Positions 1 to 64,000 of a DNA stretch of 64,000 nucleotides are shown piece after piece. This DNA is from Marinobacter guineae (GTDB taxonomy: Bacteria > Pseudomonadota > Gammaproteobacteria > Pseudomonadales > Oleiphilaceae): positions 1-64,000 of the forward strand of contig NZ_KZ319343.1 in NCBI RefSeq assembly GCF_002744735.1, written 5' to 3'. A model generated the notes under the pieces. The model ran no database searches. It saw nothing but the letters and a program-made list of their open reading frames with translations, and was not told the origin of the DNA. A program made the position numbers and the translations under genes. How positions within the stretch are numbered: position 1 is the stretch's first letter; every line of letters begins with the position of its first letter.

Positions 1-429
1 AAGACCACCTGCACCGGCGTTGAGATGTTCCGCAAGCTGCTGGACGAGGGCCGTGCTGGTGAGAACGTTGGTGTTCTGCTGCGTGGTACCAAGCGTGACG
101 ACGTTGAGCGTGGTCAGGTCCTGTGTGTGCCGGGCTCCATCAAACCGCACACCAAGTTCGAGTGCGAAGTGTACGTACTGTCCAAAGAAGAGGGCGGCCG
201 TCATACTCCGTTCTTCAAGGGCTATCGTCCGCAGTTTTACTTCCGTACGACCGACGTAACTGGTTCCTGTGAACTGCCGGAAGGCGTGGAAATGGTTATG
301 CCGGGTGACAACGTGAAGATGAGTGTTACCCTGATCAACCCGATTGCCATGGAAGATGGTCTGCGCTTCGCGATTCGCGAAGGCGGCCGTACCGTTGGTG
401 CCGGCGTGGTCTCCAAGATCATCGAGTAA
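1..429 (+). CDS. tuf: Elongation factor Tu, 3' part only (first tuf copy)
   Basis: EF-Tu brings aminoacyl-tRNA to the ribosomal A site as a GTP complex. Only the last 142 codons are present, beginning mid-gene at base 1 and ending with TAA at 427-429. They cover beta-barrel domains 2 (end) and 3; the GTPase domain lies outside the window. The protein matches the same region of the complete copy at 15813-17009 except for two residues (V for K and S for T, in the stretch reading [14 protein letters not shown] here). The order tuf, tRNA-Trp, secE, nusG is the usual one in Pseudomonas-type gammaproteobacteria. The identification is certain; only the missing 5' part limits the entry. Confidence 0.97.
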
Positions 430-466
430 GTTACTCGAGAGTAAGTGCGCTGAGTTGTTTCGGTGC

Positions 467-542
<76 letters not shown>

Positions 543-575
543 TTTTTTAACATCCGGATACATAAGTTGATTCCT

Positions 576-944
576 ATGGAGTCAAAAGCCGTTCAGTCAA
601 CCAGCCGTTTCGATTTCGTGAAGTGGCTGGTTGTTTTCGTTCTGATCGCCATCGGTGTGGTGGGGAATCAGTATTATAGTGCCGAGTCTCTGCTGTATCG
701 GGTTCTGGCTCTTGTAGGCCTCGCGATTGTTGCGGCGCTTGTTGCCCTTCAAACTGATCGTGGTCGTCGTTTTGCGACGCTGCTGAAGGAAGCGAGGGTA
801 GAGATCCGGAAAGTGGTATGGCCCACCAGGCCCGAATTGGTGCAGACAACTGCGATTGTTGTGGTGTTTGTGCTGGTCGTTGCGCTGTTGTTGTGGGGTA
901 TGGATTCGCTGATCAGCTTGCTGGTCGCCGGGTTTATCGGCTAA
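576..944 (+). CDS. secE: Preprotein translocase subunit SecE
   Basis: SecE clamps SecY in the inner-membrane SecYEG channel. The 122-residue protein is the long, three-helix gammaproteobacterial form, with hydrophobic segments at about 15-32, 41-60 and 92-117. The conserved amphipathic segment before the last helix contains EIRKVVWPTR (76-85), the SecE hallmark. An in-frame extension upstream would run into the tRNA, so the ATG at 576 was chosen; its ribosome binding site is weak. It is followed 12 nt later by nusG, the conserved secE-nusG pair, and its partner secY lies in the spc operon at 26340. Confidence 0.95.
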   Translation: MESKAVQSTSRFDFVKWLVVFVLIAIGVVGNQYYSAESLLYRVLALVGLAIVAALVALQTDRGRRFATLLKEARVEIRKVVWPTRPELVQTTAIVVVFVLVVALLLWGMDSLISLLVAGFIG

Positions 945-956
945 CAGGAGTGGGCA

Positions 957-1490
957 ATGGCTAAGCGCTGGTACGTCGTTCATGCGTATTCTGGCTTCGA
1001 AAAGCAAGTAATGCGCACTCTGAAAGAGCGTGTTGCTCTTGATGGCATGGAAGACAGGTTCGGCGAAATCCTGGTTCCGACCGAGGAAGTCGTCGAAATG
1101 CGTGAAGGGAAGAAGCGCAAGAGTGAGCGCAAATTCTATCCCGGGTACGTACTGGTCCAGATGGAAATGGACGACGCAACGTGGCACCTTGTAAAAAATA
1201 CGCCGCGAGTCCTGGGCTTTATTGGTGGTACCAAAGATAAGCCGGCACCCATCACTGAGAAAGAGGCAGATGCAATTCTGCGTCGTGTCGAGAGTGGTGC
1301 GGACAAGCCCAAGCCCAAGACCCTGTTTGAGCCAGGTGAAGTTGTTCGTGTCGTTGAAGGGCCTTTTGCTGATTTCAACGGCGTTGTAGAAGAAGTTGAC
1401 TACGACAAGAGTCGTGTCAAGGTTGCCGTTTTGATTTTTGGCCGTTCAACTCCGGTAGAGCTGGAGTTTGGGCAGGTCGAGAAGGACTGA
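957..1490 (+). CDS. nusG: Transcription termination/antitermination protein NusG
   Basis: NusG binds elongating RNA polymerase, suppresses pausing, and links polymerase to Rho or to ribosomal protein S10. The protein has 177 residues, close to the usual length of about 180. The N-terminal NGN domain starts with [16 protein letters not shown], and the C-terminal KOW domain contains [20 protein letters not shown] (about 125-143). AGGAG lies 8 nt before the ATG. It is the second gene of secE-nusG and is followed by a clear intrinsic terminator, so the pair looks separate from the rplK operon. Confidence 0.98.
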
Positions 1491-1508
1491 CGGGCAACAC
1501 GAAAGCTG

Positions 1509-1541
1509 AAAGCTCGCGCGCTATGGCGACGCGGGCTTTTT
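1509..1541 (+). terminator. Intrinsic terminator after nusG
   Basis: A GC-rich stem of roughly 12 pairs can be drawn. AAGCTCGCGCGC (1510-1521) pairs with GCG, a bulged A, then CGCGGGCTT, around a TATG loop, and a run of five T follows (1537-1541). It sits 19 nt after the nusG stop and 68 nt before rplK, separating the two transcription units. Confidence 0.8.
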
Positions 1542-1608
1542 GTGTCTGCTTTTTGCAGTTGTAACTAAAGGGGAGCCGAAAGGCGTCTGAACCCACAGGA
1601 GATGTATC

Positions 1609-2040
1609 ATGGCTAAGAAGATCGATGCCTATATCAAGCTTCAGGTTGCTGCCGGTAAGGCCAACCCAAGTCCCCCCGTTGGTCCTGCATTGGGTCAGCG
1701 CGGCGTAAACATCATGGAGTTCTGTAAGGCGTTTAACGCTCAGACCCAGGATATGGAACCGGGCTTGCCGATTCCTACTGTTATCACAGTTTACAGTGAT
1801 CGCAGCTTTACCTTTATCACCAAGACTCCGCCTGCGCCGGTTCTTCTCAAAAAGGCCGCTGGTATCAAGAGTGGCTCCGGCCGTCCGAATACCGACAAGG
1901 TTGGTACCGTGACCCGTGAGCAGCTCGAAGAGATCGCCAAGACCAAAGAGCCGGATCTGACTGCTGCCGATATGGACGCAGCGGTGCGTACCATTGCAGG
2001 AACTGCCCGTAGTATGGGCCTGAACGTGGAGGGCCTGTAA
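1609..2040 (+). CDS. rplK: 50S ribosomal protein L11
   Basis: L11 binds 23S rRNA in the GTPase-associated centre and contacts EF-G, EF-Tu and release factors. The 143-residue length is typical. The N-terminal domain contains [20 protein letters not shown], the proline-rich thiostrepton-contact region, and the C-terminal rRNA-binding domain ends with [19 protein letters not shown] lies 7 nt before the ATG. It is 1 nt from rplA and forms the rplKA unit. In E. coli L1 represses this unit by binding its leader; no L1 site was verified here. Confidence 0.98.
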
Positions 2041-2041
2041 C

Positions 2042-2740
2042 ATGGCAAAGCTGAGCAAGCGTCAGAAGCTTATTCGTGAAAAGGTAGACTCTACCCGTTC
2101 CTACTCGATTGATGAGGCAGTTGCGCTGCTGGTTGAGCTGGGTCAGAACGTGAAGTTCAAAGAGTCTGTAGACGTGGCTGTAAACCTGGGCGTTGATGCA
2201 CGTAAATCCGATCAGGTTGTTCGTAGCAGCACTGTTCTGCCACACGGCACCGGCAAGACTGTCCGGGTTGCCGTCTTTACCCAGGGCGCCAATGCCGAGA
2301 AAGCGACAGCTGCCGGTGCAGATATTGTCGGTATGGATGATCTGGCGGACGAAGTTAAAAAAGGCAACATGGACTTCGACGTGGTTATCGCCACTCCGGA
2401 TGCCATGCGTGTTGTAGGTCAGCTGGGTCAGATCCTGGGTCCCCGTGGCCTGATGCCGAATCCGAAGGTGGGTACTGTGACTCCTGACGTTGAGACTGCG
2501 GTCAAAAACGCCAAGGCAGGTCAGGTTCGTTACCGCACCGACAAAAACGGCATTATCCATGCCCCGCTGGGTAACGTTGAATTTTCTGCCGAGAACATCA
2601 AGGAGAACCTTGAGGCTCTGGTGGCAGATCTGAAAAAGGCCAAGCCCTCGTCGGCGAAAGGTGTGTATCTGAAGAAGATCACCGTTTCCTCGACTATGGG
2701 TCCTGGCCTGACTATCGATCAGAGCGGTCTGAACATCTGA
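2042..2740 (+). CDS. rplA: 50S ribosomal protein L1
   Basis: L1 forms the mobile L1 stalk that helps release deacylated tRNA from the E site. In enterobacteria it also represses its own rplKA mRNA. The 232 residues match the family length. The central signature [18 protein letters not shown] is present (at about 136-153), as is the C-terminal [10 protein letters not shown]. The gene follows rplK after a single base and is therefore probably translationally coupled. A 225-nt gap with L10-leader features separates it from rplJ. Confidence 0.98.
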
Positions 2741-2754
2741 TTCTCTGAGCGGTA

Positions 2755-2965
2755 GTCACTTTGTAGTCTGGGCGGAAGCCAAGGCTGTCAAAGACCGCAG
2801 GCCCCCGAAGCGCATCTGGTTTTCCGGAGGCGCCACAAGGGTTAAAGCAACGCCTGCGCAGACGGTGTGAAGACGTTCTCTCTGAACCCAAACACCGTTA
2901 GGAGCCCCGTGAGGGGTATATGTGGGTTTGCCGGGATATCCCCGGCGAAATCGAGGAGAAATCCA
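2755..2965 (+). promoter_or_regulatory. Probable L10 leader upstream of rplJ
   Basis: The 225 nt between rplA and rplJ contain no gene. They hold GTCAAAGACCGCAGG (2787-2801), a string I associate with the L10(L12)4-binding leader of gammaproteobacterial rplJ mRNAs. Further on are complementary segments such as GCCGGGATATCCCCGGC (2930-2946), close to the ribosome binding site. The inferred role is autogenous translational repression of rplJL. The position and the recalled motif support this; the full fold was not computed. Confidence 0.6.
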
Positions 2966-3496
2966 GTGGCAATTAGACTCGAAGACAAGAAAGCGATCGT
3001 CGCTGAAGTCAACGAGACTGCCGGTGGTGCTCTGTCTGTGGTTCTGGCTGACTACCGTGGTGTTACCTCTGGTGACATGACGGCGCTTCGCGCCAAGGCT
3101 CGTGCCGAAAACGTGCGTCTGAAGGTTGTTCGTAACAACCTGGCAAAGATCGCGATTCGCGGTACCGAGTACGAGTGCATTGATGAAGCGCTGGTTGGTC
3201 CGACCATTCTGGCATTCTCTATGGAAGATCCGGGCGCGGCAGCGCGTCTGCTTAAGGATTTTGCCAAAGAGAAAGAGGCGTTCGAGATCAAGGGACTGGC
3301 CGTCGGCGGAGAGCTGATGGGTGCAGACCAGATCGACCGTCTTGCCAAGCTGCCAACACGTCACGAAGCGCTGACAATGCTGGCCGCTGTAACACAGGCA
3401 CCGATCACCAAGCTGGCACGGACACTGAACGAAGTTCCTTCGAAAGTGACTCGTGCTGTAGCGGCAGTTCGCGACCAGAAGCAAGAAGCTGCTTGA
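2966..3496 (+). CDS. rplJ: 50S ribosomal protein L10
   Basis: L10 anchors L7/L12 dimers to the ribosomal stalk base and, as the L10-L12 complex, represses its own mRNA. The start chosen is the GTG at 2966, which gives [17 protein letters not shown], the normal L10 N-terminus, with GAGGAG upstream at 2953-2958. An ATG at 2867 in the same frame would add 33 residues lying inside the leader and is unlikely. The product is 176 residues against about 165 in E. coli. The N-terminal rRNA-binding domain is followed by a C-terminal helix for L12 dimers. rplL follows after 39 nt. Confidence 0.96.
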
Positions 3497-3535
3497 TTCT
3501 GTTGAACACCATTTTTATATTTTTGGGAGAAAGTC

Positions 3536-3913
3536 ATGGCTCTGTCTAACGAAGACATTTTGAACGCAATTGCAGAAATGAGCGTAATGGACGTTGTTGC
3601 GCTGGTTGAAGCAATGGAAGAGAAATTCGGTGTGTCTGCCGCTGCAGCTGTTGCTGCTGCGCCGGCCGCTGCTGGTGGTGGCGAAGCTGCCGCTGAAGAG
3701 CAGACCGAGTTCGACGTTGTACTTACCGGTCCTGGTGAGAAGAAAGTAAACGTTATCAAGGCCGTTCGTGAACTGACCGGCCTGGGTCTGAAAGAAGCTA
3801 AGGAAATGGTCGACAGCGCTCCTTCCGTTATCAAGGAAGCAGCTAGCAAAGACGACGCTGAAGCAGCCAAGAAGAAGCTTGAGGAAGCAGGCGCTTCTGT
3901 TGAGCTTAAGTAA
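3536..3913 (+). CDS. rplL: 50S ribosomal protein L7/L12
   Basis: L7/L12 is the multicopy stalk protein that recruits translational GTPases. The 125 residues consist of an N-terminal dimerisation domain ([20 protein letters not shown]), an Ala/Gly-rich hinge (about residues 37-54) and the C-terminal factor-binding domain with [20 protein letters not shown]. The length and the acidic character are normal. GGGAG precedes the ATG by 8-9 nt. The gene ends the rplJL unit just before a strong hairpin-T-run, which should make the stalk proteins more abundant than RNA polymerase subunits. Confidence 0.98.
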
Positions 3914-3953
3914 GAGTCGGCTGTTGATTGAAACCGTGCGATAAGCATGGACA

Positions 3954-3983
3954 GGCTGGTGGCTTTGTGCCACCGGCCTTTTT
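3954..3983 (+). terminator. Attenuator-type terminator between rplL and rpoB
   Basis: A 10-bp stem, GGCTGGTGGC (3954-3963) with GCCACCGGCC (3969-3978), has one G-T pair and a TTTGT loop and is followed by five T. It lies 40 nt after rplL and 171 nt before rpoB. E. coli has a partial terminator at the same place that lets only part of the transcripts enter rpoBC; the same role is inferred here. Confidence 0.85.
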
Positions 3984-4154
3984 CTGTTGTATATGCTATA
4001 GAGTCTGGTGAGCAATTGCAGGTTGATGTCAGATCCATAACCTACAGCCAGAGTCTTGTTCAAGACGGCGCGATAAGCCGAGCAATTCGGCCCCGAAGCA
4101 GAACAATGGTTGCTTCTTGATACCAGGTATCAGGTCTAAAGCTGGGGAATGCAG

Positions 4155-7100
4155 ATGACTTACTCCTACACCGAGAAAAAGCGGATTCGCAAAGATTTCA
4201 GTAAATTGCCTTCCGTGATGGACGTCCCCTATTTGCTGTCTATTCAGCTGGATTCGTTCAGGGACTTCCTCCAAATGGAAGCCGCTCCTGAAGACCGCCG
4301 GGAAACCGGTCTTCACGCAGCATTCAAATCCGTATTCCCGATTGTCAGTTATTCTGGCAATGCCGCACTCGAATACGTGAGTTACCGTATTGGCGAGCCG
4401 GTTTTTGATGTCAAGGAATGCCAGCTTAGGGGCGTAACCTACGCAGCACCGCTGCGGGTGAAAGTCCGCCTTATCATTTACGATAAGGAATCGTCCAACA
4501 AGGCGATCAAGGACATTAAAGAGCAGGAAGTGTACATGGGCGAAATGCCCCTGATGACCGAAAACGGTACCTTCGTTATCAACGGTACCGAGCGCGTTAT
4601 TGTTTCCCAGCTCCACCGGTCACCGGGTGTGTTCTTCGACCATGACAAGGGTAAGACCCATTCGTCCGGCAAGCTGCTGTATTCGGCCCGGGTGATTCCT
4701 TACCGTGGTTCGTGGCTGGACTTCGAGTTTGATCCGAAGGACTCCGTGTTCGTTCGTATCGATCGTCGTCGCAAGCTGCCGGCGTCTATCCTGCTGCGGT
4801 CACTTGGCTACACCTCCGAGCAGATGCTTGAGATGTTCTTTGAAACCAGTAAATTCAGCCTGGGCGCGGAAGTGTGCAAGCTGGAGCTGGTGCCAAGCCG
4901 TTTGCGGGGTGATATTGCCACCTTCGATATCAAGGACAATGACGGTAACGTGATTGTCGAGGAAGGTCGCCGGATTACCGCTCGTCATATCAAGCAGCTG
5001 GAAAAAGCCGGCATTAATGAGCTTGAGGTGCCGACCGAGTACCTGTACGGCCGTGTCCTGGCCAAGGACATGATCGATCAGGCCAGCGGTGAAGTGCTGG
5101 TTGAGTGTAACTCGGAGCTTACCGAAGAGCTGATCACCAAGATTCTGGACGCCGGTGTTACGGAGATCGAAACCCTTTACACCAACGATCTGGATTGCGG
5201 TCCGTTCATGTCCGACACCCTGCGCATCGATCCGACGCGCACGCCGCTGGAAGCGCTGGTCGAGATTTACCGGATGATGCGCCCGGGCGAGCCGCCCACC
5301 AAAGAGTCGGCTGAGAACCTGTTCAACAACCTGTTCTTCTCCGAAGAGCGCTATGACCTGTCAGCGGTAGGCCGCATGAAGCTCAACCGCCGTCTGCGCC
5401 GTGAGGAGAGCACCGGAGAGGGCACGCTGACCCACGAAGATATCATTGATGTCCTCAAAACCCTGATCGATATCCGTAACGGCCAGGGCAATGTCGATGA
5501 CATCGATAACCTGGGTAACCGTCGCGTCCGCTGTGTTGGCGAAATGGCCGAAAACCAGTTCCGTGTGGGTCTGGTGCGGGTTGAGCGCGCCGTTCGCGAG
5601 CGTCTGAGCCTGGCCGAGAGTGAAGGCCTGATGCCTCAGGACCTGATCAACGCCAAGCCCGTAGCGGCAGCGGTTAAAGAATTCTTTGGCTCCAGCCAGT
5701 TGTCCCAGTTCATGGATCAGAACAACCCGCTGTCCGAGGTGACTCACAAGCGCCGCATCTCGGCCCTTGGCCCCGGCGGTCTGACCCGTGAACGTGCAGG
5801 CTTCGAGGTTCGCGACGTACACCCGACCCACTATGGTCGCGTATGTCCAATCGAGACACCGGAAGGCCCGAACATCGGTCTGATCAACTCGCTGGCGACC
5901 TATGCCCGCTCCAACTCCTACGGCTTCCTTGAAAGTCCGTACCGGAAAGTGGTGGAAGGTGTGGTCACCGACGAAGTGGTGTACCTGTCTGCCATTGAAG
6001 AAAGCAATTACGTGATCGCTCAGGCCAGTGCTGCCATGGACGAGAAGTCCAAGCGTCTGACCGATGAGCTGGTCACCGTGCGTCACCAGAACGAATTCAC
6101 GGTTACGCCGCCGGAAAGCGTCAACTTCATGGACGTGTCTCCGCGCCAGGTGGTGTCGGTGGCCGCGTCACTGATTCCGTTCCTGGAGCACGACGACGCC
6201 AACCGCGCACTGATGGGTGCAAACATGCAGCGTCAGGCGGTTCCGACCCTGCGCTCGCAAGTGCCGCTGGTCGGTACCGGTGTTGAGCGCACTGTGGCTC
6301 AGGATTCCGGCGTTTGTGTAACGGCCCGTCGCGGCGGTGTGATCGAGAGTGTTGATGCGGCCCGTATCGTGGTTCGTGTTAACAACGAGGAAACGGAAGC
6401 GGGTGATGCCGGTGTGGATATCTACAACCTCACCAAATACACCCGTTCGAACCAGAACACCTGTATTAACCAGCGCTCGATCGTGCGCCAGGGCGACGCT
6501 ATTGCCCGCGGTGACGTACTGGCTGACGGTCCGTCGGTTGATCTGGGTGAGCTGGCCCTGGGGCAGAACATGCGAATCGCGTTCATGCCCTGGAACGGTT
6601 ACAACTTCGAGGACTCCATCCTCATTTCCGAGAAAGTGGTTCAGGAAGATCGCCTGACCACCATCCACATTCAGGAACTGACCTGTGTGGCTCGGGATAC
6701 CAAGCTGGGCAGCGAAGAAATTACCGCGGATATTCCGAACGTTGGTGAAAGTGCGCTGTCCAAGCTGGACGAGTCCGGCATTGTGTATATCGGTGCGGAA
6801 GTCGGGCCTGGCGATATCCTGGTCGGTAAGGTAACGCCGAAGGGCGAAACCCAGCTGACTCCAGAGGAAAAGCTCCTGAGGGCTATCTTCGGTGAGAAGG
6901 CGTCCGACGTTAAGGACACCTCCTCACGGGTGCCAACCGGCACCCGAGGTACGGTCATCGATGTTCAGGTATTTACCCGTGACGGTATCGAGAAAGACCA
7001 GCGTGCCCAGTACATCGAAAAGGAACAGCTGGATCAGTATCGAAAGGATCTGAAGGACGAATACCGCATTGTTGAAGGTGCCACCTTCGAGCGCCTGATG

Positions 7101-8234
7101 AGTGCCCTCAACGGTCAGGAAGTGATCAGCGGTCCGGGCCTTAAGAAGGGCGCGACCCTTGAGGAAGGCTACCTGGCCGAGCTGCCGCGTTCCGACTGGT
7201 TCAAGCTCCGGATGAAAGACGAGAGCCTGAACGAGCTGCTGGAGAAGTCCGAGCAGGGTCTGGAAGATCGCAAGAAAGAGCACGAAGCACGCTTTGATGA
7301 CAAGAAAGGCAAGCTTCAGCAGGGTGATGATCTGGCTCCGGGCGTGCTGAAAATCGTCAAGGTATACCTGGCGATCAAGCGTCGTATCCAGCCGGGTGAC
7401 AAGATGGCCGGCCGCCATGGTAACAAGGGTGTTATCTCTGCGGTTATGCCGATTGAGGACATGCCGTACGATGAGCATGGTAATACCGTCGACATCGTTT
7501 TGAACCCGCTGGGTGTTCCGTCGCGGATGAACGTAGGTCAGGTGCTTGAGACCCATCTGGGTGCAGCGGCCAAGGGTCTGGGTGAGAGAATCAGTCAGAT
7601 GCTGGACGAGCAGCGCAAGGTGGCGGAATTACGCAAGCTTCTGGATGAGATCTACAATCATTCGGACGAGGTGTTCAAGGTGGACCTGGATTCCCTGAAT
7701 GACAAGGAAATCCTGGAGATGTGCCACAACCTGCGTGGCGGCGTACCCATGGCGACACCGGTATTTGACGGCGCCAAGGAAGCTGAGGTCAAGCGGATGC
7801 TTGAACTGGCGGGGCTGAGCACCACTGGCCAGACCATGCTGTACGATGGTCGGACCGGTGATATGTTCGATCGCCCGGTGACGGTTGGTTATATGTACAT
7901 CCTGAAACTGAACCACCTGATCGACGACAAGATGCACGCTCGTTCCACCGGGTCCTACAGCCTGGTTACCCAGCAGCCGCTGGGTGGTAAGGCGCAGTTC
8001 GGTGGCCAGCGCTTCGGTGAGATGGAAGTGTGGGCTCTTGAAGCCTACGGTGCAGCCTATACGCTGCAGGAGATGCTCACCGTCAAGTCTGATGACGTAA
8101 ATGGTCGGACCAAGATGTACAAGAACATTGTCGATGGCGATCATCGTATGGAGCCGGGCATGCCCGAATCCTTCAACGTTCTTGTCAAGGAAATCCGCTC
8201 GTTGGGTATCGACATCGAGCTGGAATCCGAGTGA
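4155..8234 (+). CDS. rpoB: DNA-directed RNA polymerase subunit beta
   Basis: Beta subunit of core RNA polymerase, forming one pincer of the clamp and half of the active site. The product is 1359 residues from the ATG at 4155 ([15 protein letters not shown]). An ATG two codons upstream (4149) sits right against GGGGA, so 4155 has the better spacing. The rifampicin region at about 512-535 reads [20 protein letters not shown] with wild-type D, H and S residues, which predicts rifampicin sensitivity. The C-terminal part has [15 protein letters not shown] (about 1080) and ends in [11 protein letters not shown]. rpoC follows after 76 nt. Confidence 0.98.
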
Positions 8235-8310
8235 GCCGAATTGTTTTTGGCAGCGTGAGCGGGCACGACCTGTGCCCGCCCGAGATTAACGCCATCCGGA
8301 GCTTTTACTG

Positions 8311-11300
8311 ATGAAAGATTTGCTGAATCTTCTCAAGAGCCAGAACCAAAGCAAGGAATTTGACGCCATCCGAATTGGTCTGGCGTCGCCTGACATGATT
8401 CGTTCCTGGTCCTTTGGCGAAGTGAAGAAGCCTGAGACCATTAACTACCGTACCTTCAAGCCGGAGCGTGACGGTCTTTTCTGTGCCAAGATCTTCGGCC
8501 CGATCAAGGACTATGAGTGCCTGTGTGGCAAGTACAAGCGTCTGAAACACCGCGGTGTCATCTGCGAGAAGTGTGGTGTTGAGGTTGCTCTGGCCAGCGT
8601 TCGTCGTGAGCGCATGGGCCACATCGAGCTTGCCAGCCCGGTGGCACACATCTGGTTCCTGAAGTCACTGCCGTCCCGTATCGGGCTGATGCTGGACATG
8701 ACCCTGCGCGACATTGAGCGGGTCCTGTACTTCGAATCCTTTATTGTTATCGAGCCGGGGATGACCACCCTGGAGAAAGGGCAGCTGCTGAATGACGAGC
8801 AGTATTACGAAGCCCTGGAAGAATTCGGTGACGAGTTTGACGCCCGCATGGGTGCCGAAGCGGTCAAGGAGTTGCTGGAGGGTATTGACCTGCAGGCGGA
8901 AGTTGACGGCCTGCGTGAAGAAATCCCCCAGACAAACTCTGAAACCAAGATCAAGAAGTTCAGCAAGCGTCTGAAGATTCTTGAGGCGTTCCTGTACTCC
9001 GGCAACAAGCCAGGCGACATGGTAATGACCGTGCTGCCGGTTCTGCCGCCGGATCTTCGTCCGCTGGTACCGCTGGATGGTGGTCGTTTTGCCACTTCGG
9101 ATCTGAACGATCTGTACCGTCGCGTAATCAACCGGAACAACCGCCTCAAGCGCCTGCTCGAGCTGAACGCGCCGGACATCATCGTGCGCAACGAAAAGCG
9201 CATGCTGCAGGAAGCTGTGGATGCACTGCTGGACAACGGCCGTCGCGGTCGTGCCATCACCGGTACCAACAAGCGCCCGCTTAAATCCCTGGCCGACATG
9301 ATCAAGGGTAAGCAGGGTCGTTTCCGTCAGAACCTGCTCGGTAAGCGGGTGGACTACTCCGGTCGTTCCGTGATCGTGGTGGGTCCCTACCTGCGTCTGC
9401 ACCAGTGTGGTCTGCCCAAGAAGATGGCTCTTGAGCTGTTCAAGCCGTTCATTTTCTCCAAGCTGGAGCACCGCGGTCTAGCGACCACGATCAAGGCCGC
9501 CAAGAAGATGGTCGAGCGAGAGGAAGGCGTGGTCTGGGATATCCTGGATGAAGTCATCCGTGAGCACCCGATCATGCTGAACCGCGCACCGACTCTGCAC
9601 CGTCTGGGTATCCAGGCGTTCGAGCCGGTTCTGATCGAAGGTAAAGCAATCCAGCTGCACCCGCTGGTCTGTGCGGCCTACAACGCCGACTTTGACGGTG
9701 ACCAGATGGCGGTACACGTACCGCTGACCCTGGAAGCCCAGCTCGAAGCCCGTGCGTTGATGATGTCCACTAACAACGTACTGTCTCCGGCCAACGGCGA
9801 GCCGATCATCGTGCCGTCCCAGGACGTGGTACTTGGCCTTTATTACATGACCCGTGAGCGCAAGAGCGCCGTCGGGGAAGGTATGGTGTTTGCCGACGTG
9901 AAAGAGGCGCATCGCGCCTACGGTGCCGGCAAGGTCGACCTCCAGGCCATCGTCAAGGTGCGCGTGAAGGAAGTGACCATCCACGAAAGCGGTGAGCGTA
10001 CTGAAGAGTACAAGATCGTTGATACCACCGTTGGTCGCGCCCTGTTGTTCGACATCGTTCCGGATGGCCTGTCTTATGACCTGGTGAACAAGCCCATGGT
10101 CAAGAAGGCAATCTCAAACCTGATCAACACCTGTTACCGCGATGCTGGCCTGAAAGATACCGTTATCTTCGCTGACCAGCTGATGTACATGGGTTATCAC
10201 TACGCGACTGTGTCCGGCATATCTATTGGCTTCAATGACTTCGAGATCCCGCCGGAGAAGTACGAACTGGTCGATGCGGCTTCCGCGGAAGTGAAGGATA
10301 TCGAAACCCAGTATGCTTCCGGTCTGCTAACCCAGGGTGAAAAGTACAACAAGGTAATCGACATCTGGTCCCGGGCTAACGACAAAGTGTCCAAGGCCAT
10401 GATGGAGCGTCTTTCCAAGGAGCAGGTGATTGGTCCTGACGGCCAACCTGTCAAGGGTGAAGACGGCGAGTACGAGATGCAGGAGTCTTTCAACTCCGTC
10501 TACATGATGGCCGACTCCGGCGCCCGGGGTTCCGCGGCCCAGATTCGTCAGTTGGCGGGTATGCGTGGTCTGATGGCGAAGCCGGACGGCTCCATCATCG
10601 AGACACCGATCACAGCGAACTTCCGTGAGGGTCTGAACGTACTTCAGTACTTCATCTCGACGCACGGCGCGCGGAAAGGCCTGGCGGATACCGCACTGAA
10701 GACTGCGAACTCCGGTTACCTGACTCGTCGCCTGGTTGACGTTTCCCAGGATCTCGTTGTTACCGAGGAAGATTGCGGTACCGACGAAGGTCTGTTGATG
10801 ACGCCGCATATCGAAGGCGGCGACGTTGTTGTGCCGCTGGGCGACCGGGTGCTGGGTCGTGTTACTGCCCGTGCCGCGTTCACCCCGACCGACAAGGATA
10901 ACGCAGTTGTTGAGGCAGGCACTCTGCTGGACGAGAAAGCCGTTGAGTCCCTTGAGCAGGCCGGTGTCGACGAAGTCTGGGTTCGTTCCGCGATTACCTG
11001 TGAAACCCGTCACGGCATCTGCTCGAAGTGCTACGGCCGCGATCTGGCCCGTGGCCACCGGGTGAACGTAGGCGAGGCCGTCGGCGTTATTGCTGCCCAA
11101 TCCATTGGTGAGCCGGGCACCCAGCTGACCATGCGGACCTTCCACATTGGTGGCGCTGCGAGCCGGGCTTCAGCGGTTGACAACATCCAGGTCAAGCATG
11201 GTGGTAAAGTACGCCTGCACAACCTGAAATCGATTGAAAAGAGCGACGGTTCGCTGGTCGTGGTATCCCGTTCCTCAGCACTGGCCATCGCGGATGACCA

Positions 11301-12525
11301 GGGTCGTGAGCGTGAGTGGTACAAGCTGCCCTACGGTGCCGTACTGTCCGTTAAGCACGGTGATACGGTTGAAGCCGGTGTTGCGGTTGCCAAGTGGGAT
11401 CCACACACTCACCCGATCATCGCCGAAGCGGAAGGTACCGCAAGGTTCGTCAATATGGATCAGGGCATTACCGTCCGGACCCAGACCGATGAGCTGACCG
11501 GCCTGTCCACCATGGAGGTCATCGATCCGAAAGAGCGTCCTGCGGCTGGCAAGGATATCCGTCCTGCAATCCAGTTGATTGATGCGAAAGGCGAAGAAGT
11601 GGAGCTGCCGGGTGGCGGCACCGCAATCTTCTTCCTGCCCGCGAACGCTCTGGTTACCATGGCGAACGGCGCCAAGATCGAACTCGGTGACGTGGTTGCC
11701 CGGATTCCTCAGGAAAGCTCCAAGACGCGGGATATCACCGGTGGTCTGCCGCGGGTTGCCGATTTGTTCGAGGCCCGTCGTCCGAAAGAGTCGTCTATCC
11801 TCGCCGAGATCAGTGGCATGGTGTCCTTCGGCAAGGAGACCAAGGGTAAGAAGCGTCTGGTGATCACGCCGAAAGATGGCGATGTCTACGAAGTACTTAT
11901 TCCGAAGCATCGTCAGATGAACGTGTTCGAAGGCGAAACCGTTGAAAAGGGTGAAGTGATTTCGGATGGCCCGTCCAACCCGCATGACATCCTGCGTCTA
12001 TTGGGTGTTGTCGCGCTGGCGAAATACATCACCAACGAAATCCAGGACGTTTACCGTCTGCAGGGCGTTGTCATCAACGATAAACACATTGAGGTTATCG
12101 TTCGTCAGATGCTGCGCAAGGTCGAAATCACCGATCCGGGTGATACGACTCTGCTGTCCGGTGATCAGGTGGAAATCACCCAGGTACTGGAAGAAAACGA
12201 AAAGGCCGATGTGGCAGACAAGGAGCCGGCACGGTTCGAGCGTCTGCTGCTGGGTATCACCAAGGCTTCCCTGGCCACCGAGTCGTTCATTTCAGCGGCT
12301 TCGTTCCAGGAAACCACCCGGGTACTCACCGAAGGTGCGGTTACCGGTAAGCGGGATTACCTCCGCGGCCTGAAAGAAAACGTTGTGGTTGGTCGATTGA
12401 TTCCGGCAGGTACCGGTCTGGCTTACCACGCCGAGCGTCGTCGCAAACGCGAACTGGAAGAGCAGGGCGTGACTGCGGCAGATGTGGAAGAAGCTCTGAG
12501 CGCCGAGCTCAACCGCGAAAGCTGA
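8311..12525 (+). CDS. rpoC: DNA-directed RNA polymerase subunit beta'
   Basis: The largest core RNA polymerase subunit, carrying the catalytic Mg2+. The 1404 residues match the gammaproteobacterial length. The N-terminal zinc finger has cysteines in CLCGK...CEKC (about 70-88). The catalytic loop [12 protein letters not shown] lies at about 458-469, and the second zinc site [13 protein letters not shown] at about 896-908. The trigger-loop/bridge-helix region is recognisable before it. CGGAG lies 9-10 nt before the ATG. It ends the rplJL-rpoBC transcription unit; no strong intrinsic terminator was seen in the 167-nt gap to rpsL. Confidence 0.98.
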
Positions 12526-12592
12526 GTTGGGTCGGTGTGGCGCCTCCGGGTAGTTACCTACTCGAGAGGTGGTCAAAAAGAGACCAGTCGTC

Positions 12593-12621
12593 TTGACTGT
12601 CCGGGGGCGCAGGCTTACACT
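12593..12621 (+). promoter_or_regulatory. Sigma70-type promoter of the str operon
   Basis: TTGACT (12593-12598) and TACACT (12616-12621) are separated by exactly 17 nt, a good match to the housekeeping consensus. The predicted start is near 12628, about 65 nt before rpsL. A GC-rich stretch follows the -10 box, as is common for growth-rate-controlled ribosomal promoters. Confidence 0.75.
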
Positions 12622-12636
12622 TGCGTCCCTTAAATT

Positions 12637-12658
12637 TTACCCCCTGCACAGGGGGTAA
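12637..12658 (+). promoter_or_regulatory. Hairpin in the rpsL 5' leader
   Basis: TTACCCCCT (12637-12645) and AGGGGGTAA (12650-12658) form a perfect 9-bp stem with a 4-nt GCAC loop. It lies just after the predicted str transcription start and 34 nt before rpsL. The six T at 12673-12678 are 14 nt away, so it does not look like a standard terminator; an RNA-stabilising or regulatory role is a guess. Confidence 0.6.
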
Positions 12659-12692
12659 GTTTCATTGATATGGTTTTTTGGAGTTTGCTTAC

Positions 12693-13067
12693 ATGGCAAC
12701 GATTAATCAGTTGGTGCGTAAGCCTCGTAAGCGCAAGGTAGCCAAGAGCGATGTTCCTGCTCTCCAGGCCTGCCCTCAGCGCCGTGGTGTTTGCACTCGT
12801 GTGTACACCACAACGCCGAAGAAGCCGAACTCAGCACTGCGTAAAGTGTGCCGTGTTCGTCTGACCAACGGCTTCGAGGTTTCCTCATACATTGGTGGTG
12901 AAGGTCACAACCTTCAGGAGCACAGTGTCGTGCTGATCCGTGGCGGTCGAGTAAAAGACCTTCCGGGTGTGCGCTATCACACTGTTCGCGGAACGCTGGA
13001 CACCCAGGGTGTGCAGAGCCGTAAACAGGGCCGCTCCAAGTACGGTACAAAACGACCCAAGTCCTGA
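12693..13067 (+). CDS. rpsL: 30S ribosomal protein S12
   Basis: S12 monitors codon-anticodon pairing in the decoding centre and is the classical streptomycin target. The 124-residue product has the standard length. [20 protein letters not shown] and [13 protein letters not shown] hold the two lysines usually changed in streptomycin-resistant mutants; both are wild type. The start is the ATG at 12693 ([15 protein letters not shown]); an in-frame TTG five codons upstream overlaps the GGAG at 12679-12682 and is rejected. It is the first gene of the str operon rpsL-rpsG-fusA-tuf. Confidence 0.98.
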
Positions 13068-13164
13068 TCTCCCGGACGGGTGCCTTTTATCGTTGCTTGT
13101 CAGAACGGTAAGAGTAAGGCTGAGTAGCAGTTTGCTATCTCAGGGGTTCCTGAAGACCTTTTAG

Positions 13165-13653
<489 letters not shown>

Positions 13654-13671
13654 TCAGCCGAGGTTTATACA

Positions 13672-15777
13672 GTGGCACGCAAGACTCCTATCAAGCGTTA
13701 CAGAAACATTGGTATTTGTGCGCACGTTGATGCGGGCAAAACCACAACCACCGAGCGGGTCCTGTTCTACACAGGCATTTCCCATAAAATCGGTGAGGTT
13801 CATGATGGTGCGGCTACCATGGACTGGATGGAGCAGGAGCAGGAGCGTGGTATTACCATTACCTCAGCTGCGACAACCTGTTTCTGGCAAGGCATGGACA
13901 AGCAGTATCCGGAGCATCGGATCAACATCATCGATACCCCGGGGCACGTTGACTTTACCATCGAAGTAGAGCGCTCACTGCGCGTACTCGACGGTGCGGT
14001 TGTTGTGTTCTGCGGCTCCTCTGGTGTTGAGCCCCAGTCCGAGACTGTGTGGCGTCAGGCCAACAAGTACGAAGTGCCGCGCATGGTGTTTGTCAACAAG
14101 ATGGACCGTGCTGGTGCCAACTTCCTGCGCGTTGTTGACCAGATCAAGACCCGTCTGGGTGCAAACGCGGTTCCCATTCAGCTGCCGATCGGTTCCGAAG
14201 ACAACTTCGCGGGCATCGTCGACCTGATCCGTAACAAGGCGATCTACTGGAATGAAGAAGATTCCGGCGCTACTTACGATCAGCGAGACGTTCCCGAGGA
14301 AATGGTCGACGAAGTTGCCATGTATCGTGAGCAGATGATGGAAGCAGCAGCTGAAGCGAACGAAGAGTTGATGGAGCGTTACCTCGACGAGGGCGAGCTC
14401 AACGTCGACGATATCAAGAAAGGGTTGCGCATGCGCACCCTGGCGAACGAAATCGTTGTTGCTACTTGCGGCTCTGCGTTCAAGAACAAGGGCGTTCAGG
14501 CCGTGCTCGACTCCGTTATCGAGTTCCTTCCGGCTCCGGATGAAGTCAAGGCTATCCGAGGTGAGGTGGACGAAGACGGTAACGAAGAAACCCGTCAGGC
14601 GGATGACGATGCGCCTTTTGCCGCGCTTGCCTTCAAGATCGCGACTGACCCGTTCGTTGGCACCCTGACCTTCTTCCGGGTGTATTCGGGCAAGCTGGAA
14701 TCCGGCAATGCGGTTTACAACTCCGTGAAGGGCAAGAAAGAGCGTGTCGGCCGTATGGTTCAGATGCACTCCAAAGATCGCCAGGAGATCAAAGAGGTTC
14801 TGGCGGGTGATATCGCTGCGGCCATCGGCCTCAAGAGTGTGACCACCGGTGACACCTTGTGCGACGAAAACCACAAGATCATCCTTGAGCGTATGGAATT
14901 CCCGGAGCCGGTAATTTCGGTAGCAGTTGAGCCGAAGTCCAAGGCCGACCAGGAGAAGATGGGTGTTGCGCTGGGTAAGCTGGCCCAGGAAGATCCGTCA
15001 TTCCGGGTACGTACCGACGAGGAATCCGGGCAGACCATTATCTCCGGTATGGGTGAGCTTCACCTGGATATCATCGTTGACCGTATGCGTCGCGAGTTCA
15101 AGGTTGAGGCCAACATCGGCAAGCCGCAGGTAGCTTATCGTGAATGTATCCGCAAGCCGGTAGACGTCGAAGGCAAGTTTGTTCGTCAGTCTGGTGGTCG
15201 TGGTCAGTACGGTCACGTCAAGATCAAGCTTGAGCCGCTGCCGCTGGATGATGAAGAAGGCGAAAACTTTATCTTCGTGAACGAGATTGTTGGTGGTGTG
15301 GTTCCCAAGGAATACATCCCAGCAGTTCAGCAGGGTATTTCCGAGCAGATGCAGAACGGCTGTCTGGCCGGCTATCCGCTGCTGCGCATCAAGGCGACCC
15401 TGTATGACGGCTCGTATCACGATGTTGACTCCAACGAGATGGCTTTCAAAGTCGCTGGCTCCATGGCGATGAAGAAAGGTGCTCTGGAAGCCAGTCCAGC
15501 GCTTCTCGAGCCGATCATGAAAGTTGAAGTCGTCAGCCCTGAGGAATACATGGGTGATGTCGTCGGTGATTTGAACCGTCGTCGCGGCCTGATTCAGGGT
15601 ATGGATGAAGGCCCCTCGGGTAAAGTCATCCGTGCAGAAGTTCCGTTGTCGGAGATGTTCGGTTACGCCACTGACCTGCGTTCAGCAACTCAGGGTCGGG
15701 CGTCTTATGCGATGGAGTTCTCTCGCTATATGGAAGCTCCTTCGAACATTGCCGAAGCGATCATTAAAAAGGGTTGA
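13672..15777 (+). CDS. fusA: Elongation factor G
   Basis: EF-G is the GTPase that drives tRNA-mRNA translocation and, with RRF, ribosome recycling. The 701 residues start at a GTG ([24 protein letters not shown]) with CCGAGG upstream. GTPase motifs are visible: AHVDAGKTT at 17-25, DTPGHVDF at about 88-95 and NKMD at 142-145. Domain IV has the [12 protein letters not shown] loop, and domain V ends in EAIIKKG. It is the third gene of the str operon, 35 nt before tuf. The presence of the S7 gene directly upstream supports this as the housekeeping fusA. Confidence 0.98.
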
Positions 15778-15812
15778 TCCCCAGGACTTAAGAAACAGGA
15801 AGAGGTGTAACC

Positions 15813-17009
15813 GTGTCTAAATCAAAATTTGAGCGTAATAAGCCGCACTTGAACGTGGGCACCATCGGTCACGTTGACCATGGCAAGACCACTCTGACAG
15901 CAGCCCTGACTCGTGTGTGTCATGAAGTGTGGGGTTCAGGCGAAAGCCGTGCGTTTGACCAGATCGATAACGCACCGGAAGAGCGTGCGCGTGGTATTAC
16001 CATTGCGACCTCTCACGTTGAGTACGATTCTCCGACCCGTCACTACGCTCACGTAGACTGCCCGGGCCACGCTGATTATGTGAAGAACATGATCACCGGT
16101 GCGGCTCAGATGGACGGCGCCATCCTGGTTGTCTCCGCAGCTGACGGTCCCATGCCGCAGACTCGCGAGCACATCCTGCTGTCCCGTCAGGTAGGCGTTC
16201 CTTTCATCGTTGTGTTCCTGAACAAAGCGGACATGGTGGATGATGAAGAGCTGCTTGAGCTGGTAGAGATGGAAGTTCGTGAACTGCTGGAGCAGTATGA
16301 CTTCCCGGGTGACGACACGCCGATCATTACCGGTTCCGCGCTGATGGCGCTGGAAGGTAAGGACGACAATGAGATGGGTACTACCGCGGTCAAGAAGCTG
16401 GTAGAAGCCCTGGACGACTACATTCCTGAGCCTCAGCGTGCGGTTGATCAGCCGTTCCTGATGCCGATTGAGGACGTATTCTCCATCTCCGGTCGTGGTA
16501 CTGTTGTTACCGGCCGTGTTGAGCGTGGCGTAATCAAAGTTGGTGAGGAAATCGAGATTGTCGGTATCAAGGATACCGTCAAGACCACCTGCACCGGCGT
16601 TGAGATGTTCCGCAAGCTGCTGGACGAAGGCCGTGCTGGTGAGAACGTTGGTGTTCTGCTGCGTGGTACCAAGCGGGACGACGTTGAGCGTGGTCAGGTG
16701 TTGTGCAAGCCGGGCACCATCAAGCCGCACACCAAGTTCGAATGCGAAGTGTACGTACTGTCCAAAGAAGAGGGCGGCCGTCATACTCCGTTCTTCAAGG
16801 GCTATCGTCCGCAGTTTTACTTCCGTACGACCGACGTAACTGGTTCCTGTGAACTGCCGGAAGGCGTGGAAATGGTTATGCCGGGTGACAACGTGAAGAT
16901 GAGTGTTACCCTGATCAACCCGATTGCCATGGAAGATGGTCTGCGCTTCGCGATTCGCGAAGGCGGCCGTACCGTTGGTGCCGGCGTGGTCTCCAAGATC
17001 ATCGAGTAA
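15813..17009 (+). CDS. tuf: Elongation factor Tu (complete copy)
   Basis: The complete tuf gene encodes 398 residues from a GTG start ([20 protein letters not shown]) with AGGAAGAGG upstream. GTPase motifs are GHVDHGKTT at 19-27, DCPGHADY at about 81-88 and NKAD at about 136-139, where many bacteria have NKCD. Domains 2 and 3 follow. It closes the str operon and is followed by an intrinsic terminator. Its last 267 nt are identical to those of the partial copy at 1-429, while ten differences cluster just before; this suggests gene conversion between the two copies. Confidence 0.98.
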
Positions 17010-17028
17010 TTCGCTCGTTTGGTCCAGG

Positions 17029-17058
17029 AAAAAGGGGCTGATACTTCAGCCCCTTTTT
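17029..17058 (+). terminator. Intrinsic terminator of the str operon
   Basis: AAAAAGGGGCTGA (17029-17041), a TACT loop, then TCAGCCCC (17046-17053) and five T. The 8-bp GC-rich stem, flanked by A and T runs, is a textbook Rho-independent terminator, which may also work on the other strand. It ends tuf transcription just before the S10 promoter region. Confidence 0.92.
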
Positions 17059-17078
17059 CTGTTAAAGCCGCACATGTT

Positions 17079-17120
17079 ACCCAACCGTGTCAATCTGCAT
17101 GGCAGTTGACACGGTTGGGT
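17079..17120. repeat. Perfect 15-bp inverted repeat overlapping the S10 promoter -35 box
   Basis: ACCCAACCGTGTCAA (17079-17093) is the exact reverse complement of TTGACACGGTTGGGT (17106-17120), with 12 nt between. The right arm starts with the TTGACA -35 box of the promoter before rpsJ, so the mirror arm presents TGTCAA on the other strand. No T-run follows. This looks more like a DNA operator or cruciform than a terminator. Confidence 0.85.
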
Positions 17121-17134
17121 ATTATGCATACAAT
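17106..17134 (+). promoter_or_regulatory. Sigma70-type promoter of the S10 operon
   Basis: TTGACA (17106-17111), a perfect -35 box, is followed after 17 nt by TACAAT (17129-17134), one mismatch from the -10 consensus. The predicted start is near 17141, about 54 nt before rpsJ. That leaves no room for the long L4-binding leader known from the E. coli S10 operon. Confidence 0.85.
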
Positions 17135-17194
17135 GCGGCTCCTTTTTTGAAGGTCGGCTAACTAGTAGCTGCTACGAGTGGAGTTTGGTGCAAC

Positions 17195-17506
17195 ATGCAA
17201 AGCCAAAAAATTCGAATCCGGTTGAAGGCGTTTGATTATCGCCTTATCGACCAGTCCACGCAGGAGATCGTCGATACCGCCAAGCGGACCGGCGCTCAGG
17301 TGCGTGGGCCTATTCCTCTGCCGACGCGGAAGGAAAAGTACACAATATTGGTTTCTCCGCACGTCAATAAAGACGCGCGCGATCAATATGAAATTCGTAC
17401 TCATAAGCGTCTGCTCGACATTGTTGAGCCGACGGAGAAGACAGTAGATGCTTTGATGAAGCTGGACCTGGCAGCAGGTGTAGACGTTCAGATCAGCCTC
17501 GGCTAA
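17195..17506 (+). CDS. rpsJ: 30S ribosomal protein S10
   Basis: S10 is a 30S head protein and also, as NusE, a partner of NusB and NusG in transcription antitermination. The 103 residues carry the family pattern [20 protein letters not shown] near the start and [20 protein letters not shown] in the middle. It is the first gene of an unbroken S10-spc series and lies directly behind a strong promoter. Its stop codon is inside a small hairpin, and rplC follows after 76 nt. Confidence 0.98.
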
Positions 17507-17522
17507 TACCGCCCGGTATTAG
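17503..17522 (+). promoter_or_regulatory. Hairpin spanning the rpsJ stop codon
   Basis: CTAATACCG (17503-17511) and CGGTATTAG (17514-17522) form a perfect 9-bp palindrome with a 2-nt CC centre. The rpsJ TAA is in the left arm. No T-run follows. It could influence mRNA processing or coupling between rpsJ and rplC; the function is unknown. Confidence 0.6.
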
Positions 17523-17582
17523 TCTGTGTAACTGTCATAAGGCCATAGAGGGTGAGAGCCCCGTACACTTAAGAGGTGAAAC

Positions 17583-18221
17583 ATGGCAATTGGTGTTGTC
17601 GGTCGTAAGGCCGGTATGACCCGTATTTTTACGGAAGACGGGCAGGCGCTGCCCGTAACGGTAATCGAGGTTGAGCCCAACCGGATTACCCAACTGAAAA
17701 CTCTTGAAAGCGATGGCTACCGCGCCGTACAGGTGACTGTCGGTACTCGTCGTTCCTCTCGTGTTACCAAGAGCGAAGCGGGCCACTTTGCCAAGGCGGG
17801 CGTTGAAGCCGGCCGTGGTATGTGGGAATTCCGTCTTGCTGATGGCGAAGGTGAAGACCTTGCTGCCGGTGGCGAAATCACTGCAACTGTCTTTGAAGAT
17901 GGCCAGATGGTAGATGCCATCGGTCAGTCCAAAGGTAAGGGCTTCCAGGGCGGTGTCAAGCGCTGGAACTTCTCGATGCAGGATGCCACTCACGGTAACT
18001 CTCTGTCTCACCGTGCTCCGGGTTCCATTGGTCAGAACCAGACTCCGGGCAAGGTATTCAAGGGCAAAAAGATGGCGGGCCAGATGGGTAATGCTCAGGT
18101 GACTGTGCAGAACCTGAAAATTGTCCGTGTCGACGCCGAGCGCAACCTGCTGCTGGTAAGTGGTGCCGTCCCCGGCGCAACTGGCGGCGATGTTGTCATC
18201 AAGCCTGCAGTTAAAGCCTGA
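17583..18221 (+). CDS. rplC: 50S ribosomal protein L3
   Basis: L3 is one of the first proteins to bind 23S rRNA and reaches the peptidyl transferase centre through a long loop. The 212-residue length is normal. The loop reads [19 protein letters not shown] followed by [19 protein letters not shown], which includes the glutamine that PrmB methylates in E. coli. AGAGGTG lies about 5 nt before the ATG. It is the second gene of the S10 operon, 11 nt before rplD. Confidence 0.98.
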
Positions 18222-18232
18222 GGAGCGGTGCG

Positions 18233-18838
18233 ATGGAATTGACTATTACAGGTAGCGGCAAGGGAATCTCTGTTTCCGACGCCGCATTCGCCAAAGATTT
18301 TAACGAGTCGCTGGTTCACCAGGTTGTAACTGCCTACATGGCAGGCGCACGCCAGGGTACCAAGGCTCAAAAGACACGTTCTGAAGTTAGCGGTGGCGGT
18401 AAAAAGCCATGGCGTCAGAAGGGCACCGGTCGTGCCCGTGCCGGTACTATCCGTAGCCCGATCTGGCGCTCCGGTGGTGTTACCTTTGCAGCAAAGCCAC
18501 GCGGTTTTGAGCAGAAGGTTAACCGCAAGATGTACCGCGCAGCGATGCGCTCCATTTTTTCCGAGCTGGTTCGCCAGGATCGTCTGGTTGTTGTTGACGA
18601 CATGAACGTTGACAGCCCCAAGACCAAGGCATTCAACGCCAAGCTGAAGGATATCGGTGTGACCAACGCACTGATTCTGTCCGACAACGTCGAGCAGAAT
18701 CTGCACCTGGCATCACGCAACATCCCGCACGTTGACGTGCGTGACATTGCTGGTCTGGATCCGGTTAGCCTGGTTGCCTTCGAGAAAGTCGTTGTGACTG
18801 TTCCCGCTCTGAAGAAGATCGAGGAGATGCTGGGATGA
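18233..18838 (+). CDS. rplD: 50S ribosomal protein L4
   Basis: L4 lines the peptide exit tunnel and in E. coli also represses the S10 operon. The 201 residues include the tunnel loop region [20 protein letters not shown], conserved in the family. The start [14 protein letters not shown] is close to the usual length; GAGGAGCGG precedes it. Its last four bases overlap the start of rplW (ATGA), indicating coupled translation. The short rpsJ leader argues against the enterobacterial type of L4 autocontrol. Confidence 0.98.
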
Positions 18839-19128
18839 ACCAGGAACGCATTTATAAGGTCCTGCTTGGGCCGCACGTATCGGAAAAAGCTTCTCTGGTG
18901 GCCGAGCACGGCCAGGTTGTTTTCCGGGTTGCCCCGGATGCCACCAAGCCTGAGATCAAGAAAGCCGTTGAGCAGCTGTTCAACGTCACAGTCGAAGGTG
19001 TTCAGGTTCTGAACCGTAAGGGTAAGCTCAAGCGTACCGTTCGCGGCTTCGGCAAGCGTACTGACATTCGTAAGGCTTATGTAAAGCTTGCGGACGGTCA
19101 GGACATTGATTTTCTGGATGTGGAATAA
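18835..19128 (+). CDS. rplW: 50S ribosomal protein L23
   Basis: L23 sits at the tunnel exit and is the docking site for trigger factor and SRP. The 97 residues start [20 protein letters not shown], with the typical GPHVSEK motif, and include RRKGKLKR-like basic residues ([20 protein letters not shown]) in the extended loop. The start codon overlaps the rplD stop by 4 nt. rplB follows after 17 nt with a GG-rich ribosome binding site. Confidence 0.97.
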
Positions 19129-19145
19129 GGTAAAGGGGTCGTAAA

Positions 19146-19973
19146 ATGCCGATCGTCAAAACCAAGCCAACATCTGCCGGCCGCCGTCACGTTGTTAAGC
19201 TCTTTAACCCTGATCTTCACAAGGGGAGCCCTTACGCGCCGTTGGTAGAAACATTGAGCAAATCGGGTGGTCGCAACCATTTTGGTCGCATCACTACCCG
19301 TCATATTGGTGGTGGCCACAAGAAGCACTACCGTGTAATCGACTTTAAGCGGACCAAAGACGGTATTCCGGCAGTCATTGAACGCCTGGAATATGATCCC
19401 AACCGCTCTGCGCACATTGCGCTGGTCAAGTACGCCGATGGAGAGCGCCGTTACATTATCGCTCCCAAAGGCATGCAGATCGGTGATCCTGTGCGCTCCG
19501 GCATCGACGCGCCGATTAAAGTAGGAAGCACGCTTCCGCTCCGGAATATTCCGGTCGGTTCCGTGATTCACTGCGTCGAACTCAAACCTGGCAAAGGTGC
19601 CCAGCTGGCTCGCTCCGCGGGCGCATCCGTACAGCTGGTTGCTCGGGAAGGGGCTTATGCCACCATCCGCCTGCGTTCAGGTGAAATGCGTAAGGTGCTT
19701 GTTGACTGTCGTGCAACGTTGGGTGAAGTGTCCAACAGCGAACACAGCCTCAAGCAGCTTGGTAAAGCGGGTGCATCACGTTGGCGCGGTAAACGTCCAA
19801 CAGTACGTGGTGTTGCTATGAACCCAGTTGACCACCCACATGGTGGTGGTGAAGGGCGTACCTCTGGCGGGCGTCACCCGGTTACTCCGTGGGGTGTTCC
19901 GACCAAAGGGCATAAGACTCGTAAGAACAAGCGTACTGACAAGATGATAGTACGTCGTCGTTCGGCCAAGTAA
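19146..19973 (+). CDS. rplB: 50S ribosomal protein L2
   Basis: L2 is the most conserved large-subunit protein and supports the peptidyl transferase centre and the subunit bridge. The 275 residues begin [19 protein letters not shown]. The C-terminal signature [20 protein letters not shown] is intact, including the histidine equivalent to E. coli His229 (around 231 here). It lies in canonical order between rplW and rpsS, with gaps of 17 and 23 nt. Confidence 0.98.
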
Positions 19974-19996
19974 ACGACTACATAGAGGTAATTGCT

Positions 19997-20272
19997 GTGC
20001 CACGTTCTTTGAAGAAAGGTCCTTTTATAGACCTGCATCTGTTGAAGAAGGTCGAGGCAGCTCTGGAAGCTAATGACAAGCGGCCGATCAAAACCTGGTC
20101 GCGTCGGTCAACAGTTTTTCCAGAGATGGTAGGCCTGACCATTGCAGTCCACAACGGCAAGCAGCACGTGCCGGTTTATGTCACCGAAGATATGGTTGGA
20201 CATAAACTGGGTGAGTTCGCGGCAACGCGTACTTATCGTGGTCATGCGGCCGACAAGAAAGCTAAACGCTGA
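19997..20272 (+). CDS. rpsS: 30S ribosomal protein S19
   Basis: S19 binds the 30S head with S13 near the A-site tRNA. The 91 residues start at a GTG ([20 protein letters not shown]), the conserved N-terminus, and contain [20 protein letters not shown] followed by the [20 protein letters not shown] signature. The initiation codon is preceded by AGAGGTAA. It is followed 16 nt later by rplV. Confidence 0.98.
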
Positions 20273-20288
20273 TTGTGAGGTAATAGAA

Positions 20289-20621
20289 ATGGAAGTAGCA
20301 GCCAAGTACAAGGGCGCTCGCCTCTCAGCTCAGAAAGCGCGTCTTGTCGCTGACCAAGTACGCGGCAAGGCTGTTGAGGACGCCCTGAACATTCTGACTT
20401 TCAGCCCGAAGAAGGCGGCAACAGTCATCAAGAAAGCTCTTGAGTCTGCAATCGCCAACGCTGAGCACAACGAAGGTCTGGACGTTGACGAACTGCGGGT
20501 TTCCACCGTGATGGTGGATGAGGGTCCGACGCTCAAGCGAATCAAAGCTCGAGCCAAGGGGCGCGCTGACCGGATTTTCAAGCGCACCTGCCATATCACC
20601 GTCAAGGTCGCCGACAAGTAG
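20289..20621 (+). CDS. rplV: 50S ribosomal protein L22
   Basis: L22 lines the exit tunnel opposite L4 and affects macrolide sensitivity. The 110-residue form starts at the ATG at 20289 ([20 protein letters not shown]) with TGAGGTAA upstream; in-frame starts further upstream would overlap rpsS by a long stretch and are rejected. The hairpin loop region [20 protein letters not shown] is intact with no insertion, so no macrolide-resistance change is suggested. It sits 11 nt before rpsC. Confidence 0.97.
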
Positions 20622-20632
20622 GAGATGCTCAG

Positions 20633-21316
20633 ATGGGTCATAAAGTAAATCCAACCGGCATGCGCCTGGGTGTGATAAAAGAGCACAACTCAGTCTGGTA
20701 TGCCGACAAAAAGGAATACGCGAAAAACCTGTTGAACGATATTCAGGTTCGTGAATTCCTCGACAAGCGTCTGGTTAAGGCGTCTGTCAGCAAGATTGTG
20801 ATCGAGCGCCCTGCTCAGAACGCCCGTATCACGATCCATACTGCCCGTCCCGGTATTGTTATCGGTAAGAAGGGTGAAGATGTTGATCGTCTGCGTCGTG
20901 AAGTCAGCGACATGATGGGTGTGCCTGTGCACATCAACATCGAAGAAGTCCGCAAGCCGGATCTGGATGCCCGCCTGGTAGCGCAAAACGTTGCCGGCCA
21001 GCTGGAGCGTCGTGTGATGTTCCGTCGCGCTATGAAGCGTGCGGTTCAGAATGCCATGCGCCAGGGCGCCAAGGGTATCAAGATCCAGGTAGGTGGGCGT
21101 CTCGGGGGTGCTGAAATCGCGCGTTCCGAGTGGTATCGCGAAGGTCGTGTACCTCTGCACACTCTGCGTGCAGATATTGATTACGCGACCTACGAAGCGC
21201 ATACCACTTACGGCGTAATCGGCGTCAAGGTATGGATCTTCAAAGGTGAGATTCTTGGTGGTATGGAGCAGGTCCGTGCTGACAAGAAAGCCTCTGGGAA
21301 GAAAGGTTCTAAGTAA
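20633..21316 (+). CDS. rpsC: 30S ribosomal protein S3
   Basis: S3 helps form the mRNA entry channel and has helicase-related function with S4 and S5. The 227 residues begin [20 protein letters not shown]. The KH domain has [16 protein letters not shown] (about 76-91), and the C-terminal domain has RTEGR-like positions within [24 protein letters not shown] precedes the ATG by 7-8 nt. The length is slightly shorter than E. coli (233), within family range. Confidence 0.98.
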
Positions 21317-21328
21317 AGGGGCACTCTT

Positions 21329-21742
21329 ATGCTGCAACCAAAACGCACCAAATTTCGCAAGGTAATGAAAGGCCGTAACACCGGTCTTGCTCACCGCGCC
21401 AACAAGGTGAGCTTCGGTGAATACGGATTGAAGGCGACTAGCCGTGGGCGTATAACTGCGCGCCAGATTGAGGCGGCGCGTCGTACCATGACTCGTCGGA
21501 TCAAGCGGGGCGGTAAAATCTGGATCCGGGTTTTTCCGGACAAACCGATTACCGGAAAGCCGCTTGAAGTTCGAATGGGTAAAGGTAAGGGTTCTGTCGA
21601 GTATTGGGTGGCTGAAATCCAGCCAGGCCGCATGCTTTACGAGATGGAAGGTGTCGCTGAAGACGTAGCACGCGAAGCCTTCACTCTCGCTGCGGCCAAA
21701 CTGCCCGTACAGACCACCTTTGTAACGAGGACGGTGATGTGA
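21329..21742 (+). CDS. rplP: 50S ribosomal protein L16
   Basis: L16 organises the A-site side of the 50S subunit and is a late assembly protein. The 137 residues carry [20 protein letters not shown] at the start and [20 protein letters not shown], the family signature. The C-terminus is a typical [17 protein letters not shown]-type helix. It ends in TGATG, so its stop codon shares one base with the ATG of rpmC. Confidence 0.98.
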
Positions 21743-21933
21743 TGAAAGCAACAGAGCTGCGTGAAAAATCCGTCGAGGAGCTGAACAAAGAGTTGATCGA
21801 CCTCCTGAAGGAGCAGTTCAACCTGCGCATGCGTAAGGCGACAGGTCAGCTGAATCAGTCTCATCTTCTCGCCAAGGTGAAGCGCGACATCGCTCGCGTG
21901 AAAACAGTATTGAATGACAAGGCAGGACAGTGA
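21742..21933 (+). CDS. rpmC: 50S ribosomal protein L29
   Basis: L29 is a small two-helix protein near the tunnel exit, next to L23. The 63 residues start [20 protein letters not shown], and the second helix contains [16 protein letters not shown]. The ATG at 21742 is part of the TGATG junction with rplP; a GTG one codon upstream is less likely. rpsQ starts one base after the stop. Confidence 0.96.
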
Positions 21934-21934
21934 C

Positions 21935-22201
21935 ATGACTGAAGCTACCCAAACTGCCAGAACTCTGAGCGGCAAGGTCGTGAGCAACAAGATGGAGAAA
22001 TCCATTGTGGTGCTGGTCGAACGTCAGGTGAAACATCCTCTGTACGGTAAGTACATGAAGCGTTCAACCAAGATCCATGCTCACGATGAGAGTAATCAGT
22101 GCAACATCGGTGACACTGTGACTATTCAGGAAACCCGCCCGGTCTCCAAGACCAAGAGTTGGGCCCTGGTGGAAGTCACCGAACGTGCATCCAAGGTGTA
22201 A
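21935..22201 (+). CDS. rpsQ: 30S ribosomal protein S17
   Basis: S17 is a primary 16S rRNA-binding OB-fold protein of the 30S body. The 88 residues include [20 protein letters not shown] and [20 protein letters not shown], then [13 protein letters not shown], all typical. The ATG at 21935 gives the normal N-terminus [11 protein letters not shown]; a start seven codons upstream would lie inside rpmC. GGCAGGACAG upstream provides the ribosome binding site. Confidence 0.97.
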
Positions 22202-22219
22202 TTCGCCCGGAGAACAACC

Positions 22220-22588
22220 ATGATTCAGACTCAAACAATGCTTGAAGTCGCGGATAACAGCGGTGCGCGTCAAGTGATGTGCATTAAGGTCCTGGGCGGT
22301 TCACATCGGCGTTATGCCAGCGTAGGGGATATCATCAAGGTGACCGTCAAGGAAGCCATCCCCCGCGGTAAAGTGAAGAAAGGCCAGGTCCTGAAAGCTG
22401 TCGTGGTACGCACCCGCAAGGGTGTTCGCCGTCCCGACGGTTCGCTGATCCGTTTCGACGGAAACGCGGCAGTACTTCTGAACAATCAGGACGCTCCTAT
22501 TGGTACCCGTATCTTCGGACCGGTTACCCGTGAACTGCGTAATGAGAAGTTCATGAAAATTATCTCACTGGCACCCGAAGTACTTTAG
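22220..22588 (+). CDS. rplN: 50S ribosomal protein L14
   Basis: L14 forms an intersubunit bridge and is the binding site of the silencing factor RsfS. The 122 residues are the standard length. They start [20 protein letters not shown] and contain [20 protein letters not shown] and [20 protein letters not shown], which are L14 signatures. It opens the spc part of the cluster; there is no visible break or promoter between rpsQ and rplN (18 nt), so the S10 and spc genes may be co-transcribed. Confidence 0.98.
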
Positions 22589-22605
22589 AGGACCAGAGGC
22601 CGGTT

Positions 22606-22926
22606 ATGAAAAAGATCAAACGAGATGACGAAGTAATCGTCACTACGGGGAAAGATAAAGGCAAACGTGGTAAAGTCCTGAAGGTTCAGGACGATGGCCG
22701 TATGGTTGTTTCTGGGATCAATATGATCAAGAAGCACACCAAGCCGAACCCGATGCTGGGCTCCCCAGGTGGCATCGTCGAAAAAGAAGCACCTATCCAG
22801 GCTTCCAACGTGGCTATTTTTAATCCGCAGACCGGCAAAGCCGATCGTGTAGGCTTCCAGACCAAGGAAGACGGCGCGAAAGTGCGGATCTTTAAGTCCA
22901 CGAACGAAGCTGTCGATAACCAGTAA
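22606..22926 (+). CDS. rplX: 50S ribosomal protein L24
   Basis: L24 starts 50S assembly and lies at the tunnel exit. The 106 residues begin [20 protein letters not shown], the KOW motif, followed by [20 protein letters not shown] and [28 protein letters not shown] lies upstream of the ATG. It is 15 nt before rplE. Nothing unusual was seen. Confidence 0.98.
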
Positions 22927-22941
22927 GCGGTGGTGGTTACG

Positions 22942-23481
22942 ATGCTTAACAGTAAAGAGCAGTACAGTAAGGAAGTGGTACCCGCCCTGCAGAAAGAGTT
23001 CGGTTACAAGAACATTATGCAGGTGCCGCGTATCGAAAAGATCACCCTTAACATGGGTGTCGGCGAAGCGGTTGGTGACAAGAAGCTGATTGAAAATGCC
23101 GTGGCGGATCTCGAGCGCCTGGCAGGTCAGAAAGTGGTTGTTACCAAGGCACGTAAATCCGTTGCGGGTTTCAAGATCCGTGAAGGTTGGCCTATCGGTT
23201 GTAAAGTTACCCTGCGCGGCGAGCGTATGTGGGATTTCTTTGATCGTCTGGTTCACATTGCGGTTCCCCGCATTCGTGACTTCCGCGGTCTGAATCCCAA
23301 GTCATTCGACGGTCGTGGTAACTACAGCATGGGTGTGCGTGAGCAGATCATTTTTCCCGAGATCGAGTACGACAGAGTCGACAAGATCCGTGGTCTGGAC
23401 ATCACCATTACCACCACTGCCGGTACCGACGATGAAGGTCGCGAACTGTTGAAAGCCTTTGGCTTTCCGTTCAAGAAATAA
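22942..23481 (+). CDS. rplE: 50S ribosomal protein L5
   Basis: L5 binds 5S rRNA and contacts P-site tRNA in the central protuberance. From the ATG at 22942 the product is 179 residues, the standard length ([20 protein letters not shown]). A GTG four codons upstream is the alternative. The family signatures [19 protein letters not shown] and [19 protein letters not shown] are present. In E. coli S8 represses the spc operon by binding near the rplE start; such a structure was not checked here. Confidence 0.97.
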
Positions 23482-23493
23482 GGAACGAGTGTA

Positions 23494-23799
23494 ATGGCTA
23501 AGGTTTCCATGAAGAACCGCGAGCTCAAGCGCGAGCAGACCGTTGCGAAATTTGCAGCGAAGCGTGCTGAGCTCAAGGCGATTATCAAGAACCCGAATAC
23601 CAGCGATGATGACCGTTGGAACGCACAGATGAAGCTTCAACAGCTTCCTCGTGATGCGTCTCCGTCGCGTCTTCGTAATCGTTGCCAGATAACTGGTCGG
23701 CCCCACGGCGTTCTGCGCAAGTTCGAGCTTTCACGGATCAAACTCCGTGAATACGGCATGCGTGGTGACGTTCCGGGCCTGACCAAGTCAAGCTGGTAA
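23494..23799 (+). CDS. rpsN: 30S ribosomal protein S14, zinc-independent type
   Basis: S14 is a late-binding 30S head protein. The 101-residue product is the long form without the two CxxC zinc pairs; only one cysteine is seen, in [20 protein letters not shown]. It starts [20 protein letters not shown] and ends [12 protein letters not shown], both typical. It is 12 nt after rplE, but the gap to the next gene, rpsH, is 88 nt with two possible hairpins, larger than the other gaps in this operon. Confidence 0.97.
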
Positions 23800-23887
23800 G
23801 ATAGGTACCCTGACTCCGGTCGGGTGCCTGTTGGTAAGCGGTGCGGCGCGCCGCTGCACAACTAAAAAGATCAGGAGCCTCATACCA

Positions 23888-24280
23888 ATGAGTATGCAAG
23901 ACACGCTTGCGGATATGTTTACCCGTATCCGTAATGCACAGATGGCATCAAAAGCAGACGTTGCGATGCCGTCCTCAAAGATGAAGATCTCCGTAGCCCA
24001 GGTCCTTAAGGACGAAGGTTACGTTGAAGATTTTTCCGTTTCAGCCGACGCGAAGCCCGAGCTGACGATTACTCTGAAATACTTCGGTGGCAAGCCGGTT
24101 ATTGAAGAGATCAAACGGGTCAGCCGTCCGAGTCTGCGCCAGTACAAAGGCGCTGGGGGATTGCCGAAAGTATCCGGTGGTCTGGGAGTCGCGATTGTCT
24201 CAACGTCCAAGGGCGTTATGACAGACCGCGCCGCACGTGCTGCTGGCGTGGGTGGCGAAGTCATCTGCACCGTATTCTAG
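23888..24280 (+). CDS. rpsH: 30S ribosomal protein S8
   Basis: S8 is a primary binder of 16S rRNA helix 21 and, in E. coli, the repressor of the spc operon. The 130 residues start [20 protein letters not shown] from the ATG at 23888, with CAGGAG about 12 nt upstream. In-frame starts further upstream lie in the structured gap and give no family sequence. The C-terminus [20 protein letters not shown] is the conserved rRNA-binding motif. rplF follows after 9 nt. Confidence 0.98.
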
Positions 24281-24289
24281 GAGATACAC

Positions 24290-24823
24290 ATGTCCAGGGT
24301 TGCCAATAATCCTGTCGTGCTGCCTTCCGGTGTTGAGGTTAAGCTGAACGGACAGGAAATTAATGTGAAGGGCTCCAAGGGAGCGCTTCAATTCACCATT
24401 CACCAGGCGGTTGAAGTAAAGCAGGAAGAAAATGTTCTGCGCTTTGCGGCTCGCGATGGTGCTAAACAGTCCCGCGCTCTTGCTGGTACTACTCGTGCAC
24501 TGGTCAACAATATGGTGACCGGTGTCTCCACAGGCTTCGAGCGAAAGCTCCAGCTGACGGGCGTAGGTTACCGTGCCCAGGCGCAAGGTAAGAAGCTCAA
24601 TCTGACACTGGGTTTTTCGCACCCGGTCGAGTATGAGCTGCCCGAGGGGATTACCGCAGAAACTCCTTCCAATACGGAAGTTGTAATTCGCGGTATCGAC
24701 AAGCAACAGGTTGGCCAGGTCGCTGCGGAAGTCCGCGCGTTCCGTCCGCCCGAGCCTTATAAGGGTAAGGGTGTTCGTTATGCGGATGAGCAGGTCAGAC
24801 GCAAAGAAGCCAAGAAGAAATAA
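24290..24823 (+). CDS. rplF: 50S ribosomal protein L6
   Basis: L6 binds near the sarcin-ricin loop and the GTPase centre. The 177 residues start [20 protein letters not shown] and show the two-fold repeated L6 domain. The C-terminal signature is [25 protein letters not shown] is 7-8 nt before the ATG. Order and spacing (9 nt on both sides) are canonical. Confidence 0.98.
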
Positions 24824-24832
24824 GGCGGGACT

Positions 24833-25180
24833 ATGAGCGCGAATAACGAAAGATTGCGTCGCGCACGCAAAGTGCGCATGAAGATCCGTGAGCTGGGTAC
24901 CAATCGCCTGTGTGTTCATCGCACACCGCGTCACATGTACGCCCAGGTTACGACTGCAGATGGCAGCAAGGTTATTGCCACTGCCTCCACGTTGGATAAG
25001 GAACTGCGCCAGGGTGCAACCGGTAACGTGGACGCTGCCAAGAAGGTCGGTCAGTTGATTGCTGAGCGTGCCAAGGCGGCAGGTGTTGAGCAGGTTGCTT
25101 TTGACCGCTCCGGTTACCGTTATCACGGCCGTGTACAGGCTTTGGCCGACGCAGCCCGTGAAGCTGGCTTGCAATTCTAA
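24833..25180 (+). CDS. rplR: 50S ribosomal protein L18
   Basis: L18 attaches 5S rRNA to the 50S subunit together with L5. The 115 residues have a basic N-terminus ([20 protein letters not shown]) and the fold core [20 protein letters not shown], ending in [20 protein letters not shown]. It starts with ATG after AAGGCGGG. It is 12 nt before rpsE. Confidence 0.98.
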
Positions 25181-25192
25181 GAGGTGGAGAAG

Positions 25193-25693
25193 ATGAGCGT
25201 TAACGAACAGAAGGCGCCTGAGCTCCAGGAGAAGCTGGTTCAGGTCAATCGTGTCGCCAAGGTAGTTAAAGGTGGCCGTATTTTCGCCTTCACCGCACTG
25301 ACTGTAGTGGGTGATGGTAAAGGTCGCGTTGGTTTCGGTCGTGGCAAGGCGCGTGAAGTGCCGGTTGCTATCCAGAAGGCCATGGAAGCTGCACGCAAAA
25401 ACATGGTAGAGGTTCCGCTGGACGGCACCACTCTGCAATATCCGGTTAAGGCTCAGCATGGCGGCTCCAAGGTCTACATGCAGCCGGCCTCCGAAGGTAC
25501 TGGTATCATCGCCGGCGGTGCGATGCGAGCGGTACTGGAAGTTGCGGGTGTTCAGAACGTACTGTCCAAGTGTTACGGGTCTACCAACCCGGTGAACGTT
25601 GTACGTTCCACCATCAAGGGTCTCCAGGCAACACAAGCGCCTGAAGATATTGCAGCCAAGCGCGGTAAGACCGTGGAAGAGATTCTGGGTTGA
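25193..25693 (+). CDS. rpsE: 30S ribosomal protein S5
   Basis: S5 shapes the mRNA channel and supports decoding accuracy. The 166 residues start at the ATG at 25193 ([20 protein letters not shown]), with GAGGTGGA upstream; a GTG three codons earlier overlaps that site. [20 protein letters not shown] is the spectinomycin-contact region and looks wild type. [20 protein letters not shown] is the double-stranded RNA-binding part. rpmD follows after 4 nt. Confidence 0.98.
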
Positions 25694-25697
25694 AGTC

Positions 25698-25886
25698 ATG
25701 GCGAACGCAAAAACGATCAAAGTAACTCTGACCCGCAGCCCCATCGGCTGCCAGCCAAAGCACAAACTGTGTGTGAAGGGCCTGGGTCTTCGTAAAATCG
25801 GTCACACCGTGGAAGTGGAAGATACGCCTTCTATCCGCGGCATGATCAACCGGGTTGATTACCTGGTTCGGGTTGAGGAGAACTAA
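25698..25886 (+). CDS. rpmD: 50S ribosomal protein L30
   Basis: L30 is a small 50S protein present in most gammaproteobacteria. The 62 residues read [20 protein letters not shown] at the start and [20 protein letters not shown] in the middle, a full-length L30. Longer in-frame starts overlap rpsE and are rejected. It is 4 nt after rpsE and 1 nt before rplO, so the three genes are tightly coupled. Confidence 0.97.
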
Positions 25887-25887
25887 G

Positions 25888-26322
25888 ATGCGTCTGAACG
25901 AACTTAGTCCAGAACCCGGTTCACGTCCGGCTGCAAGGCGCGTTGGTCGTGGTATCGGTAGTGGTCTCGGTAAAACTGGCGGTCGCGGTCACAAGGGTCT
26001 GAAAGCCCGGTCTGGCGGCAGCGTAGCTCCCGGTTTTGAGGGCGGTCAGCAGCCGTTGGCCCGTCGTCTGCCGAAGTTCGGCTTCACGTCTCGTCAGCAG
26101 CGTTATGTTGCCGAAATTCGTCTGAACGAACTGGCGAAGGTCGAAGGCGATGTGGTTGATCTTGAAGCCCTTAAGAAGGCAGATATTATTCGTGAAGAAA
26201 TTCGCGAAGCCAAGGTTATCCTGTCCGGCGAACTGAGCCGCGCGGTAACCGTGAAGGGACTTCGGGTAACCAAAGGCGCGCGCGAGGCAATTTCTGCCGC
26301 GGGTGGTAAAGTCGAAGACTAA
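25888..26322 (+). CDS. rplO: 50S ribosomal protein L15
   Basis: L15 is a late assembly protein that interacts with many 23S rRNA regions. The 144 residues start [20 protein letters not shown] and include the Gly-rich basic stretch [20 protein letters not shown], a family hallmark. The ATG at 25888 is preceded by GAGGAGAAC. It overlaps nothing and is 17 nt before secY, the usual order. Confidence 0.97.
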
Positions 26323-26339
26323 GGCGAGTCGAGGACTAA

Positions 26340-27662
26340 ATGGCCAAGAACGCATCATTGCCTGCGGGCGCGGGTAAAGGACTGGCAGAGCTGCGATCGC
26401 GGCTCTGGTTTGTCTTCCTGGCATTGCTGGTGTACCGGATCGGTGCCCACATTCCGGTGCCGGGTATCAACCCCGACCGTCTGGCGGCACTGTTTGAGCA
26501 GAATCAGGGCACAATCCTGAGCATGTTCAACATGTTTTCCGGTGGTGCGCTTGAGCGCATGAGTATCTTCGCTCTCGGTATCATGCCGTATATCTCGGCC
26601 TCGATTATCATGCAGCTCATGACTGCGGTCAGTCCGCAACTTGAGCAGCTGAAGAAAGAGGGCGAGGCTGGTCGTCGGAAGATCAGTCAGTACACGCGGT
26701 ACGGTACGGTTATCCTCGCCCTGGTTCAGGGCGCTGGTATCTCTGTCGGTCTGGCATCGCAGGGTGTCACTTTCAATGATAGCTTCAGCTTCCACTTTGT
26801 GGCGGTTGTGTCTTTTGTCAGTGGCGCGGTGTTCATGATGTGGCTGGGTGAGCAGATCACTGAGCGCGGTGTAGGCAACGGTATTTCACTGCTGATTTTC
26901 GCAGGGATTGTGGCCGGCCTGCCCGGGGCAATCGGTCAGACGTTGGAACAGGCGCGGAACGGCGAGATGAGCTTGCTGGTCGTCCTTGGTATTGCGGTTC
27001 TGGCGGTTGCAGTCATTGGCTTTGTGGTCTTTATGGAGCGTGGGCAGCGTCGGCTGACCATTAACTACGCCAAGCGGCAACAGGGGCGTCGGGTGTTTGC
27101 CCAGCAATCCAGCCACTTGCCGCTCAAGGTGAACATGGCCGGTGTTATTCCGCCCATCTTTGCGTCGTCCATCCTGCTGTTCCCGGCATCGATCGGCCAG
27201 TGGTTTGGTCAGGGCGAGGGCATGGAATGGCTCAGCGATGTTTCGCAGGCGCTTGCTCCGAGCCAGCCGTTGTACATTATTCTGTTTGCAGCAGCAGTGG
27301 TCTTTTTCTGCTTCTTCTACACAGCCCTGATGTATAACCCGAAAGAAGTTGCGGATAACCTCAAGCGCTCTGGCGCATTTATTCCGGGCATCCGTCCTGG
27401 TGATCAGACCGCCAAGTATATTGATGGTGTGCTGACCCGCCTGACGCTGTTCGGTGCAATGTACATTGCAGCAGTGTCCCTGTTTCCTCAGTTCCTGATG
27501 GTGGCCGGGAATGTACCGTTCTATCTGGGTGGTACCTCACTGCTGATTGTTGTAGTCGTGGTGATGGATTTCATGGCTCAGGTTCAGTCGCACCTGATGT
27601 CCCATCAGTATGAATCACTGATGAAGAAATCCAATCTCAAGGGCTATGGTCGGAACGGTTAA
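26340..27662 (+). CDS. secY: Preprotein translocase subunit SecY
   Basis: SecY is the channel of the general secretion system in the inner membrane. The 440 residues have ten hydrophobic segments. Family motifs include [17 protein letters not shown] near the first helix and the cytoplasmic [20 protein letters not shown] region, followed by [20 protein letters not shown] in the large cytoplasmic loop. It works with SecE (576-944); secG is not in the window. It is followed by rpmJ after 30 nt. Confidence 0.98.
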
Positions 27663-27692
27663 TCCCGTTCCCCTTGAAAACTGGAGTCGACA

Positions 27693-27806
27693 ATGAAAGT
27701 ACGCGCTTCGGTAAAGAAAATTTGCCGTAACTGCAAAGTAATTCGTCGCAATGGCTCGGTACGAGTCATTTGCTCGGAGCCTCGTCACAAGCAACGTCAG
27801 GGCTGA
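27693..27806 (+). CDS. rpmJ: 50S ribosomal protein L36, zinc-binding form
   Basis: This 37-residue gene was found by direct reading. The start is [20 protein letters not shown] and the end PRHKQRQG, with stop TGA at 27804-27806. Cysteines in CRNC, one more Cys in VICSEP and the His in PRHK form the zinc site, so this is the C-plus type of L36. GGAG lies upstream of the ATG. It ends the spc operon, directly before the hairpin and promoter of the alpha operon. Confidence 0.96.
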
Positions 27807-27844
27807 TCCGCATCGGATCCAGTGCTGACATTGTTGAGGGTACT

Positions 27845-27886
27845 AATAATAGCGCTTGACCCCAGGCGGGGTCAGGCGCTATTATT
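27845..27886. repeat. Long 19-bp inverted repeat containing the alpha operon promoter
   Basis: The segment 27845-27863 pairs with 27868-27886 over 19 positions (18 Watson-Crick pairs and one G-T), leaving a 4-nt AGGC loop. The left arm starts AATAATAGCGC and the right arm ends GCGCTATTATT. Both promoter boxes of the next entry are in it. As RNA it would be a very stable hairpin at the end of the spc transcript, but no proper T-run follows. Confidence 0.85.
27856..27885 (+). promoter_or_regulatory. Probable promoter of the alpha operon (rpsM)
   Basis: TTGACC (27856-27861) and TATTAT (27880-27885) are spaced by 18 nt, near consensus, and followed by the GC-rich discriminator TTCGCGCCC. The predicted start is near 27892, about 57 nt before rpsM. 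The long inverted repeat makes an exact mirror arrangement around the spacer. Confidence 0.7.
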
Positions 27887-27948
27887 TCGCGCCCTTTTAT
27901 AGTGGCGGAAAATTCACACAGCAAAGCTTTGAACGCGGAGTAATTTGG

Positions 27949-28305
27949 ATGGCACGTATAGCCGGTGTCAATATACCCGATCACAAACATGCTGTTATCT
28001 CGCTGACCTACATCTTCGGTGTCGGCAAGACAACAGCCCAGAAGCTTTGCGACGCAACCGGTGTCAAGCCGGACCTTAAGGTCAAAGACCTGAGCGACGA
28101 GCAGCTTGAAGCACTTCGTACTGAAGTGGGCAAGGTGTCTGTTGAAGGTGATCTGCGTCGTGAAGTACAGATGAACATTAAGCGTTTGAAGGATCTCGGA
28201 TGTCACCGTGGTCTGCGTCATCGTCATGGCCTTCCGGTCCGTGGCCAGCGCACCAAGACCAACGCCCGCACCCGTAAAGGTCCTCGCAAACCTATTCGTA
28301 AGTAA
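27949..28305 (+). CDS. rpsM: 30S ribosomal protein S13
   Basis: S13 is in the 30S head and makes bridges to L5 and contacts with P-site tRNA. The 118 residues start [20 protein letters not shown] from the ATG at 27949, preceded by CGGAG; upstream in-frame starts lie in the promoter hairpin. The conserved C-terminus includes [20 protein letters not shown]. It is the first gene of the alpha operon. In E. coli S4 represses translation here through a leader pseudoknot; this was not tested. Confidence 0.98.
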
Positions 28306-28318
28306 CAGGTAGGCAATC

Positions 28319-28708
28319 ATGGCAAAGCCAGGTACACGTACCCGTAAAAAGGTGAAAAAGACGGTTGTTGATGGCGTCGCGCACATTCACGCGTCCTTCA
28401 ACAACACTATCGTGACCATTTCTGACCGTCAGGGCAACGTCCTGTCCTGGGCCACTTCTGGTGGTTCCGGTTTTCGTGGGTCACGCAAGAGTACACCTTT
28501 TGCTGCGCAGGTAGCAGCTGAAAGAGCCGGTAATGCGGCTGCTGAATACGGCCTTAAAAACCTGGACGTAGAGGTTAAGGGTCCTGGGCCCGGACGTGAG
28601 TCTGCAGTTCGCGCGCTGAATGCGTGTGGCTACAAGATCACCAACATCACAGATGTGACGCCGATTCCCCATAACGGCTGTCGTCCGCCCAAAAAGCGCC
28701 GCGTCTAA
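28319..28708 (+). CDS. rpsK: 30S ribosomal protein S11
   Basis: S11 lies on the platform of the 30S subunit near the E-site mRNA. The 129 residues contain [20 protein letters not shown] and the C-terminal [18 protein letters not shown], both highly conserved. It is 13 nt after rpsM and 18 nt before rpsD. Length and sequence are ordinary. Confidence 0.98.
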
Positions 28709-28726
28709 CACAGGAGACAGTGAATT

Positions 28727-29347
28727 ATGGCTCGTTATATAGGCCCGAAGTGCAAGCTGTCTCGTCGTGAAGGGACAGATCTTTTTCTGAAGAGCGGTGT
28801 TCGCGCGCTCGATTCAAAGTGCAACATCGAGACTCCGCCAGGTATGCACGGCGCGCGTCGCGGTCGTCTGTCCGAATACGGCGTACAGCTTCGTGAAAAA
28901 CAGAAAGTCCGTCGTATCTACGGCGTACTGGAGAAGCAGTTCCGTAATTACTACAAAGAGGCAGCCCGAATCAAAGGTGCAACCGGTGAAAACCTGCTGC
29001 AACTTCTGGAAGGTCGTCTGGATAACGTTGTATACCGCATGGGCTTTGGTTCTACCCGTGCAGAGTCCCGTCAGCTCGTTTCTCACAAAGCGATCCTGGT
29101 AAACGACAAGGTAGTGAATATCGCTTCCTACCAGGTTAAGCCGGGTGATGTTGTGAGTGTGCGTGAGAAGGCCAGAAACCAGCTGCGTGTCAAAGGCGCA
29201 CTGGATCTGTCTGCAAGTCGTGCACCGGTGAGCTGGGTAGAGGTCGACGCCAACAAGATGTCCGGCGTTTACAGGTCAGTACCCGAGCGTACTGAATTGC
29301 CGGCCGACATCAACGAGAACCTCATCGTCGAGCTTTACTCCAAGTAA
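28727..29347 (+). CDS. rpsD: 30S ribosomal protein S4
   Basis: S4 starts 30S assembly by binding the 5' domain of 16S rRNA and is the known repressor of the alpha operon in E. coli. The 206 residues begin [20 protein letters not shown]. The S4 RNA-binding domain (about 96-158) has [20 protein letters not shown]. The C-terminus [10 protein letters not shown] is typical. The single early cysteine pair region lacks the full zinc knuckle found in some bacteria. Confidence 0.98.
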
Positions 29348-29382
29348 AGCCCAGTTAGCAACGATAGTAGATAGGGGCGTCT

Positions 29383-30387
29383 ATGCAGCGTTCAGTACAT
29401 GAGTTATTGACACCTCGTACCATTGACGTGAAGGAATCAAGCGCCACACGTGCCAAGGTTACGCTTGAGCCTCTGGAAAGGGGCTTTGGCCATACCCTGG
29501 GTAGTGCACTGCGCCGGATTCTCTTGTCTTCGATGCCGGGCTGCGCCGTGACTGAAGCGCAGATCGACGGTGTCCTGCACGAGTACAGCGCCATTGAGGG
29601 TGTCCAGGAAGACGTAATTGAGATTCTTCTGAATCTCAAGGGCGTCGCCGTAAAAATGCACGGTCGGGACGATGCTGAGCTTACGCTTAGCAAGAAAGGC
29701 CCGGGCGTTGTGACAGCCGGTGATATCAAGCTGGACCACGACATCGAGATTGCTAACCCGGAGCACGTGATCTGTCACCTTAGCGAGAATGGTGAAGTGA
29801 ACATGCGTCTCCGTGTTGCCCGTGGTCGTGGCTATGAGCCGGCGGACCAGCGTGGTCTTGACGAGGACGAAACTCGCGCCATTGGACGCCTGCAGCTGGA
29901 TGCAACTTTCAGCCCGGTTCGTCGTGTGGCTTACGCCGTGGAAAGTGCACGGGTAGAGCAGCGGACCGATCTGGACAAGCTGGTTATTGACCTGGAGACC
30001 AATGGCACCATCGACCCGGAAGAAGCGATTCGCCGGGCGGCAACCATCCTCCAGCAGCAGCTGGCAGTGTTTGTCGATTTCGATCATGAGAAAGAGCCTG
30101 AGCGCGTTGAAGAAGAGGAAGAAATTGATCCGATTCTGCTGCGCCCGGTTGATGATCTGGAATTGACAGTGCGTTCAGCTAACTGCTTGAAGGCTGAGAA
30201 TATTTACTACATCGGCGATCTTATCCAGCGTACAGAAGTTGAGCTGTTGAAGACGCCTAACCTTGGTAAAAAGTCGCTGACCGAGATCAAGGACGTTCTG
30301 GCGTCCCGTGGTCTGTCACTGGGTATGCGTCTTGATAACTGGCCGCCGGCTAGCCTTCGTGGCGATGACCGGGTTCTGGGCGGTTAA
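29383..30387 (+). CDS. rpoA: DNA-directed RNA polymerase subunit alpha
   Basis: Alpha dimerises to start RNA polymerase assembly and contacts UP elements and activators. The 334 residues start [20 protein letters not shown]. The N-terminal domain has [20 protein letters not shown] (about 27-46), and the C-terminal domain (from about 245) has [20 protein letters not shown] and [20 protein letters not shown], the DNA-contact helices. It lies 35 nt after rpsD and 33 nt before rplQ, the standard arrangement. Confidence 0.98.
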
Positions 30388-30420
30388 TCGCCGATTAGTT
30401 TAAGGTAAGGAATCAGAGCA

Positions 30421-30819
30421 ATGCGTCATCGTAAGAGTGGTCGTAAGTTCAGCAGGACCAGTGCGCATCGCAAGGCCATGTTCCGTAACATGACTGCGTC
30501 ACTGGTTGAACACGAGCTGATCAAAACAACGCTGCCGAAAGCCAAAGAGCTTCGTCGGGTAGCAGAGCCTTTGATCACGCTCTCCAAGAATGATTCGGTC
30601 GCGAATCGTCGTCTGGCGTTCTCACGCCTGCGTGACGATGCAGCGGTTGCCAAGCTGTTTGACGAGCTTGGTCCCCGTTACAGCGAGCGTCCGGGTGGAT
30701 ACCTTCGTATCCTGAAGTGCGGTTTCCGTGCCGGCGACAATGCCCCAATGGCATTTGTTGAGCTGGTTGGTCGCCCGCTGGATATCGAAGCGGAAGAAGT
30801 GGACGAAGACGAAGCGTAA
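30421..30819 (+). CDS. rplQ: 50S ribosomal protein L17
   Basis: L17 lies near the tunnel exit. The 132 residues start [20 protein letters not shown], the conserved basic N-terminus, and contain [20 protein letters not shown]. The acidic C-terminal tail ([12 protein letters not shown]) is a family feature. It ends the alpha operon and is followed by an intrinsic terminator and a second, longer hairpin between the convergent rplQ and uvrA genes. Confidence 0.98.
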
Positions 30820-30841
30820 CGGCTTCTGAAATGTCCATTAA

Positions 30842-30874
30842 AAAGCCGGGTTCCGAAAGGTTCCCGGTTTTTTT
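30842..30874 (+). terminator. Intrinsic terminator of the alpha operon
   Basis: CCGGG (30846-30850) pairs with CCCGG (30863-30867). An inner CC/GG pair closes a GAAA tetraloop after two T-T mismatches. Seven T follow (30868-30874), and an A-run precedes the stem. It lies 22 nt after the rplQ stop. Confidence 0.85.
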
Positions 30875-30896
30875 GCGTCTGGAATATGGTGCTGCG

Positions 30897-30934
30897 ATAC
30901 TGGGCCAGATGAAATCGTTCATCTGGCCCAGTAT
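30897..30934. terminator. 17-bp perfect hairpin between convergent rplQ and uvrA
   Basis: ATACTGGGCCAGATGAA (30897-30913) and its exact reverse complement (30918-30934) flank a 4-nt ATCG loop. A run of six T at 30938-30943 lies a few bases after it on the plus strand, and the uvrA stop codon is immediately adjacent. It could stop transcription in either direction, acting as a back-up for the alpha terminator or as the 3' end of uvrA. The minus side lacks a T-run. Confidence 0.65.
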
Positions 30935-33757
30935 TCATTTTTTCAGCATGCCTTTCAGGTACTTTCCAGTGTGCGAGGCCGGGTTTTCTGCCACTTCCTC
31001 TGGTGTGCCTTCGGCGATGACCTGACCACCGCCGGATCCGCCTTCCGGTCCGAGATCCACGATCCAGTCTGCGGTTTTGATCACGTCCAGGTTGTGCTCG
31101 ATCACCACGATGGTGTTGCCGTGATCGCGCAGGCGCTCGAGAACATTGAGTAGTTGCTGGATATCATAGAAGTGCAGGCCGGTGGTGGGTTCGTCCAGGA
31201 TATACAGGGTTTTGCCGGTATCTCGTTTGGACAGTTCCTTGGCGAGTTTTACCCGCTGGGCTTCCCCCCCTGAGAGTGTGACGGCACTTTGGCCAAGGCG
31301 GATATACGACAGGCCAACGTCCATCAGGGTCTGTAGTTTGCGGGCAAGGAACGGCACCGCATCGAAGAATTCCCGGCCTTCCTCCACGGTCATTTGCAGG
31401 ACCTCGTTGATGTTCTTGCCCTTGTATCGCACTTCCAGGGTTTCACGGTTGTAGCGTTTGCCCTTACAGACGTCGCAGGGAACGTAGACATCCGGCAGGA
31501 AGTGCATCTCTACCTTGATTACGCCATCACCCTGGCAGGCTTCGCAGCGACCACCTTTAACGTTGAAGGAGAAACGCCCGGGCTTGTAGCCCCGGGAACG
31601 AGACTCCTGAGTGCCGGCGAAAAGTTCCCGGATCGGGGTGAACAGGCCGGTGTAGGTGGCGGGGTTGGATCGGGGCGTTCGGCCGATGGGGCTCTGGTCA
31701 ATATCAATGACCTTATCCAGCTGATCCAGGCCCTGCAAGGACTGATAGGGCGAATGGCTCAGGCTGGTGGCCTTGTTCAGCTTGGCGGCAGCCACCGGAT
31801 ACAGTGTGCTGTTGATCAGAGTTGACTTGCCCGAACCGGATACGCCGGTGACGCAGGTCATCACCCCGAGGGGCAGAGTGAGGGTGACATCCCTGAGATT
31901 ATTTCCTGATGCGCCGGACAGGGTCAGTGTCTGGCCGTTCCCTCTGTGCCGTTCTTTGGGAATGGCAATTTCCCGGGTGCCGTTCAGGTACTGCCCCGTG
32001 AGGGAGTCGGGGTTGTCGATAATCTGTTGGGGCGTGCCCTGACCAATGATCTGACCTCCATGGACACCGGCGCCCGGTCCAATGTCAATCACGTGGTCGG
32101 CGGCACGGATGGCGTCCTCATCGTGCTCGACCACAATAACGGTGTTGCCCAGATCCCTGAGGTGAAAGAGGGTCTTCAGAAGTCGGTCGTTGTCTCGCTG
32201 GTGCAGGCCAATTGACGGCTCGTCGAGAATGTACATGACGCCCACCAGCCCGGCGCCGATCTGGCTGGCCAGACGGATGCGTTGGGCCTCGCCACCAGAC
32301 AGGGTATCTGCGCTTCGTTCAAGAGTCAGGTATTCCAGGCCAACATTGACCAGGAACTGAAGCCGCTGTCGGACCTCTTTGAGAATCTTCTCGGCGATTT
32401 CACCTTTGCGACCGGGCAGGGCCAGGGTCTCAAAATAATCGTGCGCCTCGCCCACCGGCAAGTGGGTGACGTCTGAAATGTTGTGCTCTTCGATAAATAC
32501 GTGGCGGGCACCGCGTCTCAGACGGGAGCCCCGGCAATCCTTGCAAGGCTGGGTACTGAGGTTGCGGGCCAGCTCCTCCCGCATGCTCTGGGAGTCGGTT
32601 TCCCGGTAGCGGCGCTCCAGGTTCGGCAGAATGCCCTCGAACGGATGCGCCTTTTCCATGATGTGGCCCCGGGAATTCACATAGCGAAACGGAATGTCTT
32701 CGCTGCCAGAGCCAAACAGCAACACGTTGCGGAATTCCTCAGGCAGCTCCGCCCAGGGTGTTTCCAGATCGATGCCATAATGCTCTGCTACGCTGCCAAG
32801 CATCTGGAAGTAGTACACGGCCCTCCGGTCCCAGCCCTTGATGGCGCCGGAGGCCAGCGTTGCTTCCGGGTGCTGGACGATCTTTTCCGGATCGAAGAAC
32901 TGTTTTACTCCCAGGCCGTCGCAGGTGGGGCAGGCGCCGGCCGGATTATTGAACGAGAACAGCTTGGGCTCCAGTTCGCTCAGGGCATAGCCGCACTGGG
33001 TGCAGGCGTAACGGGCGGAGAAGGTGTGTTGTTCGCCTTCACCGCTCATCGGCGCGACCAGCGCGATGCCATCCGACAGTCCCAGGGCGGTTTCAAAGCT
33101 CTCGGCAAGGCGCTGCTCCAGACCCGGTTTGACCTTGAAGCGGTCGACCACGACATCAATCTGATGTTTGCGTTTCTTGTCCAGCTCGGGCACGTCGTCA
33201 ATGTCGTACACCGTACCGTCCACCCGGAGGCGAATAAAACCCTGGCTGCGCATGGTTTCGATTACCTGAAGGTGCTCGCCCTTTCGGTCACGAATGACCG
33301 GAGCCAGGATCATCAGCTTGCTGTCCTCCGGCATTGCCAGGACCTGGTCCACCATCTGGCTGACGGTCTGCGCCTCCAGCGGCTGGCCATGGTCGGGGCA
33401 GCGCGGCTCACCGGCCCGGGCGAAGAGCAGTCGGAGGTAATCGTAAATCTCGGTGATGGTGCCTACGGTGGAGCGGGGGTTATGGGATGTGGACTTCTGT
33501 TCGATGGAAATTGCCGGCGACAGGCCCTCGATGTGGTCCACATCCGGCTTTTCCATCATCGACAGGAACTGGCGGGCATAAGTGGACAGGGATTCCACGT
33601 AACGCCGCTGGCCTTCGGCATAGAGCGTGTCAAACGCCAGGGATGATTTGCCCGAACCGGAGAGGCCGGTTATCACAATCAGCTTGTCCCTAGGCATATC
33701 CAGGTCGATGTTCTTCAGGTTGTGGGTTCGTGCCCCTTTGATCTGGATATGGTCCAT
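30935..33757 (-). CDS. uvrA: Excinuclease ABC subunit A
   Basis: UvrA is the damage-recognising ATPase of nucleotide excision repair and loads UvrB. The 940 residues begin [20 protein letters not shown]. They have two ABC ATPase halves: Walker [13 protein letters not shown] (about 33-44) and [12 protein letters not shown] (about 640), each with an LSGGEAQR signature. Zinc-binding CxxC pairs are in [10 protein letters not shown]...CPTCDGLG and CEACQGDG...[10 protein letters not shown]. It diverges from the MFS gene, and ssb is nearby, a neighbourhood also seen in Pseudomonas. No LexA box was found upstream. Confidence 0.98.
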
Positions 33758-33783
33758 AACACCTCGCTCGGATAAAAACCGAA

Positions 33784-33813
33784 ATTATACCGCGTTGGGC
33801 CCGCTGCGGCGAA
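33784..33813 (-). promoter_or_regulatory. Possible uvrA promoter
   Basis: On the minus strand a perfect TATAAT (33789-33784) follows a weak TTCGCC (33813-33808) at 18 nt. The predicted start is about 20 nt before the uvrA ATG. The -35 box is poor, so the call is tentative. Confidence 0.4.
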
Positions 33814-33941
33814 AATGATGGGGCGGCGAGGCGCCGTGGCCGGTCCCCCGTTTCGGCGCCTTCTGTTACAATGCGCCGCCTGCGAGGGATATGTGCCCTC
33901 GATCTGACCGCATTCAACCCCGGCTGAGGTACGTAATTGCC

Positions 33942-35312
33942 ATGAACACGCTGGAAAAACGCTCCGTATCGGCCCTGGCGTCTGTCTACGCCATGCGCAT
34001 GCTCGGACTGTTCATGGTCATGCCGGTGTTCATGCTGCTCGGTAGCGAGCTTGAAGGTGCCACGCCCGCCTTGCTGGGTTTTGCCATGGGCGCCTACGGC
34101 CTCAGCCAGGCCTTGCTTCAGATACCCTTCGGCATGCTCTCCGATCGGGTCGGGCGAAAGCGCATGATCTATATCGGTCTCGTACTGTTTGCTGCCGGTA
34201 GCCTTCTGGCTGGCGCCACGGATTCCATATACGTTGTGATTGCCGGGCGGATTCTTCAGGGGGCGGGTGCGATTGCCAGTGTGCTGATGGCATTGCTCAG
34301 CGACCTGACCCGGGAAGAGGAGCGAACCAAGGCCATGGCCACGGTGGGAATCACCATTGGTTTGTCGTTCTCGGTGTCTCTGGTTCTGGGGCCGCTTCTT
34401 GGCGGCTGGTGGGGGTTGTCCGGAATTTTCTATGTCACCGCGGCGTTGGCCGTTGTGGCACTGGTAATTGTCAATCGTCTGGTACCTACCCCTCATCAGC
34501 ATAAAACCAGTGCCGATACCCATCCGGCCAGGGAAATGCTGGGCCGCGTGGTTTCCGATGGCCGCCTGCTCAGGTTAGACTTCGGAATCTTTGCCCTGCA
34601 CCTGGTGCTGACGGCCCTGTTTCTGGTGTTCCCTTCGATGTTGCGGGATACCCTCGGGCTAGCCAGCAGTTCGCACTGGTGGTTTTACCTGAGTGTGATG
34701 GTAACGTCTTTTTTTGCCATGGTGCCGTTCATCATTATCGGTGAGAAAAAGCGTAAAATGAAACCGGTGTTGTGTGGGGCGATCACCCTTCTGACCCTGG
34801 CCACTGCCGGGTTGGCAGGGGTGTCCGCCAGCCTGGTGGCTGCGTGGGTCGGGCTGTTTTTCTTTTTCATGGCGTTCAACTTGCTGGAAGCCAGCCTGCC
34901 ATCACTGATCAGCAAGGAAGCGCCGGCGGCCAGCAAAGGCACTGCGATGGGGGTGTACTCCACCTCCCAGTTTATGGGGGCGTTTCTGGGGGGGGCACTG
35001 GGTGGTTTCCTGCTGGAGCTTGCCGGTATAGAAGGCGTGCTCTGGTTTATGGTTGTGATGCTCGCCCTGTGGTTGCTGGTCGCATTGACCATGCCGGCCC
35101 CCGGCTACACCACCAGTTTCGTGGTACAGTTGCACAAGGTTATGGGTAACCAGTACGACGATATTGATGATCACCTCCGTCGCCTGCCGGGCGTGCGTGA
35201 CGTGGTCATTGTTGAGGACGCTGCCACCGCCTATCTCAAGGTGGATCGTCAGCAATTTGATGAAGCGTTACTTGCGGACTTTTCCTTTGTCCGGCAGGCT
35301 AGCAATTCTTGA
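33942..35312 (+). CDS. MFS transporter with C-terminal YAM-type domain (YajR-like)
   Basis: A 456-residue major facilitator superfamily protein with about 12 hydrophobic segments. Motif A reads GMLSDRVGRKRMIYIG (about 64-79), as in proton-driven drug exporters. After the last helix the soluble tail QYDDIDDHLRRLPGVRDVVI continues to the end, about 55 residues that resemble the ferredoxin-like YAM domain of E. coli YajR. The start MNTLEKRSVSALASVYAMRM at 33942 is preferred to one 17 codons upstream. The gene lies between uvrA and ssb, as in Pseudomonas. The substrate is unknown. Confidence 0.85.
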   Translation: MNTLEKRSVSALASVYAMRMLGLFMVMPVFMLLGSELEGATPALLGFAMGAYGLSQALLQIPFGMLSDRVGRKRMIYIGLVLFAAGSLLAGATDSIYVVIAGRILQGAGAIASVLMALLSDLTREEERTKAMATVGITIGLSFSVSLVLGPLLGGWWGLSGIFYVTAALAVVALVIVNRLVPTPHQHKTSADTHPAREMLGRVVSDGRLLRLDFGIFALHLVLTALFLVFPSMLRDTLGLASSSHWWFYLSVMVTSFFAMVPFIIIGEKKRKMKPVLCGAITLLTLATAGLAGVSASLVAAWVGLFFFFMAFNLLEASLPSLISKEAPAASKGTAMGVYSTSQFMGAFLGGALGGFLLELAGIEGVLWFMVVMLALWLLVALTMPAPGYTTSFVVQLHKVMGNQYDDIDDHLRRLPGVRDVVIVEDAATAYLKVDRQQFDEALLADFSFVRQASNS

Positions 35313-35370
35313 AATCCGGAAGCCCGCAAGGAGCGCGGGTTGTCCCTGAAAACAGAGTCAGGAGCAGAAC

Positions 35371-35904
35371 ATGGCACGAGGCGTAAACAAGGTAATTCTT
35401 ATCGGCAATCTGGGGCAGGACCCGGATACCCGCTACACACCCAACGGCAATGCCGTGGTGAATCTGAATCTTGCGACAGACGAGAGCTACAAGGATCGTC
35501 AGACTGGCCAACTGGTGCCAAAAACCGAGTGGCACCGGATCGTGATGTTCGGCAAGATTGCCGAAATTGCCGGCCAGTACCTGCGCAAGGGCTCAAAAGT
35601 GTATATCGAAGGCAAGCTGCAGACGCGTAAGTGGCAGAACAAGGAAGGTCAGGATGTTTACACCACAGAGGTAGTGGTGGATATCAATGGCCAGATGCAG
35701 ATGCTCGACAGTCGTGGTGCAGAAGGTGGCGCGAATCAAGGCGCTCCCGCAGGTCGCCCGCAGCAGTCAGACTATAACTCTCAGGGCGGCCAACAGAACA
35801 ATCCGCCGCCCCAGCAACAGTCTGGCGGCTACAGCAACCAGCCTTCGCAGGGTGGTAGCATGCCTGAGCCGGTTGACGATTTTGATGATGACATTCCGTT
35901 CTAA
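35371..35904 (+). CDS. ssb: Single-stranded DNA-binding protein
   Basis: SSB covers single-stranded DNA in replication, repair and recombination and recruits partners through its tail. The 177 residues have the OB-fold domain (1 to about 112) with [20 protein letters not shown], then a Gly/Gln/Asn-rich linker containing runs of Pro and Gln, and the acidic tip [14 protein letters not shown] lies 8-10 nt before the ATG. A strong terminator follows. The presence of uvrA and an MFS gene upstream matches the Pseudomonas order. Confidence 0.98.
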
Positions 35905-35938
35905 AGGGCGCATCAGAGAGTTTTGAGTTATCAGAGTG

Positions 35939-35970
35939 AAAAAAAGCCTCCGCTTTCAGGGAGGCTTTTT
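35939..35970 (+). terminator. Intrinsic terminator after ssb
   Basis: AAAAAGCCTCC (35941-35951) pairs perfectly with GGAGGCTTTTT (35960-35970) around an 8-nt loop, giving an 11-bp stem with A and T flanks. It lies 35 nt after ssb and isolates it from the pilus locus. Confidence 0.92.
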
Positions 35971-36135
35971 CTGTTACGGACTTGCAAAAGGACGTGAAAT
36001 TAACAAAAAACCCGTGGAGTTACGTTCACTTTCTCATCTACTATGTGATTCATTGTCAAAAAGTGCCTGTTTTTCAGGCAGCATAACAACCACTTGAGGC
36101 GGGCGAGTGCCTCCGGTTCCAGTTTAACGGACCCC

Positions 36136-37068
36136 ATGACCAAGAGTTCTCTGCTACACAAGTTAACCGGCTTGTTCAGGCGCTCCGGAGCGCAAAGGCG
36201 CGTCTGTCTGGAGGTCCGTCCTGATGGTGTTGCCTGGGCGATCTCGGGTGGGCCCGCTGAAAATCACGCCGGGTTCATCGACTGCCTGCCGGCGAAACGC
36301 CACGCGGTTGTTAAGGAACTGGTTGACGAGCATGGCTGGGCGGGTGCTTCAACGACGCTGGTTTTGCCTTTGGATCAGTACCAGGTTTTTCAGATGGATC
36401 GCCCGGAAGGCATCGAAGAATCCGAGCTGAGCGACGCACTGAAGTGGAAGCTCAAGGATTTTCTCGATTTCAGCCCTTCTCAAGCGGTTTCCGACGTTTT
36501 TCCGTTTCCAAGGGATGCCTCCCGTGGCCGTGGTGAGCTGGTGAACGTTGTCGCTGCCAGAAAATCACTGGTTTCCGAGCTTGTGGAGCTGGTTGAGGAA
36601 GCGGGCCTGGAGCTGGACCGGATTGATATTGCCGAACTGGCACTGCGTAACCTGGTGTGCCGGCTGGATGAGAACAAGCGCGGCGCGGCGCTGGTTCATC
36701 TGAAAGACAACTACGGCCAGATGGTGATCTGCAAAGACGACACGCTATATTTGTCCCGTCGCCTGGATGTGACGTCTGAAGACTTGCGTGACGCTGCCCG
36801 GCAGGAGTCCGCGGTTCAGTCCCTGGCACTGGAAATGCAGCGCTCGCTGGATTATTACGAAAGCCAGCTTGGTCAGGTGCCGCCTGCGACTATTCGTCTG
36901 GTCGCACGTGACAGTGTCCTGCCTCTGGCCTCAATGCTCTCGTCCTATGTTGCTGCAGGCATTGAGACCCTGGACTGGCGCACGGTTGGCCTACAGGCTG
37001 ATCTGGACAGCCGCTGCCTGCCGGCCTGGAGTGCTGGCCTGCCGTTGCCGGAGGCCGGGCGCTCATGA
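36136..37068 (+). CDS. mshI: MSHA biogenesis protein MshI, PilM-like part
   Basis: A 310-residue protein of the actin-like PilM/MshI family, which forms a cytoplasmic ring linking the pilus ATPase to the inner-membrane PilN/PilO-type proteins. Visible features are the early VCLEVRPDGVAWAISGG strand (about 22-38), DALKWKLKDFLDFSPSQAV and a later RSLDYYESQLGQVPPATIRL, typical of PilM. The ATG at 36136 is chosen; an in-frame TTG at 36094 is unlikely. It opens the msh cluster. It overlaps the next gene by 4 nt. No mshH lies upstream; ssb does. Confidence 0.85.
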   Translation: MTKSSLLHKLTGLFRRSGAQRRVCLEVRPDGVAWAISGGPAENHAGFIDCLPAKRHAVVKELVDEHGWAGASTTLVLPLDQYQVFQMDRPEGIEESELSDALKWKLKDFLDFSPSQAVSDVFPFPRDASRGRGELVNVVAARKSLVSELVELVEEAGLELDRIDIAELALRNLVCRLDENKRGAALVHLKDNYGQMVICKDDTLYLSRRLDVTSEDLRDAARQESAVQSLALEMQRSLDYYESQLGQVPPATIRLVARDSVLPLASMLSSYVAAGIETLDWRTVGLQADLDSRCLPAWSAGLPLPEAGRS

Positions 37069-37670
37069 TCCAGCAGGTCAATCTCTACACCCAGGAATTG
37101 AGGCCGCGCAAAGAAAGGCTTCAGGCCGGTGCTGCTCTCGGAATCCTTGCCCTCGGGCTGTTTGTTGTTGTTGCCGCGGCTGGCGTATTTGGCTATCAAA
37201 ATGCCGGGATGGCAACACAGGTCGCAGGTCTGGAGCAGCAAAACATTCGCCTGGAAAGAGTCGTGGCTGAGCTTTCCGAGGCCGTTCGTGCCCGGCAGCC
37301 GGATTCAGAAGTGGAAGAGGCTTTGGCCCGGGTCACTGAGACCCTGGCCCGACGTCAGCGTTTGCTCGAGAAGGTGGAAAGCCTGGTCCTTTCCGAAGGA
37401 CGCCGCTTCTCGCCCCAGATGTCGGCCTTAGCCCGACAGATTCCGGACAATGTCTGGTTGACCGGTTTCACCCTGGAGTCAGAACCTGACCAGGTAACCA
37501 TCGAAGGTCGCAGTCGCTCCGGTGCGCTGGTGCCGTTGTACCTTGAAAGCCTGGGGGAGGAAGCTGCCTTTACCGGAAGGACCTTTGGTGCGTTCCGGTT
37601 GTCGCGGCCCGAAGAAGGCCGCTGGATTGACTTCCGCGTGTCCACCGATCGGACAGGGGAGGACGGGTGA
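37065..37670 (+). CDS. PilN-like MSHA biogenesis protein (second MshI-type gene)
   Basis: A 201-residue PilN-type protein: short cytoplasmic start MIQQVNLYTQELRPRKERLQ (the INLLP-type PilM-binding peptide position), one membrane helix (about 23-44), a coiled-coil stretch (about 48-100) and a compact periplasmic domain with NVWLTGFTLESEPDQVTIEG. It should form the inner-membrane assembly platform with the MshJ product. The gene overlaps the PilM-like gene by 4 nt and mshJ by 1 nt. The naming in the MSHA literature varies, so no symbol is given. Confidence 0.8.
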   Translation: MIQQVNLYTQELRPRKERLQAGAALGILALGLFVVVAAAGVFGYQNAGMATQVAGLEQQNIRLERVVAELSEAVRARQPDSEVEEALARVTETLARRQRLLEKVESLVLSEGRRFSPQMSALARQIPDNVWLTGFTLESEPDQVTIEGRSRSGALVPLYLESLGEEAAFTGRTFGAFRLSRPEEGRWIDFRVSTDRTGEDG

Positions 37671-38359
37671 TGGCGGGTCCTCTCGGAAATTCTTTTGCAC
37701 GGGCTGCTGATTGGTACAATCAACGGCCGGTTCGGGAGCGGGCACTGCTCCTGCTGACCGCTCTGGTGGTTTTGATCTTTGCGGGATGGGAGTTTGCCGT
37801 TACTCCGCTGCAACAGGAAAACCAGAGGCTTGAAAATCGCATGCAGACCCTGTCTGCCAGTCGGGATGATCTGCTGGCTCAGCAACAGATGCTCAATGAG
37901 CAACTTGCCACAGACCCCTCCCGGGTATTGCGAAACCAATTGACTGCCCGGCAACAGAGGCTGGACAGGCTGAACCGGCAGATTTCGGAAACCACGGGGC
38001 AACTGATTGCGCCCACGGCTATGGTGGCCCTGTTGCGGGACATTCTGGCGGCCCAGGACTCCCTGGTGCTCCAGGGCATGGAGCTTAAAACACCAGCGCC
38101 GGTATTCGCGCCGGAGGCAAGCTTACAGTCACAGCAAGACCAGCAGGCGAGGTCAGAGCCTCTGCTGTTCGCTCATGATGTTGAAATGCGTATCGAAGGC
38201 AGCTATCTCGAAGTTCTGAATTACCTTGAGAGGCTGGAGGCACTGGACGAACGCCTTGGCTGGGTCATGCTCGAATACAGCGCCGGTGACTGGCCCTCCG
38301 GTGAGGCCGTTATCCGGGTCCGGACACTGAGCCTGGATCAGGCGTGGCTGGGGGTTTGA
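37670..38359 (+). CDS. mshJ: MSHA biogenesis protein MshJ (PilO-like)
   Basis: A 229-residue inner-membrane protein with one helix near the N-terminus (about 26-43), then a long coiled coil with many Gln and Leu residues (RLENRMQTLSASRDDLLAQQ) and a periplasmic ferredoxin-like domain, as in PilO/MshJ. The ATG at 37670 is in a TGATG junction with the previous stop, with GGGGAGG upstream. The position between the PilN-like gene and mshK supports the name. The sequence itself is weakly conserved in this family. Confidence 0.8.
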   Translation: MAGPLGNSFARAADWYNQRPVRERALLLLTALVVLIFAGWEFAVTPLQQENQRLENRMQTLSASRDDLLAQQQMLNEQLATDPSRVLRNQLTARQQRLDRLNRQISETTGQLIAPTAMVALLRDILAAQDSLVLQGMELKTPAPVFAPEASLQSQQDQQARSEPLLFAHDVEMRIEGSYLEVLNYLERLEALDERLGWVMLEYSAGDWPSGEAVIRVRTLSLDQAWLGV

Positions 38360-38360
38360 T

Positions 38361-38714
38361 ATGAGGAAGCTCGTGCGTGCCTTGCTCCGCCCATGTGCCT
38401 GTTTGGCTGCGGGCATTCTGATTCTGGTTCCGGGCATGGCTCTGGCTGCTGTGCTGCAGGATCCGACTCGACCGCCTGGCCTTGAATCCCGGCTGGTGGC
38501 GCCAGTGCCAGAACAGCCGGTGTCACTGGACTCAATTCTTTACAGCAAGGACAGACGTGTCGCCATTATCGAAGGTGAGGCCCTCAGGGAAGGCCAGGGT
38601 GTTGACCGCATACGGGTTATCCGGATTTACGAGAATCGTGTTCTGGTAACGGATAACGGCCGCGAACGGGTGTTGTACCTGGAGAGACTTCCGCAGGTTC
38701 GGGGAACTCAATGA
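38361..38714 (+). CDS. mshK: MSHA biogenesis protein MshK (PilP-like)
   Basis: A 117-residue exported protein. A signal peptide or anchor covers about residues 1-30 (ILILVPGMALAA), followed by LQDPTRPPGLES, the DPTRPP motif of PilP/GspC/MshK proteins, and a small beta domain (VSLDSILYSKDRRVAIIEGE). It should connect the inner platform with the secretin MshL. It begins 1 nt after mshJ and overlaps mshL by 4 nt. Confidence 0.82.
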   Translation: MRKLVRALLRPCACLAAGILILVPGMALAAVLQDPTRPPGLESRLVAPVPEQPVSLDSILYSKDRRVAIIEGEALREGQGVDRIRVIRIYENRVLVTDNGRERVLYLERLPQVRGTQ

Positions 38715-40441
38715 CAGATAATCGGATATTCATGACAACGACCAGAACAATTTGCTTGCTGGCCCTTAGCCTGATGCTGGCAGCCTGTAGCAACAACCCG
38801 CTGATGCGGTCGGCAACCGCCACCTCCACGGACGCTGCCCAGGCTATCGACGAGGCCCTGGAAGACGCGCAGCAAAAGTCTCCGGCAGCAAACGAGGCGC
38901 TTTCGAAAGCCGCCCCGGTGCCTGCGGCTGTCAGTGCCGCGTTGCTGCCTTCGTTGTCGGGAACTGCCGATCTGGATGAGCGCTTTGATGTTAACGCCGG
39001 TGGCGTTCCCGCCGCCAGTTTCTTCCAGGCTCTGGTAGAGGGCACCCGTTACAACGTGGTGGTTCATCCCGAGGTAAATACGAGTATTTCGCTTCGACTG
39101 GGAGATGTGACCGTACCGGAAGTCATGGACATTGCCGGCGACCTCTATGGCCTGGATATCAAACGTACAGGCAGGTTATTCCGCGTAGACACAAACCAGA
39201 TCAAGACCCGCCTGTTTCCCATTGACTACCTGCATTTCAAACGCAGGGGTGGCTCCGAAACGCGGGTCAGTTCAGGCCAGGTAACCAACTCCGGGGGCGG
39301 TAATTCAGGAAGTGACCGCGACTACGGTGACAGTGGCGGTTCAAGCGAAACCCGCAGCCTGGTTGGCACGGCCATTTCCACGGAGACGGCTTCTGACTTC
39401 TGGCAGGGCATCAGCGACGCCCTGAACATGATTATCGACGGCGATGGCGCGCAGGTTGTTGTTAACCCCGAGGCCGGGTTGGTAATGGTTCGTGCCGGCA
39501 CCAAAGACCTTGAGCTGGTGGAGGAGTATTTGCGCCGTACCGAACTCATTATGCAGCGCCAGGTAATACTGGAGGCGAAGATTCTGGAGATTGCCCTGAA
39601 CGAAAGTTACCAACAGGGAGTTAACTGGTCAGATATCCAGAGCGCATCGTCATTGGTGGCCAGCGATGGCCTGCCCGCAGAATTCACGGCTCAAGCGTTG
39701 GCCGGCCAGGCTATCCAGACGTCAGATATTGGTGGGCTGTTCTCGGCCACTTTCCGGGAGGGTAGCTTCACGGCTTTAATCGAGCTGCTGGGAAGTCAAG
39801 GCAACGTGCAGATTCTCTCCAGCCCTCGTATCTCAACGCTGAATAATCAGAAAGCCGTCATCAAGGTGGGCACCGACGAGTTCTTCGTAACAGACATCGA
39901 CTTTGATGAGAACAACTCTGCTGTCACGGCGACCGATCAAACCTCGACATCCGTCGAACTGACACCGTTTTTTTCGGGTATCTCCCTGGACGTGACTCCG
40001 CAGATTTCTGAAGAAGGTGTAATCACCCTGCACGTTCATCCCTCGGTAAGTGAAGTGAGTGACCAGGAAAAGCTGATTACCATTGGCGAGCGTGATGTGA
40101 CCCTGCCCCTGGCCAGCAGCACCGTTCGTGAAACCGATAGCGTGATCCGAGCCGAAAGCGGGCAGATCGTGGTAATCGGTGGGCTGATCCAGAACACCAG
40201 CGAGGACAACAATTCGGCGGTTCCCTTCTTCAGTGATATTCCTGTGGTGGGAGAGCTGTTCAAGCAGCGGCGCTTCCAGTCCCGAAAAAGTGAGCTTGTG
40301 ATCCTGTTGCGCCCGGTGGTGGCGGGATCCCCCCAAATGAATGCCGAGGTTGCCGCCAGCCGTGAGCGCATGAGTGTGCTCAGGGAGTTGCTGCAGTCAT
40401 CCGAGTCTGTCACCCCGGAACCGGAGAACGCCGTTCGCTAG
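38711..40441 (+). CDS. mshL: Secretin MshL, outer-membrane pore of the MSHA pilus
   Basis: A 576-residue secretin of the PilQ/GspD family through which the pilus leaves the cell. It is a predicted lipoprotein with lipobox LAAC (Cys about residue 26 from the first ATG). The periplasmic N-domains include FFQALVEGTRYNVVVHPEVN. A Ser/Gly-rich insert (SGGGNSGSDRDYGDSGGSSE) precedes the secretin core with NVQILSSPRISTLNNQKAVI and VIGGLIQNT. The start at 38711 has GGGGAA upstream; an ATG at 38732 is the alternative. Neighbours are mshK and mshM. Confidence 0.93.
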   Translation: MTDNRIFMTTTRTICLLALSLMLAACSNNPLMRSATATSTDAAQAIDEALEDAQQKSPAANEALSKAAPVPAAVSAALLPSLSGTADLDERFDVNAGGVPAASFFQALVEGTRYNVVVHPEVNTSISLRLGDVTVPEVMDIAGDLYGLDIKRTGRLFRVDTNQIKTRLFPIDYLHFKRRGGSETRVSSGQVTNSGGGNSGSDRDYGDSGGSSETRSLVGTAISTETASDFWQGISDALNMIIDGDGAQVVVNPEAGLVMVRAGTKDLELVEEYLRRTELIMQRQVILEAKILEIALNESYQQGVNWSDIQSASSLVASDGLPAEFTAQALAGQAIQTSDIGGLFSATFREGSFTALIELLGSQGNVQILSSPRISTLNNQKAVIKVGTDEFFVTDIDFDENNSAVTATDQTSTSVELTPFFSGISLDVTPQISEEGVITLHVHPSVSEVSDQEKLITIGERDVTLPLASSTVRETDSVIRAESGQIVVIGGLIQNTSEDNNSAVPFFSDIPVVGELFKQRRFQSRKSELVILLRPVVAGSPQMNAEVAASRERMSVLRELLQSSESVTPEPENAVR

Positions 40442-40442
40442 G

Positions 40443-41282
40443 ATGTACGAATCCCATTTCGGACTGCAGGAAGCACCGTTTGCATTGACGCCCAACACCC
40501 GTTACTTCATGCGGGCGCCCAGCCATGGCGATGCGCTGGAGTTGCTGCTGGTGGCACTGAAAGAGCGGGAAGGCTTTATCAAGATCTCCGGCGAGGTCGG
40601 CACCGGCAAGACCCTGCTGTGCCGGTTGTTGCTCAACGAACTGGAGCAGCAAGCTTATACCGCGTATTTGCCCAACCCCCACCTGACGCCCGACACGCTA
40701 TACGAAGCGGTGGCTGAAGAGCTGGGCGTTGATGTTTCCGGTTGTGCCAATCCTCACCAGGTTCTCAAGGCCATCAACGAGCGCCTTATCGCCCACGCCA
40801 TGGAACGTAAACAAGTCGTTCTGGTGATCGACGAGGCTCAGGCAATGCCGGAAGAGACGATTGAGGCATTACGGCTGCTCACGAATCTGGAGACCGAAAG
40901 TGTACGGTTACTGCAGGTGGTGCTGTTTGGCCAGCCTGAGTTGGATGCGCTGTTGCAGAAACAGAGCCTCCGGCAGTTGAACCAGCGCATTACCTTTCAC
41001 TACCGTCTGGCACCCCTGGACAGGCACTCGGTTGCCCAATACCTGCGACATCGGCTGGCGCAGGCGGGCTACAACGGAGCGGATCTGTTCGCTCCCGGCG
41101 CTCTTCGCCTGATTAGCCGGGCCTCGGGCGGGATCCCCCGTCTGGTCAGTATACTTGCCCACAAGTCCATGCTGGCGGCCTGGGGTAAGGGCGATCGCGT
41201 GGTTCAGCGTGGCCATGCCCTGCAGGCCATTCGGGACACCGAAAGCGTTCGGTCTCCCGGCTTGATCAGGAGGTGGTTATGA
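40443..41282 (+). CDS. mshM: MshM, ExeA-like AAA ATPase of MSHA biogenesis
   Basis: A 279-residue ATPase of the ExeA/MshM family, thought to help build the secretin. The start MYESHFGLQEAPFALTPNTR is the conserved FGL..PF.LTP pattern. Walker A is GEVGTGKTLLCR (about 49-60), Walker B VVLVIDEAQAMPEE (about 122-135). The C-terminal AAA lid includes GGIPRLVSILAHKSMLAAWG. No peptidoglycan-binding domain is attached, unlike ExeA itself. The ATG at 40443 was chosen because it fits the family; an upstream start would overlap mshL. Confidence 0.9.
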   Translation: MYESHFGLQEAPFALTPNTRYFMRAPSHGDALELLLVALKEREGFIKISGEVGTGKTLLCRLLLNELEQQAYTAYLPNPHLTPDTLYEAVAEELGVDVSGCANPHQVLKAINERLIAHAMERKQVVLVIDEAQAMPEETIEALRLLTNLETESVRLLQVVLFGQPELDALLQKQSLRQLNQRITFHYRLAPLDRHSVAQYLRHRLAQAGYNGADLFAPGALRLISRASGGIPRLVSILAHKSMLAAWGKGDRVVQRGHALQAIRDTESVRSPGLIRRWL

Positions 41283-42325
41283 GCCTGCTCAATGATGCCC
41301 TGCGTGCAGCAGAGCAGCGGCAGAACCGACCAGAGGTCGCTGGCGCCTATACCGGACAGGTTTCGGCTAAAGATCGGGGCAAACCCTGGCTGTGGGCCAT
41401 AGTGCTGTTGCTGGCGGCCGGGGTGATCGCCGTTTCCGCATACTGGTTTCAGGCTCAGACCAGCAGCGAGAAACCGCCGGCCTTGGTCAGCGCCACGCCG
41501 GTCGCCGAGTCGGAGCCTGTTCTGGCAGACGTTGAGAGGCAGCCGGCCAGAGAGCCAGAGCTGTCTGTTGAATCTGATCCTGAACCGGTGCCTGAGCCAG
41601 AAATCACCAGAATTCCTGAACCAGCAGTGCCAGAGCAGAAAAAACAAGTGATCGTCGAGCAACCGGTTGCCAAAGTTGCGCAGCCAGAGCCCGAATTAAG
41701 CGCCCCGAAACCAGCGGCTGATGCGCCGGAACCGCAGGTAAAACAGATCCGCGAAACGCCGAAATCCATCGATCTGCGGGTGAGCCGGGAACTGGCGTCA
41801 TTGCTGCGATCCGGTGCAACACGTGAAGCCGAACAGAGGTTGCAGCAACTGGCAGCATCACAGCCCGCAATCGCCAGCAGGGAAGTCTTCGCCCGCCAGA
41901 TGCTGGTGCAGGGGATGCCGGGCCGCGCCCTGGTATGGTTGCCGGAATCCGCTGCTGCGTCCGATGCCGGCTTGCGTTTGCTAAGAGCCAGGGCCCTTCA
42001 TGCCAGTAGCGACCTGCCTGGCGCGGTGGCCACGCTTGAGCGAGACGTACCCGCCGCGGGGCAGAACATGGAATACCGGGTGACTCTGGCTACCTTGCTC
42101 CAACAGGCAGGCCGCAGCGCCGAGGCTGCCCGGCAATGGTCTGTGCTGATAGCCCAGGACGACAGCCGTGCTGCCTGGTGGGTGGGGCTGGCCATCGCCC
42201 TGGAAACCGGTGGCGAGGTGACTGGCGCAGTGCGCGCCTATGGTCAGGCCGCTCAGTTGCCCGGCCTTTCGCCGTCCCTGGCGGATTATGTTCGTGAACG
42301 ACTGAAAACGCTGCAGGCAGGATGA
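41279..42325 (+). CDS. mshN: MshN, TPR-type protein of MSHA biogenesis
   Basis: A 348-residue membrane protein. The start MSLLNDALRAAEQRQN is typical for MshN/GspB-type partners of MshM. One membrane helix (about 36-56, with LWAIVLLLAAGVIAVSAYWF) precedes a Pro/Glu-rich periplasmic linker to about 160 and a helical repeat region (about 165-348) compatible with TPRs. AGGAGG lies 5 nt before the ATG at 41279. It overlaps mshM and mshE by 4 nt each, so the three are translationally coupled. Confidence 0.85.
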   Translation: MSLLNDALRAAEQRQNRPEVAGAYTGQVSAKDRGKPWLWAIVLLLAAGVIAVSAYWFQAQTSSEKPPALVSATPVAESEPVLADVERQPAREPELSVESDPEPVPEPEITRIPEPAVPEQKKQVIVEQPVAKVAQPEPELSAPKPAADAPEPQVKQIRETPKSIDLRVSRELASLLRSGATREAEQRLQQLAASQPAIASREVFARQMLVQGMPGRALVWLPESAAASDAGLRLLRARALHASSDLPGAVATLERDVPAAGQNMEYRVTLATLLQQAGRSAEAARQWSVLIAQDDSRAAWWVGLAIALETGGEVTGAVRAYGQAAQLPGLSPSLADYVRERLKTLQAG

Positions 42326-44094
42326 TGACGACAGAACCGAAAAAGAAAGTCCGGTTAGGCGACCTACTGGTTCAGAATGATGTCATTACTGAGCAGCAGC
42401 TGATGGCGGCCCTGCGCGAGCAGAAAAGCACCGGCCGGAAGCTGGGCAAAACCCTGACCGATCTTGGTTATGTGGACGAAGACAGCCTGCTCAATATCCT
42501 GTCCCGGCAGCTTGATGTGCCCTTTGTGCAGTTGCGTCATTACCAGTTCAACAACGACCTGGTGAAGAAACTGCCAGAAGCCATGGCGCGCCGGTTCCGC
42601 AGTATTGTGCTGGCGGAGCAGGGCGGTGAATTGCTGGTGGGCATGGCCGATCCGCTGGATATCTTTGCTTACGACGAGCTGGTACGCATTCTCAGGCAGC
42701 CCATCAAACAGGCGGTGGTGCGTGAAAGTGAACTGCTGAACACCCTCGACCTGGTCTACCGGCGCACCGACGAAATCGCCTCTTTGGCCGAAGAGCTGGA
42801 AGACGAGTTGGGTGATGACGCCTTCGATCTGGCCGACCTTTCTGCCGAATCCGAAAGTGCTGAAGCGCCGGTGGTCAAACTGCTTCAGACCCTGTTCGAA
42901 GATGCGGTGCAGGCCCGCAGCTCGGATATTCACATCGAACCAGACGAGACCGTAGTCCGCATCCGGCAACGGGTGGACGGCGTGCTCCAGGAACAGGTGA
43001 TGAAGGAGAAGCGGGTGAATGCCGCGCTGGTCCTGCGCCTGAAACTGATGGCTGGTCTGAATATCTCCGAAAAGCGGATGCCCCAGGACGGGCGCTTTAA
43101 CGTTCGGGTTAAGGGCCGGAGCATTGATGTGCGGGTCTCGACCATGCCGGTCCAGTATGGCGAGTCCGTGGTGATGCGTTTGCTCGACCAGAGCCAGGGC
43201 ATGCTGAACCTGGATGGCACCGGCATGCCGCCGCAGCTTCTCGAACGGTTCCGGCGGATGATCAAGAAGCCCCACGGCATGATTCTGGTAACCGGCCCTA
43301 CCGGTAGCGGTAAGACCACCACGCTCTACGGGGCGCTGTCGGAGCTGAATCGCCCGGAAGTGAAAATCATCACGGCCGAAGACCCGGTGGAATATCGCCT
43401 GCCCCGGATTACTCAGGTTCAGGTGAACCCAAAGATCGGACTGGAATTTGCCAATGTGCTTCGCGCCGCCCTGCGCCAGGATCCGGATGTGATTCTCGTG
43501 GGTGAGATGCGTGATCGCGAGACTGTGGAAATCGGCCTGCGGGCAGCGATGACCGGCCACCTGGTGCTCTCCACCTTGCACACCAACGACTCCATCAGCA
43601 GCGCCATGCGGCTGATCGACATGGGCGCGGAGCCGTTCCTGGTGGCCAGCTCCCTGCTGGGGGTGATCGCGCAGCGCCTGGTGCGCCGGGTCTGTGAAAA
43701 CTGCTCAGAGCCTTACCAGCCCACGGACCAGGAACGTGTATGGCTGGACAGCTTCAGTCTTGATCCGCTAGACATCGAGGCGGGGTTCGTTCATGGCCGT
43801 GGCTGTTACCAGTGCAGCAACACCGGCTACAAGGGCCGGCTTGGCGTTTACGAAATGCTGGAAATGAACGAGGCGATGCTGGATTCCCTGCGCCGGCAGG
43901 ATGTTTCCGGCTTCACCAAGGCGGCCCGTAAAGGCGATCTTTACCGACCGCTTGGGCAGTGCGCCATGGATTATGCGCTTCAGGGGGTGACCAGCCTGGA
44001 AGAAGTGGCCCGGGTGGCCGCGACATCCGAAGGTGAGTTCTCACCGGACGATGAACTTCCTCTGCCGGATGAACCGATCGGGGAGCACGCCTGA
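42322..44094 (+). CDS. mshE: MshE, pilus extension ATPase with c-di-GMP-type N-domain
   Basis: A 590-residue GspE/PilB-type hexameric ATPase driving pilus polymerisation. The N-terminus has two MshEN-type motifs, RLGDLLVQNDVITEQQLMAA (from about 11) and KLGKTLTDLGYVDEDSLLNI (from about 39), the c-di-GMP-binding fold first described in Vibrio MshE. Walker A GPTGSGKTTTLYG is at about 326-338, and the Walker B region DVILVGEMRD at about 392. Zinc cysteines are in CENC (about 458) and CYQC (about 495). A second ATG one codon in is possible. It overlaps mshG by 1 nt. Confidence 0.95.
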   Translation: MMTTEPKKKVRLGDLLVQNDVITEQQLMAALREQKSTGRKLGKTLTDLGYVDEDSLLNILSRQLDVPFVQLRHYQFNNDLVKKLPEAMARRFRSIVLAEQGGELLVGMADPLDIFAYDELVRILRQPIKQAVVRESELLNTLDLVYRRTDEIASLAEELEDELGDDAFDLADLSAESESAEAPVVKLLQTLFEDAVQARSSDIHIEPDETVVRIRQRVDGVLQEQVMKEKRVNAALVLRLKLMAGLNISEKRMPQDGRFNVRVKGRSIDVRVSTMPVQYGESVVMRLLDQSQGMLNLDGTGMPPQLLERFRRMIKKPHGMILVTGPTGSGKTTTLYGALSELNRPEVKIITAEDPVEYRLPRITQVQVNPKIGLEFANVLRAALRQDPDVILVGEMRDRETVEIGLRAAMTGHLVLSTLHTNDSISSAMRLIDMGAEPFLVASSLLGVIAQRLVRRVCENCSEPYQPTDQERVWLDSFSLDPLDIEAGFVHGRGCYQCSNTGYKGRLGVYEMLEMNEAMLDSLRRQDVSGFTKAARKGDLYRPLGQCAMDYALQGVTSLEEVARVAATSEGEFSPDDELPLPDEPIGEHA

Positions 44095-45323
44095 TGCAGT
44101 TCAGCTACCGGGGTAAGGACAATCGTGGCAGCGTTCAGCAAGGCTCCCTGGCGGCGCCCAATGCCGATGCCGCGGCGTCTGAATTGATGCGACGGGGCAT
44201 TACACCGCTCACGATACGTGAGCAGGAACAAAACGACTCGGTCATTGATCGGCTCAACCGGCTGCCGATCTTCCGGCAAAAGGTCACCCTCGACGAGCTG
44301 ATCGTGTTCTGCCGCCAGATGTACGCACTGACCAAGGCAGGTATTCCCCTGATTCGCACCATGCGGGGCCTGGCGGAAACATCGCGCTCCCCCGTGCTGG
44401 CCGAAGTACTCGACGACGTGACCAGTCGGCTCGAAGGCGGCAACACCATGGCCACGGCCATGCAGGCACACCCCAAGGTCTTCTCGGAACTGTTCATTGC
44501 CATGATCCATGTGGGTGAAAACACCGGGATGCTGGACGACGCCTTCAAGCGACTGTCGGAGATTCTTGAGCTTGAGCGGGACACCAGGCGGCGGCTCAAG
44601 CAGGCCATGCGTTACCCAACCTTTGTGATGATTGCGTTGCTGGCTGCATTGATGGTGGTGAACTTCCTGGTGATTCCGAAGTTTGCCTCGGTCTTTAGCA
44701 AGCTGGGTGCGGACCTGCCGTTTCTGACCCAGGTGTTGGTAGGTACCTCCAACTTCCTGCTGGGCTATTGGTACGTGTTGCTGTTTGCCGCGGCCGCCGG
44801 CGGATTGATGCTGCGCCAATGGAAGCAGACCGAACAGGGGCGGCTGACCTGGGATCGCTACAAACTCAAGATGCCGATTATCGGACCCTTGCTTGAATTG
44901 ATCACGCTCAGTCGGTTTGCGAGGAACTTTGCTACCATGCTGTCCGCTGGTATGCCGGTGACCCAAGCCCTGACAGTGGTGGCCGACGCCACGGACAACG
45001 CCTGGATAGCGAGTCATATCAAGGAAATGCGCACGGGTATCGAGCATGGTGAGAGCCTGCTCAGAACCGCGCGAAACAGTGAGATGTTTACGCCTCTGAT
45101 TCTGCAGATGATCGCGGTGGGCGAGGAAACCGGTTCAATGGACGACATGCTCAACAACGTGTCGGATTTCTATGATGAAGACGTGGATTACGGCCTGAAG
45201 CGGCTGGCGGAATCCATCGAGCCAATACTGATTGTTGCCATGGGCGTTCTCGTTCTAATCCTGGCGCTGGGCGTATTCCTCCCGATCTGGGATCTGGGAG
45301 CCGCCGCCATGGGGCGGGGCTGA
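44094..45323 (+). CDS. mshG: MshG, inner-membrane platform protein (PilC/GspF family)
   Basis: A 409-residue polytopic protein that forms the core of the assembly platform above the ATPase. Two GspF domains are visible, each with an FCRQMYALTKAGIPLIRTMR- or FARNFATMLSAGMPVTQALT-type repeat. Three hydrophobic segments lie at about 175-197, 222-242 and near the C-terminus (about 380-400). The C-terminus LPIWDLGAAAMGRG is family-like. The ATG shares a base with the mshE stop. Confidence 0.94.
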   Translation: MQFSYRGKDNRGSVQQGSLAAPNADAAASELMRRGITPLTIREQEQNDSVIDRLNRLPIFRQKVTLDELIVFCRQMYALTKAGIPLIRTMRGLAETSRSPVLAEVLDDVTSRLEGGNTMATAMQAHPKVFSELFIAMIHVGENTGMLDDAFKRLSEILELERDTRRRLKQAMRYPTFVMIALLAALMVVNFLVIPKFASVFSKLGADLPFLTQVLVGTSNFLLGYWYVLLFAAAAGGLMLRQWKQTEQGRLTWDRYKLKMPIIGPLLELITLSRFARNFATMLSAGMPVTQALTVVADATDNAWIASHIKEMRTGIEHGESLLRTARNSEMFTPLILQMIAVGEETGSMDDMLNNVSDFYDEDVDYGLKRLAESIEPILIVAMGVLVLILALGVFLPIWDLGAAAMGRG

Positions 45324-45947
45324 GTGAGATCGGCAACGCTGTCTGGCGCAAGCGGATTAACCCACGTCCGCAAGTATCGGTTGTTGGTGGTGCTGGTGGT
45401 GCTTGGAACGCTCTGGTGGTTCCTGCTCGGAGTGCTGGAACGGGAGACGCGCAATGCCGAGGGACGTGCTGCCAACATGGTGATCAGTCAGCTGAGATCG
45501 GCGCTGGTTATCAAGGGGGCCGAAGTAATGCTGAGCCGAGACGGGCGCCTGGACCAGCATCGTAGCATCAACCCCTTTGAGCTGGTTGAACATCAGTGGG
45601 GGAACTACGAGGGTCTGTGTAAGACGCCTCAGCCGAATCCGGGAGACTGGTGTTTCCGGGTCGACGAACAAAAAGAAACAGCAAACGGGCCCAAAGGTTG
45701 GTTAGTTTATAACCCAAGGCAGCCTGTGATGGTTGATAACCAGCAGGCACAAGCCGGACAGCCTCTGGCCTGGGAAGTGACAACGGAATTTGCAGACCGC
45801 AACGGGAATGGCGTGCGGGAGCAGGAAGAGCGGCTTACCGGCCTGAAGCTGGTTTCGGTACCGTTAGCTGATACCACCGTGGTTCGGCAGGATGCCCGGA
45901 CGCGCGTGGCCATAAACTTGATAAACGGATATGAGGCTGACGAATGA
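45324..45947 (+). CDS. mshF: MshF-like MSHA biogenesis protein
   Basis: A 207-residue protein starting at a GTG directly after the mshG stop. One membrane helix lies at about 18-37 (YRLLVVLVVLGTLWWFLLGV), followed by a soluble periplasmic domain with weak pilin-like character (GRAANMVISQLRSALVIKGA). The name rests mainly on position between mshG and mshB and on size. MshF is poorly characterised in all species; a role as a minor component of the assembly platform is inferred. The end overlaps mshB by 4 nt. Confidence 0.75.
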   Translation: MRSATLSGASGLTHVRKYRLLVVLVVLGTLWWFLLGVLERETRNAEGRAANMVISQLRSALVIKGAEVMLSRDGRLDQHRSINPFELVEHQWGNYEGLCKTPQPNPGDWCFRVDEQKETANGPKGWLVYNPRQPVMVDNQQAQAGQPLAWEVTTEFADRNGNGVREQEERLTGLKLVSVPLADTTVVRQDARTRVAINLINGYEADE

Positions 45948-46462
45948 GGCAGTACAACAGAGAACAGAAGCAGCAAGGGTTCACCCTGATAGAACTGGTG
46001 GTGGTTATTGCAATCCTGGGCATCCTGGCAGCCTTTGCTTTGCCGCGTTTTGCGCAGCTCTCGGAACAGGCACATCAGTCCAGTATAAGGGCGACAGCCG
46101 GTGCGTTAAGTGCGGGCGTGGCGTTGGTAAAAGCCCAATGGGTGACGAACGGAATCACGGGCGCAGTCCCGGCGGTTCAAGGTTTTGGCAACGACGATGT
46201 TGCAGTAAACGCAGAAGGCTGGGCAACGTCCACCAACGGCAACACTGGCTCGCCGAACGAAAATAGATGCGTTCAGGTATGGCGGGGACTCCTGCAGTCC
46301 AACGCGCCAACCATTTCAACAGCAACTGCCGCTGATGCCAATGCCGACTACTGGGCCTCGGTAACTGGCGATGTCTGTGAATACCAATACCAACTTGATG
46401 GTCAGGGAAGCACGATTGAATACGACACCAGCGATGGTGCGATTGTAACAACGATTAACTGA
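45944..46462 (+). CDS. mshB: MshB, minor type IV pilin
   Basis: A 172-residue type IV prepilin. The class III signal peptide ends at Gly12, and the mature protein starts FTLIELVVVIAILGILAAFA with the required Glu at +5. The mature C-terminal domain has two cysteines (NRCVQV and DVCEYQ) that could form a disulfide. The prepilin peptidase is not encoded in the window. It overlaps mshF and lies 35 nt before the paralogous mshA, which suggests a tandem duplication. Confidence 0.9.
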   Translation: MRQYNREQKQQGFTLIELVVVIAILGILAAFALPRFAQLSEQAHQSSIRATAGALSAGVALVKAQWVTNGITGAVPAVQGFGNDDVAVNAEGWATSTNGNTGSPNENRCVQVWRGLLQSNAPTISTATAADANADYWASVTGDVCEYQYQLDGQGSTIEYDTSDGAIVTTIN

Positions 46463-46497
46463 TTGAAAGACATCAACTGAGAAAACGGAGAAGTACC

Positions 46498-47004
46498 ATG
46501 AAAGCGATGACAGCCATTGCAGCAAGAAAAGAGAAAGGTTTCACCCTGATCGAACTGGTTATGGTGATTGTGATTCTGGGGATTCTGGCGGCGTTTGCTT
46601 TGCCGCGGTTTGCGGATTTGAGTGGTGATGCGGAAGAGGCCGCTATCGAGGGAGCTCGCGGCAGCGTGAAGTCTGCTATGGGAATCGTTCGTTCGACAGC
46701 TCTTGCGAATAGCGCAACTGCGGCCAGCGGAACCGTGTCATTGGAAGGAACCAACAATATTAATGTTGTGTATGGCTATTTAGCTGCTTCTTCCGTTGAT
46801 GATGCAGCCAAACTGGGTGATTTTGTTGTGACCCCCGATGATACTACGACCCCCCCATCAGCAATTGTTGCCATCGCAAACGAGGCGGGTAAACCGTGCT
46901 TCAATTTTAATGAATCGAGTGCAGCGAACTCGCCTTCTGAAGTGAGCGAAGTTGGAACCATGGATGACGCTACCACATGCAACGGAGTATTCCCTGCCCC
47001 TTAA
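46498..47004 (+). CDS. mshA: MshA, probable major MSHA pilin
   Basis: A 168-residue type IV prepilin. The leader MKAMTAIAARKEKG is cleaved after Gly14, and the mature start is FTLIELVMVIVILGILAAFA with Glu at +5. The C-terminal domain contains a cysteine pair (KPCFNF and ATTCNG), as in type IV pilins with a disulfide loop. ACGGAG lies upstream. The position after mshB and the repeat hairpins directly downstream fit the abundantly expressed main pilin. The N-terminal half is nearly identical to MshB. Confidence 0.9.
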   Translation: MKAMTAIAARKEKGFTLIELVMVIVILGILAAFALPRFADLSGDAEEAAIEGARGSVKSAMGIVRSTALANSATAASGTVSLEGTNNINVVYGYLAASSVDDAAKLGDFVVTPDDTTTPPSAIVAIANEAGKPCFNFNESSAANSPSEVSEVGTMDDATTCNGVFPAP

Positions 47005-47016
47005 GCAGTGCGGCAA

Positions 47017-47092
47017 GTCGGATTTGCGAAGCGTAATCCGACATATCGGTAGTTGGTGGAAACTGTGTCGGGTTACGTTTCGCTAACCCGAC
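47017..47092. repeat. Two REP-like hairpin elements between mshA and mshC
   Basis: GTCGGATT and AATCCGAC (47017-47024, 47035-47042) form one hairpin; GTCGGGTTA and TAACCCGAC (47067-47075, 47084-47092) form a second. Loops carry GCGAAGC/CGTTTCGC-type motifs in opposite orientation, so the pair looks like two inverted copies of one repeat unit. A third GTCGGGTT lies at 47108-47115. This resembles the common GTCGGGTTA-GCG...TAACCCGAC intergenic repeats of gammaproteobacteria. Confidence 0.75.
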
Positions 47093-47128
47093 CTACGTCA
47101 TTGCATCGTCGGGTTTTAGGGAGGGGGT

Positions 47129-47608
47129 ATGACAATGGAAGCAGCTCCAAGGTCATCGGGGTTCACCCTCGTTGAACTGGTCATGGTCATTATCCTGATC
47201 GGAGTTCTCTCCGCTTTGGGCATTGGCCTGTTCACCAGCCGCTCAGCCTTCTCGCCCCTGTTGGCCACGCAACAACTTGCCTCCGCCACGCTGCTTGCTC
47301 AGCAAGCAGCGCTGGCGGGCAATTCCTCGAATTCCGTTATCATCCGGCAGCTTCCAAACGCCTTCGAGTTTGAAGCTGGCGGCTCCCTGTTTTCCATTCG
47401 CAGCGAGGGTGCTGGAATGGCTTATCAGTCTGAGGGCCAATCCGGTTACTCTGCCATTCCGTCTTCTGGTTATTTCATTGGTTTTGACTCCCTGGGGCGT
47501 GTTGCCTCTCCGGCGCCCCGTCAAAGCACCGAATTCCGGATAACCGGCGACAGCACGTTTTTCCTCTGTCTGAGTTCGTTGGGTGCGGTTTATCAGGGGC
47601 GCTGTTGA
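47129..47608 (+). CDS. mshC: MshC, minor prepilin-like protein
   Basis: A 159-residue prepilin-like protein with leader ending at Gly11 and the mature start FTLVELVMVIILIGVLSALG (Glu at +5). The rest is a small beta-rich domain (QLASATLLAQQAALAGNSSN is the end of the helix region) and includes a C-terminal cysteine pair (LCLSSLGAVYQGRC). GGGAGGGGG lies just upstream; the ATG at 47135 is an equally plausible start. Its stop overlaps the mshD start. Likely a pilus-tip or initiation component. Confidence 0.85.
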   Translation: MTMEAAPRSSGFTLVELVMVIILIGVLSALGIGLFTSRSAFSPLLATQQLASATLLAQQAALAGNSSNSVIIRQLPNAFEFEAGGSLFSIRSEGAGMAYQSEGQSGYSAIPSSGYFIGFDSLGRVASPAPRQSTEFRITGDSTFFLCLSSLGAVYQGRC

Positions 47609-48123
47609 TGGCCATCAGGCTTCGATTGAATTGCCAGCAGGGCGCTACCCTGGTGGAGCTGGTGATGACGATCGTCATTATCAGCATCGCCATAGCCGGC
47701 GTAGTGGGAGCTTTCGCTCTGATTGCTGGCCGCAGTGCTGACCCCCTCAACCAGACCCGGGCAGTGGCTTTGTCCCAGCTGTATATGGATGAAGTTCTCG
47801 CTAAGTCCTTTGCCGATGGAACGCCCATTGGCGGTGGCCTGGTGTCCGCAGCCAAGGCCGATTGCACCAACCTAGGCCCGGACGGCGAAAGCCGGCGCAC
47901 GTTTAATGATGTGGATGATTACCATAACTTGAATGACTCCCCGCCAGAAAATAGCGAACAGGAACAGCTCGCGGGTTATAACCGTTTCCGGGCATCCATT
48001 TTGGTGGCCTGTGCCGGTACCGAAGTGGGCCTGGCCAACCACGAGGCCAAACGTATCGACATCACCATCACCGACCCATCCAACAATACCTACCTGTTCA
48101 GTGCCTATCGGGGGAATTTCTGA
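47608..48123 (+). CDS. mshD: MshD, minor prepilin-like protein
   Basis: A 171-residue prepilin-like protein. The leader ends at Gly12; the mature protein would start ATLVELVMTIVIISIAIAGV, with Ala in place of the usual Phe at +1 but Glu at +5 kept. The C-terminal domain has cysteines at KADCTN and LVACAG. It starts at the ATG in a TGATG junction with mshC and ends in another with mshO, so translation is coupled. Position and pattern give the name. Confidence 0.84.
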   Translation: MAIRLRLNCQQGATLVELVMTIVIISIAIAGVVGAFALIAGRSADPLNQTRAVALSQLYMDEVLAKSFADGTPIGGGLVSAAKADCTNLGPDGESRRTFNDVDDYHNLNDSPPENSEQEQLAGYNRFRASILVACAGTEVGLANHEAKRIDITITDPSNNTYLFSAYRGNF

Positions 48124-48911
48124 TGCCCAGGCAAGCGGGGTTTACGTTGGTGGAACTGGTGATAGTGATCGTGTTGCTGGGCATTGTCGCCACCATTTCC
48201 GTCCAGTTCGTTGCTCTCTCGACCCGCGGCGCTCTGGATGTGAGTAGCCGCCAGCAACGGGCGCTGCAAAGCGTGGTAATCAGTGAGCAGATCACCCGTG
48301 AAGTGCGGGAAGCCTTTCCTCTGTCCGTCCGCTCCAATGGCCAATGCCTGGAGTGGTTGCCAATTATCGCTGCCACCAGCTATGAGGTCCTGACTACTGG
48401 CCCGGATTTTGATGAAGTCTCCATCGTGCCCTTTGGACGGGCCATCTCCGCTGATGCCAGGCTGGTGGTTTATGGCTACGGTTCGGCCGAGTCGGATTTG
48501 TACGGCAGTGAAAACCCCGGCCCAGTTTCGCCAGGGATCGAGGCTCTTGCGGCAGATTCAGATATGGTGACGTTATCCCAGGACCATCGTTTTCGAGAGC
48601 GGTCACCCCAAAAAAGGCTGTATGTGGTAGATGGCCCTGTCAGTCTTTGCCAGATCGGCCCGTGGCTATACCGTTTCAGTGACTACGCCCGAAGCGAGAG
48701 TCAGCAAACCGCCAACAGTTTGAACGGAAGTGCCAACCGAACCCGGGAAGTGATGAGTGCCAATCTGGTCGCCAACTCTTTCGATCTGAAAGTCGTTCCA
48801 CCATCATTGCGCCGTGCCGCAGTAGTCAATTTCGGGTTCGAATTGGTAAACGAGGATGGCAACGAAACCACCAAGGTCAGCCAGGAGGTGCAAATCCGGA
48901 ATGCCCCCTAA
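48123..48911 (+). CDS. mshO: MshO, minor prepilin-like protein
   Basis: A 262-residue prepilin-like protein with a very short leader (MPRQAG) and mature start FTLVELVIVIVLLGIVATIS, Glu at +5. The large C-terminal domain resembles PilW/GspJ-like minor pseudopilins in size. Cysteines at GQCLEW and SLCQIG may pair. The last 11 nt overlap mshP. It is part of the tip-complex genes mshC, D, O, P, by analogy with minor pilins fimU-pilVWX. Confidence 0.85.
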   Translation: MPRQAGFTLVELVIVIVLLGIVATISVQFVALSTRGALDVSSRQQRALQSVVISEQITREVREAFPLSVRSNGQCLEWLPIIAATSYEVLTTGPDFDEVSIVPFGRAISADARLVVYGYGSAESDLYGSENPGPVSPGIEALAADSDMVTLSQDHRFRERSPQKRLYVVDGPVSLCQIGPWLYRFSDYARSESQQTANSLNGSANRTREVMSANLVANSFDLKVVPPSLRRAAVVNFGFELVNEDGNETTKVSQEVQIRNAP

Positions 48912-49302
48912 GCGTCCCCTATACAAACAAACCGGTGCTGGCCTTCCCATCGCGCTGTTTATCATCACGGTGCTGGCCCTGCTGGTGATCGGCATGGCTC
49001 AGTTACAGGAAAGTTCCGGTAAGGCAGTCAGCCTGCAGATACAGTCCCAGCGGGCTTTTTTCGCAGCTGAAAGCGGAGCGCAGGTGGGAGTGCATCGGAT
49101 TCTCAGCCAGCTGAACAATGGTGCCGCAGTTTCCTGCCCTGCCGATATTACGAGCTTTGGCGCCTCTCTCGGTCTGACATCGTGCTCGGTTGAATACGCT
49201 TGCGATACCGTGTCTGGCGGCGCGCACACACTGGTCAGTGTCGGCAGGTGTGGAACCGGTGCTGATCGTGCCGAAAGAACCATTGAGGTGAGAGTGCAAT
49301 GA
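48901..49302 (+). CDS. mshP: MshP, PilX/GspK-like minor component
   Basis: A 133-residue protein with start MPPKRPLYKQTGAGLPIALF. The hydrophobic helix PIALFIITVLALLVIGMAQL (about 16-35) has no Glu at the +5 position, as in PilX and GspK-type tip proteins. RAFFAAESGAQVGVHRILSQ follows, the AESG pattern typical of PilX/MshP. GGAGG lies 12 nt upstream of the ATG at 48901; a start 15 codons earlier is possible. It overlaps mshO by 11 nt and mshQ by 4 nt. Confidence 0.82.
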   Translation: MPPKRPLYKQTGAGLPIALFIITVLALLVIGMAQLQESSGKAVSLQIQSQRAFFAAESGAQVGVHRILSQLNNGAAVSCPADITSFGASLGLTSCSVEYACDTVSGGAHTLVSVGRCGTGADRAERTIEVRVQ

Positions 49303-52300
49303 TCCCGACTGTTGTTGTCCGCCAGGTGTTTGCCTTTTTTCTGATGTTTTTACTAAGCACCAGTTTGCTGGCGGCCGAGTGCACTGAAGTCTTTCGCTCA
49401 GGCAATGGCATTAACGAAGGTTTGCCCGAAAACCGAAGACTGACTTTCGACAGCGACGACTGGCCAGCTGAGAGTGACTGGCCGGAATCTCCTGCCGTTT
49501 TGTCCAGTGGCGACTATTATTTTGATAATGATGACCTGGACAATGGCTATGTCTTGTCAATTGCCACGGATGCAGTGGTACGCATTTTCGTGGATGGCGA
49601 TTTTGACATTGGAAACAACGCCAACATTAATCAGTTCGGTCAGGCCGGCCAGCTGCTGCTATTGGTTAATGGTGAGGTCGAAATTGGAAACAACGCCATT
49701 TTTAATGGTGTTCTTTATGCAGAGAATGAGGTTGACCTTAAAAATAACAGCGTCGTGAATGGTTTGATCGGCAGTGAGGACGATGTCGATCTGGACAAAA
49801 ACGCTGTCTTTAACAACGTTCCCGAAGCACTCAGCCCTGCCTTGTTGGGAGGGCTTTGCGACATTGGTCCTGCCGGTGTTTTGCCTGTCCGAGACAATTT
49901 CGAGTCTTATCCACCGGGATCGATTGATAGTCGCAATGGTGGCTCGGGTTGGGGCGATACCTGGAGTGGCTCAGCTGGCCAGAGCATTGTGGACACATCA
50001 ACAAATCGCCTTGAATTTCTCGCATCAAATGGTTTGAGCATCCGTTCCGATACCACACTGGAAGTGTTCGGGAATGCCAGTCGTGTAGCGACCCGACCAC
50101 TTTCCGGAATCTACGAAGGCGAAACCATTTACGTGAGTATGCTGGTCCGATTTCAGGGCACTCCCGGCAATAATGATTTTCTGGGGTTCTGGCTTCAGAA
50201 CCCCAGTTTTGGTGATTCGCCGCAGTTTGGTATCAAGGTAAATGAAGGAGGCGGTGGTCAGAGAGACTTTTTTGTCCGGTTGGATACCCAGGCGGCCTAC
50301 TCTACCGATTTTCAACCGGGCCAGACCTATTTGCTCGTTGCACGATTCTCCAAAAACGGTCGCAACTTCTACGAGCAGGGTGAGCTTTGGGTTGATCCCC
50401 AATGCACGGATAGTCCGCCACCAACTCCGTCGGCATCTATTGTGTCTTCACCCTCGACACAGGTAGCCGAAGTTTCGGAAATTGGTTTTCGGTCAGAGAA
50501 CCTGTCGGGGGATGCCCGTGTGCAGGTGGGGCAAGTTGCGGCCGGACAGCAATGGTCAGACGTTGTGTCCTGTGAATGTTATCAGAACGGTCTTGAGGCG
50601 ACTTACTACAACAATTACAACCGGAACGATCCTTTTCCGGAGACGCCGGATCTAACCCGATTGGATCCAGTTGTGGATTTCAATTGGGGGAGCGGACCTC
50701 CAGATCCTGCCATCAATAGCAATCAGTTTGCGGTTCAGTGGCAGGGATCTCTGGAAGTGCCGGTGGACGGAGAGTATCAGTTCATCGCCAGAACGGACGA
50801 TGGTGTCCGGCTCTGGGTGGATAATCTGGATACCGCGATTATTGATGATTGGTCTGATCGGTCCGTCGGCAATTCTGCCGTTTCCGTCATGCTGCAGGCG
50901 GGTCAGCGTTACGCTATCCGAATGCAGTACTACGAAAACGGTGGTGTAGCAGAGGCTCGTCTTCGTTGGCGCCGCCCGAATGGCACCGAAGAGGTTATTC
51001 CAGAGCAGTTCCTATTTGGGTGTCTGCCCGTCGCTGCACCAAGGTTGGAGTCTGCCGCTGCCGTGTGCGGCAGTTCGGACCTGGTTGAACTGACGTTCTT
51101 CGAAAATCAGCGGTCAAGACCGCTGCTGGAATCATCGTTAGCCAACACCGAATTTTATCGGATTGAGCGGGTGAGTGACGGTGAGCCAGTATCGGTGCTC
51201 GGGGCTACTCCTGGCCAGAACGGATACAGCGTAATGCTGGAGCTGGCAGACCAACTCTCTCTTGATGATAGTTATCGGGTTGTCGTTACTGATTTGCAAG
51301 ATGTTGGTGGCGTGGCCATTGAGCCGAATCCGTCAGAACTCGAGTTCACTGCTGCGGCTAGTGGCCTGGCAACACAATTTTGGAACAATCGAAATCTTGA
51401 CGGCCCGCCTGTCTACTCAGAAATCACCAATCAGATTGACAATAACTGGGGCAATGGAAGCCCTGTACCCGGAGTCATCAATTCCAACCAGTTTTCTGTC
51501 AGGTGGAGTGGGTTCATCGTGCCGCCTGAAAGCGGTGCATACCAATTCCGTACCCGTACAGACGATGGGGTTCGGCTATACGTGGATGATCTGGCCACCC
51601 CGGTTATTGATGAATGGCGTGATTTTTCTCCGACCAATCACGAATCGGGCGACATCATCCTGGAAAGAGGGCGCAGCTACAATATTCGGATGGAGATGTA
51701 TGAGAATGCGGGTGGAGCTGTTGCCCAGCTAAGTTGGCGTCGTCCGGGACAGGGCCAGTTTGAACTCATTCCTCCGACGGCGTTTTTCCAGTGTCCGGAT
51801 ACCGGTGGCGCCGTTGATCATTTCCGGATACTCCACGGAGGTGCCGGGGTCACTTGTCAGCCAACTCCGATTACCTTTGAGGCCCGGAACGCCTTGGGTG
51901 ATATCGTGACGGACTATGCGGGAGAGGTCTTTTTGTCGACATCAACCGGGCAGGGGTTCTGGCAGGCTTTGGGCAGCTTAGCCGGTAATCTCACACTTGT
52001 TCCGGGTGACAGTGGCGAGGCTTCGTATCAGTTCGACCCTGCTGATGGTGGTGTGGTTACTCTGGGGCTCAAACACACTCAGCCAGATACGGTGAATCTT
52101 GATATTACAGACGGAGGCGTGCGGGAGTTGACCGGCGCTGATCCAGACCTTGTGGTGCAGCGGACCGGGTTTGTATTCCATCAGGGCAATGATTTCTCCG
52201 TCCCAATCGGAAGTCAGGTTAGTGGCAAGCCCTCAAATGTCATGCCGGGTATCCAAGACCTGAGGTTGACGGCCGTAAGGGAGAGTGACACGACAGGTTC

Positions 52301-53963
52301 TTGTGAAGCCTATTTGACAGGCCCACAAACAGTGAACATAGGCCAGGTTTGCGAGAGTCCCGGCAATTGCTCGGCTATTGGAGCTATGGAGGTAAATGGA
52401 ACCATTGTTGGCAACAACTCAGCAGGAAATGCTGCCAATTCGACGCCGGTAGTCTTTGATTTTGGTGACGACACTAACAGTAGCGCAGCTGTAAACCTGA
52501 GCTACAACGATTCGGGTCTGATAAGTTTGTTCGCCCAGATGCCTTTGGTCGATGATCAGGGCATACCCACTGGAGAAATAATCGTTGGTAACAGCGGACC
52601 GTTTCCAGTCGTCCCTGCCGGCTTCTGTGTTGAAGCGATCGATCCTGACCTGGCGTGCGCAACAGTAGACGCGGAATGCTCGGCCGGTGCGGTGGCTGGT
52701 GAAATCTTCAATCTGCGCGCTTCTGCTGCTGCGTGGGGAGGCGCCGGGGAGAGTGGCCCAGAGTTTTGTGATAACTCCGTTACTCCCAACTTCGAGTACG
52801 CTGACCTTGAGATAGGGCATCGACTGCTGGCACCGGTAACCGGGCAACCGGGCACAATTCTGAATGAAACGGTGGGGATTCTGCCCACCGGTGAAGGACG
52901 CCGGGATGTCAATCAGTCGGTCTCTGAGGTGGGTGTTTTCGAGTTTTTCGTGCCAACTGGCCAGCCATATCTTGGCCAGACACTACCCGGCGGATTCAGC
53001 GCGCCTGTGGGACGTTTCACACCTGCCGGATTTACGGTGTCTTTGAATGATGCAGGCATGCTCGGTTCGGTATGCTCGGTGCCACTCGGGTTTACCTATG
53101 TCGGGCAATCCTTTGACTGGGCTCTAACACCGGAAGTGGCAATAGTGCCTAGGGCCGCCGATGGCACCACGATTACCACGAATTACCTGATCAATGACTT
53201 TATGAAACTGTCTGCTTCGGGCGTTGCCAGAACTGCACCAGACAGTGACAGGACCGCGCGCCTGGCTGACGATAGTGCCTTGGTGCCGATTGATTATGAC
53301 GAGGGCATTGGCAACGTCTCGGGCGATGTCGATGCGCAGGAAGTGATCTTCCGTTACAGCAACGACGACAGTTTTCTGGTGCCCAAGTCAACAAATACCC
53401 GGATCCCGCCGTTTACGCCGGTCCTTCCATTTTCCGTGGATGGTGTTGTTGACCTCGATGGGGTGATGACACTGGTGTCGCAGCCAATGCCTCTGATGTT
53501 TGAGCCGGCGTCGGAGGGCGATATCCGCTATGGGCGCCTTGAAATGACTAATGTTTTTGGCCCTGAGAATGCCGATCAGCCTCTAATAATGCCTGCGGAG
53601 GCAACCTATTGGAATGGTGCCCGGTTTGTGCGCAATACTCTTGATAACTGCTCGAGCTGGGACACCTCCACGCCAACCCCGCTTCAGAACGAGCAACAGT
53701 TTCACGAGTTGCAAAACGAATCCGAGACAGGAACGCTCAGCGATGGGGAGGCACCAGCTTTATTGCTTGCTCCAACAGGGCAGCGGGGTGAGGAGCGGGT
53801 ACGCTGGCAGATGCCTGTTTGGCTGAAAGGTTACTGGGGGCGTGAGCCGTCAGGGCCAGGAGATCCTGGGAAGGATGAACTTCAGGATCCTGAAGCAGTC
53901 GCCACGTTTGGTGTTTATCGCGGCAACGACCGCATCATCTACTGGCAGGAAATTCTGAATTGA
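49299..53963 (+). CDS. mshQ: MshQ, very large surface protein of the MSHA locus with two PA14 domains
   Basis: A 1554-residue exported protein, signal peptide about 1-26 (FAFFLMFLLSTSLLAAE). Parts in order: a short repeat region with DIGNNANI, EIGNNAIF, DLKNNSVV and DLDKNAVF (about 103-175), like a beta-solenoid; a concanavalin/LamG-like region (about 200-400); two PA14-type domains (about 426-575 and 688-833), both with TDDGVRL and RMQYYEN/RMEMYEN; and a long C-terminal part (about 850-1554) like the end of MshQ family proteins. Probably an extracellular or tip adhesive protein of the pilus. It closes the cluster. Confidence 0.85.
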   Translation: MIPTVVVRQVFAFFLMFLLSTSLLAAECTEVFRSGNGINEGLPENRRLTFDSDDWPAESDWPESPAVLSSGDYYFDNDDLDNGYVLSIATDAVVRIFVDGDFDIGNNANINQFGQAGQLLLLVNGEVEIGNNAIFNGVLYAENEVDLKNNSVVNGLIGSEDDVDLDKNAVFNNVPEALSPALLGGLCDIGPAGVLPVRDNFESYPPGSIDSRNGGSGWGDTWSGSAGQSIVDTSTNRLEFLASNGLSIRSDTTLEVFGNASRVATRPLSGIYEGETIYVSMLVRFQGTPGNNDFLGFWLQNPSFGDSPQFGIKVNEGGGGQRDFFVRLDTQAAYSTDFQPGQTYLLVARFSKNGRNFYEQGELWVDPQCTDSPPPTPSASIVSSPSTQVAEVSEIGFRSENLSGDARVQVGQVAAGQQWSDVVSCECYQNGLEATYYNNYNRNDPFPETPDLTRLDPVVDFNWGSGPPDPAINSNQFAVQWQGSLEVPVDGEYQFIARTDDGVRLWVDNLDTAIIDDWSDRSVGNSAVSVMLQAGQRYAIRMQYYENGGVAEARLRWRRPNGTEEVIPEQFLFGCLPVAAPRLESAAAVCGSSDLVELTFFENQRSRPLLESSLANTEFYRIERVSDGEPVSVLGATPGQNGYSVMLELADQLSLDDSYRVVVTDLQDVGGVAIEPNPSELEFTAAASGLATQFWNNRNLDGPPVYSEITNQIDNNWGNGSPVPGVINSNQFSVRWSGFIVPPESGAYQFRTRTDDGVRLYVDDLATPVIDEWRDFSPTNHESGDIILERGRSYNIRMEMYENAGGAVAQLSWRRPGQGQFELIPPTAFFQCPDTGGAVDHFRILHGGAGVTCQPTPITFEARNALGDIVTDYAGEVFLSTSTGQGFWQALGSLAGNLTLVPGDSGEASYQFDPADGGVVTLGLKHTQPDTVNLDITDGGVRELTGADPDLVVQRTGFVFHQGNDFSVPIGSQVSGKPSNVMPGIQDLRLTAVRESDTTGSCEAYLTGPQTVNIGQVCESPGNCSAIGAMEVNGTIVGNNSAGNAANSTPVVFDFGDDTNSSAAVNLSYNDSGLISLFAQMPLVDDQGIPTGEIIVGNSGPFPVVPAGFCVEAIDPDLACATVDAECSAGAVAGEIFNLRASAAAWGGAGESGPEFCDNSVTPNFEYADLEIGHRLLAPVTGQPGTILNETVGILPTGEGRRDVNQSVSEVGVFEFFVPTGQPYLGQTLPGGFSAPVGRFTPAGFTVSLNDAGMLGSVCSVPLGFTYVGQSFDWALTPEVAIVPRAADGTTITTNYLINDFMKLSASGVARTAPDSDRTARLADDSALVPIDYDEGIGNVSGDVDAQEVIFRYSNDDSFLVPKSTNTRIPPFTPVLPFSVDGVVDLDGVMTLVSQPMPLMFEPASEGDIRYGRLEMTNVFGPENADQPLIMPAEATYWNGARFVRNTLDNCSSWDTSTPTPLQNEQQFHELQNESETGTLSDGEAPALLLAPTGQRGEERVRWQMPVWLKGYWGREPSGPGDPGKDELQDPEAVATFGVYRGNDRIIYWQEILN

Positions 53964-53972
53964 ACGCTTGGA

Positions 53973-54005
53973 TAAAAACAGGGTAAAAACAGGGTAAAAA
54001 CAGGG
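53973..54005 (+). repeat. Three perfect 11-bp tandem repeats after mshQ
   Basis: TAAAAACAGGG is repeated three times without gap or change (53973-53983, 53984-53994, 53995-54005), starting 10 nt after the mshQ stop. The last unit runs into the GGGTCAGA hairpin. Direct repeats of this kind often come from slippage. Confidence 0.9.
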
Positions 54006-54029
54006 TCAGATAACCTTTTCATCTGACCC
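54003..54029. repeat. GGGTCAGAT...ATCTGACCC hairpin element
   Basis: GGGTCAGAT (54003-54011) and ATCTGACCC (54021-54029) form a 9-bp stem with a 9-nt loop containing CTTTTC. A related element lies after typA at 61339-61368. No T-run follows on the plus strand. It may act as mRNA end for mshQ, but its relation to the second copy suggests a dispersed repeat family. Confidence 0.75.
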
Positions 54030-54063
54030 CAAACATCAACGAACCCCGGTGGTTCGCCAATCG

Positions 54064-55491
54064 TCAATCGTCCTCATGCTCCGGATGGTCCATCCCCAGT
54101 TCATTGATCTTCCGGGTCAGTGTATTCCTGCCCCAGCCCAGCAGGATTGAAGCATCACGCCGTCGACCGCCGGTGTGCTTCAGGGCGGTTTCAATCATGA
54201 TCTTCTCGAACTCCGGAACGGCGGTATCGAGTATGCCTTTCTTGCCACGCTTGAGTTCCTGTTCCGCCCAGTTTTTCAGGCCCTCCTGCCAGGTGGCTCC
54301 GGTGGTGGGAGCCTCGGCCTGGTGCAGCAGTTCCGGGGGTAGGTCATCAATGTGGATTTCCCGGCCGCTCGCCATAACGGTGAGCCACCGGCAGGTGTTT
54401 TCCAGCTGGCGGACGTTGCCAGGCCAGGGCAGGGTGGTGAGGTATTCTTCCGCCTCGGTCCTCAGAATTTTGGTTTCAACGGCCAGTTCCTTGGCGGCCC
54501 GTTTGAGGAAGTGCTGCATCAGCCGGGGAATGTCTTCTCGCCGCTCGGCCAGTTTCGGCAGGTGCACCCGGATTACGTTGAGGCGATGGAACAGGTCTTC
54601 CCGGAAGGAGCCGGCCTGCACCAGTTTTTCCAGGTCCTGGTGCGTGGCGGCGATGATCCGGACGTCCACTTTGATCGGAGTGGTGCCGCCGACCCGATAG
54701 AACTCGCCATCGGCCAGTACTCTCAGCAGGCGGGTCTGGGTATCGGCGGGCATGTCCCCGATTTCATCCAGGAACAGGGTGCCACTGTTGGCCTGTTCAA
54801 AGCGGCCCTGGCGGGCCGCCCCGGCGCCGGTAAAAGCCCCTTTCTCGTGGCCGAACAGTTCGGACTCAATCAGGTCCTTCGGGATGGCGGCCATGTTCAG
54901 TGCAATGAACGGGTGTTTGGCCCGGGGGCTGTGATTGTGCAGTGCCTGGGCCACCAGCTCCTTGCCGGTGCCGCTTTCGCCATTGATCAGTACGGTAATG
55001 TTTGAATGGGACAGCCGGCCAATGGCCCGGAAAACCTCCTGCATGGCCGGCGCTTCACCGATGATTTCGGCGGCACGCTGGGTGCTTTCTGCCTGCGGCT
55101 CGGCGCTGGCACGTCTTTCGTGGCTGTGGGCAACGGCGCGTTTGACAAGTGCCATGGCATCATCCACATCGAACGGCTTGGGAAGATATTCAAAGGCCCC
55201 GGTCTGGTAACTGGTAACGGCGCTTTCCAGGTCAGAGTGGGCCGTCATAATGATCACGGGCACGTCCGGGTGCACTTCCACGATCTGTGAGAGTAGAGTG
55301 ATCCCGTCAACGCCGGGCATCCGGATATCGCTGACGATGGCATCCGGCTGCTCGTGTTCCAGTCGCATCATGATGCTTTCGCCACTGTCAAAAACGCGGG
55401 GCTGCATACCGGCCTGGTTAAGGGCGCGTTCCAGCACCCAGCGAATACTGCGATCGTCGTCTATGATCCAGACGTTTGCCGGTTGGCTCAT
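54064..55491 (-). CDS. ntrC: Nitrogen regulation response regulator NtrC (NR(I))
   Basis: NtrC is the sigma54-dependent activator of nitrogen-limitation genes. The 475 residues contain a receiver domain with acidic DDD (11-13) and phospho-acceptor Asp55 in [11 protein letters not shown], an AAA+ domain with Walker A GESGTGKE (about 168), the sigma54-contact loop GAFTGA and Walker [11 protein letters not shown], and a Fis-type helix-turn-helix ([20 protein letters not shown]). The start at 55491 overlaps the ntrB end by 4 nt; a longer in-frame start would lie inside ntrB. Confidence 0.97.
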
Positions 55492-56582
55492 GGGGTGTCC
55501 TCCAGAGGCAGGAAGATGATGAAGTCGGTTCGTCCTGGTTCGCTCTCGCATTCAACCAGTCCATGGTGTTGTCCGATGATGCTCTGGGTAATTGAAAGGC
55601 CCAGGCCTGTGCCGCTGGCACGGCCACTGATCATCGGGTAGAAAATGTTCTGCAACAGCTCCGGCGGTATGCCCGGGCCGTTATCAATCACATCGATCCG
55701 GCACACCAGGCGATGGCGTCGGTGACCAATCGTAAATTGGCGCAGGGTGCGGGTCCGGAAGGTAATGGTTGGCGGCTCTTCACTGCGGTGGCCGCCCTGG
55801 TTCTCGAACGCGGCTTCCATGGCATTGCGGGCAATGTTCAGAAACGCCTGAATCAGTTGCTCCTTGTCGCCCCGGAACTCGGGAATGCTGGGGTCGTAGT
55901 CCCGGCTGAATTGCAGGCGGCCCTTGCTCTCGGCTTCCAGCAAAGTGCCCACCCGTTCCAGCACCTCATGGATGTTCGTCGGTGCCAGTTTGAGTGCCTT
56001 GTTCGGGCCGAGCATCCGGTCTACGAGACTTCTCAGGCGGTCGGCCTCATCGATGATTACCCGGGTATACTCGCGCTGATCCTCGCTGCTGAGCTCCCGG
56101 TCCAGAAGCTGGGCGGCGCCACGAATTCCCCCGAGCGGATTCTTGATCTCATGGGCCATACCCCGGACCAGAATGCGGGTTGTTTCCTGCTGGGAGATGA
56201 TGTCCTCTTCACGGCTGATCCTCAGTAGCCGGTCCCTTGGCTGGATTTCGATCAGTAATTCGGTCGGATCCAGGCTGATCGGGGTGACGGAGTAATCCAC
56301 GGTGAGGCGTGAACCACTGGTTAACAGGAATTCGGCCTCGCGGCGGGTGTAGGACTGGCCGTTATCGACGGCGGCAAACAATGTTTTCAGGGCATCTTCG
56401 GAATCGACAAGGATGTCACGGAAGGGCTGGCCGTGGCTGCGGGTCATGCTGGTTTCGAACAGGCTTTCAGCAGCCGGGTTGAGATACCGTATGTTCAGGT
56501 TTTCTTCCAGCACCAGGACGGCCGTGGTAAGGCTGTCGAGAATGCTTTTGTATCCGATTGCGTGGGCCGAAGGCAGTGCCAT
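55488..56582 (-). CDS. ntrB: Nitrogen regulation sensor kinase NtrB (NR(II))
   Basis: NtrB phosphorylates or, with PII, dephosphorylates NtrC according to the glutamine state. The 364 residues have a PAS domain (about 12-110, with ILDSLTTAVLVLEENLNIRY), the phospho-acceptor His in RGMAHEIKNPLGGIRGAAQL, the N-box NIARNAMEAA, and G-boxes DNGPGIP and GTGLGLSI. It is cytoplasmic; no membrane helix is seen. The ATG at 56582 gives MALPSAHAIGYKSI; a start 20 codons upstream would swallow the predicted sigma54 promoter. It is co-transcribed with ntrC. Confidence 0.96.
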   Translation of the reverse strand: MALPSAHAIGYKSILDSLTTAVLVLEENLNIRYLNPAAESLFETSMTRSHGQPFRDILVDSEDALKTLFAAVDNGQSYTRREAEFLLTSGSRLTVDYSVTPISLDPTELLIEIQPRDRLLRISREEDIISQQETTRILVRGMAHEIKNPLGGIRGAAQLLDRELSSEDQREYTRVIIDEADRLRSLVDRMLGPNKALKLAPTNIHEVLERVGTLLEAESKGRLQFSRDYDPSIPEFRGDKEQLIQAFLNIARNAMEAAFENQGGHRSEEPPTITFRTRTLRQFTIGHRRHRLVCRIDVIDNGPGIPPELLQNIFYPMISGRASGTGLGLSITQSIIGQHHGLVECESEPGRTDFIIFLPLEDTP

Positions 56583-56625
56583 GCGTGATTTCCGTTGGTT
56601 CGACAAAGTTTGACCTCCGGAGTTT

Positions 56626-56641
56626 TGCAAAAAGCGAACCA
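56626..56641 (-). promoter_or_regulatory. Predicted sigma54 promoter of ntrBC
   Basis: On the minus strand TGGTTCGCTTTTTGCA (56641-56626) has the -24 GG and -12 GC separated by exactly 10 nt, and matches TGGNNCG-N4-TTGCA. The predicted start is near 56614, about 32 nt before the ntrB ATG. NtrC-type half-sites occur about 150-190 nt upstream (56792-56822). Confidence 0.6.
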
Positions 56642-56791
56642 CATTGGGCCGGGCTCACAAATGAATGGGCAAAGGACGGGCATAGAGCCGAATCGGCGTT
56701 GAAATGTGTCGTAAGCTGGTGCAAAAGGGGAGTTAGCCCCTGACCAGCCCGGAAATTTCGCCCCGTTGCTGATCAGAGTATGGCTTTTTTC

Positions 56792-56822
56792 TGGTGCGCC
56801 TGCACCAACATAGTGCGGTGCA
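56792..56822. promoter_or_regulatory. Cluster of NtrC-type half-sites upstream of ntrBC
   Basis: TGCACCAACATAGTGCG (56801-56817) matches the NtrC pattern TGCAC-N7-GTGCA with one changed end base, and it overlaps the neighbouring palindromes TGGTGCGCCTGCACCA (56792-56807) and TGCACC...GGTGCA (56801-56822). It lies between the DUF4124 gene and ntrB, upstream of the sigma54 promoter, a normal enhancer distance. Confidence 0.55.
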
Positions 56823-56845
56823 TTGTGGATGATGGGTCGGTTTGG

Positions 56846-57370
56846 CTAGTTTGCTACAGAAGGGCGGTGAACAGTGAAGGAAATGGACGGTCCGGTTTTT
56901 ACCTGAACCCCATTTTCATCCACGATATGAACGCGGGCCTGGTGGGTTCCACGGAAGACATTGTTAACGGTAACCGAGCCGGAAGCGCTCTGGCCAACGG
57001 GCTGGCCATCAATGGTTACTTCGTATTTGTGACCAGGCTGCAGGCCGGGAGTACTGCGAACCTCGAACTGGATATCACCGCTACCACTGTAAAAGGCCTG
57101 GTTGTTATCGGGATACACAAAAGCGACGCTCTCGTAGGCTGCGCCCTCTCTCTGAACCTCTTCCCGAAGCTTGTCGGTTTCCTGCACCACCTCGGGCTTG
57201 GGCAGAGTGATCGTAGTGACCGGTTTGACCTCTACGGCTTCAGCGCCCTCGCTCGGTTCATCGGAGAACGTGACATTGCCGTAGGCATCGACGTTGCGGT
57301 AGACCTCGGCGGAGGCCGGGCCCGCCAGAATAAAGAGAAGGCCGGCAACCAATCCAGACATTGGATTCAT
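56846..57370 (-). CDS. DUF4124-type exported protein between glnA and ntrBC
   Basis: A 174-residue protein with signal peptide (about 1-22, MNPMSGLVAGLLFILAGPAS followed by AEVYR). The start of the mature part, VYRNVDAYGNVTFSDEPSEG, is the DUF4124 pattern. A second part (about 90-170) looks like a beta-sandwich (GDIQFEVRSTPGLQPGHKYE). The ATG at 57370 has AGGTGAG 5-6 nt upstream; a start five codons earlier is less likely. Proteins of this family are common between glnA and ntrBC in Pseudomonas-like bacteria. The function is unknown; location is periplasmic by prediction. Confidence 0.85.
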   Translation of the reverse strand: MNPMSGLVAGLLFILAGPASAEVYRNVDAYGNVTFSDEPSEGAEAVEVKPVTTITLPKPEVVQETDKLREEVQREGAAYESVAFVYPDNNQAFYSGSGDIQFEVRSTPGLQPGHKYEVTIDGQPVGQSASGSVTVNNVFRGTHQARVHIVDENGVQVKTGPSISFTVHRPSVAN

Positions 57371-57488
57371 AAGCTCACCTGTCATTGGGTTTTACCGATT
57401 ATCGGCGGCGCCCGGGGGCATTTCAACGCCTGGGGGCGGGATGTTGGTTACATATCGTTAAGGGCTGCAGGCAATGTGCTTTTGCGCA

Positions 57489-57519
57489 CAAAAAAAAGCC
57501 CCGCTCGGAGCGGGGCTTT
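57489..57519 (-). terminator. Intrinsic terminator of glnA
   Basis: Read on the minus strand: AAAGCCCCGCT, loop CCG, then AGCGGGGCTTT, continuing into a run of eight T in total (57498 side to 57490). The 11-bp GC-rich stem (57495-57519) ends glnA transcription 30 nt after its stop and separates it from the DUF4124 gene. Confidence 0.93.
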
Positions 57520-57548
57520 GCTGCTCTTAAACTCTCGGGAGAGAGGTT

Positions 57549-58952
57549 TTAGCAGGAGTAGTACAGCTGGAACTCAACCGGATGAGTGGTCATGTTCAGT
57601 TTCTCAACTTCACCGCGCTTCAGGTCAATGTAGCCGGCAATCATGTCTTCAGTGAACACGCCGCCGCGGGTCAGGAACTCGTGGTCGTCCGCCAGGCAGT
57701 CCAGAGCTTCAGACAGGGTTTCGGCAACCTTCGGAATGTTCAGGGCCTCTTCCTTCGGAAGATCGTACAGATCCTTGTCCATGGCGTCGCCAGGGTGGAT
57801 CTTGTTCTGGATACCGTCCAGGCCGGCCATCATCAGGGCAGCGAAAGCCAGGTACGGGTTGGCCGCCGGATCAGGGAAGCGAACTTCAATACGACGCGCT
57901 TTCGGGCTGTTCACGTAAGGAATACGGATGGAGGCCGAACGGTTACGGGCGGAGTAGGCCAGCATAACCGGTGCTTCGTAGCCCGGAACCAGACGCTTGT
58001 AGCTGTTGGTTGCCGGGTTGGTGAAGGCGTTGATGGCCTTGGCGTGCTTGATAACGCCGCCAACGTAGTACAGGGCCGCTTCGCTCAGGCCGGCATAGCT
58101 GTCGCCTGCAAACAGGTTCTTGCCGTCTTTGCTCAGGGACATGTGTACGTGCATGCCGGAACCGTTATCACCCACAACCGGCTTGGGCATGAAGGTGGCT
58201 GTTTTGCCGTAGGCGTGAGCCACGTTGTGTACGCAGTACTTCAGGATCTGAACTTCGTCAGCCTTGCGGGTCAGGGTGTTGGCGCCAACGCCGATTTCAC
58301 ACTGGCCAGCGGTGCCCACTTCGTGGTGATGAACTTCGATTTCCAGACCCATGGATTCCATGGCCGCACACATGGCGCCACGCAGGTCGTGCAGACTGTC
58401 CACCGGCGGAACCGGGAAATAGCCGCCTTTCACACCCGGGCGGTGGCCGATGTTGTTGCGGTCGAAGTCTTCGCCGGATACCCAGGCGGCCTCTTCCGAA
58501 TGGATGTGGTACGAAGAACCTTGCATGTCTACGTTCCATTTAACGGAATCAAAGACAAAGAACTCCGGCTCCGGGCCGAACAGGGCGCCATCGGCGATGC
58601 CGGTGGACTTGAGGTATTCCTCGGCACGACGGGCAACGGAACGCGGATCGCGCTCATAGCCCTGCATGGTTGTGGGCTCTACAATGTTGCAGGTGATGTT
58701 AACGGTGGTTTCTTCAGTGAACGGATCGAGTACTGAGGTCTCGTCGTCCGGCATCAGGATCATGTCGGATTCGTTGATGCCTTTCCAGCCGGCAATGGAA
58801 GAGCCGTCAAACATTTTGCCGTCCGCGAAAAAATCTTCATCTACTTCGGTGGCTGGCAGCGTCACGTGCTGCTCTTTACCGCGGCTATCAGTAAAGCGCA
58901 GGTCAACCCATTTGACTTCGTGTTCTTTGATCAAATCAACTGTCTTGGACAT
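57549..58952 (-). CDS. glnA: Glutamine synthetase, type I (adenylylated form)
   Basis: GlnA makes glutamine from glutamate, ammonia and ATP as a dodecamer. The 467 residues start [20 protein letters not shown]. Metal and substrate motifs include [41 protein letters not shown] and [20 protein letters not shown]. The adenylylation tyrosine is Tyr396 in KDLYDLP, so GlnE control is expected. It diverges from typA; sigma54 promoter and NtrC sites lie upstream, and ntrBC lies downstream on the same strand. Confidence 0.98.
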
Positions 58953-59107
58953 TGTGCATGCTCCATAAGTTATACCGCAAAGGCGGCTGTATTCATGTTC
59001 GTGATGCCGGATCGCTCAGAATACTGAGTTCCGATCTGTTTCTCAGGTTTGCGCAGCTTAGCAAATGCCAGTGCGTCTTACCTGCAAATTTCGGCTGCTT
59101 TCGATAA

Positions 59108-59124
59108 AGCAAGGCGCTTGCCAA
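59108..59124 (-). promoter_or_regulatory. Predicted sigma54 promoter of glnA
   Basis: On the minus strand TTGGCAAGCGCCTTGCT (59124-59108) has GG and GC spaced by 10 nt and matches YTGGCACG-N4-TTGCW at nearly all positions. The predicted start is near 59097, about 145 nt before glnA. The NtrC boxes lie about 110-140 nt upstream of that start, the usual enhancer distance. Confidence 0.8.
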
Positions 59125-59207
59125 TTTTTAGGGCATGCTCCAGAACTGAGCAACTGCAAGGGTTTGGGGCATGTACAGGCCAAATTCGCTGTTACCGGTT
59201 CGGTTCC

Positions 59208-59237
59208 TGCACTTTATTGGTGCACTTAATTGGTGCG
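59208..59237. promoter_or_regulatory. Two overlapping NtrC boxes upstream of glnA
   Basis: TGCACTTTATTGGTGCA (59208-59224) is a full NtrC consensus (TGCAC-N7-GTGCA). TGCACTTAATTGGTGCG (59221-59237) overlaps it by four bases and is one base off. The centres are 13 nt apart, so two dimers would sit on nearby, not identical, faces. Together they form a likely enhancer for the glnA sigma54 promoter. Confidence 0.8.
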
Positions 59238-59323
59238 TTAATTGTTTGGGTGCGCTAAATGAGTGCGCGGCATCGCCCAAAGAGTAGGCGTTTTTCTTCA
59301 TATTAACGACACAGACTTTTCGC

Positions 59324-59329
59324 TATACT
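59324..59329 (+). promoter_or_regulatory. Probable -10 box of the typA promoter
   Basis: TATACT is followed by the discriminator ACGCGCCGC. No good -35 box is present: the best candidates are TATTAA (17-nt spacing) or TTAACG (15 nt). The predicted start is near 59336, leaving a leader of about 175 nt before typA. Confidence 0.45.
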
Positions 59330-59346
59330 ACGCGCCGCTTCATTTT

Positions 59347-59497
59347 CACCCTGCCATTTTGAGATTCGGGATCGAGAAGATCCATGCAGGGTGCCGGGCA
59401 ACCAGTCCCGGTGAATGAGTTCATTTTACGGATTTGAGACGGCATGTGCGGGGATTCTCCCTTCGAACGACCCTCTCAGGTCATTTAGTGCATGCCG
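59347..59497 (+). ncRNA. Multi-stem structured 5' leader of typA (candidate RNA regulator)
   Basis: Three separate stems can be drawn. I: CACCCTGC (59347-59354) with GCAGGGTG (59386-59393), enclosing GGATC/GATCC (59369-59373, 59379-59383). II: CCGGG (59394-59398) with CCCGG (59407-59411), directly adjacent. III: CGGCATG (59442-59448) with CATGCCG (59491-59497), enclosing GACC/GGTC (59469-59472, 59479-59482). Stem III ends at the edge of the AGGA ribosome binding site of typA. An autoregulatory or temperature-sensitive role is only a guess. No known riboswitch class was recognised. Confidence 0.45.
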
Positions 59498-59510
59498 CAG
59501 GATTATTTTT

Positions 59511-61322
59511 GTGATTGAAAAACTTCGTAATATCGCCATTATTGCCCACGTTGACCATGGTAAAACCACGCTGGTTGATCAGCTGTTGCGCCAGTCCGGC
59601 ACGTTGGACCGAAAAGAGCTCGAAAGCGAGCGGGTTATGGATTCCAACGACCAGGAAAAAGAGCGTGGCATTACCATTCTGGCCAAGAATACGGCCCTGA
59701 AATGGCACGACTACGACATCAACATCGTTGATACTCCGGGCCACGCTGACTTCGGTGGCGAGGTTGAGCGTGTCATGAGCATGGTCGACTGTGTATTGCT
59801 GGTGGTCGATTCCATCGACGGACCTATGCCACAAACCCGTTTTGTGACTCAAAAGGCGTTTGCCGCCGGCCTGCGCCCGATCGTGGTGGTCAACAAGATT
59901 GACCGTCCTGGTGCCCGTCCGGACTGGGTTGTGGACCAGGTGTTTGATCTGTTCGACAACCTGGGTGCGACTGATGAACAGTTGGACTTTCCTATTGTTT
60001 TCGCCAGTGCCCTGAATGGCATTGCGGGCATGGATCACGAAAAACTGGATGACAACATGGATGCCGTGTTCCAGGCGATCGTTGATCATGTGCCTGCACC
60101 GAACGTCGATATGGACGGTCCGTTCCAGATGCAGATTTCCCAGCTGGATTACAACAGTTTCCTGGGCGTGATCGGTATTGGTCGCATCGCGCGGGGCAAG
60201 ATCAAAACCAACTCGCCGGTGACCGCGGTTGGGGCCAATGGCAAGAAGCGCAATGGTCGTATCCTCAAGATCATGGGGCACTCTGGCCTACAGCGCGTTG
60301 AAGTGGATGAAGCACAGGCCGGCGATATTGTCTGCGTGAGCGGTATGGATCAGCTGTTTATCTCGGATACGCTGTGTGATCAGGCCAACGTTGAGGCCCT
60401 GCCGCCACTTACGGTGGATGAGCCGACCGTATCAATGACCTTCCAGGTAAACGATTCGCCCTTTGCCGGCCGGGAAGGCAAGTATGTCACCAGCCGGAAC
60501 ATCAAGGAGCGCCTGGAGAAGGAATTGCTGCACAACGTGGCATTGCGCGTTGAAGAAGGCGAGTCGGCAGATAAGTTCAAGGTGTCCGGTCGTGGTGAGC
60601 TGCACTTGTCGGTGCTGATTGAGAATATGCGCCGCGAGAACTTCGAGCTGGCCGTAGGTCGCCCGGAAGTTGTCATCAAGGAAGTGGATGGCGTGAAGCA
60701 GGAGCCCTACGAAAATGTCATCGTCGACATTGAAGAGCAGCATCAGGGCCCGATCATGGAGCAGATGGGTCTGCGTAAAGGTGATCTGACCAACATGGTA
60801 CCGGACGGCAAGGGGCGGATGCGCCTTGAGTACACCATTCCGGCCCGCGGCCTGATCGGTTTCCGAAATACCTTCCTGACCATGACTTCAGGCAGCGGTA
60901 TTCTGACCTCGACCTTCAGTCATTACGGCCCCGTCAAGGTTGGTGATGTGACCAGCCGCCAGAACGGTGTCATCGTCTCCATGGCGACCGGAACAGCACT
61001 GACCTATTCTCTGGAAACTCTGCAGAGCCGTGGCAAGCTGTTCCTGGACCCGGGTCAGGAAATCTACGAAGGCCAGCTTTGCGGTATCCATAGCCGTGAT
61101 AACGATCTGGTGGTTAACCCCACCAAGGGCAAGAAGCTGGACAACATGCGTGCCTCCGGCAAGGATGAAGTTATCGCGCTGGTGCCGCCCATCAAGCATA
61201 CGCTTGAGCAGGCGCTGGAGTTTATCGATGACGACGAACTGGTAGAGGTGACGCCGAAATCGATTCGCCTTCGGAAGAAGCTTTTGACCGAGAACGAGCG
61301 GAAGCGGTCGAACAAAAAGTAA
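59511..61322 (+). CDS. typA: Translational GTPase TypA/BipA
   Basis: TypA/BipA is a ribosome-binding GTPase related to EF-G, needed for growth in the cold and for ribosome assembly. From the GTG at 59511 ([20 protein letters not shown]) the product is 603 residues, the standard length, with AGGA 8 nt upstream. Motifs: AHVDHGKTT (about 12-20), [12 protein letters not shown] and [10 protein letters not shown]. An in-frame ATG at 59415 would add 32 non-family residues and is rejected. The C-terminal domain ends in [18 protein letters not shown]. Confidence 0.97.
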
Positions 61323-61338
61323 GCCATTGATTGAAACA

Positions 61339-61368
61339 GGGGCCAGAAGAACGTTTTCTTCTGACCCC
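61339..61368. repeat. GGGGCCAGA...TCTGACCCC hairpin element after typA
   Basis: The arms 61339-61351 and 61356-61368 pair over 13 positions with one C-A mismatch and a CGTT loop; the centre is GAAGAACGTTTTCTTC. It resembles the element after mshQ (54003-54029). It lies 17 nt after the typA stop and just upstream of the true terminator. Confidence 0.75.
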
Positions 61369-61380
61369 GGGCTCATCTCG

Positions 61381-61415
61381 AAAAGGGCAGATGAAATTCT
61401 CATCTGCCCTTTTTT
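61381..61415 (+). terminator. Intrinsic terminator of typA
   Basis: GGGCAGATGA (61385-61394) and TCATCTGCCC (61400-61409) form a perfect 10-bp stem with loop AATTC. Four A precede and six T follow. It is separate from the repeat hairpin 13 nt upstream. Confidence 0.93.
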
Positions 61416-61463
61416 CATTGGCGTAAGCTAAACTCCGGTTAAATCCTTACTTCGGAGCGCTTC

Positions 61464-62426
61464 ATGCTCACCCTGTACCCTGAAATCAAACCCAACGCCC
61501 AACACCGTATTGCCGTTGATGCGCCGCATGAACTCTATGTTGAAGAAAGCGGCAACCCGGATGGCATCCCGGTTCTTGTGGTCCATGGCGGGCCCGGCGG
61601 AGGCTGTGAGGACTACCATCGCCGCTTCTTCGATGCCGAACGTTTCCGGATCATTCTGATGGACCAGCGCGGCGCAGGAAGGTCGACGCCATTGGCGGAA
61701 CTTGAAGGCAACAGCACGGAAAAGCTGGTTGAAGATATGGAGGCTGTGCGCTCCTTCCTCGGTGTCGACAAATGGCTTCTGTTTGGTGGAAGCTGGGGGT
61801 CGACCCTGAGCCTGGTCTATGCCCAGGCCCACTCCGAGCGTGTTTTGGGGTTGGTTTTGCGAGGCATCTTTCTCTGCCGTCCCCGCGATATCCAGTGGTT
61901 TTACCAGGATGGCGCAAGCCGGGTGTTCCCGGATTACTGGGCAGACTTTGAGGCACAGATTCCCGAGGCAGAGCGTGACGACATGGTCTCAGCTTATTAT
62001 CAGCGGCTAACCAGTACCAACGAACTGGAGCAGATTCAGGCCGCCAAGGCCTGGTCTGTGTGGGAGGGTCGGTGCGCAACCCTGCATCCGAATCCGAGGG
62101 TGGTTGAGCATTTTGGTCATCCTCATGTTGCCATCGCCCTGGCTCGAATCGAATGCCACTATTTCATGAATTCCTCATTCCTGGAGCCTGATCAGATCCT
62201 GCGGGATGCCGGCAAACTGTCGGACATTCCGGGCGTCATCGTCCATGGCCGTTATGATATGGTCTGCCCTCTCGAGAACGCCCTGGCGCTAAGCATGGTC
62301 TGGCCGGAAGCGGAGCTTCAGATTATTCGGGATGCCGGCCATTCCGCTTCCGAGCCTGCGATTGTCGATGCCCTGATTCGTGGTGTTGAGTCAGTTGTTG
62401 CCAAAACCGAGAAAAGTGTCGGTTGA
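61464..62426 (+). CDS. pip: Proline iminopeptidase
   Basis: An alpha/beta-hydrolase of the peptidase S33 family that removes N-terminal proline from peptides. The 320 residues start MLTLYPEIKPNAQHRIAVDA. The oxyanion motif HGGPGGGCEDYHRRFFD (about 40-56) and MDQRGAGRSTP are typical. The nucleophile is Ser110 in GGSWGS; the acid is the Asp in GRYDMVCP, and the base is the His in DAGHSASEP. It is likely cytoplasmic; no signal peptide is seen. dtd lies 91 nt downstream, the same pair as in Pseudomonas. Confidence 0.95.
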   Translation: MLTLYPEIKPNAQHRIAVDAPHELYVEESGNPDGIPVLVVHGGPGGGCEDYHRRFFDAERFRIILMDQRGAGRSTPLAELEGNSTEKLVEDMEAVRSFLGVDKWLLFGGSWGSTLSLVYAQAHSERVLGLVLRGIFLCRPRDIQWFYQDGASRVFPDYWADFEAQIPEAERDDMVSAYYQRLTSTNELEQIQAAKAWSVWEGRCATLHPNPRVVEHFGHPHVAIALARIECHYFMNSSFLEPDQILRDAGKLSDIPGVIVHGRYDMVCPLENALALSMVWPEAELQIIRDAGHSASEPAIVDALIRGVESVVAKTEKSVG

Positions 62427-62517
62427 ATTCCATTCTCAGGGTTGCGGCCTTTGAGCGCCGTGGATAAACTCTCTGCCGATCATATTTCTAACTGTTCATT
62501 CGTCCTCTGGGAATTTG

Positions 62518-62976
62518 ATGAAAGGACTGATTCAGCGAGTATCGGAAGCCAGTGTCACAGTGGATGGTGAGCAGATAGCCTCGATAGGAACCGGGTTGCT
62601 AGTGCTGCTGGGTGTCGAAAAGGGCGATGTAGAAAGTGCGGCAAGAGAGCTATGCCGTAAAATCCTGACTTACCGTGTATTCCCCGATGACGCAGGCCGG
62701 ATGAATCGAAGTCTGGCAGATATCGGGGGTTCCCTCCTTATAGTCCCACAGTTTACGTTGGCGGCCGATACCTCATCGGGCACGCGGCCGGGGTTTTCAA
62801 CTGCCGCCGGGCCTGATGTGGCGAACCGGCTGTACCGACTGTTTGTGGCTGAGGCCAGCTCCGGGCTGGGTCCTGAAAAAGTGGGTGAGGGCGAGTTCGG
62901 TGCCGATATGAAAGTCGGTCTGGTGAATGACGGGCCGGTAACCTTCCTGCTTGAGGTCGGACAAAGGCGCGAATAA
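62518..62976 (+). CDS. dtd: D-aminoacyl-tRNA deacylase
   Basis: DTD hydrolyses D-amino acids (and Gly) from mischarged tRNAs as a dimer. The 152 residues start MKGLIQRVSEASVTVDGEQI from the ATG at 62518; a TTG directly before is unlikely. The cross-subunit Gly-Pro motif NDGPVTF is intact. The other active-site motif, SQFTLAAD in E. coli, reads PQFTLAAD here, a Ser to Pro change. The GxGP-type C-terminus and overall length (about 145 typical) otherwise fit. A role in proofreading of translation goes with its neighbour pip only loosely. Confidence 0.95.
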   Translation: MKGLIQRVSEASVTVDGEQIASIGTGLLVLLGVEKGDVESAARELCRKILTYRVFPDDAGRMNRSLADIGGSLLIVPQFTLAADTSSGTRPGFSTAAGPDVANRLYRLFVAEASSGLGPEKVGEGEFGADMKVGLVNDGPVTFLLEVGQRRE

Positions 62977-63348
62977 GTACTTGCACTAATATCAGGCATC
63001 TTCTCTGTCACTGGGTTTTGTTGGTGCAAAAATGCCGGTAAATGAGAATAAGAATATTAGAAAACGTACTTTTGTTTATTTTAAGATCATGATTTATAAG
63101 GGTTAATGTAATTTTGGCCTCGGAATTGAAATGTAACCGTCACGCAGCTCGTGAGCACGATAAAGCATAAACACTTGCGTTCCTGGTGCCAAAAGAGCTA
63201 AAAATGCACCGTCAATTATTTGCAAAAAGCGAATGGTTGTATTAAAACAGGTTCATCACGCAGAGCTTTAACAATGCTCTGTAACTAATTGAGCCATATA
63301 GAGCTGCCTTTCGGTGGTTTTAATCAAAAAAGAAGAAAAGTTACTTCG
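62977..63348. other. AT-rich intergenic region between dtd and the porin gene
   Basis: The full gap between dtd and the porin gene is 498 nt. In this part I see no gene, no intrinsic terminator for dtd and no clear promoter. It is much more AT-rich than the surrounding genes. GGTGC/GCACC pieces occur near 63022, 63184 and 63206 but without NtrC-box spacing. TGCAAAAAGCGAA at 63231-63243 repeats 13 bases of the ntrB promoter, but the -24 GG is missing. Confidence 0.5.
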
Positions 63349-63382
63349 TTGTCACAAAACTGACATCGGCGTAATGCAGAAT
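63349..63382 (+). promoter_or_regulatory. Pho-box-like site and -10 region upstream of the porin
   Basis: TTGTCACAAAACTGACAT (63349-63366) matches the Pho box CTGTCAT-N4-CTGTCAT at 11 of 14 fixed positions, with AAAA in the spacer. CAGAAT (63377-63382) starts 11 nt after it, where the -10 box of PhoB-dependent promoters is placed. The start would be near 63389, about 86 nt before the porin ATG. Confidence 0.45.
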
Positions 63383-63474
63383 CGGCCTCATCCAGCCTGA
63401 CTGGTGAAGCCTTACAAAATCGGGATAAGAACCCGTCGCTAAAACCTGAGTTAACTCAAAAAGGAAGACGCAAC

Positions 63475-64000
63475 ATGAAAAAAACACTCATCGCATCTGC
63501 TATTGCAGCCGCTACTTTCTCTGGCGCTGTCGCGGCCCAGGAAAGCAACATGCCGACCGTGTACGGTAACATCCAGTACGCACTCTCCCATACCAACGTA
63601 GACGGCGCCGGTTCAACCGTAGACCATTTCGATAACGGCACCACTCTGGGTGTTAAGCACGACCACGAAATTGCACCGGGCATCACTGGCTTCCTGAAGA
63701 TGGAGCTGGAAGGTATCAACGCTGATGACAAGGCTGCGAGCAGTGGCATTGACAAGCTTGACGAAGCTTACATCGGTATCAAAGGCGATAGCTTTGGTCA
63801 GGTGTGGGTTGGTTCAGATGATTCCACTTACGAAAGCGCTATCGACAAGATCGTAAACTTCCACGAAGTTGGTACTGGCATTGGCGGGAGTTATAGTACT
63901 GGTGAAGGCGATCTGATTCAGTATATGTCCCCGTCCTTCGGTGGCCTGACCCTGGGTGGCGCTGTCCAGGTGAATGGAGACGGCGATGCAAGCAAGAACG
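63475..64000 (+). CDS. Outer-membrane porin, 5' part (runs off the window)
   Basis: The first 175 codons of a Gram-negative porin. The signal peptide is about residues 1-22 (MKKTLIASAIAAATFSGAVA), then AQESNMPTVYGNIQYALSHT, the start of a beta-barrel of the OmpC/porin_4 type. Alternating strands, Gly-rich turns and GSDDSTYESAI, ISPS-like YMSPSFGGLTLGGAV follow. AAGGAAG lies 6-7 nt before the ATG. The gene continues past 64000. Substrate specificity cannot be told; the Pho-like site hints at phosphate control. Confidence 0.88.
   Translation, partial: MKKTLIASAIAAATFSGAVAAQESNMPTVYGNIQYALSHTNVDGAGSTVDHFDNGTTLGVKHDHEIAPGITGFLKMELEGINADDKAASSGIDKLDEAYIGIKGDSFGQVWVGSDDSTYESAIDKIVNFHEVGTGIGGSYSTGEGDLIQYMSPSFGGLTLGGAVQVNGDGDASKN

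Follow-up and report, generated by a model that had tools for sequence, protein, structure and literature searches.

Does the leader of typA (bipA) in Marinobacter guineae encode a regulatory RNA, and if so, of what kind? The gene lies near the end of the 64,000-nucleotide stretch of DNA analysed here (the window; contig NZ_KZ319343.1). An earlier note, made from the letters of the window, had drawn three stems in this leader and suggested an undescribed regulatory RNA, conceivably sensing temperature. All three stems are present, and the last of them, stem III (59440–59446/59491–59497), does reach the ribosome binding site as claimed, stopping one base before the SD CAGGA. That drawing overlooked the longest conserved helix, here called A, which interleaves with stem III. 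We consider it probable, on balance, that the leader is a cis-acting structured RNA whose core, an A/B pseudoknot with the hairpin P3, abuts the SD and controls typA translation, and that it was lost in some lineages. The leader and its gene are laid out as follows.

59324–59329, + strand: typA promoter, -10 box TATACT (from upstream sequences of relatives)
59339–59345, + strand: 5′ arm of P0, in the 5′ three-way junction, pairing with 59413–59419 (fold with A enforced)
59347–59393, + strand: P1, stem I of the earlier note (arms 59347–59354/59386–59393)
59369–59383, + strand: inner hairpin of P1 (arms 59369–59373/59379–59383)
59394–59411, + strand: P2, stem II of the earlier note (folding, also in relatives)
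59413–59419, + strand: 3′ arm of P0 (folds of relatives and fold with A enforced)
59431–59439, + strand: 5′ arm of helix A, GATTTGAGA (9 bp with 59474–59482)
59440–59446, + strand: 5′ arm of helix B, CGGCATG, stem III of the earlier note; extendable to 59449
59450–59462, + strand: P3, variable hairpin flanked by B and A′ (folding of 77 rows)
59474–59482, + strand: 3′ arm of helix A (A′), TCTCAGGTC (pairing in aligned leaders and an unbiased helix search)
59491–59497, + strand: 3′ arm of helix B (B′), CATGCCG, its final base directly preceding the SD by one base
59498–59502, + strand: SD CAGGA, invariant across the 77 rows of alignment A1
59511–61322, + strand: typA/bipA, GTG start at 59511–59513 (open reading frame, with an in-frame ATG listed at 59415)

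The helix order A-B-A′-B′ is interleaved, that is, a predicted pseudoknot enclosing the variable hairpin P3. In the 77 distinct rows of alignment A1 the core consists of GATTTGAGA-Y-GGCATG followed by a variable hairpin, TCTCAGGTCA, a short linker and CATGCCG-CAGGA. The GTG start and the N-terminus of typA are conserved among relatives.

Two features flank this region. On the 3′ side of typA there are inverted repeats (61330–61420), the second of which closes with T6 and looks terminator-like by eye. On the other side, the divergent glnA (window 59090–59260, − strand) has an apparent promoter, TTGGCAAGCGCCTTGCTTT, together with repeated TGGTGC words, both picked out by eye; the former resembles a sigma-54 promoter and the latter are reminiscent of NtrC sites.

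Conservation and predicted geometry of helices A and B

Alignment A1 comprises 77 distinct rows, drawn from 78 distinct cores after removal of sequence duplicates; L020, whose middle is deleted, was excluded, and the family members L134–L140 lie outside the core set. In an unbiased search for columns paired in at least 90% of the A1 rows, helices A (9 bp; columns 4–12 with 59–67) and B (7 bp; columns 14–20 with 77–83) were the two longest, and at this threshold none of 3000 column permutations of A1 contained even one helix reaching 8 bp. Paired cells amounted to 98.8% in helix A and 92.9% in helix B, the former stem III, which confirms that the structured leader described in the earlier note goes beyond chance across relatives. 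Together, A and B were paired in 96.0% of cells, against 95.5 ± 0.1 in shuffles (0/500 as high), and the value fell to 45.1% or less when partners were slid by one to three columns.

Sequence change in the arms is slight next to that at typA third codon positions. On a 49-row tree the A arms changed 0.5 times per column and the B arms 1.83 times, next to 0 for the SD, 2.83 for the linker and 6.48 for the P3 region; codon positions 1, 2 and 3 of typA gave 0.6, 0.24 and 7.79 on the same tree. Helix A holds two U-G wobbles. Helix B is degraded, with fewer than five of its six core pairs, in 11 of the 78 core sequences, and L020 has lost the 5′ arm of B along with P3 and retains both arms of A.

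A lack of covariation had been named beforehand as grounds for abandoning the idea, and here the outcome was divided. An R-scape-like test, in which substitutions were redistributed on the tree, gave no significant column pair in the core (77 rows; best E 2.4) or in the full leader (41 rows after exclusion of L025, L129 and L131; best E 0.19), and neither best pair belonged to A or B. The arms are, however, nearly invariant, which leaves such a test with low power, and other tests favour the helices. The covariation score of A and B was equalled by 10 of 500 shuffles and their number of two-sided cells by 25 of 500. Pairs changed on both sides numbered 2, against 1.7 in shuffles (280/500 as high), and further pair types were matched by 114 of 500; three of the five shuffle measures on A and B were thus barely or not beyond shuffles.

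Two-sided changes occurred in B pairs at columns 13–84 and 15–82, and helix A showed one-sided changes only. Events on the tree kept pairing in B 27 times and broke it 21 times. Among single changes in B, 25 of 46 kept pairing, compared with 15.9 ± 2.95 expected, and in L029 and L118 the pair GGCATG/CATGCC is exchanged for GACATG/CATGTC. The event test was weak for helix A (7 kept, 6 broken, 4.1 ± 1.5 expected, 0 two-sided changes). Extensions of B were also compared with those of swapped partners, using the 67 of 78 cores with at least five of six core pairs: own partners averaged 2.26 against 1.90 ± 0.11 for 5 nt (p 0.0026; 35 distinct pairs) and 1.92 against 1.67 ± 0.11 for 3 nt (p 0.029; 24 pairs), with p values that ignore relatedness.

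A and B are two interleaved helices kept across relatives, the arrangement of an H-type pseudoknot, and are predicted to form one. The 5′ arm of A runs directly into the 5′ arm of B, and with all pairs formed loop 1 would be empty. If C59440 is left unpaired, loop 1 has one base across 6–7 bp of B and loop 3 has about 7–8 bases along A, dimensions that known H-type pseudoknots tolerate. Because A and B at full length leave no base to cross B, they would either coexist slightly trimmed or represent two alternative states; a fully extended B is incompatible with a full A, which makes an alternation of states possible. The single sequence gains only a little over shuffles on folding: 12 of 200 shuffles matched it (z −1.77), and 11 of 200 when the start of the gene was added (z −1.63).

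Upstream of this core, 44 of the 78 sequences have a 5′ part of at least 100 nt between the -10 box and A, and were folded; the other 34 have 33–98 nt. The 44 rows, which are related to one another, had a mean z of −1.78, and 36 of them fold, as judged by eye, into a junction that P0 closes and that contains P1 and P2, although P0 did not form in the unconstrained fold of 59335–59540. P1 retains its form despite sequence change in many relatives, and divergent members have no room for it. The three-way junction is therefore limited to part of the group and, with only 33–98 nt available in 34 of the 78 sequences, the core is A, B and P3. Stems I and II fall outside it: the 5′ part of divergent members is too short for both. 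The word TTCATTTT is present twice, at 59339–59346 and 59420–59427, with a single complement, GAATGA (59413–59418), in between; the two copies could compete for it, one forming P0 and the other a local hairpin.

In P3 the hairpin persists while its letters differ from row to row (77 related rows; mean z −1.17, 57% below −1). A candidate SD-pairing word in P3 (CCTCC or CCTGC) was considered and dropped, being seen by eye in some A1 rows and missing from others.

Promoter, coding potential and distribution

The -10 box is followed by a G+C-rich discriminator, ACGCGCC here and GCGCGCC in most relatives; a simple promoter scan did not report the box. From -10 to GTG, the 88 of 138 loci with an A arm span 117–190 nt (one 265). 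The 50 loci without an A arm, which include genomes outside the genus, span 37–40 nt in 26 cases and 41–127 nt in 17, and in 7 the -10 box or the start was not found. A box 37–40 nt before the GTG without the element, and 117–190 nt with it, would place the element within the mRNA. To judge from these upstream sequences, a single promoter type appears to serve both kinds of locus, with the element resembling an insertion that separates the promoter from the SD. A transcription start downstream of stems I and II, the other refutation that the earlier note had foreseen, is made unlikely by the conserved -10 box upstream of the whole leader.

Core lengths fall into all three classes modulo 3 (32, 24 and 22 sequences), which indicates that the core is non-coding, and the ATG at 59415 is not in frame in all relatives. 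An N-terminal extension of TypA from this upstream ATG was rejected since the reading frame is not kept, and no conserved frame of the kind expected of a leader peptide or upstream open reading frame runs through the core. The leader has no intrinsic terminator, the sole site in 58950–59620 lying at 59109–59121, upstream of the promoter box; this rules against a transcription attenuator.

A search of the whole window against Rfam 15 returned only a tRNA at 467–539. For the leader, at E up to 5, the only hit was DUF805b, a chance match with 10.8 bits against the 35.6 required and outside the element. No family thus reached its gathering score in the leader. None of the open-access papers listed in our literature searches deals with a typA or bipA leader RNA. 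By term search, the main texts of two papers surveying novel bacterial RNAs (PMC11109978, PMC8632094) do not contain typA, bipA or Marinobacter, a Shewanella survey (PMC2659441) contains neither typA nor bipA, and the available portion of PMC8313970 has nothing on a bipA leader. The proposal of an undescribed regulatory RNA thus stands as a conserved, structured and probably cis-regulatory leader outside any Rfam family, shorn of temperature sensing (see below).

A DNA search matched 56 of 58 relatives, extending into the leader in many genomes of the same genus. Within the genus, the sample of 124 genomes gave matches in 123, G126 weakly and over a short coding stretch only. Model R1 found the core (E up to 5e-9) in 82 of the 124 Marinobacter genomes and in six genomes of the sister genus g36; the 82 is a hand count from 88 strong rows, six of them g36, and most matching genomes also trained the model and so match by construction. 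All 88 strong matches overlap or adjoin typA of the same genome (places compared by eye), and the M. guineae genome itself gave one match at E up to 0.1. No strong match was obtained in 42 of the 124 genus genomes, which marks the element as dispensable, nor in the remaining genomes of the family.

An order sample of 293 genomes yielded weak R1 matches in 38 genomes at an E cutoff of 0.1, and 32 of these genomes lie outside the family; in a class sample of 369 genomes, with the cutoff at 0.001, there were three extra-family matches. Around 26 extra-family loci (L147–L170, L226 and L227) the TypA GTPase motif was absent up to about 1.5 kb a side. At L147 the match overlaps the terminal part of a pyruvate-kinase-like gene of the opposite strand. 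We judge these 26 matches to be chance or unproven, and nothing convincing emerged from either sample. A pattern search across 84,980 species placed 45 of 46 matches directly before typA, in 43 records labelled Marinobacter, one MAG labelled Halomonas and one Oleiphilaceae; the remaining match, in Mogibacterium, has no typA start downstream.

At four loci (L017, L019, L021 and L023) the 5′ half of the core is gone and remnants of A′ and B′ are left beside the SD, apparently decay in progress. Given these remnants, absence inside the genus is read as loss. On a tree of short typA fragments, built from the 73 of 138 loci with a distinct, full-length coding fragment (L035 and L036 excluded), presence of the element changes at least seven times, by gain or loss (bootstrap 6–8), and four of these changes are forced by well-supported branches. 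The element was probably lost several times. In the assembly of genome G015, typA is matched on two separate contigs (L002 and L034), of which one carries the element and the other lacks it; the duplication may reflect contamination, for which 2% is listed, or a genuine second copy.

Candidate modes of action

Position, restriction to typA, the lack of a terminator and the lack of a kept frame all point to translational control in cis, and the leader most likely tunes the level of TypA protein. If A and B were both formed, or if a bound factor kept B in place, the 30S subunit would be unable to load or would be held unproductively, and typA translation would fall. An effector connected with ribosome assembly, be it TypA, a ribosomal protein or the ribosome, would shift this balance, and lineages that dispense with the element would lose it as a unit. 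One form of this idea is a ribosome-assembly sensor that evolved in the Marinobacter lineage and was repeatedly discarded, in which TypA, a ribosomal protein or a 50S intermediate represses typA by binding the A/B knot. In the cold BipA takes part in 50S assembly, and bipA loss is partly suppressed by extra L20, a pseudoknot binder (available portion of PMC6962249), which makes an assembly-linked effector attractive; in this full form we regard the sensor as tentative and rather unlikely.

The interleaving of A with B could itself be questioned. If only B, P3 and a local hairpin GACC/GGTC form, the structure is nested, and the complementarity of A is incidental or serves as a binding site for a protein or small RNA. 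The nested fold at 37 °C speaks for this, giving B 0.997, GACC/GGTC 0.99 and A 0.002, and preferring B with GACC/GGTC (−63.9 kcal/mol) to the fold with A enforced (−58.5 kcal/mol); the local hairpin is, moreover, paired in 86.7% of cells. However, the programs used handle nested folds only and are unable to score a pseudoknot, and conservation runs the other way. A is better kept (98.8%), GACC/GGTC pairs no better than shuffles (409/500 as high), GACC is lost in L022, L094, L104 and L110 with A whole, and both A arms persist in L020 without the 5′ arm of B and P3. The local hairpin, less conserved and showing no covariation, was rejected as an alternative to A, and a purely nested structure appears unlikely to us. 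Alternatively, the arms might be conserved as primary sequence, as a specific site for a protein or a small RNA seed. Their near invariance, down to the two U-G wobbles of A, and the absence of formal covariation are what such a site would give. Yet base composition does not account for two long complementarities, changes in B preferentially retain pairing, including the exchange in L029 and L118, and P3 keeps its hairpin while its sequence changes; we hold a sequence-specific site to be distinctly improbable.

Sensing of temperature or of a metabolite fares less well still. A temperature-sensitive leader is known from the cspA mRNA of E. coli, which lends some appeal to an RNA thermometer or cold sensor, as had been conceived for typA. 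In E. coli and Salmonella, bipA is cold-induced and required in the cold, but this induction in enterobacteria is put down to cAMP-CRP (available portion of PMC12013901). Over 4–45 °C the nested model keeps helix B 0.99–1.0 formed and each base of the SD mostly unpaired (0.53–0.99), with the SD overall slightly less open when warm; no SD-blocking helix that opens on warming was found over this range. Many close relatives, furthermore, have no element. The temperature-sensing part of the earlier proposal is therefore unsupported, and we consider it very unlikely. A metabolite riboswitch controlling translation would fit the outline, a compact and highly conserved pseudoknot next to the SD resembling that of translational riboswitches, but a metabolite sensor would be expected before further genes, whereas in the genomes searched this element precedes one gene in one lineage, and it matches no Rfam riboswitch; we give it scarcely any credence. 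A cis-acting pseudoknot controlling typA translation remains the reading that we prefer.

Comparison with ribosomal-protein leaders

Pseudoknots close to the ribosome binding site are classic switches for ribosomal proteins. The rpsO (uS15) leaders of E. coli and mycobacteria resemble the typA leader, with its predicted pseudoknot, in carrying such a knot within the 5′ UTR of a gene for translation, located at the initiation site or shortly upstream of it; the mycobacterial one is upstream of it, as here, and these pseudoknots repress translation when stabilised (available portion of PMC10931766). The uS15 determinant in rpsO leaders is a U-G/C-G motif, according to the same portion of that source. 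The gene differs, and the typA leader matches no Rfam model. In the E. coli alpha operon (uS4), as described there, a pseudoknot at the ribosome binding site acts by entrapment (PMC10931766); it comprises the ribosome binding site, whereas the predicted typA pseudoknot stops one base before the SD, and again the gene differs.

The operator of infC-rpmI-rplT (bL20) in E. coli is a pseudoknot that, like the typA one, ends a few bases before a translation start, but it spans the 3′ end of infC to rpmI. bL20 binds a pseudoknot, and multicopy suppression links it functionally to BipA (PMC6962249, available portion). In the typA leader, neither rRNA-like words nor complementarity to rRNA exceeded chance level in the readable part of the rRNA region of its own genome: the longest shared word is 9 nt, shuffles giving mostly 8–10, and 1306 of the 6401 bases of that region are N. 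Nor does the leader precede a gene for its own ribosomal protein, as an autoregulatory ribosomal-protein leader would; TypA is a ribosome-associated GTPase. Enterobacterial bipA is the same gene, but its cold induction is ascribed to cAMP-CRP (PMC12013901, available portion).

The pseudoknot predicted here precedes the gene of a ribosome-assembly GTPase and has arms conserved almost to the base. Relatives that have the promoter and lack the element are natural knock-outs, which make RNA feedback on the level of an assembly factor directly testable. If true, the assembly-sensor reading would mean that a ribosome-assembly GTPase is under autogenous control by RNA, and the open-access papers listed in our searches include no earlier example. 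By analogy, the closest working parallels to the typA leader would be the pseudoknots in the leaders of ribosomal-protein genes.
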